Source: a virus. From it: a DNA stretch of 31,855 bases. The translations under genes and the position numbers were made by a program. This document shows, in pieces, positions 1 to 31,855 of this stretch. How positions within the stretch are numbered: the first letter of the stretch is position 1; each line of letters begins with the position of its first letter. The stretch is taken from positions 1 through 31,855 of IMG/VR virus record IMGVR_UViG_3300037882_002249, one strand, 5' to 3'. The notes beneath the pieces were generated by a model that searched no databases, had not been told where the DNA came from, and worked only from the letters and a program-made list of their open reading frames with translations.

Positions 1-284
1 AGGTCTTTGCGATTAGCCGGAGTTTGTGAATCGTAATTCGTTAAGATTCGAGCTAAATCAAACACTTGGGCGTGAATCCAAATGTGCTGATGGAACAGAC
101 GATTGGTTGCTTGACGCAAGCGCAAACTTGCTTGATTCGGCTCGGCGTGTGGTTTGCCAAGTTGGACATTTGGGCAAACCTCAACTTTATTGGTTGGAGT
201 TAGCCAAATTCCGGTGTCAAAACATCGTTGGCAAGCGGATGGCGGAACAACTGTGGCAAATGGGTTTTCGATTGATAAATTCAT
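1..284 (-). CDS. Phage early protein with Cys-pair motif, partial (runs off the window)
   Basis: A leftward frame starts at ATG 284-282 and stays open to the window edge, giving 94 residues plus two bases. The start overlaps the stop of the preceding gene by 4 bases (ATGA), as between other genes of this operon, which supports both start and strand. The visible N-terminal part holds CQRCFDTG at about residues 18-25 and a later Cys-Pro at about 37-38. This could be the beginning of a zinc ribbon, but only three cysteines are seen. The rest is charged and probably helical, ending near TPANRKD. I do not recognise the family. Its place as the last visible gene of the leftward operon suggests a replication or transposition accessory role, but that is inference from position only. 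Confidence 0.6.
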   Translation of the reverse strand, partial: MNLSIENPFATVVPPSACQRCFDTGIWLTPTNKVEVCPNVQLGKPHAEPNQASLRLRQATNRLFHQHIWIHAQVFDLARILTNYDSQTPANRKD

Positions 285-424
285 CCTATTTCCTCCGTGC
301 TTAAAACCTCATCCTCATCGTTGACAAATTTGGCTTCGGTTTGAACACAGCCGATTCGGTAGCCGATGTATAAATTTATTGCTGAACAAATCACTAAAAT
401 CATTGAAATTAACCAAAAATCCAT
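281..424 (-). CDS. Small single-pass membrane protein
   Basis: This 47-residue protein starts at ATG 424-422, inside the stop codon of the GemA-like gene (ATGA overlap), and its own stop overlaps the next gene the same way. A longer frame reaching 487 exists, but it would overlap the upstream gene deeply, so the coupled ATG is preferred. Residues about 3-24 (DFWLISMILVICSAINLYIG) form one transmembrane segment, followed by an acidic tail. The predicted topology is an inner-membrane protein with a short cytoplasmic or periplasmic tail. No family is recognised. Small membrane proteins in early phage operons sometimes act in superinfection exclusion or host takeover, but nothing here shows that directly. 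Confidence 0.6.
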   Translation of the reverse strand: MDFWLISMILVICSAINLYIGYRIGCVQTEAKFVNDEDEVLSTEEIG

Positions 425-885
425 CACGCCACCTCCTGCAAATCCGCAGTAGTTGTAACTGCACGATTGCTCATTGCCTTCAGGCACTCAATCATTTTTT
501 GTCCGTCCCGGACTCGTGTTGGATAGACCTTTTTAATGACATTCAAGCAGAGTTTTTGAAACGCCAAATCACTTTCCAAACGTGGTAACTTGGCGCGATA
601 TTCTTCCATTACGCGAATTGCGTCTTTTGAAATTGGATCAAGTCCGACAACATTTTTCGGGAAATAACGAGTTTGCCGTTTTTCCTTACTTTGAAACGGT
701 GTGCCGCCAAGTTTTTCGATGGCACAATTCATTTCATCAAAACTCATTTCTTTGCTTGATTCGGTGCGACCTTTCGTGATGTCAAATACAAATTGGGCTT
801 TGGCTTCGGTGTCGAATTTCCATTTACCAACGAGTTTGTGGAAAGCTGAATTTTGGCGATTTGTGCGCGGTATAAATTTAGGCAT
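424..885 (-). CDS. GemA/Gp16-like phage early regulatory protein
   Basis: This is a 153-residue basic protein. Its N-terminal part (NSAFHKLVGKW, residues about 11-21, then DITKGRTESSKEMSF at about 35-49 and a C-terminal helix ending in LGG) has the pattern of the Mu Gp16/GemA (DUF1018) family and its relatives in other transposable phages. GemA modulates host gene expression and DNA topology early in Mu development. A clear ribosome binding site (AAAGGAG) lies about 10 bases before ATG 885-883. The start overlaps the preceding gene by 8 bases. The match is by motif memory only and could be wrong. The second half, with a probable helical segment around residues 105-140, is not assigned. Confidence 0.5.
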   Translation of the reverse strand: MPKFIPRTNRQNSAFHKLVGKWKFDTEAKAQFVFDITKGRTESSKEMSFDEMNCAIEKLGGTPFQSKEKRQTRYFPKNVVGLDPISKDAIRVMEEYRAKLPRLESDLAFQKLCLNVIKKVYPTRVRDGQKMIECLKAMSNRAVTTTADLQEVA

Positions 886-1099
886 TTTGGGTATCTCCTT
901 TTATTCCGAAAGTGATTTCGTTTAAATCCTTAAGCGCAGATTTAGCAATATCTCGCATCTCTTTTGACTCAATAAAGGCGACCTCACAACTTGCAATATC
1001 TGACAACGCTTTGTGCATAATCGTCATTCCGTCAAGCAGCGCTTCTTGGGTTCGTTTTAAGTGGTCAATATCGTTGAACTGGTTAGTTTTGGTTGACAT
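878..1099 (-). CDS. Small helical phage early protein
   Basis: This is a 73-residue, mostly helical and acidic protein with no membrane segment. The start at ATG 1099-1097 is well supported by AAGGAG placed 8 bases upstream, which also encodes the last codons of the preceding gene. It lies within the leftward early operon, 5 bases after one gene and overlapping the next by 8 bases. I do not recognise a family. Residues about 14-65 could form a long helix or coiled coil, so it may be a small oligomeric accessory factor. Confidence 0.6.
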   Translation of the reverse strand: MSTKTNQFNDIDHLKRTQEALLDGMTIMHKALSDIASCEVAFIESKEMRDIAKSALKDLNEITFGIKGDTQNA

Positions 1100-1104
1100 C
1101 TTGA

Positions 1105-1545
1105 TTACTCCTTTTCCATTTGCGAAACGATTAACAAAGCCATTTCTAATGCACGTTTAGCTTGACCAACTTCAACTTCGCAATCTTTGATTTTGCCCCG
1201 TTGGGCAATGACTGAAATTGCTTCGCCACATTCTTTCGAGGCATCGGCTAAGACTTTGAGCAGATCATTGACCGTGACTGTTTCGGGCGGTGGCGAGATA
1301 TGGTTTTGATACATTTTCAAATATCTTTCGCCAACCATTCGGACGAGTTCGGGATTGCGGTCAAGATTCCATTCACAAAATAGATCAAGTCTGTCAATCG
1401 TGTTGCGTGTGCCTGTTTCGTTTGGCTTATCCCCTGCTTTGCGGCGTTCCTGATAGAGCAAAGTCGAAGTCAATCCCGTAAATTTCGAGACCTCCGAAAC
1501 TTTCTTTTCGGGTATAAGCAGCTTCATTAAATCGTGTGATTCCAT
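1105..1545 (-). CDS. CII-like / HTH phage regulatory protein
   Basis: The ATG at 1545-1543 gives 146 residues. The N-terminal part reads MESHDLMKLLIP and then a helix-turn-helix-like stretch (VSEVSKFTGLTSTLLYQERR, residues about 13-32). It is followed by a conserved-looking helical segment with RNTIDRLDLF and ELVRMVGERYLKMY. This resembles phage CII-type regulatory proteins that bind DNA as tetramers, with C-terminal helices for oligomerisation. The start is uncertain. A TTG at 1632-1630 would add 29 residues and close the gap to the upstream gene to 10 bases, matching the tight spacing of the operon, but neither start has a good ribosome binding site. Likely role: early transcription regulator. 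The family assignment is tentative. Confidence 0.5.
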   Translation of the reverse strand: MESHDLMKLLIPEKKVSEVSKFTGLTSTLLYQERRKAGDKPNETGTRNTIDRLDLFCEWNLDRNPELVRMVGERYLKMYQNHISPPPETVTVNDLLKVLADASKECGEAISVIAQRGKIKDCEVEVGQAKRALEMALLIVSQMEKE

Positions 1546-1560
1546 AGTGTTGTAATCGGG

Positions 1561-1576
1561 CGTTGCAATTGCAACG
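1561..1576. promoter_or_regulatory. Perfect 16-bp palindrome, possible operator
   Basis: CGTTGCAATTGCAACG is its own reverse complement over all 16 bases. It lies 16 bases upstream of the ATG of the CII-like gene, between it and the HTH gene. It could be a regulator binding site. If the longer TTG start at 1632 is used it would be inside coding sequence and may be fortuitous. Confidence 0.3.
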
Positions 1577-1642
1577 AATTTTTGCAATTCCTTTTTTGGA
1601 CAAAAAAATTTAGGCTTGACGCGGAAGGTCAAAACCTAAAAA

Positions 1643-1894
1643 TTAAGCGGCTTGACGTTGTAATCGTTGACGAACCGGAATTGCGGAATTTGGTTTTTGC
1701 ACTTCGATTCCATAGTTTTTGTTCAGCCATTCGGCATACGTTGGCGACCATTCACGACCGGAAATCAGGTTATAGATAATTTTTTTGGCGTAGTTTAATG
1801 AAAGATTTGGAAAGTCTTCATTTAATCGACGGGCGACATCTGACTTTTTTATACCTTTCTTGACCAGCAATTGGTTGATTTGAAATTCATTCAT
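1643..1894 (-). CDS. Small HTH DNA-binding protein (Ner/Cro-like early regulator)
   Basis: This 83-residue basic protein has a helix-turn-helix-like N-terminal half: INQLLVKKGIKKSDVARRL at about residues 6-24, then YAKKIIYNLISGREWSP. It is the first gene of the leftward operon and diverges from the repressor gene across a promoter-rich gap. That is the position of Cro or Ner in lambda-like or Mu-like switches. The likely role is to repress the lysogeny promoter and moderate early transcription. AAGGA lies about 8 bases before the ATG at 1894-1892, a good start signal. Its C-terminus, LQRQAA, is shared with the excisionase-like protein ending at 4056. Confidence 0.65.
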   Translation of the reverse strand: MNEFQINQLLVKKGIKKSDVARRLNEDFPNLSLNYAKKIIYNLISGREWSPTYAEWLNKNYGIEVQKPNSAIPVRQRLQRQAA

Positions 1895-1935
1895 TGGTAA
1901 AATCCTTTGTTGTCTAACGGTTAATAAATGCCGTT

Positions 1936-1963
1936 TTGATTAACGGTAAAGTTAGAATAATAT
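1936..1963 (+). promoter_or_regulatory. Putative rightward (repressor) promoter
   Basis: TTGATT (1936-1941) and TAATAT (1958-1963), spaced by 16 bases, form a reasonable sigma-70 promoter directed at the repressor gene. Transcription would start near 1970, within the operator repeats, so autoregulation is likely. The TAACGGT sequence occurs as direct repeats at 1915-1921 and 1941-1947 around the -35 element and may be another protein site. Confidence 0.4.
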
Positions 1964-1983
1964 AACTAGGAATATTATGTCAA
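1954..1983 (-). promoter_or_regulatory. Putative leftward (early operon) promoter
   Basis: On the minus strand a perfect TTGACA -35 element (plus-strand 1978-1983) is followed after 18 bases by TATTCT (plus-strand 1954-1959). It points toward the HTH gene starting at 1894. Its -10 overlaps the -10 of the rightward promoter, so the two promoters are back to back and probably exclusive. The spacer contains an operator-like repeat. Confidence 0.45.
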
Positions 1984-2016
1984 GTGAAAATATGCCTAGT
2001 TATAAATAATATTCCT
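1957..2016. promoter_or_regulatory. Operator-like inverted repeats of the lysogeny switch
   Basis: TATAACTAGG (1961-1970) is the exact inverse of CCTAGTTATA (1995-2004), and AGGAATATTAT (1968-1978) is the exact inverse of ATAATATTCCT (2006-2016). In addition, ATAATAT (1957-1963) and ATATTAT (1972-1978) make the left block itself palindromic. The two blocks are thus inverted, rearranged copies of the same half-sites. They cover the leftward promoter spacer and the start region of the repressor transcript. The likely ligands are the repressor encoded at 2017 and/or the HTH protein encoded at 1643-1894. Confidence 0.5.
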
Positions 2017-2385
2017 GTGTTTGGTGAAAAAGTAAAAATAGCTCGTAAAAACAAGGGTTTCACAATGGAGCAGTTAGCAGGGTTGATTGATGTAAGTCAG
2101 TCGGCTTTATCTAAACTTGAAAGTGGAAAGTCCTTGCCAATGCGTAAAACAAAAATCGCCTTGGCAAAAGCGTTGGGTGATAATTTTGGCGAGCCGGAAC
2201 TTGACCAATATATCAACGAATCCGAAACGCCGAAATCGAAAAAAGAGATAATTGAAGAAAGTTCGGTGGAAGAAATTTTCTCGATAAAATTTGGCGGTGG
2301 TTCGACACGCCGGACAAAAGAAGAAATCTTGAGATTAAAAAGATTATTAGACCGAAAAATGGAGCAAATGATTGATGAATCTTGA
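2017..2385 (+). CDS. XRE-family phage repressor
   Basis: The protein begins with a typical HTH_3 domain: VKIARKNKGFTMEQLAGLID, then VSQSALSKLESGKSLP, at about residues 5-41 from the GTG at 2017. The C-terminal part is charged and ends in a basic helix. I prefer GTG 2017 because the upstream in-frame GTG at 1984 would make the operator repeats coding. Neither start has a good ribosome binding site, so 1984 (133 residues) remains possible. Its neighbours are the divergent early operon and, 9 bases downstream, an ImmA/IrrE-type protease gene. This is the layout of ICEBs1-type ImmR-ImmA regulation, in which the protease cleaves the repressor. Likely role: maintenance of lysogeny and autoregulation. 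Confidence 0.75.
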   Translation: MFGEKVKIARKNKGFTMEQLAGLIDVSQSALSKLESGKSLPMRKTKIALAKALGDNFGEPELDQYINESETPKSKKEIIEESSVEEIFSIKFGGGSTRRTKEEILRLKRLLDRKMEQMIDES

Positions 2386-2394
2386 AATAAAGTT

Positions 2395-2838
2395 ATGGCG
2401 TTTATCCTCTCAAAACTCATCAAGAAAAAATTACCTGAATGGAATGAGCGTGTATTTACTGCTGATGATTTAGATAGTTTGTCGCAAAAAATGAAAGTGC
2501 CTTTCGTTGTGGATGCAACGGCATCAGCGAAAGGCGAATATTTGATAATTGATGATGAGCCAATGATTTTGCTCAAACCGAACTTAAAGGCAAATGAAAA
2601 ACTCTGGGTTTCTTATCACGAGCTAGGACATCATTTATTGCATTATCCCGTTCCGCACAAATTCAGCAAAGGATTGCAGCGCAGAATGGACAGAGAAGCA
2701 AATTTCTTTGCCGCGATTGCGTTGATGCCAACAAAGTTAATTGCCGAAAAAACCTTTGGTGAAATTGTTGAAGAATATGGATATTCTTCAGAATTGATTG
2801 CAATTAGAAAAGAGATTTACGAGGCGTATAAAATATGA
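2395..2838 (+). CDS. ImmA/IrrE-family metallopeptidase (anti-repressor protease)
   Basis: This is a 147-residue protein with the zinc-protease motif HELGH (in YHELGHHLLHY, residues about 77-87) and the downstream glutamate helix DREANFFAAIALMP (about residues 100-113). That combination is diagnostic of the ImmA/IrrE (COG2856) family. Family members such as ImmA of ICEBs1 cleave a cognate XRE repressor to induce the element. The adjacent upstream repressor is the natural substrate candidate. The start at ATG 2395 lies 9 bases after the repressor stop. Its stop overlaps the next small gene by 4 bases, so the two are probably translated together. Confidence 0.8.
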   Translation: MAFILSKLIKKKLPEWNERVFTADDLDSLSQKMKVPFVVDATASAKGEYLIIDDEPMILLKPNLKANEKLWVSYHELGHHLLHYPVPHKFSKGLQRRMDREANFFAAIALMPTKLIAEKTFGEIVEEYGYSSELIAIRKEIYEAYKI

Positions 2839-2969
2839 AACTATCATTTTTCAAAGCACCGAACGACAGTTATTCAGACTATACTTTTTGGCGATCACGG
2901 CATCAACTTTATGCAATGTATGTGATGCTCGGAAGTTTGGCTTTTGCGTTAGGGCAGATATTTGGTTGA
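2835..2969 (+). CDS. 44-residue membrane protein coupled to the ImmA-type gene
   Basis: ATG 2835-2837 overlaps the stop of the protease gene (ATGA), a classical translational coupling arrangement. The frame encodes 44 residues. The first half is polar and aromatic, and residues about 26-44 (YAMYVMLGSLAFALGQIFG) form one hydrophobic segment reaching the C-terminus. That suggests a tail-anchored inner-membrane peptide. No family is recognised. It may tether or modulate the repressor/protease system, but that is inference from position. Confidence 0.5.
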   Translation: MKLSFFKAPNDSYSDYTFWRSRHQLYAMYVMLGSLAFALGQIFG

Positions 2970-3022
2970 AAATTTGATGACAATTACTAATCGAATGCGT
3001 AAAATAGAGGCAGGTGTCTATT

Positions 3023-3202
3023 ATGGACGAAAAAAAAGACAACAAAACTGCTTCTAAATCCGTTGAATGCCGGGAGGCTAATGTTAAAGACTTGGTTCAA
3101 CAGGTTTTAGATAAAAGTGAGGAGATTGAACGTCGCCACGCTGAAAATAGGAGCAGACTAAGAAATGGACAACGCCGCAGAACAAACGGAAGAATTGTAT
3201 GA
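3023..3202 (+). CDS. Small charged helical protein
   Basis: The frame from ATG 3023 encodes 59 residues, rich in Lys, Glu and Arg, with a likely helix at about residues 25-50. A purine-rich AGG stretch precedes the start. It overlaps the next gene by 38 bases in another frame, and the AGGAG inside it probably serves as that gene's ribosome binding site. No family is recognised. It may be a small regulatory partner of the downstream 270-residue protein. Confidence 0.4.
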   Translation: MDEKKDNKTASKSVECREANVKDLVQQVLDKSEEIERRHAENRSRLRNGQRRRTNGRIV

Positions 3203-3977
3203 TTTCCTTTACCGGGATCATAATCGCTTAAATCTTTATTATTCACAAATTTTTCAAGGTAAACTAATTTCGATTGAGGAAACCGACAATTCCCAAGAAG
3301 GAACTGACACAGAAGCAAAATTAGATACCAAACTTTTCGGCTACAAAAAGACCAATAAAAACTCAGATTTTAATCAAACAAAAAAAACAATTGATCCGAT
3401 TGATATGAACGCGCAGGATGTTCTATCACATCTTTCTCAAAATCGAATTCGAGAAGATTATCAAGATGCTCCATTTGGTTCTTTAGTTTTGGTCAAAGGA
3501 AAACTTTCGTTCTTTGACAAAAATCTGCTTTCCGTTGCGGCTGAAGGATATAAGTTATTTAATGAAAATCAATCAACTAAACCTAATCTAGCTAGTGCCG
3601 CTAAACATAATAAACATAAACAAAACCCACAAAGATCAGAGGAAGAGTTAGGAATGCAACTTATTGAAAAAATGATTGCAGATGGTTTCATTCAACCCGT
3701 TTTTTTCATTGAAACTGAAGATGGTGATTCGATCACTGGAACAATTAAGGAACAAGGACTGGAAGAACCTGTTTCAAGTTATTACATTAAATTTGGAGGC
3801 AAAGGTTTGTCTGCTGTTTATTGTGTTGGGATTAAAGAAGAAACTGGCACAAATGAAATTATTCAATCGGAAATGGTGACAGGAATGCAGCATTTTACTA
3901 ATTTACTGTCAACATTGCTCGTAGGAGATAACGCGATCAGAATCACACCCATAGCATTGTTTAGAAAAATTCTGTAG
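3165..3977 (+). CDS. Accessory protein of 270 residues, DUF6414-like
   Basis: This soluble protein has no membrane segment. Its N-terminus, ELYDFLYRDHNRLNLYYSQI (residues about 10-29), followed by FQGKLISIEET, recalls DUF6414-type proteins, a family of unknown function often found in accessory islands. A second conserved-looking core reads APFGSLVLVKGKLSFFD (about residues 102-118), and a C-terminal domain contains MQHFTNLLSTLLV. The middle (about residues 130-165) is low-complexity and charged. AGGAG lies 11 bases before ATG 3165. It is the last gene of the lysogeny operon, just before a strong terminator, which is the usual place of a lysogenic-conversion or superinfection-exclusion gene. 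Family assignment is from memory; function is unknown. Confidence 0.5.
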   Translation: MDNAAEQTEELYDFLYRDHNRLNLYYSQIFQGKLISIEETDNSQEGTDTEAKLDTKLFGYKKTNKNSDFNQTKKTIDPIDMNAQDVLSHLSQNRIREDYQDAPFGSLVLVKGKLSFFDKNLLSVAAEGYKLFNENQSTKPNLASAAKHNKHKQNPQRSEEELGMQLIEKMIADGFIQPVFFIETEDGDSITGTIKEQGLEEPVSSYYIKFGGKGLSAVYCVGIKEETGTNEIIQSEMVTGMQHFTNLLSTLLVGDNAIRITPIALFRKIL

Positions 3978-4004
3978 AGTCAAGTAGAACAAGTCAAAAC
4001 AATA

Positions 4005-4034
4005 AAAAAGACTAGATGTGCCTCTAGTCTTTTT
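4005..4034. terminator. Bidirectional intrinsic terminator
   Basis: A perfect 12-bp stem (AAAAAGACTAGA / TCTAGTCTTTTT) encloses a 6-base loop (TGTGCC), with A and T runs on either side. It separates the rightward lysogeny operon from the leftward excisionase-like gene and can end transcription from both directions. Confidence 0.85.
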
Positions 4035-4055
4035 CATTTTAAATTCAATTAAAAA

Positions 4056-4295
4056 TCACGCTGCTTGCCGTTGCAAACTTTGGATAAAATGCACCAGAGA
4101 CGATTCATAAACGAAATACTGTCCGCGTAATTTCAAACTTTCAAACGTCCCATCCTCACAATACTGAATCAACGTCGGACGGCTCGGCACAGTATAGAAA
4201 ACTCGACTATTCCGTAACACATTTTCAACGTCAGATAATTGCAGCAACGGGTCAACATTTTGAAATAGAAATGGTTGGTTACGTTGAATATTCAT
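4056..4295 (-). CDS. Excisionase/MerR-type winged-helix DNA-binding protein
   Basis: This 79-residue protein fits the HTH_17 (excisionase-family) pattern. LLQLSDVENVLRN resembles the first helix pair, then SRPTLIQYCEDGTFESLKLR (recognition helix and wing) and GQYFVYESSLVHFIQ (wing and last helix). Such proteins act as Xis-like architectural or directionality factors, or as small repressors. It is transcribed toward the bidirectional terminator from the AT-rich gap 4296-4413, divergent from the tRNA and late genes. The C-terminus LQRQAA matches that of the HTH protein encoded at 1643-1894, although the codons differ. No integrase is present in this window, so a regulatory rather than excision role is possible. 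Confidence 0.65.
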   Translation of the reverse strand: MNIQRNQPFLFQNVDPLLQLSDVENVLRNSRVFYTVPSRPTLIQYCEDGTFESLKLRGQYFVYESSLVHFIQSLQRQAA

Positions 4296-4392
4296 TTCAG
4301 TAAATCGTAAAAATCTTAAAATTTATTAAATCTATTAAAGCCTTAAAAATTGCAATGTTAAACAGAACTCAATTTATTTATCCTCAATTTGT

Positions 4393-4507
4393 TGGCAAAA
4401 GTCAACAACATTTTGCGGGATAGTTCAGTCAGGTAGAACATCGGACTCATAACTCGAATGCCACAGGTTCAAATCCTGTTCCCGCGTTTATTATGGCAAA
4501 AGTCAAC
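4393..4507. repeat. 14-bp direct repeats flanking the tRNA gene
   Basis: TGGCAAAAGTCAAC occurs at 4393-4406 and again at 4494-4507, 101 bases apart. The second copy is the beginning of the coding sequence at 4493 (codons for AKVN). The tRNA gene lies exactly between the copies. This suggests that the tRNA was acquired by an event that duplicated the start of the gene behind it. The rest of the gap 4296-4413 is very AT-rich and probably holds promoters for the leftward 4295 gene and the rightward tRNA/late region, but I see no clear consensus. Confidence 0.6.
4414..4487 (+). tRNA. tRNA with CAU anticodon (Met, or Ile2 after modification)
   Basis: A full cloverleaf can be drawn. The acceptor arm pairs 4414-4420 (TGCGGGA) with 4480-4486 (TCCCGCG), the first pair being a U-G wobble. 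The D arm is GTTC/GAAC with loop AGTCAGGTA. The anticodon arm is TCGGA/CTCGA with loop CTCATAA (anticodon CAT). The variable loop is ATGCC, and the T arm ACAGG/CCTGT has loop TTCAAAT. CCA is not encoded. The anticodon stem has one A-C mismatch next to the loop and a G-U pair, so it is somewhat degenerate. It ends 5 bases before the next start codon and is probably cut from that transcript. Confidence 0.85.
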
Positions 4508-4978
4508 CAAAAAATAATCAAAGAAAAACTTGAGGCGTGGACAGTTCTGCAAGGCAAGATGGGCAAAGTTGTTTCAAAACGCGACAAACAATTAGAGCCG
4601 TTGATGAGGGAGCATAACGAAAAAACCAAGCCGATTATCGAAGAATTTGATTTAAAGGTTGCGCCGTTTCGCGCTCAAGCAGAGGAAATCGAAAAAGAAA
4701 TTTCTGCGATTCTGACTGCGAACATTGATGATAAAGGCAAACCAATTCCGATTATCATTGACGGCAAATCGGCAACCGTAACTGTTACCAAATCCGAAGG
4801 CGCACGAGTGGTTCGGGTGCGCGAATTTTTTGATTTGGTCAATACCAAAACATCAGCGTTTTGGGATTGTCTTTCGGTTGGCGTGGCGAAAGCTGACAAA
4901 CTAATCGGCAAAGACAAAGTTGATTCAATCAGCGATAACCGGACGAGTTATCCCGTTACATTTTCGCTGAAGAAATAA
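4493..4978 (+). CDS. Gam-like DNA-end-protection protein candidate
   Basis: This 161-residue protein has a long charged N-terminal helix region (residues about 5-75, with LEPLMREHNEKTKPIIEEFD) and a small beta-rich domain containing GKSATVTVTKSEGARVVRVR. This helix-plus-domain layout, and the position just before the lysis and late genes of a Mu-like phage, recall the Mu Gam host-nuclease inhibitor family, which is Ku-like and binds double-strand ends. The match is weak and by general pattern only. The ATG at 4493 lies 5 bases after the tRNA, with no separate ribosome binding site, so its translation may depend on tRNA processing. An unrelated phage early protein is the main alternative. Confidence 0.4.
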   Translation: MAKVNQKIIKEKLEAWTVLQGKMGKVVSKRDKQLEPLMREHNEKTKPIIEEFDLKVAPFRAQAEEIEKEISAILTANIDDKGKPIPIIIDGKSATVTVTKSEGARVVRVREFFDLVNTKTSAFWDCLSVGVAKADKLIGKDKVDSISDNRTSYPVTFSLKK

Positions 4979-4982
4979 AGAT

Positions 4983-5134
4983 TAAAAGGGCGACGTTTTG
5001 AACAATGCCCAAATGCCTGAGCAGGGCTTCGGATGAGAAATACTGCTCGAATATTTACTCCAATGATGGAGACTCGTCATACCCTAACGACGCACGATGA
5101 AAGGGAAAGTTTAAGGTTCGCTTTAAACTTTCCC
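4983..5134 (+). ncRNA. Structured intergenic RNA candidate
   Basis: The gap between the Gam-like and endolysin genes contains several hairpins. GGGC pairs with GCCC near 4988-5010, GAGCAG with CTGCTC (5019-5024 and 5042-5047), and CTCC with GGAG near 5059-5072. A strong final stem at 5103-5116/5121-5134 has 14 pairs including one G-U and a TTCG loop. No T-run follows the last stem, so it is not a plain terminator. It could be a leader structure controlling the lysis genes, or a small RNA. A 31-codon frame (5005-5100) crosses it, but its codon use is unlike the neighbours. Confidence 0.35.
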
Positions 5135-5147
5135 GAAATTCAACTAA

Positions 5148-6149
5148 ATGGATAAACGACTGAAAAATCAAGATTATGTTGAAGCCGCGAAAATGCTCAA
5201 CTGCGAAGTTGCAGCATTGATGGCGGTTGCGTCTGTCGAATCCAGCGGACGCGGATTTGATGATGATGGTCGCATCATTTTGCGGTTTGAAGGGCATAAG
5301 TTTCGTGGATTTACAGGCGGAAAATATGACCAATCGCATCCGCATCTGAGTTATCCGTATCGTGTTCAGCACTTGAAAAAGCACGGTTACACGGCGTTCA
5401 GTGAAGCCTTTCAACTTGATCCAACGTCCGCATTATTGGCAACCAGCTACGGATTATTTCAGCCGATGGGCTTTACGCACGAAGAATGCGGCTTTGATGA
5501 TGTTCACGAATTTGTTGAATTTTTGAAAGTTTCGGAACGGAATCAGTTAATTGCGTTTGTCGGAATGGTCAAATTTCGCAAACTCGCGGACGAAATTCAG
5601 CGCAAAGATTGGGCAGGATTTGCGCGAAATTATAACGGCAAAAGTTACAAAGACAACAATTACGATGTCAAAATGGCGAAAGCCTATCAGCGTTTTAATA
5701 AAGTTCAGTTTTTCAAAAATGTAACAGACGAAGAAATTGAGCAAGCCATAGATGTTCCCGCGCCCAGCCAACCAACCGCGCCGGAGGTGGAATCGGGCAA
5801 TCTGCTTCCGGTTTCTTCCACGTTGGAAGTTACTGAAATTGCAACTGAAACAAAAATCATTGCAAATCCTGAACCGGTTGGATTTCGGGCAAAAATCACG
5901 AAAATCTTTACGGCAATTACAGGCGGAACATTTTCGCTGGCGATGCTCAAGGAATGGTTACAGATTCAAATTTCGCCGGAAACCTTAGCAATTTTGAAAG
6001 TTTTGCTTCCGATTATTTTATTAGTCGGCGGGTTGGCGTTAATCGTTTGGTATGTTTCAGAGAAAGTGACTAATTGGAAACTGGTGAAACTTCAAGCGGA
6101 AATTAACTCCGATAAATCACGTCACGATATTGAGGTGCAAAAAAAATAG
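5148..6149 (+). CDS. Endolysin, N-acetylmuramidase family, with C-terminal membrane segment
   Basis: Residues 1-185 match the N-acetylmuramidase (DUF3380) fold seen in phage SPN1S-type endolysins. MAVASVESSGRGFDDDGRII carries the probable catalytic Glu31. RFEGHKF, LATSYGLFQPMGF and FARNYNGKSYKDNNYD are further family landmarks. The enzyme cleaves peptidoglycan between MurNAc and GlcNAc. Residues about 200-240 form a Pro/Thr/Glu-rich linker. Residues about 282-303 (ILKVLLPIILLVGGLALIVW) are one transmembrane helix, followed by a basic helical tail. A C-terminal membrane anchor is unusual, since signal-anchor endolysins have it at the N-terminus. The ATG lies 13 bases after a strong hairpin and has no obvious ribosome binding site. 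Confidence 0.85.
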   Translation: MDKRLKNQDYVEAAKMLNCEVAALMAVASVESSGRGFDDDGRIILRFEGHKFRGFTGGKYDQSHPHLSYPYRVQHLKKHGYTAFSEAFQLDPTSALLATSYGLFQPMGFTHEECGFDDVHEFVEFLKVSERNQLIAFVGMVKFRKLADEIQRKDWAGFARNYNGKSYKDNNYDVKMAKAYQRFNKVQFFKNVTDEEIEQAIDVPAPSQPTAPEVESGNLLPVSSTLEVTEIATETKIIANPEPVGFRAKITKIFTAITGGTFSLAMLKEWLQIQISPETLAILKVLLPIILLVGGLALIVWYVSEKVTNWKLVKLQAEINSDKSRHDIEVQKK

Positions 6150-6443
6150 ATGGAAATCTCTCCGACAATGTTGGCGAGTCTTGGACTTGCGTTAATTGGT
6201 TACATCGTTTGGCAAGTGCGACTCGAATCTAAACTATCTGCGATTAGTGACAGCTTGAAACGAATCGAAACCGAACAAAATGATTCGTGGAAAGAGTTTG
6301 AAAATCATCGGCTGAATGGCGAAATTCATTTTGATAAATCGCACAGCAAAACGATTCAAGCGACAAACGAAAAGGAGTTTGCGCGGTTGGAAAGTGACAT
6401 TAAGGAAATCAAGCAGATGGTGCGTGAACTGATAAAACGATGA
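6150..6443 (+). CDS. Holin-like small membrane protein with coiled coil
   Basis: This 97-residue protein has one N-terminal transmembrane helix (residues about 6-22, TMLASLGLALIGYIVWQV) and a long charged coiled coil to the end. The ATG directly abuts the stop of the endolysin gene, and its stop overlaps the next start by 4 bases. Position between endolysin and spanin-like genes suggests a holin, pinholin or antiholin, but an additional spanin-like subunit is possible. No family is recognised. Confidence 0.6.
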   Translation: MEISPTMLASLGLALIGYIVWQVRLESKLSAISDSLKRIETEQNDSWKEFENHRLNGEIHFDKSHSKTIQATNEKEFARLESDIKEIKQMVRELIKR

Positions 6444-6859
6444 AATTAACTGATTCAATCAAATTATTTTGGGAGCAACAAACCGGCAAACAAAAATTTG
6501 TGGTTATTGGAATCGGCACAATTATTTTGTTCTTAATTTTATCAGGATGGATTGATTCAGCTTATTCGCTTTACCAAGTTCGCAAAGCGGAACGTGCCGC
6601 CGCCAAAGCAAAAATTGAAAGTAATCAGGCACTTGAACGAGCTGCAAAAATTGCTGCTGAAATCAGACAAAAAGAGTTTGAATTAAAAGAGTTGGAGAAA
6701 AAACGAGATGTTAAAAAAACTGAATTGGACAAGGTTCACCGCGAAACTGTTGATGCTCAATCTGATTATGACCGGGCTGTTCGTGAGCCAATCGCCACAA
6801 CTCCAAGCACAGACAAACTCTGCGCCGATCTCGCCAAACTCGGCTATCCGTGCCGATGA
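6440..6859 (+). CDS. Inner-membrane spanin (Rz-like) candidate
   Basis: This 139-residue protein has a short cytoplasmic N-terminus, a transmembrane helix at about residues 20-37 (FVVIGIGTIILFLILSGW) and a long Ala/Glu/Lys-rich coiled coil at about 45-115. Its C-terminal part ends in KLCADLAKLGYPCR with two cysteines. This is the layout of Rz-type i-spanins, which link the inner membrane to an outer-membrane partner in the final lysis step. The distal part of the gene is overlapped in the +1 frame by the next gene from 6708, as in classical nested Rz/Rz1 pairs. The start overlaps the previous stop (ATGA). Confidence 0.65.
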   Translation: MKLTDSIKLFWEQQTGKQKFVVIGIGTIILFLILSGWIDSAYSLYQVRKAERAAAKAKIESNQALERAAKIAAEIRQKEFELKELEKKRDVKKTELDKVHRETVDAQSDYDRAVREPIATTPSTDKLCADLAKLGYPCR

Positions 6860-7190
6860 CGAAGGTTTGCGAAAGGCGTGCGCCGAAGCTGTCGAGGAAC
6901 TCAAAGCGGCTCGAAAATTATTGGAGAAACAATCTGTTGAAATCGAAGTCCAAAAGCGATTACTGGAAATTCAAACAGATATTGAGCAAAAGCTATCGAA
7001 TATCAATCAGTTATCCGAGCGCGAAAAAGAGGAACTGCGAAAGTCCTTAGCAGCCAAAGATCGTGAAATAGATATGCTGGACCGGGCAAACTTAATTTTG
7101 CGAAGCCGACAAATGACAACTTGGAAGGTAATCAAAATTGCAGTTGTCGCCGGAGCTGCCGGACTGATAGTAGGAAAAGTTTTGAAATAA
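6708..7190 (+). CDS. Partner spanin-like protein with signal peptide and C-terminal membrane segment
   Basis: This is a 160-residue protein read in the +1 frame of the Rz-like gene for its first 152 bases. Residues 1-34 form a signal peptide (LLMLNLIMTGLFVSQSPQLQA) with likely signal peptidase I cleavage after Ala34. No lipobox cysteine is present. Residues about 50-130 are a coiled coil, and residues about 141-159 (VIKIAVVAGAAGLIVGKVL) are hydrophobic. GGAG lies about 10 bases before the ATG at 6708. The position is that of Rz1, but Rz1 proteins are outer-membrane lipoproteins. This may be a different solution to outer-membrane disruption, or a periplasmic protein anchored in the inner membrane. 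Confidence 0.65.
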   Translation: MLKKLNWTRFTAKLLMLNLIMTGLFVSQSPQLQAQTNSAPISPNSAIRADDEGLRKACAEAVEELKAARKLLEKQSVEIEVQKRLLEIQTDIEQKLSNINQLSEREKEELRKSLAAKDREIDMLDRANLILRSRQMTTWKVIKIAVVAGAAGLIVGKVLK

Positions 7191-7221
7191 GTTTGATTCT
7201 TCCGGGCTGAAAGAATCAAAC
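7191..7221 (+). terminator. Hairpin after the lysis cassette
   Basis: A perfect 11-bp stem (GTTTGATTCTT / AAGAATCAAAC) with a 9-base loop begins directly after the stop codon of the spanin-like gene. No T-run follows, so it may be a weak or factor-dependent terminator or an mRNA-protecting structure. Confidence 0.5.
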
Positions 7222-7299
7222 GCGGTGCTGAGAATTTTCAAAGAAAATGGCAAAACGATAGCAGTAGCCGACACTCAAAACCGCGAAAATTGAACGAAG

Positions 7300-7827
7300 A
7301 TGCCAGCAAAATATTCACCTGAAGCAATCGCTTTATGCCGCAAACTTTATATTCAATTTGGCGGAAACGACAAACAAATTGAAAAGGAAATGCGGAAAGA
7401 GTATCCGAGTTGGAGCAAACAAAACCTTTATGCAAAAGGCAATGGTAGTGACTCGCGGTTAGGTTGGATTGTTGAACACGGCTTTGAAAAATCAGCGCAG
7501 TTAGATTTACAAACTAAAATCGGCGCAATCGAAAGTGACGATGAGCGCGCTTACAAAACGATAGTTGAAATTGCCGATAAGTTCAGAACGGCTGCACTGT
7601 CGGGTGATAAAGAAGGTGCGAATCAATATGCAAAGTTTATCACGCTCCAACTTGAATTCAGAAACAAATTGGATTTGAGTCAGTCAAATTTTGAAACCTT
7701 TGTTGAGGCTTGGGAAAGGATAACTTTTTGGGCAAAGGAAATTGATATGAATTTAGCGAAATTATTCTACAAGAATAAGGACGCATTTATTGAAAAAGCC
7801 AAACTGCATTATGGCAAAACAAACTGA
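7300..7827 (+). CDS. Small terminase subunit (putative)
   Basis: This 175-residue protein lies directly before the large terminase gene and overlaps its start by 17 bases. The N-terminal part (PEAIALCRKLYIQFGGNDKQ, then IEKEMRKEYPSWSKQNLYAK, residues about 7-47) looks like a helix-turn-helix for DNA recognition. The rest is helical and would serve oligomerisation. In Mu-like phages the small terminase (gp27-type) occupies this place and selects packaging substrates. Identification rests on HTH character and position. The segment encoding LDLSQSNF contains a 20-bp sequence repeated exactly in the tape measure gene. Confidence 0.65.
   Translation: MPAKYSPEAIALCRKLYIQFGGNDKQIEKEMRKEYPSWSKQNLYAKGNGSDSRLGWIVEHGFEKSAQLDLQTKIGAIESDDERAYKTIVEIADKFRTAALSGDKEGANQYAKFITLQLEFRNKLDLSQSNFETFVEAWERITFWAKEIDMNLAKLFYKNKDAFIEKAKLHYGKTN
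7673..7692. repeat. Palindromic 20-bp repeat, copy A
   Basis: ATTTGAGTCAGTCAAATTTT is present here and, exactly, at 26595-26614. A one-base variant (GAGTGAGTC) appears twice at 31645-31693. The core ATTTGA-GTCAG-TCAAAT is an inverted repeat. This copy is inside the small terminase gene and encodes LSQSNF. Confidence 0.6.
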
Positions 7828-9679
7828 TGAACAGCTATTTTCCCGGATGGATGCGGCGGTTGAACACGCCAGCAATGAAATGGCTGAGGAGTTTGACGGA
7901 TTCGATGCAGACTTAGCACCGCTCAAATGGTGGCGTGAAAATTGGCACGATCCCAATGTTAAAAAATTGCTCATTGAAAAATATGTTCGCATTCGCAGCA
8001 AACATAAAGAAAACGAAATTATTCCCTTCAGGTTGAATGATGTTCAAAACGATTATCTTTTTCGCCGGACTCGCCGGAATGTTGTTTTGAAATTTCGGCA
8101 AGGTGGATTTACCACGCTTGAACTGATTTTGAATTTGTTAGAGGCAATTCTTTTCTCTGGTCGCAACGTCCGGCTCGTGCCGCACGATCCCGATGCTGAA
8201 GACGAATTTTGGAAACGGCTCGACACGATGTATATCAATCTGCCGTCCAAGTTTCGGGCAACAACCCGGTATTACTCCAAAGAGTTAATTGAGTTTCGGG
8301 ACATTGCCAAAGGCGTGACAGATTCGCAGATTACGTCTTTGAATCCACGTCCGGGACAGGAAAATAAACTGCGGTCGCAAACAATTACGAATGCTCATTT
8401 AACTGAGATTCCTTTTTGGGTTGGAGATCAAGAGTTAGTTTTTACGGCGTTGATGGCAGCCGCCGAAAAAGGAACTATCACGCTCGAATCAACTGCCGGT
8501 GGTAAAGAGAAATTTTATTTTTATTACCAACAGGGCAAACAGAAAAAAGGCGGTTGGACTTCTTTCTTTTATGAATGGTGGTGGTTACGAGAGAACAGAG
8601 TTGATGGTGCGCGATTTGCCAAACTTGAAAATGAGTTTGTTTTGCTCGGACCATCTGAAAGCATTCTGGATATTTGGAATCCGAATGCAGAGACCGATGA
8701 CGAGAAACTTCAGAATCGGGTTCGATTGAATGAGCGCAAAGTTAAATCGCCTGAAAAGGACGAGACCGGAAAGCCGAAAAATAATGAAGACGATGAAGTT
8801 TTTGTTTGCGAAAAAATTCTCGCTCATTTGAAAAGGAAAGGCTATGCCGACAAAAACGCGGGTTGGCATTGTTGGGAAGTTGCTGAGTATTTAGCTTGGC
8901 GCAGATTGAAAATTGAGGAACTTGGCGGGAACGACAAAAAACGTGGCTTGAAGATTTTCAAGGTCGAGCATCCCGAAAATGATTTGGATTGTTTCGATTC
9001 TTCAGGTCGCACGGTCATCAGCCCGGTCTATTTGAAAGTAACTTGTGAACCGCAAGCTGAAGCGATTTCGGGGCGTGACTATTTGATTTCGGCTGATACC
9101 TCGCTTGGTCAGGAAAATTCTGATCCCGCAGCGATTGAAGTCATTGACCTGTTGACCGGGCGACAAGTCCATTCGGAAGAGTTGAAAATTAGTCCTGATT
9201 TGTTGGCGTTTCGTTTGGTCGAACTTTCGGAGATTTACAACTACGCAATTATCGCGGTTGAAAGAAATAACACCGGGATTGCAACGCTGAAAAAATTAGA
9301 AGAGTTGATTGAACCCGAAAGGATTTATAAAGAGTTGACCGTTGCCCAACGCCGAGCGGTTGAGGATGGAAAGAAGACACTTGACGAGGCAATGGCAGAG
9401 GCAGAATTTGGGATTGCTACGACAACAGCAAATAAATCGCTTTATGCAATCTATTTAGAACGAGCGATTAGAACAGGTGAAATAGGTCTTTCAAATCAAG
9501 AATGGTGCGATCAGGCACAGACAGTTGTTTGGTTATCAAACAAGGAATGGGGAGCAATGCCGGGCTTTCACGATGATAGATTTATCGCGCTTGCCATCGC
9601 CAATTATGTGAGAGTTGCCAAACTTGGAGAGTTTGTTGGGTTTGTTGGGGTCGCTCCCGAAACAGGATACGCGAGGTAA
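7811..9679 (+). CDS. Terminase large subunit (TerL)
   Basis: This 622-residue packaging motor protein starts at ATG 7811; an upstream TTG at 7790 is less likely. The ATPase half shows LKFRQGGFTT (about residues 93-102), a P-loop variant without the usual lysine that is common in RQ-G-x-T type terminases. It also has a Walker B-like TITNAHLTE (191-199) and LESTA (225-229, coupling motif). The nuclease half shows ISADTSLG with Asp429, AVERNNTG with Glu484, and FHDDRFIALAIAN with Asp588/589, the expected acidic metal-binding set of the RNase H-like domain. It drives DNA into proheads and cuts it. The small subunit upstream and portal downstream give the standard packaging order. Confidence 0.93.
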   Translation: MAKQTDEQLFSRMDAAVEHASNEMAEEFDGFDADLAPLKWWRENWHDPNVKKLLIEKYVRIRSKHKENEIIPFRLNDVQNDYLFRRTRRNVVLKFRQGGFTTLELILNLLEAILFSGRNVRLVPHDPDAEDEFWKRLDTMYINLPSKFRATTRYYSKELIEFRDIAKGVTDSQITSLNPRPGQENKLRSQTITNAHLTEIPFWVGDQELVFTALMAAAEKGTITLESTAGGKEKFYFYYQQGKQKKGGWTSFFYEWWWLRENRVDGARFAKLENEFVLLGPSESILDIWNPNAETDDEKLQNRVRLNERKVKSPEKDETGKPKNNEDDEVFVCEKILAHLKRKGYADKNAGWHCWEVAEYLAWRRLKIEELGGNDKKRGLKIFKVEHPENDLDCFDSSGRTVISPVYLKVTCEPQAEAISGRDYLISADTSLGQENSDPAAIEVIDLLTGRQVHSEELKISPDLLAFRLVELSEIYNYAIIAVERNNTGIATLKKLEELIEPERIYKELTVAQRRAVEDGKKTLDEAMAEAEFGIATTTANKSLYAIYLERAIRTGEIGLSNQEWCDQAQTVVWLSNKEWGAMPGFHDDRFIALAIANYVRVAKLGEFVGFVGVAPETGYAR

Positions 9680-9682
9680 AAC

Positions 9683-9702
9683 CGTTCCTGAGCGTTCCTG
9701 AG
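9683..9702. repeat. Tandem 10-bp repeat in terminase-portal gap
   Basis: CGTTCCTGAG is repeated twice in tandem, followed by a T7 run. The 97-base gap between the terminase and portal genes has no reading frame. The repeat plus T-run may be a weak termination or pausing element, or replication slippage. Confidence 0.5.
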
Positions 9703-9776
9703 ATTTTTTTAGAGAGCATAACGCAACTTAGAACCAAAGCGGTTTTGATTATTAACACAGAGCTTTTATTTACAAG

Positions 9777-11300
9777 ATGAACATTTGGGAAAGATTAAAA
9801 ATTGCATACGCCACATTTCGCCGCGTCGGTGGAATCGAAATTCCTGACGGCGACGGTCAAATGGGCAGAAGTTCGGATGAGAATTTCGGCAATAATCTCA
9901 GCTCTATTTTGCACAAATATCAAACTGTCAATCCAATCATTGATTTTGCAATGCTGGCAGTTCTCAAAAAATTCTACATCTACAATCCTGATGTTTCTCA
10001 ATTTGTTTCCAATCTGCAAAATCTCGCCAACAACGGACATACGATTTCGGTTGAGGCAAATAGCGAATCAGTTGCCGAAAATGCCTTGGCTAGATTAAAC
10101 GAATCTGCCACGCGAATTTATCGAAATGGTGCTGGTGTGGATGGTTTAATCAATTCGTATCTCGCACAAATTGCGTGGAGCGGTGCATTGAGTTCTGAGG
10201 ATGTTGTGAATTTTGCTGGTCGCCGAGTTGAACAGGTTGTCTTAGTCCCGGTTGAATCAATCCGATTCAAATACGATGCGGAAAATTCAACTTATCAGCC
10301 GTATCAGCGGTCGACAGATTTTAGACGAACTAATGTTCAAGACTTAGGTTTGATTCCGTTGTCGCCGGAAACCTATCGTTATTCGGCACTGCAAACGGTT
10401 GAAAATAATCCCTACGCCAAGCCTCCAGCAACGGCAGCGGTTGATGCGATTATGCAAGGTCAAGAGCCGATGATGCAGAACATTCAGTATATCGCGCAAA
10501 AATTTGGATTGTTGGGATTGGTGACAGCATCGGTCCAACCGCCAAACAAAAAGCCGAATGAGACGGATGCAGAATATCAGTCACGGGCAAAATCTTATCT
10601 TTCAATGATTGCAAAGTCTTTGGAAGGTCAATTTTCAAAAGGATTATTGGTTTCGTTCCGTGATCAGAAAATTGAGCATACAAATATTTCCGAAGGTGCA
10701 AGCGGAGTTTATGACCTCAATCGAATTTCGGAAGAGCAAGTTATGTCAGGTTTAGCAATGCAACCAGCGTTTTTCGGACGCACGGATTCGACCACCGAAA
10801 CATTTGCGGATGTGGTTTATAACCTGTTGCTGGCACAGGTTCACAACATTCAACGATTGCCGAAACGCCGAATGGAGCAAACTTATCGGTTAGATTTACG
10901 GCTTGAAGGGATTCAAGTTGATGGCGTTTCGCTGAGTTTCAACAAACCATTTTCGCGCAACTCGCTGCAAGCTGCACAGACCGAAGAAATTGAAGTCCGA
11001 ATTGTCTTGGAAAAAGTTAAAAGCGGATTGATTTCAGCGGATGAGGGAGCGCAAGAGTTGGGTTACGAATCTTGGCACGATGAGGAATTGGTTAATGCCG
11101 ATGTCAGTTTGGCGCAAGCGTTAAGTGCCATTCGGACAGGCAAACGCACCAATAGTTTCAAATTCAGTTTTAATCGGACAGAGCAGAAATATAAATTTCA
11201 GCCAACGGTTATCGAACTTTTACCGGAAATTAAAGAAAAACAATTACCCGGTAATGTTTTACCAATAAAAAAAAAGACTCTGCAACGAGTCTCAAATTAA
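9777..11300 (+). CDS. Portal protein
   Basis: This 507-residue protein directly follows the terminase and precedes the MuF minor head protein, the standard place of the portal (Mu gp29-type). Typical features are the long mixed alpha/beta body and the central part where QPAFFGRTDSTTETFADVVY lies in the region that forms the stem and clip helices (residues about 326-345). A C-terminal charged tail is rich in Lys and Arg. It would form the dodecameric ring through which DNA enters the head. The last codons ATA AAA AAA AAG form a slippery sequence. A -1 shift there continues into the MuF frame, so this protein probably exists both as a 507-residue form and as the N-terminal part of a fusion. Confidence 0.88.
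   Translation: MNIWERLKIAYATFRRVGGIEIPDGDGQMGRSSDENFGNNLSSILHKYQTVNPIIDFAMLAVLKKFYIYNPDVSQFVSNLQNLANNGHTISVEANSESVAENALARLNESATRIYRNGAGVDGLINSYLAQIAWSGALSSEDVVNFAGRRVEQVVLVPVESIRFKYDAENSTYQPYQRSTDFRRTNVQDLGLIPLSPETYRYSALQTVENNPYAKPPATAAVDAIMQGQEPMMQNIQYIAQKFGLLGLVTASVQPPNKKPNETDAEYQSRAKSYLSMIAKSLEGQFSKGLLVSFRDQKIEHTNISEGASGVYDLNRISEEQVMSGLAMQPAFFGRTDSTTETFADVVYNLLLAQVHNIQRLPKRRMEQTYRLDLRLEGIQVDGVSLSFNKPFSRNSLQAAQTEEIEVRIVLEKVKSGLISADEGAQELGYESWHDEELVNADVSLAQALSAIRTGKRTNSFKFSFNRTEQKYKFQPTVIELLPEIKEKQLPGNVLPIKKKTLQRVSN
11270..11291 (+). other. Candidate -1 programmed frameshift site (portal to MuF)
   Basis: The heptamer A AAA AAG at 11270-11276 is in the correct zero-frame register (AAA AAA AAG codons of the portal). 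It lies at the end of a nine-A run. A hairpin GACTC-TGCAAC-GAGTC (11276-11291) follows at once. After a -1 slip the next codon is GAC at 11276-11278, which is in the open frame of the minor head protein and continues to 12244. This is the same heptamer used by E. coli dnaX. RNA polymerase slippage on the A9 run is an alternative mechanism. The hairpin starts without the usual spacer, which weakens its role as a stimulator. Confidence 0.65.
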
Positions 11301-12244
11301 CGGAGGAAGAAATAGATGCGATTCTTGACAAATTTATCTACAAATATTTTAGGGCGATTACCAGCTATGCTGATGATGCTCTGCGTCTTGTCATTGGGCG
11401 TTTGGGCGAATACCTACGCGACCACAACGAAACAGATTTCAAATCAGGCGAAGATTTCGCCGACAAATTACTTGACGAACTCGGAAAATCGTTTGAAAAC
11501 GGCTGGAGTTCAACCCGTGCAGTTCAGGCAATCAAGCGAACTACCAAATCAATTTACGAATTTTTCAGACTTAAAGACACCACGCCTTTCGGGGACAAAT
11601 CGCCAATCAAACTTAAATTGGGCGGTGCAGATACCAAGTCAATTAAATTCATTGGAGACCTTGACCATTTCTACTTCAGCAAATTCGCAAAAAATACGAG
11701 CGAACCGCTACGGAAGTTTTTTGTCGAGCAATACTTTGAAAATGGTGCAGCACTTTTCGGGCGCGAATCGTCGGAAGAACTTGAGGAATTTCGCAAAGTC
11801 GCGGGTGAACGGCTCAAGAATCTTACCGATAGACAAACCAAAACTATTCTTCAGACAGCAGTGCAAAGGGTGCGGAATTGGGCGCATATCGGCAGTTTGT
11901 CCCAAGCGCGAATAAGATATGCGCGGTATGCGGCAACGCTCGACAGCCGGACAACGGAAATTTGTCGCGGAATTGACGGCAAAAAAATAAAAGTCGGCGT
12001 TGCCCAAACTGCGATTGAACGGTTGAACCAACTCGAACCCGGCGAATTTGCGCTGGAGCTTTACGAATCCAACGCCGCAAAAGCATTCCGCAAAGACCCG
12101 GTTGGCTGGCTCGAAACGGAAATTGACGAAAACGGTTTTGTCAGCGAGGAAATGACCAAAAACGGTTTAGCACTTCCGCCGCTGCATCCGAATTGCCGGA
12201 CGCGATTGGAAGGTTTGATTAAAGGAATTGATGAGGATGCTTAA
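11276..12244 (+). CDS. MuF-type minor head (head morphogenesis) protein, probably made by -1 frameshift from portal
   Basis: The frame is open from 11255 and reads coding-like already at LKLTEEEIDAILDKF, well before any ATG. The C-terminal domain has ARYAATLDSRTTEICRGIDG and ALPPLHPNCRTRLEG, the Cys/His signature of Mu gpF-type (SPP1 gp7) head morphogenesis proteins. No in-frame ATG or GTG exists until after the conserved N-terminal helices; the first TTG is at 11402. Expression is best explained by -1 frameshifting at 11276, giving an 822-residue portal-MuF fusion. Alternatives are a rare ATA (11312) or ATT (11321) start behind GGAGG at 11302-11306, or a sequencing indel. Role: minor capsid protein near the portal, aiding head assembly or being injected with DNA. 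Confidence 0.85.
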   Translation, partial: DSATSLKLTEEEIDAILDKFIYKYFRAITSYADDALRLVIGRLGEYLRDHNETDFKSGEDFADKLLDELGKSFENGWSSTRAVQAIKRTTKSIYEFFRLKDTTPFGDKSPIKLKLGGADTKSIKFIGDLDHFYFSKFAKNTSEPLRKFFVEQYFENGAALFGRESSEELEEFRKVAGERLKNLTDRQTKTILQTAVQRVRNWAHIGSLSQARIRYARYAATLDSRTTEICRGIDGKKIKVGVAQTAIERLNQLEPGEFALELYESNAAKAFRKDPVGWLETEIDENGFVSEEMTKNGLALPPLHPNCRTRLEGLIKGIDEDA

Positions 12245-12562
12245 ATGCAAGTTTTAGACAAATTGAATAATTCAAATGGCGAATTTTCCGCTTATATGTT
12301 TTGGTGTCCGGGATGCGGATGTTATCACTCATTCGATATTAAACGATGGAAATTCAACGGAAATTTTGAACAGCCGACCTTTGAACCATCGCTTTTAATC
12401 ACGATGCCGAATGATCCGAATTACCGATGTCATTTGTTTGTTCGAGACGGAAAAATTGAATATTGCTCTGATTCACTTCATAAATTTGCAGGACAAACGA
12501 TTCAAATGTGGTCAACCGATATTGATGAACGCTACGAACAAAGAGCAATAGATAATGCTTGA
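12245..12562 (+). CDS. DUF6527-like small zinc-binding phage protein
   Basis: This 105-residue protein has an N-terminal FWCPGCGCYHSF (Cys21, Cys24 and Cys26), then WKFNGNFEQPTFEPSLLI and a C-terminal CHLFVRDGKIEYCSDSLHKF-AGQ stretch. This set of landmarks matches a common small phage protein family (DUF6527-type, often mislabelled ammonia monooxygenase in databases). Cys and His residues suggest one zinc site. It is encoded among head genes and starts on the base after the MuF stop. Its function in phages is not known to me; a structural or assembly helper is possible. Confidence 0.65.
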   Translation: MQVLDKLNNSNGEFSAYMFWCPGCGCYHSFDIKRWKFNGNFEQPTFEPSLLITMPNDPNYRCHLFVRDGKIEYCSDSLHKFAGQTIQMWSTDIDERYEQRAIDNA

Positions 12563-12827
12563 ATTTTATTACGGAGCGATGGGAGCGCGAATCCCTATTC
12601 CAAATATGAAACAAATCAAAAGTTCAAATTTACACAGCGCAAGTTACAACAGCGTCACAAAAGAGTTGACCGTTAATTTTCATAACGGCTCGACCTATAA
12701 ATATCCGAATGTTTCAACGAGCCTCAACGATAGGTTTGAAGAAACCTTCAGCGGAGAAAACGGCAAATCTGCCGGAAAGTTTTTTAATGCGGAAATCAAA
12801 CATTTACCGTGCGAAAAGGTGAAATAA
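12555..12827 (+). CDS. KTSC-domain protein
   Basis: Residues about 18-88 contain the KTSC pattern: IKSSNLHSASYNSVTKELTV, then FHNGSTYKYPNVSTSLNDRF and SAGKFFNAEIK. KTSC domains are small beta-rich modules found in phage and bacterial proteins, sometimes joined to lysyl-tRNA synthetase-like or RNA-binding proteins; their function is unclear. The gene overlaps the previous one by 8 bases. An internal ATG at 12606 would give just the domain and is an alternative start. Confidence 0.75.
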   Translation: MLEFYYGAMGARIPIPNMKQIKSSNLHSASYNSVTKELTVNFHNGSTYKYPNVSTSLNDRFEETFSGENGKSAGKFFNAEIKHLPCEKVK

Positions 12828-14072
12828 ATGAAATTAGCCAACGGAATCGAAATTGTAAATCTTGCCCAAAACAAGGCGACAGTTACTTTGCAAGCTCCAA
12901 CTCGCAAGGCGGAAGTGACGTTTGATAAAAATCTGCCAAACCGCGTCCGCGACATTATGCAAAGTTCGCAATGGGCGCAGATGGATAAAGATTTCAATTT
13001 CAATTTCCGAACTGTCTCCGACATTTTGCCCAAAGATGAGGATTATATTTTCGTCAATTTTCGTGCGCTTTCAAAAGTTGTAGTCGAAGGACATTGGCTT
13101 GATTGGACACGCGAAGGAGTCTTGGAAGAAGGCGTTGCCCTGCTTGAAGGTGCAACCGTTTATGCCAATCACGTTTTCTGGAATATCTACAATTGGCTCG
13201 GCTCGGTCAGTCAGACCGCTTGGGATTCGAGCGGTGAAAAGTTTGGCGGAGTTCCGGGGATCAATGCGACTTATAAAATTGATGCGCTGGTCAATCCGAT
13301 TATTGCCCGTGGTTTATTGATGAAACCTCCGGCAATTCATTCAACCAGTTTGACCGTGTTGTTTGAATTTGAGTTTTCGCACCCGGACATTGCCACCGAA
13401 GATCGTTGGAAGTTTTTCAGGCTGTTAGGCGAAGAAGTTGACGGGCATATCGTCCGCTTGATTGTCACGAAAATTCACGAAATTTGGGAAGCGAGTTTGG
13501 TTTATCAAGGCGCAGACAGATTGGCAAAACAGCCGAAAGGCAATAACGATGAAGATTTTGATGATGAAAGTTTAAGCGCGGCAAGATTATCGTTGCCGGC
13601 AAATTCAAACGAGGAGAAAAAGGAAAAAACTATGAAACTAACCAAAGAGAAAAAATCAGAACTCGGCATTGAGTTTGACGGCGATGATGTTCCCGAAACG
13701 GAAATTCTGAAAGCTGCCGAAAAACTCGCTGCCAAAAACCAACCTTTCGCGGGTGTTAATTTGGCAGAGTTACAGAAGCAAGCAGCGCAAAGCGAAACGC
13801 TTTTGACAGCGAAACGCGGCGAAGTCAAACGACTCGCAACAATCGCTGAACTTGGCGCAGACGAAGGCGACTTGCCCGAAATTGTGAGCCAACAAATCGA
13901 AGGAGCAGACGCGGAAATGCTCGTCAAACTCGAAGATTATTACCGCAAAAAAGCGGCGGATAAACTCCCGACAGGTCGAACCTCTCAGGAAAATTCAGCC
14001 GAAATTGAAACCGCTGGCGGCATCGAAACCGCTTCGCATTCGACAGTTCCAAACGTAGGACTGCACGACTAA
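12828..14072 (+). CDS. Prohead protease fused to scaffold (Mu gpI-like)
   Basis: This 414-residue protein begins on the base after the KTSC gene. Residues 1-240 look like the phage prohead serine protease of the Mu I/U35 type. Candidate catalytic His115 lies in TVYANHVFW and candidate Ser174 in AIHSTSLTVLFEFEFSHP. The remainder (about 265-395) is a Lys/Glu/Ala-rich helical scaffold with ELQKQAAQSETLLTAKRGE, ending in a low-complexity tail. It would fill the prohead, then cleave itself and other head proteins. An in-frame internal start at 13632 would make free scaffold, as Mu gpZ is made from within gpI. Confidence 0.8.
   Translation: MKLANGIEIVNLAQNKATVTLQAPTRKAEVTFDKNLPNRVRDIMQSSQWAQMDKDFNFNFRTVSDILPKDEDYIFVNFRALSKVVVEGHWLDWTREGVLEEGVALLEGATVYANHVFWNIYNWLGSVSQTAWDSSGEKFGGVPGINATYKIDALVNPIIARGLLMKPPAIHSTSLTVLFEFEFSHPDIATEDRWKFFRLLGEEVDGHIVRLIVTKIHEIWEASLVYQGADRLAKQPKGNNDEDFDDESLSAARLSLPANSNEEKKEKTMKLTKEKKSELGIEFDGDDVPETEILKAAEKLAAKNQPFAGVNLAELQKQAAQSETLLTAKRGEVKRLATIAELGADEGDLPEIVSQQIEGADAEMLVKLEDYYRKKAADKLPTGRTSQENSAEIETAGGIETASHSTVPNVGLHD
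13632..14072 (+). CDS. Nested scaffold protein (internal start of the protease gene)
   Basis: ATG 13632 is in frame with the protease gene. It is preceded by GAGGAG (13611-13616) and AAGGA (about 8 bases upstream), the strongest ribosome binding region within the gene. The product (146 residues, starting MKLTKEKKSELGIEFDG) is the helical scaffold domain without the protease. Lambda Nu3 and Mu Z are made the same way. The short form would be the abundant scaffold and the long form the minor protease. Confidence 0.65.
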   Translation: MKLTKEKKSELGIEFDGDDVPETEILKAAEKLAAKNQPFAGVNLAELQKQAAQSETLLTAKRGEVKRLATIAELGADEGDLPEIVSQQIEGADAEMLVKLEDYYRKKAADKLPTGRTSQENSAEIETAGGIETASHSTVPNVGLHD

Positions 14073-14095
14073 ACAACAAAAGGAGAAAAGGAAAA

Positions 14096-14500
14096 ATGAA
14101 ATTAAGAGCGCAAGTTGAAGGTTTGGCAGTTCCCGCAACAGTAGCAACTGCAAATTTACCGGTTGATACGCTGGTAGCAATTACCGGGAATGCCACGGTT
14201 GGCAAATGTGCTGCCGATGGGTTTCCAATTGGACGCTTATCAGTTCCTTCAAAAATTGATAACGGTCCCGGCACAGTTGAAACCAAATTTAAGGAATTGG
14301 TTGAGATGGAAGCCGATGGCGCGATAACCGCAGGAGATTGGGTCAAACTTGGTGCATTTAGTCCGACGACCGGCAAACATACTGCCAAAGCGTGGACTGA
14401 AGGCACAGCATCAGCCGATAACGATCCAATCAAACGGGCTTACGGCGTGGCTTGGGTTGGCGGTGCTGACGAGGCAACCGTTCAAATTCTGACTTTCTAA
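14096..14500 (+). CDS. Head decoration protein (putative)
   Basis: This 134-residue beta-rich protein, with little charge and many Ala, Thr and Gly residues, is encoded between scaffold and major capsid genes with strong AAAAGGAG upstream. The pattern (GNATVGKCAADGFPIGRLSV, then ELVEMEADGAITAGDWVKLG) fits DUF2190-like or lambda gpD-like decoration proteins that stabilise the expanded head. Identification is by composition and position. Confidence 0.65.
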   Translation: MKLRAQVEGLAVPATVATANLPVDTLVAITGNATVGKCAADGFPIGRLSVPSKIDNGPGTVETKFKELVEMEADGAITAGDWVKLGAFSPTTGKHTAKAWTEGTASADNDPIKRAYGVAWVGGADEATVQILTF

Positions 14501-14537
14501 GTCTGAATAAATTTTTATAAGGAGAAAAGATAAAAAA

Positions 14538-15728
14538 ATGAGTTACGGATTAAAAGGAAATGTCAGACAAATCATAGCTGCAATGGATGTCATTCGCGCT
14601 ACTCAAGGCGAAAGAACTATCAGCCAACACATTGCGGAAACCTATAAAGATGCAGATGGCAACCCGCTTTCGATTAACCATCTTTACGCGGAGTTGGGAT
14701 TGAATCCGCATCGGACGACAGTTGAACAGCTTTATGCTGATAGCGATTCCCGCTCGCTGATGTCGGAAATTATTCGGGATGGTGTTCGTCGCGGAATGGG
14801 AATGACAGCTCGTGAGCAAATGAGCCGCGCTCGCGCTTCAATGGCTGGAACATTCGACAACGGCAGTCAACGCTTTATGTCACGCGAAGTTTTTCTTGAC
14901 CCGGTGATGCGCGGTGCAGTTCAAGCGACGTTTTACCCGGATTTAATTATCCGAGAGGAGCAAGTTGCCCAGCCAACTGTGACAATGCCAAAAATCGAAT
15001 TGAGCGATGCGGCGATGAAAGATTCGGCTGAAGCGGCAACCATTGAGGAAGGCACAGTTAGCTACGGTTCAAAGGATGTCAAACTCAAAAAGAAAGCTCG
15101 CGGATTCAAAGTTACTTACGAAGCAATCCGTTACAATTCGTTGAGTTTGGCGCAAATCTTCTTTGAAGATGCCGGGCGAATCTTAGGTCATACCTTAAAC
15201 GGAATGGCGGTGGATGCAATCATCAACGGTGATCAAACCGATACTTCAGAATCAGCCGATGTCATCGGCGTAGATGATACCAATAACGGAATTACCTACA
15301 AAGATTTGGCTCGTGTAGCAATTCAATTTGCTTTGCTAGGGCGGGTTGGACTCCAAGCTATCGGCAATGCAACTTCTGCATTGAACTATGTAACGTTGGC
15401 GGAAATGAAACAAAAATACGCGGGAAATGCGATTTTGAACACAATGCTCAAATCGCCGTTGACCTTTCCCGAAGATTTGTATGTTTCAACTAAAGTGACA
15501 GGTTCAAAACTTGTTATCCAAGACCCATCGGCTTCGCTGGTTCAATTAACCGCTGCGCCGTTGCTGGTTGAAACTGACAAAATCATCAGCAAACAAATCG
15601 AAGAAGCAATCGTTTCGATTACGACCGGCTTTGCAAAAATCCAACGCAATGCGTCAGTAATTATTGATCCTGCGCTCGCTTTCTCCGGCAATGGATGGGC
15701 TACTTGGATGAATCCTTACAGCGAATAA
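14538..15728 (+). CDS. Major capsid protein
   Basis: This 396-residue protein follows protease, scaffold and decoration genes and has AAGGAG before its ATG. It has an N-terminal helical segment rich in Arg and Met (residues about 80-105), which may be removed by the prohead protease. Then come VEQPTVTMPKIELSD-type beta segments around about 135-160 and KKKARGFKVTYEAIRYNSLS (residues about 177-196), reminiscent of the E-loop and spine helix of HK97-fold capsid proteins. The C-terminal part carries GFAKIQRNASVIIDPALAF. It would be the most abundant virion protein. Confidence 0.88.
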   Translation: MSYGLKGNVRQIIAAMDVIRATQGERTISQHIAETYKDADGNPLSINHLYAELGLNPHRTTVEQLYADSDSRSLMSEIIRDGVRRGMGMTAREQMSRARASMAGTFDNGSQRFMSREVFLDPVMRGAVQATFYPDLIIREEQVAQPTVTMPKIELSDAAMKDSAEAATIEEGTVSYGSKDVKLKKKARGFKVTYEAIRYNSLSLAQIFFEDAGRILGHTLNGMAVDAIINGDQTDTSESADVIGVDDTNNGITYKDLARVAIQFALLGRVGLQAIGNATSALNYVTLAEMKQKYAGNAILNTMLKSPLTFPEDLYVSTKVTGSKLVIQDPSASLVQLTAAPLLVETDKIISKQIEEAIVSITTGFAKIQRNASVIIDPALAFSGNGWATWMNPYSE

Positions 15729-15748
15729 TTGCTGATTGAAAAATAAAC

Positions 15749-15773
15749 GGAACGGTTGATTTTTAGCCGTTCC
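15749..15773 (+). terminator. Hairpin downstream of the major capsid gene
   Basis: GGAACGG (15749-15755) pairs with CCGTTCC (15767-15773) around an 11-base, T-rich loop. It lies 20 bases after the capsid stop. Without a T-run after it, it may reduce read-through or protect the 3' end of the capsid message, raising capsid relative to downstream proteins. Confidence 0.5.
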
Positions 15774-15797
15774 TCATTTGAAACAGGAGAAATGGAA

Positions 15798-16013
15798 ATG
15801 GCAGAAGCAAAACCCGGCGATGTGGTAAAACTCGCCAAAGATGAAGGGATTTTAGTTGACTATGAAACCGGATTCGAGGTTTCAGGTAGTCAAGAAGTTG
15901 CACTCGGCAAAACAATCGGTCAGCGAACCCGGCTGGCTTTACAAAGTGGCGGATTGCTGATTGTGAAAAGTGCAAAAACAAAGAAAACAAAAGCTGAATC
16001 GGAAACTGAATAA
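15798..16013 (+). CDS. Small structural-module protein
   Basis: From ATG 15798 (AGGAG 8 bases upstream) the protein has 71 residues: AEAKPGDVVKLAKDEGILVD, then a short beta-rich part and a Lys-rich tail ending KTKKTKAESETE. An earlier ATG at 15792 is too close to the ribosome binding site. No family is recognised. Its place between the capsid and neck genes suggests a small head or connector component. Confidence 0.6.
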   Translation: MAEAKPGDVVKLAKDEGILVDYETGFEVSGSQEVALGKTIGQRTRLALQSGGLLIVKSAKTKKTKAESETE

Positions 16014-16017
16014 ATAA

Positions 16018-16449
16018 ATGCCAACGCTGATAAATACAGACAATTTAATTGAGGATTTTCCTTTTGTAATTCACGAGGATATTCCGCCGAAACGATTAGA
16101 GAAATCAATCATATCAGCGTCGGCACGTTTAAAAAGTTGGATTGGCGAAACTGTTTATACTTCTGCACTTGCGGACGAAGAAACTGAGGAACGTCGGATA
16201 ATTCTTGAAAATGCTGAAGGACATTTGGCTTTGCATTTTTTGATATTGGGTTTGAACACGAACATTCGCAACTTTGGCTTAGTCAAATCTGAACAAGTCG
16301 AGGGTAATACAACGAATAATTATTTTACTCCGACAGATACAGCTAATTTTTGTATGCAATATTTGGAGTTAGCCCGCGAAATTGCTGAACCATATTTGCT
16401 TTCGGATGGAACGCCAACCGCGACTTTTGAGGTAGCAGATGTTGAATAA
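16018..16449 (+). CDS. Head-tail connector / neck protein (putative)
   Basis: This 143-residue, mostly helical protein has LEKSIISASARLKSWIGE-type helices (residues about 26-43), then ERRIILENAEGHLALHFLIL and a C-terminal LELAREIAEPYLL. Short four-helix proteins of this kind encoded just after the capsid are head completion proteins (gp6/gp15-like) that dock under the portal. No direct family match can be claimed. The next gene starts 11 bases before its end. Confidence 0.6.
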   Translation: MPTLINTDNLIEDFPFVIHEDIPPKRLEKSIISASARLKSWIGETVYTSALADEETEERRIILENAEGHLALHFLILGLNTNIRNFGLVKSEQVEGNTTNNYFTPTDTANFCMQYLELAREIAEPYLLSDGTPTATFEVADVE

Positions 16450-16756
16450 CTGGGTTTTAGAGATTATCAAGGGCGCAATCGAACCAAAGAAATTTTATTG
16501 GCTCGACAAAAATAAGGAGCCTTTTAATCTGTCAGGCAAGGTCGCCAAACTCAGAATTAAACCAGCCGGAGCGAGTGAAATAGTTTTGGAAAGTCCGGTT
16601 TGCTTAATTACAAATGCGGTCAATGCTGAAATAACCATTGCCTTTACAGATTTGATTATCAACGAATATTCATTTTCAAAAGCTGAAATAGTTTTGCAGA
16701 TTGATAATCGAATCCTCAAAAAAGGCGAGTTAAAAATAAAGAATTGGTATGACTGA
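16439..16756 (+). CDS. Beta-sandwich structural protein, BppU-like N-domain
   Basis: This 105-residue protein shows the pattern of BppU/Ig-like baseplate or fibre N-domains. KFYWLDKNKEPFNLSGKVAK is followed by LRIKPAGASEIVLESP and alternating beta strands ending ILKKGELKIKNW. Such domains attach fibres or receptor-binding proteins to a virion platform. It overlaps both neighbours by short stretches and opens a cassette of fibre-like genes. Assignment is tentative. Confidence 0.5.
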   Translation: MLNNWVLEIIKGAIEPKKFYWLDKNKEPFNLSGKVAKLRIKPAGASEIVLESPVCLITNAVNAEITIAFTDLIINEYSFSKAEIVLQIDNRILKKGELKIKNWYD

Positions 16757-16946
16757 AGAATCAACCTTAGTAGTAGTCGAAGAAACTTCTATTCTGCAAA
16801 CGGCAGAGGGCGAGTTGTTGGTTAGCCACGAAGAAAATACAACAATTTTAGCAATCGGAATTCAAGGCGCGCCGGGTGTGGATGGATCGGATGGGGAAAC
16901 GATAGAAAGTGATTTGGTTGTCTTTTTTGAGAATAAATTATTATGA
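16749..16946 (+). CDS. Short collagen-like fibre segment protein
   Basis: This 65-residue protein contains one short collagen-like run, IQGAPGVDGSDGE (residues about 38-50), after a Glu/Thr-rich beta region. Collagen-like stretches trimerise phage fibres. It overlaps the preceding gene by 8 bases and the next by 4 bases (ATGA), so the proteins are probably co-translated and may form one fibre assembly. Confidence 0.55.
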   Translation: MTEESTLVVVEETSILQTAEGELLVSHEENTTILAIGIQGAPGVDGSDGETIESDLVVFFENKLL

Positions 16947-17434
16947 GTTTGCAAACCAAAATTGAAGACGTTTTAACGCGAATTGGCACAGAGTTTAAGA
17001 CTGTTTATACCAAAACAGGAACTCTGACCAATCTGACGACTACCAACAAAAATAATTTGGTGGCTGCTATCAATGAACTGAAAGGGCTGCTTGATTCGGC
17101 TGCCATCATCAACGATGCAGTTTCGGCAACAACCTCAACTTATTCGTCAGACAAAATTATCGCGCTCATTGCATCTGCCAAAAGTGAAATTTTAGGCGGT
17201 GCCAGTTCAGCTTTTGATACGTTGTTAGAGATTCAAAATGCTTTGTCTTCAGATGATTCAGACATTTCGGGCATTCTGACATCGTTGGGCAATCGGGTGC
17301 GTTTTGATGCTGCACAAACTTTGTCAAATGGTGAGAAAACACAAGCATTGAGCAACATTGGAGCGATTGCATCATCGGACATTGGCGATACCAACACAAA
17401 TTTTGTCACAGTTTTTGAGGCGGCTTTAGTATGA
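16943..17434 (+). CDS. Fibre-like structural protein
   Basis: This 163-residue protein is rich in Ser, Thr, Asn and Ala. The N-terminal module (SLQTKIEDVLTRIGTEFKTV, residues 2-21) is repeated in altered form at the start of the next protein. NLVAAINELKGLLDSA, then ALSNIGAIASSDIG, are heptad-like motifs typical of trimeric phage fibre shafts. It is encoded in the cassette between head connector and tail completion genes, so it may decorate the neck or head rather than the tail tip. Confidence 0.6.
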   Translation: MSLQTKIEDVLTRIGTEFKTVYTKTGTLTNLTTTNKNNLVAAINELKGLLDSAAIINDAVSATTSTYSSDKIIALIASAKSEILGGASSAFDTLLEIQNALSSDDSDISGILTSLGNRVRFDAAQTLSNGEKTQALSNIGAIASSDIGDTNTNFVTVFEAALV

Positions 17435-17751
17435 GTTTAGTTGAAAACATTGAGGATTTGGCAACTCGCGCCGGGCAAGAATTTAAGTCACGGCGGATTC
17501 GCCAAACAACGATTGACTTTGGCTCGACTTCCGTTATTGAGAAAATTTTTACGATTGTAGATTCTGACATTTCAGCAACGAGTAAATTACAAGTTTGGCA
17601 GTCCGGGCAAGATGAAACTTTTGAAAATTCAGACGAACAAATCAAAATTTTAGCAACTCCGCAAGCCGGACAGATGCAAATTTGGGCAGCGAATATTTAT
17701 CAAAATCAAAGAGTTCGCGGAGAATTTCAAATCAATTATTTAATAGGTTAA
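17431..17751 (+). CDS. Structural protein sharing the N-terminal module of its neighbour
   Basis: This 106-residue protein opens with SLVENIEDLATRAGQEFKSR, aligning with the first 20 residues of the preceding protein (SL, IED, TR, G and EFK shared). The rest is a beta-rich domain with FTIVDSDISATSKLQVWQSG and VRGEFQINYLIG, resembling a small fibre head. ATGA overlap with the upstream gene supports coupled expression. It could be an alternative head domain for the same attachment site. Confidence 0.55.
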   Translation: MSLVENIEDLATRAGQEFKSRRIRQTTIDFGSTSVIEKIFTIVDSDISATSKLQVWQSGQDETFENSDEQIKILATPQAGQMQIWAANIYQNQRVRGEFQINYLIG

Positions 17752-17753
17752 TT

Positions 17754-17912
17754 ATGGCAAAACAAAAAGTAAAAATTAAATTATTGGCAGATTTAGAACA
17801 CGGCGGAATTCTATTTTCCAAAGGTGATGAGTTGAATATTGACACCGATTTAGCAGTTGCGATGACTAATTGTGAGCCACCGATTGCCGAAATTATAGAG
17901 GAAAAACAATGA
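17754..17912 (+). CDS. Small beta-rich structural protein
   Basis: From ATG 17754 the protein has 52 residues: KQKVKIKLLADLEHGGILFS, then KGDELNIDTDLAVAMTN. This looks like a small SH3- or beta-barrel-like accessory domain frequent in phage structural cassettes. Longer frames starting at TTG codons upstream overlap the previous gene and are unlikely. The next start overlaps its stop by 4 bases. No firm family. Confidence 0.5.
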   Translation: MAKQKVKIKLLADLEHGGILFSKGDELNIDTDLAVAMTNCEPPIAEIIEEKQ

Positions 17913-18667
17913 GCATTCCGTATAACGACGGGACAACCGAACATTCAACTAATTTAGAGCGTCCACGCACCGATGTTGCCAAAGTAGCTAATTTAGCAGC
18001 GTTAAACGCTGAGATTGTGCTTGATCTCAACGGCGAAGCCTCAGTTTTGATTGATGTTCGCGGCACATACGTTGGCACTTTGAATGTTCAAGGCACTATT
18101 GATGGATTAAATTATTTTGATTTACCAGTCTTGAATCAAGCTTCCCAATTATGGCTGACAACTTTAGCTTCGGCACAGGTTGGAGCATTTATTGGAAATG
18201 CAGCGGGCTTAAAAAGAGTCAGAGTCCGATTGACTGCCTACACTTCGGGTAGTCCAACCGTGAATTTACGAGCTTCGTTAGCTGATGATATTGTCTTGGC
18301 AGTGCCTCAGCCGTCAACAATTTTAGGCACAAACACAGCGGCAACAGGGGTTGCAATGACTTTGACGTTACCGGCTCCCGGTCTTGGGCTTTTCCATTAT
18401 TTAACCCATATTCGGATTCAACGCCACACGTCTGCTTTATTGACAGCCGGCGCGACTCCGTTAATTGTGACAACGACAAATTTACCGGGTTCGATGGCGT
18501 TCTCTTTTGAAGCAGACGCATCACCGCAAGGCGTGATGAAAGAACAGGTTTTTGAACCGTCACAACCATTAAAAAGCGTGACGGCTAATACTGCGACAAC
18601 TATGGTTTGTCCGGCGACAACAGGAGTTATTTGGCGAGCAACCGCTTTTGGGTATGCCGGAGCATAG
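17909..18667 (+). CDS. Beta-rich phage structural protein (fibre or decoration)
   Basis: This 252-residue protein has low charge, many Thr, Ala, Leu and Gly residues, and strongly alternating beta strands (GEASVLIDVRGTYVGTLNVQ, then GTIDGLNYFDLPVLN, about residues 43-77). The second half also looks like a jelly-roll with FHYLTHIRIQRHTSALLTAG. No known family can be named. It is the last and largest gene of the cassette between the neck gene and the tail completion gene, and would be a candidate for the globular tip of a neck or head fibre. Confidence 0.55.
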   Translation: MSIPYNDGTTEHSTNLERPRTDVAKVANLAALNAEIVLDLNGEASVLIDVRGTYVGTLNVQGTIDGLNYFDLPVLNQASQLWLTTLASAQVGAFIGNAAGLKRVRVRLTAYTSGSPTVNLRASLADDIVLAVPQPSTILGTNTAATGVAMTLTLPAPGLGLFHYLTHIRIQRHTSALLTAGATPLIVTTTNLPGSMAFSFEADASPQGVMKEQVFEPSQPLKSVTANTATTMVCPATTGVIWRATAFGYAGA

Positions 18668-19219
18668 ATGGCAAATGTAACTGTTGACATCACAGCAATC
18701 AACGAACTCCAAAAGGATTTGGAGGAAATGACGGACGTTGCACTTCGCAGACTAGGCGAGCGCGGGTATCAGTTATTGAGACTTGAAATCAAAAATACTG
18801 CCTACGTTACCGGGAATCTCTTGCAAGGAGTTTCAACTCCGGATTTTGATTTTGTTAGAAAACAAGCGGTTTTGACCGTGACGGCACGATCAGCAAAACG
18901 GGGAGCGCGAGCAGCGACTTTGCATTTGAAAAATGGAAAAACAAAGCAGATTACTTTGCGCGGAGCTTCGCAGTTTAATTATGCGGAAACGGTAGCGAAA
19001 GGTCGCCCGGCACTGAGAGCCAAGCAAGGCAGAGCTTTATTGATTCCTGTTTCATCCGCGCCTTCAGGTGAAAGTTACATCGTTGCGGATGGTCAAGTTT
19101 TTGTGGTGAGAAAAACGGCAAAGGCAGTTAAACCGAATCCGTATGATGAACGAGCGGCGAAACGGTTACAGGATGAGTCAGTCAAAATTGTTGCCGGAGT
19201 AATTGAGGATTTCGCATAG
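18668..19219 (+). CDS. HK97 gp10-like tail completion/head-tail joining protein
   Basis: This 183-residue protein has the common gp10 layout. The N-terminal helices include NELQKDLEEMTDVALRRLGE and RGYQLLRLEIKNTAYVTGNL. A basic middle part carries FNYAETVAKGRPALRAKQG (about residues 99-117), RALLIPV and the tail NPYDERAAKRL. These proteins join the head to the tail terminator. The gene follows directly after the previous stop and is followed directly by the next ATG, giving the usual order gp10, tail terminator, tail tube. Confidence 0.7.
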   Translation: MANVTVDITAINELQKDLEEMTDVALRRLGERGYQLLRLEIKNTAYVTGNLLQGVSTPDFDFVRKQAVLTVTARSAKRGARAATLHLKNGKTKQITLRGASQFNYAETVAKGRPALRAKQGRALLIPVSSAPSGESYIVADGQVFVVRKTAKAVKPNPYDERAAKRLQDESVKIVAGVIEDFA

Positions 19220-19663
19220 ATGTCAGTAAAACCAGTTGAAAATTTAGTTTATGAATTCTTGGCAGAGCATCAAGCGGACTTTGGTTCATTGGTAGAAATC
19301 CATCCATCGGCTTATGAGAAATGGAATAAAAATGCCGGGATAATTATCGGCGACGCGGATACTTCGATGCTGCCGAATGGGAACGGCGATGACGTCACCG
19401 AATTTGATGGACTTCTGACAATCGAATTTTATGCCCGCGTCGAAGGTCAAGACAAAACGCAACGGCTTCCGGCACGGCAAAAAGTTTTTGATTTGAAAAA
19501 GAAAGCAATTCAGCTTTTTGAAGAATTTCCAACGCTGAATAGTCGCGGTTGTCAGGTGCAAATCTTGCGCCAAGTCAGATTCTTTGATGATACGAGAGCC
19601 GATAAATACGCGATGGAACGATTACCGATTGTGGTTAATCCGAAAGACTTTAAAGGAGACTAA
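19220..19663 (+). CDS. Tail terminator protein (putative)
   Basis: This 147-residue protein lies between the gp10-like gene and the tail tube gene, where gpU-like tail terminators are found. It has an alpha/beta pattern with IIIGDADTSMLPNGNGDDVT, the strand-like GLLTIEFYARVEG and the helix RQKVFDLKKKAIQLFEEF. It would cap the tail tube and fix its length. Evidence is mostly position and size. Confidence 0.6.
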   Translation: MSVKPVENLVYEFLAEHQADFGSLVEIHPSAYEKWNKNAGIIIGDADTSMLPNGNGDDVTEFDGLLTIEFYARVEGQDKTQRLPARQKVFDLKKKAIQLFEEFPTLNSRGCQVQILRQVRFFDDTRADKYAMERLPIVVNPKDFKGD

Positions 19664-19665
19664 AA

Positions 19666-19917
19666 ATGTCAGATGAAAAGGTAAAAATTATTTTGAAAAA
19701 AGGATTTCCCGAAGAAATCGAAGTCGAGGAAAACGGGAAAAAGAAGAAGATTCAGCCAAAACGGATTGAACTTTCCAACGGCGGAAAATCAGTTGCATTG
19801 ACAGTTGGCGAGGCGGTGGAAGTGCCGTTTGGCGAATTGCAAATGTGGCTCAATACGGGCAAGGTCGAGCAATTTGAAGCTGCACCAACTCCCGAAACTA
19901 ATGGAGGACAAGCATAA
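19666..19917 (+). CDS. Small accessory protein before tail tube
   Basis: This 83-residue acidic protein has KVKIILKKGFPEEIEVEENG, a basic KKKKIQPKRIEL patch, VALTVGEAVEVPFGELQMWL and a low-complexity C-terminus. The last base of its stop codon is the first base of the tail tube ATG (TAATG). No family is recognised. It may be a small tail assembly or tube-capping factor. Confidence 0.5.
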   Translation: MSDEKVKIILKKGFPEEIEVEENGKKKKIQPKRIELSNGGKSVALTVGEAVEVPFGELQMWLNTGKVEQFEAAPTPETNGGQA

Positions 19918-21038
19918 TGGCAACATCACAAAATTCAGTAAATATTTTTGCACTTTCAACCGTGCCACAAGCGGATTATCAAACGCCGCTAACTCCGACG
20001 ACAACGCCGAAAAACTTCCGGCAGATTGAAAAAAAGGATCGGACGTTTGCGAAATATAACGTCATTTCGGTTGACAATAAAGGCTATTCGACCGGCACGC
20101 CATACCCAACACGAAAGGAAATCGAAGCGCACGATGTTGATTTTTCGTTGTCGGAAGATGCTTCAAGTCAACTTTTAGTTGAACGCGCAAAAGCCGGAAT
20201 GGGAATCTGTGACACGGTGGAAGTGCTTGCAAATACTGTTTATAAACATACTTGCAAACTCATCAATCCACAGGATAATGCTCAACAACCCGCCTACGGT
20301 TATGTTGAAAAAGCCGGAGAATCGGCATCACGTCCGAATGCTCATAATGTGCAATATCCGTCCGTTGTCGCCGGTAGTTTTGCGGTCAAAGGATCGGGCA
20401 AATCTAAATTGTCGGTTGATACTTCGTGGAAAGGATCGGGCAAAAGAACTGTGCCGTCCGGGATCAATTTCTTTTCGACTTCAAACGTCAAATTGATTGA
20501 ATCTCTGGTGCAAAATTTCTTCCGAAATACTCAGGCAAGTCTCAAACTTTATCCTGAAGTAAATATGGGTGGAACTGTCTTCAATGTAGCGTGTGCGTTT
20601 CGGGATTTTGATTTTTCGGTTAATCAAGATTTGTTAGCCGAAGCCGGATATTTGGGATGCGGACTTTTTCAAGATTCTGCTAATCCCGAATCAGGCGTAA
20701 TTCGTGGAAATTGTGAAGTTGGCAGCAATCAATCCGTAACTTTTGATTTTACGATCTTGATGGATGATGCCTACGATGCTTACGAAAAGTTAAAAACAAT
20801 GGCATCTTTATCAGGCGAATTGAAATATGAAGGTAAAACTATTTCGGGCGCGCATAAACATTATGCGCTGTTCAAATTGTTAGCCGGAAATATTATGGAC
20901 ATTGACCACGTTGAGGTTGACGGCAAAAACGGCTTGCGAATCAAAACCGCTCCGCTCGCGCAAGGTCAAATTATGCCGGTCGAATTAGAAGTCGTCAATA
21001 ACGTGAAATCTTACACCGTGGCAGCCGACACTTGGTAA
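19917..21038 (+). CDS. Major tail (tube) protein
   Basis: This 373-residue protein is encoded before the tail assembly chaperone and tape measure genes, the fixed place of the tail tube protein. Its beta-rich pattern and segments such as PYPTRKEIEAHDVDFSLSED (residues about 62-81) and VACAFRDFDFSVNQDLLA (about 224-241) are compatible with the tube fold. It is larger than the lambda-type protein, so it may carry an extra surface domain, for instance the repeated GKSKLSVDTSWKGSGKR region. Many copies form the tail tube. Confidence 0.78.
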   Translation: MATSQNSVNIFALSTVPQADYQTPLTPTTTPKNFRQIEKKDRTFAKYNVISVDNKGYSTGTPYPTRKEIEAHDVDFSLSEDASSQLLVERAKAGMGICDTVEVLANTVYKHTCKLINPQDNAQQPAYGYVEKAGESASRPNAHNVQYPSVVAGSFAVKGSGKSKLSVDTSWKGSGKRTVPSGINFFSTSNVKLIESLVQNFFRNTQASLKLYPEVNMGGTVFNVACAFRDFDFSVNQDLLAEAGYLGCGLFQDSANPESGVIRGNCEVGSNQSVTFDFTILMDDAYDAYEKLKTMASLSGELKYEGKTISGAHKHYALFKLLAGNIMDIDHVEVDGKNGLRIKTAPLAQGQIMPVELEVVNNVKSYTVAADTW

Positions 21039-21046
21039 TTAACCGC

Positions 21047-21071
21047 AGCGGACGGAATTCCGCTTTATTTT
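21047..21071 (+). terminator. Hairpin and T-rich run after the tail tube gene
   Basis: AGCGGA (21047-21052) pairs with TCCGCT (21059-21064) and is followed by TTATTTTAA. This short stem with a T-rich tail looks like a partial terminator, which would keep tail tube message higher than that of the following chaperones. Confidence 0.55.
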
Positions 21072-21081
21072 AATTAAATTT

Positions 21082-21840
21082 ATGTCAGAACATTCAGCCC
21101 AAATTGCAGTTGTTATTGGAAGTGGTGCAGCGGGAAAATCCGCTGCTTTGGAATATTTTTATAACGCGACAGTTGCTCAAAGATTTGAGTATGTTGTCGA
21201 AGAAAACGGTGAAGATTTTGAGACCGCGCACGTTTATTCTCCTAAGTTCAATGATGATGAAATCTATTTAGATTGGACAAAAGGCTGGGATATTCGCACA
21301 AATTCCAAAGGTGAAGCCGATGAAACCTATGAAAAAGCAACGGTCAATTTTTGGAATGACGTAATCGAGAAAGTTGAAAATTTCGATGGAGGAGCGGATT
21401 GGAAAGATAAAATTCCCGCTGAAGAAAAACTCGAAGGAATTTCCAATTTGTTAGCTGTGGCAATTTCAACTAATCAGGCTCTCGGAAAGGTTAGAACCGG
21501 AGCAGTTGCGGAAACCCAAACCGTTTTTACTGAAGCATATTTCAATGGCATCAAGCCCGAAAATGTAGTCAAACAAAAGCACATTCTGACTAACTTAAGC
21601 CGGGACGAGTGGAAAAAGAAATATAACCGCATCCAAGCCAAACGATTTAAGCAAGAAAAAGTCGGCGGGTTGCGACGCGAACCGAAGATTCAATACATTC
21701 CGCAAAATGAAGCCATTGGCAAATTGTATGACGAAATGATGATTGAAACCGAAGGATTTGTGGATAACCTAATTCCGCTCAGATTCAAAACCACGGTCAT
21801 TCATCACATTTTTGATTCTAAATTGGACGAAAAAAAGTAG
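21082..21840 (+). CDS. Tail assembly chaperone, short form (G-like)
   Basis: This 252-residue protein lies between tail tube and tape measure genes, as lambda gpG does. The N-terminal part has VVIGSGAAGKSAALEYFYN; the rest is helical and acidic, with AVAISTNQALGKVRTGAVAE and a basic stretch RIQAKRFKQEKVGGLRR. The last codons, GAA AAA AAG TAG, contain the heptamer A AAA AAG in the right register. A -1 slip leads into the downstream open frame and makes the long (GT) form. Such chaperones coat the tape measure protein during tail assembly. Confidence 0.8.
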   Translation: MSEHSAQIAVVIGSGAAGKSAALEYFYNATVAQRFEYVVEENGEDFETAHVYSPKFNDDEIYLDWTKGWDIRTNSKGEADETYEKATVNFWNDVIEKVENFDGGADWKDKIPAEEKLEGISNLLAVAISTNQALGKVRTGAVAETQTVFTEAYFNGIKPENVVKQKHILTNLSRDEWKKKYNRIQAKRFKQEKVGGLRREPKIQYIPQNEAIGKLYDEMMIETEGFVDNLIPLRFKTTVIHHIFDSKLDEKK

Positions 21841-21872
21841 ATTCTTGGTTGTTGCTAACTGCACTCAACCAA
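21831..21872 (+). other. -1 programmed frameshift site (G to GT)
   Basis: A AAA AAG (21831-21837) is in the zero-frame register just before the TAG stop. After a -1 slip, GTA (21837-21839) continues into an open frame reading VDSWLLLTALNQIW. Seven bases downstream begins a hairpin, TTGGTTG (21845-21851) paired with CAACCAA (21866-21872). The heptamer, spacer and stem together match known tail-chaperone frameshift signals. Confidence 0.85.
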
Positions 21873-22271
21873 ATTTGGGAAAAGGTCTTTGAACAATCAG
21901 GCGAAAAAGGTTTAGAGGGAAAACTTGAAAACTGTCCGGGCGAATCGTGCGAACAGTTTTCATCACGTTTCCCAAAAACTAAAGGACGCTGGAAGGATCG
22001 GGCAGAGGAATCTTGCGCGGGATGCGGAAAATGTGACGGAAAAATTCCGATCAGAAAACTGAAAACTCAGATTGATGATGTGTCGGAATTGATTGAAGAA
22101 ATTGCCGATATTATTGATTGGGAAAATGCTGGACATTCTACCGATTGGGAAATTTACCCATTTGATTTTCAGCTATTACATCGTCATTGGCGACAAGCTG
22201 AACACGAAGTTAAGGAAATTCGGGAAATTCGGATGCAATCATTTTTGAAAGGTTGGATGCCTGAAAAGTAA
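21837..22271 (+). CDS. T extension of the tail assembly chaperone (GT form by frameshift)
   Basis: The -1 frame from 21837 gives 144 residues and continues the G protein to a GT product of about 396 residues. It carries several cysteines (NCPGESCEQF, then ESCAGCGKCDGK, residues about 33-70), which could bind zinc, and a C-terminal helical part with LLHRHWRQAEHEVKEIREIR. A TTG at 21849 could start a free form but has no ribosome binding site. In lambda, the T domain binds the tail tube protein and recruits it to the tape measure. Zinc-like Cys clusters in T domains are frequent in siphophages. Confidence 0.8.
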   Translation, partial: VDSWLLLTALNQIWEKVFEQSGEKGLEGKLENCPGESCEQFSSRFPKTKGRWKDRAEESCAGCGKCDGKIPIRKLKTQIDDVSELIEEIADIIDWENAGHSTDWEIYPFDFQLLHRHWRQAEHEVKEIREIRMQSFLKGWMPEK

Positions 22272-22272
22272 T

Positions 22273-22752
22273 TTAATTTGTTGGAATGCCAGAATCAATG
22301 GCGATGTCTGCTGCCATATCAAAAAAGGTTTTGGCGAATTCAAATAGACGTGTTGGACGGTCTTCAGGTGCAAATGATTCAAGTTTATAGATTTTGATAA
22401 TTTCAGAACGAGCAGACATTGACATCATAGCGTTTCCTATTTCGTCATAACGAAACCAAAGCGATTTTTCCCACGCTCCTGAAACGGTTAGCAAAGTGTT
22501 ACGGAATAAACCTTTTGGAATCGTTGTAGCTAATTTTCGGATACGTTTAATTGTTTCAGCAGTTGCAATTACAATTACTTTGTCGTTAGTTGAATTCGCG
22601 TAAATAGTCATACCGTCATCAATATCGTTCATTAGTTTTGCAATCTGCTTTTTTTTCAGAACAGATAATTTTTTTATAGCAGATTCTGATTGAGCATAAA
22701 TCGTCAATGAATACACTAAAAGTAGTAATGAAATAAAGAATAATTTTTTCAT
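22273..22752 (-). CDS. Secreted protein, moron-like, opposite to the tail operon
   Basis: From ATG 22752-22750 the protein has 159 residues. It begins with a clear signal peptide (MKKLFFISLLLLVYSLTIYA) with cleavage likely after Ala20. The mature part is mixed alpha/beta with KKQIAKLMNDIDDGMTIYAN, VIVIATAETIKRIRKLATTI and RLFEFAKTFFDMAADIAIDS. No membrane helix remains, so it would be periplasmic or secreted. It is squeezed between the chaperone stop (1 base apart, convergent) and the tape measure start (19 bases apart, divergent), on the opposite strand. Such independently transcribed genes are typical morons expressed in the lysogen. Function is unknown. Confidence 0.75.
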   Translation of the reverse strand: MKKLFFISLLLLVYSLTIYAQSESAIKKLSVLKKKQIAKLMNDIDDGMTIYANSTNDKVIVIATAETIKRIRKLATTIPKGLFRNTLLTVSGAWEKSLWFRYDEIGNAMMSMSARSEIIKIYKLESFAPEDRPTRLFEFAKTFFDMAADIAIDSGIPTN

Positions 22753-22758
22753 AGGCAA

Positions 22759-22788
22759 ATAATACAAATAAATGACAGGCGAGCGCAA
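22759..22788 (-). promoter_or_regulatory. Putative moron promoter overlapping the tape measure start
   Basis: On the minus strand TTGCGC (plus-strand 22783-22788) and TATTAT (plus-strand 22759-22764) are separated by 18 bases and point to the secreted-protein gene. The -10 ends only 6 bases before the ATG, so the message would be nearly leaderless. The promoter lies partly in the first codons of the tape measure gene. Confidence 0.35.
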
Positions 22789-25700
22789 GATAAAATTAGT
22801 AATTGATGTTAAGGATGATGAAGTTAAACAGGCTTCGGCATCAATGTCGAGACTCGAAAAAGCGACTAAGGATGTTGGAAAATCGGGAAATGACCTCAAA
22901 AATGTTGAATCAGGAATTGGCGGAATTACCTCAAGTATCGGAGGTTTAGCAGCGGGTTTTAATCCTATAACAGCTATCATTACGGCTGCCACAGTTGCTA
23001 TCACCGCTTTTTCAGTAGCGGTCATCGCTGCAACTAAATATGCCTACGATTTTGCAAAATCTTTTGCTGAATATGGCTCTGAAATTGGCAAGGCTCAAAA
23101 AATAACTAATCTAACTACTGAAACTTTATCAGCACTAAATATTGAAGTTGGAAATACAGGTGGTAATTTTGAGTCAATAATTGATTCTGTCAAAGATTAT
23201 GCTACCAAAATCGCCGATGCCGCGCAGGGTTCAAAAGAAGCCCAAAAAGATTTGAGCCGTTTAGGAATTGATGGGAAAAAATACATCAATGATTTTGAAG
23301 GTGCGCTGAATGCAGCGTTTCAGGCAATCAACAAATTACCTCCCGGGATCGCACAAATGAGTGCAGCAACCAAACTTTTTGGTGAGGAAGGAAGCCGTGA
23401 ATTGCTTCCGATAATTGCCAAAGCAGACGGCGACATTTCAAATTTGATTAAAACGGCGAAAGAATTTGGTTTGGTTCTGTCTCAAGAAGATGTTCAGGCA
23501 TCACGCGAGTTCAACAAAGCAATGAAAGAAGTTCAAATGGAACTTCGTGGAGTCGGTTTAACTTTGGGACGTGAATTGTTGCCTGTTGCAAGAGATGTTT
23601 TCAGAGAATTTAGCGGATTTTATAAGGATAATAAAGAAGAAATAAAACAATGGGGTGTTTATGTTGCTGATGTCTTCCGTGCAGTATTTAGCGAAATCAA
23701 GACAATTATTAACTATGTAAAAGTGAATTGGGAAACAATCTCGCAAGGATGGCAAATAATGTCGGGCATTGCTAATTTCGCTGCGTCGGGAGGCAAAGGC
23801 GGTCTTGTAGTGTTGCCGACTTCAGGTAATTCACTAGGAGAAAGTAAAAGACCATCTGCGGATAATTCAATTCAATTTCAGTCTTGGGATTCATCAAAAG
23901 TTAAATCATCTGACAGTTATTTCAAACCTGACGCGGGAAAAGAGAAAAAATTTCAACTTTCTTCGGAAGGGCAAGCCTTCGTAAATGCAGGTAAGACTTT
24001 AGGCGTGTCGCCATTGGATTTAGCAGTTTTGACAGGCTTTGAATCTGGTGGAACTTGGGATACTTGGAAGAAAGGTCCGACTACCAAATGGGGTGTGCAT
24101 CGTGGCATCTTTCAAGCCGGTGAGCCTCAACAACGTGAATATGGAGTATTTAAAGGGCAATCTTTATCTGACCAAATTGAAACTTCACTTGTTAAATATA
24201 TTCGGGATGTATTTAACAGGTCAGGTTTTACTACTCAAGGTGCATCTCAGATGCAATTATATTCAGCTATTTTAGCGGGTGGAGTAGGTGAGAAATTCTA
24301 CGATAGAACTGATAAAAACGGGACATCACCACGCAATGCAATGAAAAATCCGAATATGATTGCAATGAGACAAAAAGCAGTTAATAAATTTTTTGGCGGT
24401 TCTATTGCAAACATTCCCGAAAAAGAAGGTTCACGAGATTATGAATCTCAAATGAAAAACATCATTGACCTTGATAATCAAGCCTTTGCTCGTGAAAAAT
24501 TTGAAAAGTTGGCAGCTTTTTACAAATCAACTTCAGCGATTACACCGTCGGCAGAATTTATCAAATCTTATACAGATTTTTTGAACAAAGATATTCCGCT
24601 TGATCGAAACAAATTATCAACTTTTGATATTAAAAAACAGTTTGAAAAAACATCTAGCGATGTAACTACTCAGGGGCAAACAGTTTCTGAGGTTACTGAA
24701 TCGCGCCTAACTTTAGGTGGCGAATATCTTAAACAATTAAACGAATCGTTAGAAACTGAAAAGAAGATTGAGCAAGTTGTTGCTTTACGTGAAAAACACC
24801 AAGATATTATCAATTCTTTGGTTAAAGATGCGCTTGCTGATCAAGATTTATTGCTTGAAAATCTTGGCAATCAATACGAAACCCAGCAACGGCTTTTTGG
24901 TGATGAAACTTTCCGAAAATATGAGCAAGATATTGCAAATTTAGAGGAAAAACTTTCGCTTGAGCGTGAAATTTTCGACCTTGAAAATGATATTGCCAAT
25001 TCCGGTTTGAACGATTCATTGAAAATAAAAGCAGCGTATTTGCAAGATATTATCAGTTTGCGGGAGCGTGAGGTTGACGCAGTAATGCAAATCAACCGGG
25101 CGGAATTAGAATTGTCGCAAAAGGGGAATTTTAGCCAGAATCAAGCAAATGCAGCAATTCTTGATCACTTGAATTCGGTTAAGTCTGTGACAGAAATTTA
25201 TGCTGATGCACGAATCAATATTATTGATAATTTTTGGAATGGCATTGATTCAGCCGTTGGAAGTGTAACTAAAAAACTTGGTTTTTTTGGTGGAATAATC
25301 AAACAACTGATTGTTGACTTTATCAAATTAGCCACGCTCAAACCGCTCCAAAATATCTTTGCTCCGGGGGCATCGGGCGGAACGTCTCAATCTTCGGGCG
25401 GTGGTTTCTCAGTCGGCAACCTTTTACAAGGATTTTTAGGTGGAAATGGCAGTCAGTCATCAGGCGGATTTTCATCGCCCGGATTCGCCGGAGGAAGTCT
25501 AAATATTCCCGGTAATTTTTCATTCGCCGGAGCTGGTGGAACGGGCGGATTGAATCTCGGAGGTGCCAACTTTAGCGGTTCAATCAGCAGATTTTTTGGC
25601 GGTGGTTCAACAGGCACAATTGGTGCAAACGGTGGATTCAATGTGAGCGGTTCATCATTAGGTGGACGAAATGAGTTTGCTGGAACAATCGCAAATCAAG

Positions 25701-26776
25701 CGACTTCACAACTTTCAAATTATTCAAAATTGAAAGGTTTATTTTCTGCAAAAGGAATTGGCGCACTTGCGCCCGGTCTCGGATTAAGTTTAGGTGCTTT
25801 GGCTGGCGGTCAATCTCCAACTGGTCAAATTTTGGGCAGTATTGGCGGACTCGCGGGTGGACTTTTGGGCGGAATTGGAACTGGAGCATTAAGTGCATCA
25901 ACGTTATTCGGTGGAGTTTTTGCCTCTGGCGGAGCTTTATCAATCGGCGGACTTTCGGCAGCAATGTCGGCAACCGTTGTCTTAGCACCGATTGCCGGAG
26001 CATTGTTAATTGGCTCGTTACTGCTCAAACGTAACGCAGCTCGCAGACGTGATGAAAAAACTCGTGATGCTCTGATGGTTGACACGCTCTCCGAACTCAA
26101 CAAAATCAAAGCCGAAATGGAAGCCGCGAAGCCTGGAACAAATATTCAAGGTTTATTAGACCAAACGGGTGAAATTTCGGGCGAATATTTCAAACAGGCG
26201 AATGCGCTGAAAGACAAGAAAACGCGCGGAATTGCTATGAAAGATGGAAACGAGCGCGTAGGAGTTGTTCCGCCTAGTTCAGACCCAAGATTTCAAAACG
26301 CCTTGACCAATCAAATTTACGCACTTTCGGAAGCTGCGAAAGCAAAACAGCAAGTGCGTGAATTTGCGGCGGAACGCGACCGCAGACTATTGCCGGAGTT
26401 CGCAATGGGCGGACATATTCCCGCCAAAAACGGTGGACATTTAGCGGTTGTCGGCGAGGGCGGATTTGATGAGTTTATCCTTTCGACCGATCCGAAATAT
26501 GCGAATCGGACGGCATCACTTTTAGCTAATTTTATCGAGCGGATGAATTATAAAGTTCCCAGATTCGAGACGGGCGGAATTTCAAGTTCAATCAATTTGA
26601 GTCAGTCAAATTTTACCGCTTCGTCATCAAACCCGGTTATCAATTTTTCACCTAATTTAAGTCTATATCTTAATCAAAAAGAAGATGGAACTTTTGAAGG
26701 TTTTTTGGAGTCGGACGATGGCAAACGGAAAATTATCAAAATTTATAAAGATGCGAGAAAATTGAGAGATATTTAA
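22772..26776 (+). CDS. Tape measure protein with embedded muralytic domain
   Basis: This 1334-residue protein sets tail length. The N-terminal 330 residues contain coiled-coil and hydrophobic helices (ITAIITAATVAITAFSVAVI, residues about 66-85). Residues about 395-545 resemble a transglycosylase or lysozyme-like domain with AVLTGFESGGTWDTW (candidate catalytic Glu424), GIFQAGEPQQREYGVFKG and LYSAILAGGVG. Residues about 660-830 are coiled coil; about 860-1000 are Gly/Ser-rich; hydrophobic stretches near 1010-1095 include VVLAPIAGALLIGSLLL. The C-terminal part, FAMGGHIPAKNGGHLAVVGE, is common near TMP ends. The muralytic domain would help DNA cross peptidoglycan during infection. Confidence 0.9.
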   Translation: MTGERKIKLVIDVKDDEVKQASASMSRLEKATKDVGKSGNDLKNVESGIGGITSSIGGLAAGFNPITAIITAATVAITAFSVAVIAATKYAYDFAKSFAEYGSEIGKAQKITNLTTETLSALNIEVGNTGGNFESIIDSVKDYATKIADAAQGSKEAQKDLSRLGIDGKKYINDFEGALNAAFQAINKLPPGIAQMSAATKLFGEEGSRELLPIIAKADGDISNLIKTAKEFGLVLSQEDVQASREFNKAMKEVQMELRGVGLTLGRELLPVARDVFREFSGFYKDNKEEIKQWGVYVADVFRAVFSEIKTIINYVKVNWETISQGWQIMSGIANFAASGGKGGLVVLPTSGNSLGESKRPSADNSIQFQSWDSSKVKSSDSYFKPDAGKEKKFQLSSEGQAFVNAGKTLGVSPLDLAVLTGFESGGTWDTWKKGPTTKWGVHRGIFQAGEPQQREYGVFKGQSLSDQIETSLVKYIRDVFNRSGFTTQGASQMQLYSAILAGGVGEKFYDRTDKNGTSPRNAMKNPNMIAMRQKAVNKFFGGSIANIPEKEGSRDYESQMKNIIDLDNQAFAREKFEKLAAFYKSTSAITPSAEFIKSYTDFLNKDIPLDRNKLSTFDIKKQFEKTSSDVTTQGQTVSEVTESRLTLGGEYLKQLNESLETEKKIEQVVALREKHQDIINSLVKDALADQDLLLENLGNQYETQQRLFGDETFRKYEQDIANLEEKLSLEREIFDLENDIANSGLNDSLKIKAAYLQDIISLREREVDAVMQINRAELELSQKGNFSQNQANAAILDHLNSVKSVTEIYADARINIIDNFWNGIDSAVGSVTKKLGFFGGIIKQLIVDFIKLATLKPLQNIFAPGASGGTSQSSGGGFSVGNLLQGFLGGNGSQSSGGFSSPGFAGGSLNIPGNFSFAGAGGTGGLNLGGANFSGSISRFFGGGSTGTIGANGGFNVSGSSLGGRNEFAGTIANQATSQLSNYSKLKGLFSAKGIGALAPGLGLSLGALAGGQSPTGQILGSIGGLAGGLLGGIGTGALSASTLFGGVFASGGALSIGGLSAAMSATVVLAPIAGALLIGSLLLKRNAARRRDEKTRDALMVDTLSELNKIKAEMEAAKPGTNIQGLLDQTGEISGEYFKQANALKDKKTRGIAMKDGNERVGVVPPSSDPRFQNALTNQIYALSEAAKAKQQVREFAAERDRRLLPEFAMGGHIPAKNGGHLAVVGEGGFDEFILSTDPKYANRTASLLANFIERMNYKVPRFETGGISSSINLSQSNFTASSSNPVINFSPNLSLYLNQKEDGTFEGFLESDDGKRKIIKIYKDARKLRDI
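26595..26614. repeat. Palindromic 20-bp repeat, copy B
   Basis: This is identical to 7673-7692 and lies near the 3' end of the tape measure gene, where it encodes LSQSNF in the same reading phase as copy A. The one-base variant occurs at 31645-31693. Confidence 0.6.
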
Positions 26777-27507
26777 TGCCAAGACTTATTTCACCAACCT
26801 TAGCGGAAATTTTACCCGCGTCCAAACGGCGCGAGATGCTCGAAATCTATCTCAATAATGGTGAAAAATTATATTTGACACGCGGACAGTTTCCCCCGGA
26901 GATTCCGCCTGTGAACTATCAAAATAAGATTCGTGAAGTGAGCGAATTACGGCAATCCATTGACGGCGCGATAGATAGAATTACGATAATTTGCGAAAAC
27001 ATTACGTCTGATTTAGGTTTTGATTTGGCAAGTAATTCACGGCTTTTAGATTTTGCTTTTGCGATTTACGGCAGACAATATGTTTCGATTCGGGATGAAG
27101 AACTGATTGAAACGATTCCAAAAGTTTTTCCGGGAATTATTGCCAACGTGGACGCAAATGAGTCACGAATTGAATTTGAATTCATTGCAGATATTGAGTC
27201 AATGGGACCGATTTTAGCCGCTCGGTCGTTGTCGCCGCGTTGCCAATTTGCCTATAAAAACGGAATTGAATGCACGTCAACGTCGAGCGAAACGAATTGT
27301 CCGAAAAACCGTGAGGCTTGCATACTGCGTGGCAAAGAATGGGAATTTGGGGGGACAGAATTTTTTGAAGAGCCAATCCCAAATCCACCTTCCGGTGGCG
27401 ATGGCGGCGGAATCGGCGGTGGCGATGGTGGCGGATATGGTGGCGGCGGTGAAGGCGGCGGCGGCTATGGTGGCGGATATGGCAGAGATTTTTACAATCT
27501 TTATTAA
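26776..27507 (+). CDS. Baseplate/tail-tip protein with Cys motif (DUF2163/BR0599-like)
   Basis: This 243-residue protein directly follows the tape measure (TAATG junction). The domain with SPRCQFAYKNGIECTSTSSE and TNCPKNREACILRGKEWEFG (residues about 156-195) has four conserved-looking cysteines. They resemble the CxxxxG-C-C-C pattern of the DUF2163/BR0599 tail proteins (GTA gp13 and lambda gpL analogues), which sit in the baseplate hub. The C-terminus is a Gly/Tyr-rich repeat region (about 203-235), ending RDFYNLY. Repetitive GGC/GGT codons there make it prone to slippage variation. Confidence 0.65.
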   Translation: MPRLISPTLAEILPASKRREMLEIYLNNGEKLYLTRGQFPPEIPPVNYQNKIREVSELRQSIDGAIDRITIICENITSDLGFDLASNSRLLDFAFAIYGRQYVSIRDEELIETIPKVFPGIIANVDANESRIEFEFIADIESMGPILAARSLSPRCQFAYKNGIECTSTSSETNCPKNREACILRGKEWEFGGTEFFEEPIPNPPSGGDGGGIGGGDGGGYGGGGEGGGGYGGGYGRDFYNLY

Positions 27508-27510
27508 AAG

Positions 27511-29190
27511 ATGGCAACATTCAATCATTTAAAAAATAGAGAATCCCAGCGCAAGGTTTTGACCGTGGCTTTTGGTCGCCACATTGCTGAAGGTCATTTG
27601 CTCTGGTCGTATCCGTCGGGAAGTTCGCCAACACATCAAATTTACGGATTCAATCGTTTGGGCGAGGGCAAATGGAATGCGGTCGAGGGCGTTTGGTGGC
27701 GTGGTTTTAACTTGGCTTCGAGTGAATATCATTTTCGGCAAGGTGGTCAAGCAACTGCAATGAGCGAAGTTGATTCTTGGTTTCCGCTCGACGTTCCACA
27801 TTCAAATTCTGCGGCAATGGCATTTCGGACTCCCGCCGGTGAAGCGGATATTGATAATATCAGCAATCCGCCTGAAGGTTTGAGTGTTTTAGCGCAGACA
27901 AAACTTTGCCCAAATTTTAACAGTTCCGGAACTCAAACCGATTTTTCCTACTCAGCAAATCCCGCTCGTGAGGTTATTGAACTGCTTTTGACTTATGCCC
28001 GGTTGCCGAATTTGCCGAGCGCATTTACCAATTTAGCTGAATATTGGATTTCGCGTATTGATTGGGCAGCGTGGACAGATTGGCACGATTACTGTCAAGC
28101 AACCGAAACGGTTGATTACACCACGATTCCAGATTTTGAAGGAATTGGATTAACGGCAGAATATTTCAATAATGCAACGCTGACTGCTCCTGTTTATGCC
28201 AAACGAATTGAATCTTATATGGATGTCCAATTTGCCAATGGCACAGCAGCACCGGGAATGAATACTGACAATTTTTCATCTCGTTTAGAGGGCAAAATCC
28301 GCGCTAAATATTCAGAAACTTATACTTTCAAACTTTATCACGACGACGGGGGAAAACTTTGGGTAAACGGCAGTTTAATCATTGATCAATGGGGAACAGC
28401 CGGAGAGCATAGCGGAACAATCGCGCTGACAGCCGGGCAACTTTATGACATCAAAATTGAGCATTACGAAAACACGGGAAACGCCGGATTGACCTTGAAA
28501 TGGTCATCAACGAGCCAAACCGAACAAATCGTGCCATCAAAATATTTGTATCCAAAAGCTGAATCTCGTCCGCGTTACGAATCGCACGTTTTTTTTAGTA
28601 ATCCAACCAATATTAGCGATGCAATTCGGCAAATTTTGTTCTTATCAAATTCCGTGATGCAGGACGTGAATGGCAAAATCAGATTCTTTTGTTTGGAGCA
28701 GTTAGCCTCAACCTTTACCTTTGATAGTTCAAACATTATCGAAGGAACATTCAGTTTCAAACGGCGCGATATTTTGCAGTCCGATCCGATTACCGAATAC
28801 GAGGCAAAATTCCGTGATTTGGACTCGCAATATTTGGAAGAGCCGATTGTGCCGGTGAGCTACAAAATTGATTGGCTAACTCGAAAATACCGCGAAAATG
28901 TCAAGGTCATCGAATTGTTCAATATGACTCGCTGGCAAGCGCGAAAAGTTTTGCAGACACGGGCAAAACTCGAAGTTGGCAATGATTTGCTTTGCGAATT
29001 TTCGGGCTATGGAGCGCGAACCTTCCAAGTTATGCCGGGCGATATGGTCACGATTGACCATCGCAAAATCAGCGGTAGTCCGCGAACCTATTTAGTCCGC
29101 GAAAGTGTTGATTCCGCAGTCGCTGAAGCGAAAAGTTTGAAGGGCGCGGATATTGAAAAGAGGAAATTTAAAGTGCAGGAATGGAGTTGA
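27511..29190 (+). CDS. Baseplate hub/tail-tip protein with inserted PA14 domain
   Basis: This 559-residue protein begins with a hub-like region (KNRESQRKVLTVAFGRHIAE and GVWWRGFNLASSEYHFRQGG). Residues about 213-347 form a PA14 domain: GLTAEYFNNATLTAPVYAKR, then FKLYHDDGGKLWVNGSLIID and YDIKIEHYENTGNAGLTLKW. The C-terminal part resumes tail-protein sequence with NMTRWQARKVLQTRAKLEVG and FQVMPGDMVTIDHRKI, the pattern of phage tail tip (gpJ-like) hub proteins. PA14 domains bind carbohydrates, so this insertion may give the tail tip extra glycan binding to the host. It is well separated from the fibre encoded downstream. Confidence 0.8.
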   Translation: MATFNHLKNRESQRKVLTVAFGRHIAEGHLLWSYPSGSSPTHQIYGFNRLGEGKWNAVEGVWWRGFNLASSEYHFRQGGQATAMSEVDSWFPLDVPHSNSAAMAFRTPAGEADIDNISNPPEGLSVLAQTKLCPNFNSSGTQTDFSYSANPAREVIELLLTYARLPNLPSAFTNLAEYWISRIDWAAWTDWHDYCQATETVDYTTIPDFEGIGLTAEYFNNATLTAPVYAKRIESYMDVQFANGTAAPGMNTDNFSSRLEGKIRAKYSETYTFKLYHDDGGKLWVNGSLIIDQWGTAGEHSGTIALTAGQLYDIKIEHYENTGNAGLTLKWSSTSQTEQIVPSKYLYPKAESRPRYESHVFFSNPTNISDAIRQILFLSNSVMQDVNGKIRFFCLEQLASTFTFDSSNIIEGTFSFKRRDILQSDPITEYEAKFRDLDSQYLEEPIVPVSYKIDWLTRKYRENVKVIELFNMTRWQARKVLQTRAKLEVGNDLLCEFSGYGARTFQVMPGDMVTIDHRKISGSPRTYLVRESVDSAVAEAKSLKGADIEKRKFKVQEWS

Positions 29191-29192
29191 TT

Positions 29193-29711
29193 ATGCAAGA
29201 GCAAAAACGAATAATTGAGTCATACAATCCACAAACATTTACTTCAGTCGGCGAGGATTTAGAAGAATTTACACTTTATTCTATTCCAATGCGCCTGTTT
29301 TTGTTTGATAACAAACTGAAGCTAACAGTTGAAGTTTATAAAAAAGAACAGTTTGAGAATAAAGAGTCTTCCAAATCTGCATTAAATCGTGAATTTGAAA
29401 TTGATTATTCAGAAGCCAAACAAACATTTCCTGAATTTTTCAATGAAATTGAAAGTGCATTTTTTGATTGGCTTGAGGTTTCATCCGATGTTTATAATCT
29501 GCAAATGCTTGACATCAACCTTGTTAAGTTAAAAATTCGGACTAATGCTCGACATAAAATGAGATTTGCCAGAGATTTACCGGACGAAACAAAAACAGCG
29601 GACGAATTTGAAGAAATGAAAGGAAAATATCCAAACTTAGTTTATAGCTATTACGCTTTTGCCCGACTTTACGCAGCGCAAAATGACGAAAAATTAGCAA
29701 GGTTTAAGTAA
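29193..29711 (+). CDS. Tail-tip accessory protein
   Basis: From ATG 29193, with GGAG 7 bases upstream inside the end of the previous gene, the protein has 172 residues. An ATG at 29181 would add 4 residues. It is acidic and helical, with VGEDLEEFTLYSIPMRLFLF, the helix-rich FPEFFNEIESAFFDWLEVSS, and the tail YPNLVYSYYAFARLYAAQND. No family is recognised. Its place between hub and fibre genes suggests a chaperone or a small tail component. Confidence 0.6.
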   Translation: MQEQKRIIESYNPQTFTSVGEDLEEFTLYSIPMRLFLFDNKLKLTVEVYKKEQFENKESSKSALNREFEIDYSEAKQTFPEFFNEIESAFFDWLEVSSDVYNLQMLDINLVKLKIRTNARHKMRFARDLPDETKTADEFEEMKGKYPNLVYSYYAFARLYAAQNDEKLARFK

Positions 29712-29712
29712 A

Positions 29713-31644
29713 ATGCCAACAAATTACGCACTTAATTCAAATGGCAGTTCTGCGACTGCGACAAATTTTCTTGCAGCAGGGTTCGAGGCTTCGCAAGCTA
29801 TTGATGGGACTCTCGGTGCGTATTATCACTCTGCCACGCAATCATCAATTACGCTCGAAATTGATCTAGGTCAAAATCGGACGTTTAATCAAATAAAAGT
29901 CAAAACAAATCGGACAGATACCGGATACAATTTCGGCTATTCGATAGATTATTGGAACGGCTCGACTTGGGTAAATATTGTTACCGGGCAATCCACGACC
30001 AACGGTGTTTCTGAATATACTCACAATTTTTCTAACGTCACAGGCTCGAAAGTTCGTTTAGTTTCGACGGGCGCAGAATATACAACCATTACAGAATTTG
30101 AAGTGACCGGCGATCCGCCTGATTCAACTCCGCCAACAATTTCTATTACAACCCCGTCTGCAAGTTCGACAAATATTTCAGGCAATTCTGTAAATATTGT
30201 GGGAACTTGCGCCGATAACATTGGTGTAGTTGGGGTGCAGTTAAAACTTAATGGCACAAATTGGGGGGCAGAAATTACGGGAAGCGGGTTGACGAGCTTT
30301 AATGTAAATCGGGATTCGTTTGATTTTCCAAATGGAACTTATACATTAACGGCAGTCGCCAGAGATGCTGGGGGAAACACGACAACCTCTGCATCCAAAA
30401 CAGTAATTATCCAAAATGCTCCAACAGCGGGATTTTCAATTCCATCGGCTGGAGCTGTTGGCGTGCCAGTGGCAATTACTAATCAAGCAGTAGATGCCAC
30501 CTCCTATGCTTACGATAAGGAAAATAATGGTTCGACTGACTCGACAAGTCCTGCACCATCATTCACGTTTGATGCACCGGGAACCTATACAGTTAAGCAA
30601 ACTGTCACGAACTCTTTTGGCTCGGCAAATACGACTCGTAATATTGTTATCACGGATGTTTTGCCTCTCAATTATGGATTTGATGCAAAGGAAGTTGCAT
30701 TATTTTGTGAAGCATCCAATCTTGCCCAAGCAGATAATAGTAATGTCACAAGTTGGACTGATCAATCAATTTACGCACGTCATTTGACTGCGCCAAGTTC
30801 GTATCCGACTTATCAAACTAATGAAATCAACTCAAAGCCCGTGGTTAGGTTCAATTCGTCAAATCCGCTCAAAAACACCGCTGAATTTACAATTCGTTGC
30901 GGCTGGATTTTAGCTAAATATGATGGTGGAACTTTCCCGGATACGGCAGACGGATATAAAGGATTGCTGTCGGATTTGGTTGCTAAAAAGATTTTGAGCG
31001 GCAAAAGAAACTCAGATGAGTTTGAAGATTTTGGATTTGATTATTACGAATTCCGTTCAAACGACAGAATCTATTCGGTAAATATTGATGGCGAGCTGCA
31101 CGCTCCCGCGCCGATGGCTGGATTCAAATTGATATTCTTTAGATTCTGGACAAATCTTGAGGTTGATGGAATTCAAATTGGGCAAGAATTAAACAATGCT
31201 AATCGTAAATGGAGTGGCGATGTTGCTTTGATTATCTTGAGTTCCGAGCATTATTGCGAATCAATTATTAGAGAACGGTCACAAGCGATTGCTACCGCTT
31301 ACGGACTCACACTTGCAAATGTCTTTCCATATCAAGCCGAAAAATCTTCGAGCGTTCAATATACTCGCAGTCTAAACTTTTACGATCCACCTGAAGGCGA
31401 TAGGATTGCCGAAGTGCTGGACGAAACCAAACAAAACCTAAACTTACAGTTTAATTTGCGCCGACAGAAGGAGTTCAAAGCGGCTCGAATTGTCCACCGA
31501 AATAATTACCCTGAAATACCAATCATCTATCGTAATTATAATTTGATTCCGCCTGAAGACGTTGAAGGATACATTTCATCCGAATTAGAATGGACAGGCG
31601 CAGTTAATAATTTTAATTACGCATTTCAATTCAAAGAAAAATAA
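29713..31644 (+). CDS. Multidomain tail fibre / receptor-binding protein
   Basis: This 643-residue protein has several carbohydrate-binding-type modules. Residues about 1-132 resemble F5/8 type C (discoidin) domains (NYALNSNGSSATATNFLAAG, then ASQAIDGTLGAYYHS, ITEFEVTG). Residues about 137-235 are a bacterial Ig-like domain (TPPTISITTPSASSTNISGN, CADNIGVVGVQLKLNGTNWG). About 236-315 is a PKD domain (APTAGFSIPSAG, SPAPSFTFDAPGTYTVKQTV). About 320-540 resembles a concanavalin-like lectin fold (VALFCEASNLAQADNSNVTS, WTDQSIYARHL). The last 100 residues (about 545-643) may be a docking or chaperone domain. It is the last gene of the late operon and the likely receptor-binding protein. Confidence 0.8.
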   Translation: MPTNYALNSNGSSATATNFLAAGFEASQAIDGTLGAYYHSATQSSITLEIDLGQNRTFNQIKVKTNRTDTGYNFGYSIDYWNGSTWVNIVTGQSTTNGVSEYTHNFSNVTGSKVRLVSTGAEYTTITEFEVTGDPPDSTPPTISITTPSASSTNISGNSVNIVGTCADNIGVVGVQLKLNGTNWGAEITGSGLTSFNVNRDSFDFPNGTYTLTAVARDAGGNTTTSASKTVIIQNAPTAGFSIPSAGAVGVPVAITNQAVDATSYAYDKENNGSTDSTSPAPSFTFDAPGTYTVKQTVTNSFGSANTTRNIVITDVLPLNYGFDAKEVALFCEASNLAQADNSNVTSWTDQSIYARHLTAPSSYPTYQTNEINSKPVVRFNSSNPLKNTAEFTIRCGWILAKYDGGTFPDTADGYKGLLSDLVAKKILSGKRNSDEFEDFGFDYYEFRSNDRIYSVNIDGELHAPAPMAGFKLIFFRFWTNLEVDGIQIGQELNNANRKWSGDVALIILSSEHYCESIIRERSQAIATAYGLTLANVFPYQAEKSSSVQYTRSLNFYDPPEGDRIAEVLDETKQNLNLQFNLRRQKEFKAARIVHRNNYPEIPIIYRNYNLIPPEDVEGYISSELEWTGAVNNFNYAFQFKEK

Positions 31645-31693
31645 TTTGAGTGAGTCAAATTTGATGTAGAATGTTTTTGAGTGAGTCAAATTT
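31643..31693 (+). terminator. Two tandem hairpin repeats after the late operon
   Basis: TTTGAGTGAGTCAAATTT is present at 31645-31662 and 31676-31693. In the first copy AATTTGA-GTGAG-TCAAATT makes a 7-bp stem; the second copy makes a 5-bp stem. A short T-run lies before the second copy. They directly follow the tail fibre stop, so they probably terminate the late transcript. The sequence is a one-base variant of the 20-bp repeats inside the terminase and tape measure genes. Confidence 0.5.
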
Positions 31694-31704
31694 AAATTCC
31701 GCGT

Positions 31705-31740
31705 ATTATCGTGTTTGAAACTGCTCAATTATCGTGTTTG
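31705..31740. repeat. Direct repeat ATTATCGTGTTTG
   Basis: The 13-bp sequence occurs at 31705-31717 and 31728-31740, 23 bases apart. It may be a regulator-binding site or recombination remnant upstream of the frame that leaves the window. Confidence 0.5.
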
Positions 31741-31855
31741 CGCGCAAATTAGTGAAATTGTTTTTCAACTGCCGCCAAAGAAAAAAGAAATTACAATTAC
31801 CGGAAAACTTCTTTGGTCAAATGGTGAGCCTGTTGCAAACTTTTGGGGAGTGAGC
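31715..31855 (+). CDS. Partial reading frame, carboxypeptidase-regulatory-like N-terminus, runs off the window
   Basis: A frame open from about 31687 and running off the window reads SEIVFQLPPKKKEITITGKL, then LWSNGEPVANFWG. This fits the start of a carboxypeptidase regulatory (Ig-like) domain as found in surface proteins of some Gram-negative bacteria. The only visible candidate start is TTG 31715, which lies inside a direct repeat and has no ribosome binding site, so the gene may be a remnant truncated at its 5' end. It could belong to the host or to a phage accessory gene. Confidence 0.35.
   Translation, partial: MKLLNYRVCAQISEIVFQLPPKKKEITITGKLLWSNGEPVANFWGVS

Follow-up and report, generated by a model that had tools for sequence, protein, structure and literature searches.

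Recoding is known to extend several phage structural proteins, as in the tail chaperones gpG/gpGT and in the capsid or tail extensions of lambda, SPP1, T3, A2 and PSA. Portal rings, which form the DNA entry and exit vertex, are usually treated as assemblies of twelve identical subunits. The dnaX gene yields tau and gamma by ribosomal −1 frameshifting in E. coli and by transcriptional slippage on a nine-base run in T. thermophilus, and nine-A runs slip efficiently in vivo, as described in a review on recoding (PMC5009743). Portal and MuF are joined by gene fusion in Microbacterium phage clusters EA and EB (PMC7302621). The best-studied MuF protein, SPP1 gp7, is portal-bound, with 1–2 copies per capsid, and SPP1 virions without gp7 are ~25% infectious (PMC5576092, PMC6316719). 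A literature search, with most subscription journals outside its reach, returned no recoded portal-MuF case, and portal proteins are unmentioned in the GeneTack survey (PMC3711429) and in the portion of the recoding review that the search covered (PMC5009743). Programmed frameshifts are already known from structural genes of phages, and the portal-MuF junction proposed below would be new among them.

The sequence analysed here, referred to as the window, is the whole 31,855-nt IMG/VR virus contig IMGVR_UViG_3300037882_002249. In its head module (Table 1), the match to the portal profile covers residues 1–454 of 507, and the frame directly downstream of the portal scores above the curated PF04233 cut-off. 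The portal 3′ end reads ATA AAA AAA AAG ACT CTG CAA CGA GTC TCA AAT TAA. The first ATG, GTG or TTG of the MuF frame is TTG 11402, ~38 codons into the conserved domain, in agreement with the original prediction that this frame lacks an ordinary upstream start. The heptamer named in that prediction, A AAA AAG, is found in portal register at 11270–11276 within the A9 run, which also contains A AAA AAA (11267–11273), and a −1 slip gives the expected 822-residue product from 500 portal-frame and 322 MuF-frame residues. Very probably, −1 recoding at this run attaches MuF to the C-terminus of a minority of the portal subunits. Most translation would end at the portal stop shortly past the run and give plain portal, while a minority would continue in the −1 frame to give portal-MuF; MuF would not be made as a separate protein. 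The portal ring of 12 subunits would then be mixed, bearing one or a few MuF domains directed towards the head interior, and slippage in roughly one of every ten transcripts or translations would provide one or two MuF domains per ring. We infer that recoding sets the ratio of portal to portal-MuF.

Table 1. Features of the window discussed in the text (positions in the 31,855-nt contig)
Feature	Position	Strand	Description
Terminase	7790–9679		Head module
Portal gene	9777–11300	+	507 aa, frame 0; phrog_3753 portal, E 4.7e-92
MuF frame	11255–12244	+	−1 register relative to portal; PF04233, E 2.5e-8
A9G slip site	11267–11276	+	ATA AAA AAA AAG in portal frame; nine A's at 11267–11275, then G 11276
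6-bp hairpin	11275–11292	+	AGACTC-TGCAAC-GAGTCT; begins on the run's final A, no spacer
MuF part of portal-MuF fusion	11276–12244	+	322 residues after −1 shift, stop included
Portal stop codon	11298–11300	+	TAA, 23 nt past the A-run
Shine-Dalgarno GGAGG	11302–11306	+	Of the nested ORF; also encodes Glu-Glu of MuF
Nested ORF	11316–11915	+	Portal frame, 199 aa, overlaps MuF; N-terminus hydrophobic, signal-peptide-like
Head maturation protease	12828–14072		Head module
Major capsid protein	14538–15728		Head module
Tape measure	22772–26776		Head module

As for dnaX, the arrangement proposed here from sequence would yield two products in a set ratio from one gene by slippage on an A-run, and its relatives, like the dnaX homologues, have either a heptamer with a hairpin or a nine-base run on its own. 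The window shares traits with both types: the A9 run provides, at the point where the frame changes, the homopolymer of at least nine A or T that is typical of T. thermophilus dnaX, and A AAA AAG is an in-register X XXY YYZ heptamer of the type found in E. coli dnaX and insertion sequences, but the downstream structure at ~5–9 nt spacing that belongs to the latter type is absent. Unlike in dnaX, the shift lengthens the protein and affects a phage portal gene; the truncating polarity of dnaX is shared only by two relatives, L183 and L045 (see below). In common with the phage tail chaperones and capsid extensions, a minority of a structural protein would gain a C-terminal extension by recoding, but other genes are involved, and here the length of the run suggests slippage by the polymerase. 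The Microbacterium EA and EB fusions share with the proposed product a single portal-MuF polypeptide, but they are ordinary in-frame fusions in which all portal subunits would bear MuF. SPP1 gp6 and gp7 likewise place a portal-bound MuF inside the head, in a low copy number that matches the proposed mosaic ring, but they are encoded by separate genes and reach their stoichiometry by binding, where we propose recoding.

Relatives were gathered mostly through portal protein similarity and in some cases through MuF, and the A-run was never a selection criterion. Loci with identical portal ends were counted once, which leaves a few close pairs (L177/L179, L049/L053). The resulting 96 non-redundant loci, whose portals all belong to this family, fall into four arrangements: MuF overlaps the portal end in the −1 frame in 31, lies with the portal in one ordinary reading frame in 37, is in the +1 frame in four (L175, L176, L180, L181), and is undetected by profiles beside the portal in 24, where detection in distant loci relies on profiles built for this analysis. 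In several of four main-clade loci of the last group (L012, L013, L015, L022), the next large gene after a gap is a protease- or capsid-like ORF. The recurrence confirms, at the level of sequence, that the −1 arrangement is real and beyond chance. The single-ORF form in 37 relatives shows that such a fusion protein occurs naturally, and it bears out the earlier statement that natural portal-MuF fusions occur.

On a tree of 93 portals, built by a quick search and containing long branches, the −1 state requires seven changes (at least six forced by the starred branches) and the fusion state eight (at least seven forced), and the +1 loci form a single clade. Fused and frameshifted forms interleave: L183 groups with L177, L179 and L195, L154 with L062, and L051 with L055. 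Judged from this tree, the two forms interconvert. Such interleaving would be predicted if both forms function through portal-MuF and the frameshifted lineages make plain portal in addition. The −1 relatives are metagenomic or lie in bacterial genome assemblies, and no cultured phage of this group was found. The nearest portals of cultured phages (~20–29% identity) lack the −1 arrangement, and the two nearest cultured relatives, the fecal phages MT121964 and MT835790, have neither a portal-joined MuF nor an A-run. Within the window's clade, four relatives reside in assemblies labelled Acidobacteria or Pyrinomonadaceae, and a wider scan of Acidobacteriota genomes added one locus, L144; these occurrences place the hosts among the Acidobacteriota, and we regard the family as phages of soil Acidobacteria and their relatives. 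Elsewhere in the window, a repressor-like helix-turn-helix gene (1984–2385) adjoins a metalloprotease-like gene (2395–2838), which suggests that the phage is temperate. Just after an endolysin gene (5148–6149), a 139-aa ORF (6440–6859) and a 160-aa ORF (6708–7190) overlap by ~150 nt in different frames, and the pair possibly represents lysis genes.

A run of A7–A10 is located at the portal 3′ end of all 31 loci with the −1 arrangement (A9 in 19, A10 in ten, A7 in two), always with an in-register A AAA AAN heptamer, and it is kept in relatives down to ~30–45% portal identity. Runs of nine or more A's are present at two of the 37 fusion junctions (L045 and L183) and at none of the 24 loci without MuF; the association with the −1 arrangement has a Fisher p of 3e-19, which ignores relatedness, as do the other p-values given here except where changes on the tree were counted. 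In the four main-clade portals without MuF named above, the longest portal-end run is at most four A's. Synonymous codon choice, given the portal proteins, predicts ~4.6 loci with at least nine A's, compared with 29 observed, and 320 kb of the same loci contain just six other runs of this length on the coding strand. The codon that precedes the Lys codons ends in A in 27 of the 31 loci (~6 expected). ATA, GTA and CTA are rare codons in these genomes, yet the wobble A is kept, while the portal tree implies at least 15 changes of the residue at this position. In the four exceptions (L018, L064, L144, L195), the phase of the run differs but its length is still A9 or A10, indicating that it is the length of the run that is conserved, not its codon phase. 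The check suggested with the original prediction, conservation of the heptamer in homologues, turns out favourably in that the run is present in all 31 loci, but the feature kept is a stretch of at least nine A's, and not a heptamer plus hairpin. In five loci (L036, L064, L144, L167, L195), a stop codon in the MuF frame abuts the 5′ side of the run and the portal frame ends a few codons 3′ of it, which places the shift inside the run.

The MuF side of the junction agrees with this picture. The MuF-frame peptide SLKLTEEEID..IL is conserved from just 3′ of the run, so that coding does precede the first start codon as had been proposed, and nearly all of the 31 loci lack a start before this conserved N-terminus; the exceptions are L009, L023 and L038, which have a TTG 9–10 nt 3′ of the run. 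The anticipated synonymous suppression is also present, with an observed/expected conservation of 1.54 in MuF columns 1–25, compared with 1.16 for the whole of MuF and 1.12 for the portal. Within MuF, it peaks at the slip site, the Shine-Dalgarno sequence and the ATG, stays at ~1.2 for ~100 codons and then falls to ~1.1. In L183 (3845–3854, A10) and L045 (6354–6362, A9), the run lies in frame inside a single-ORF portal-MuF fusion, where a slip would lead to a stop after 2–7 codons and thereby to plain portal, the reverse of what is proposed for the window. These comparisons establish the two frames, the required shift between them, the conservation of the run and the existence of natural in-frame fusions.

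Seven bases in register suffice for ribosomal slippage, and for slippage by RNA polymerase the run must roughly match the length of the 9–10 bp RNA–DNA hybrid. For the A9 and A10 loci, including the window, we favour with modest confidence the insertion of an extra A by RNA polymerase as the main route, because length is kept over phase, spaced hairpins are few, and in-frame A9 or A10 runs are found in L045 and L183. At these loci, a −1 slip of the ribosome on A AAA AAA or A AAA AAG is a somewhat less likely alternative, or may contribute. The hairpin announced in the original prediction is real in the window (z = −4.2 for a 27-nt stretch compared with dinucleotide shuffles), but no spacer separates it from the run, and it lies too near for a canonical frameshift stimulator. 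It recurs in most of the window's subclade and is absent from other A9 loci, most of which have no hairpin at all (mean z −0.4). On the minus strand, the hairpin and T9 (11274–11293) read as an intrinsic terminator, a shape that recurs in the same subclade. An Rfam search of the junction gave only sub-threshold noise.

A purely ribosomal −1 frameshift on A AAA AAG, of the dnaX or insertion-sequence type and with the hairpin as stimulator, is the best of the rival explanations, but a somewhat doubtful one. The in-register A AAA AAN in all 31 loci is what it would demand, and it fits the two A7G loci well. In L167 (5750–5780), the stem-loop GCCCG-CAU-CGGGC begins 5 nt past A AAA AAG, and in L055 (6080–6115) a less clearly spaced stem-loop lies ~3–4 nt downstream (z −5.1 in a 45-nt stretch). 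As their hairpins lie near or at the usual distance, L055 and L167 more likely use ribosomal frameshifting with a hairpin downstream. Applied to all loci, however, a ribosomal mechanism leaves the extension to A9–A10 in 29 of 31 and the phase changes unexplained; moreover, the window hairpin touches the run, most other A9 loci are hairpin-free, and no Shine-Dalgarno-like stimulator was found upstream in the window. Neither slippage mechanism accounts for the hairpin beside the run in the window's clade. With the two refinements of run length and hairpin distance, the predicted −1 recoding that joins portal to MuF is supported overall.

The region just past the portal stop contains a second putative coding element. 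A Shine-Dalgarno sequence and ATG (11302–11318) open a 199-codon ORF in the portal frame, and 20 main-clade loci including the window have such a nested frame, of 199–304 codons. Compared with synonymous shuffles of the MuF codons, the open length has p 0.01 in the window and p ≤ 0.02 in 17 of the 20 loci, a level reached in the same relative frame by none of 92 control genes (0/20 portals and 0/72 others). The hydrophobic N-terminal peak exceeds that of stop-free synonymous shuffles in all 20 loci (p ≤ 0.05), with a mean z of 3.57 against 0.15 for control blocks, and the N-termini are often signal-peptide-like, e.g., MKFSSGSFRTIFAGLALILMMAFAVPWTSYA in L007. Synonymous shuffling thus rules out an accidentally open portal frame over MuF, a result that applies to the main clade, with the distant loci and the sister loci L016, L023 and L064 set apart; in these three sisters, the ATG is absent and the frame is closed. 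The nested-frame proteins are 17–44% identical to the window copy, and their pairwise similarity has a mean z of 2.6, compared with 0.9 for the same frame of the portal and 2.2 for the other MuF frame. Such low similarity suggests that the sequence of the product is only loosely constrained. The GGAGG motif could be regarded as a mere by-product of the Thr-Glu-Glu codons of MuF, but the open frame and the hydrophobic segment argue against this. The nested ORF is likely to be a real overlapping gene in the window's clade, and our best guess is that it specifies a membrane or exported protein. A ribosome-binding site that serves the nested frame may be a reason why MuF lacks a start of its own.

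An independent start of MuF at ATA 11312, ATT 11321 or TTG 11402, the first two using GGAGG 11302–11306, is highly improbable. A good Shine-Dalgarno sequence is indeed available, but it serves ATG 11316, an ATG that the 20 open-frame loci have and that is missing in L016, L023 and L064, where the nested frame is closed. Furthermore, the conserved SLKLTEEE sits 5′ of the candidate codons, and the A-run and the 37 single-ORF fusions would be left unexplained. Still less probable is a sequencing or assembly indel in the homopolymer that masks an ordinary in-frame fusion. Homopolymers are error-prone and in-frame fusions are known among the relatives, but the −1 arrangement is repeated across 31 non-redundant loci that come from independent assemblies and differ in their diverged flanks, four of these being bacterial genome assemblies (L029, L031, L036, L144), A9–A10 is kept against codon usage, and the MuF-frame stop lies just 5′ of the run in five loci. 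As a general explanation, the indel is refuted. The weakest proposal, a minus-strand transcription terminator with an incidental −1 overlap, matches the pattern of that strand but is silent on the missing MuF start and on the run tracking the −1 arrangement, and as the reason for the run it is ruled out by several hairpin-free A9 loci with the −1 arrangement, hairpins being missing at most A9 loci outside the window's subclade.

In the four loci with MuF in the +1 frame, the portal and MuF frames meet at AGG TAT CTT (L175 5981–5995, L176 5951–5965, L180 5909–5923, L181 3872–3884), and codon usage gives log10 P −8.9 for this motif in all four. It is preceded by CGG or AGG in three, and CTT is followed by T in three. 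A stop directly after CTT is found only in L180 and L181 (TAG and TGA, respectively). The MuF frame of L180 opens just 21 nt upstream, without a start codon, and the corresponding region of L181 contains AGGTATCTTTGA. The +1 frameshift site of bacterial prfB combines a Shine-Dalgarno-like AGG(N) just 5′ of CUU with a following U and a stop (PMC5009743). The sites described here would join portal to MuF, and in L175 and L176 the CTT lacks an adjacent stop. In these four loci, the +1 junction resembles a release-factor-2 site. The last viral scan yielded no further relatives of this kind.

A wider reading, which we offer tentatively, is that of a three-product locus, in which polymerase slippage on A9 would set the number of MuF-bearing subunits among twelve, and unslipped transcripts would allow re-initiation at ATG 11316 to give the nested exported or membrane protein. 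Different lineages would have converged on this outcome by four routes: polymerase slippage, ribosomal −1 frameshifting, RF2-like +1 frameshifting, and a fused gene that slips back to plain portal.

Automatic annotation overlooks both the portal-MuF fusion and the putative nested gene. The apparent polymerase slippage adds to the routes by which phages obtain mixtures of structural proteins. If the proposal is correct, recoding of the portal gives the ring a built-in asymmetry and fixes how many MuF domains lie at the DNA entry/exit vertex. It would explain how an internal protein of one to two copies is counted into the head, and would represent a natural route to loading low-copy cargo.
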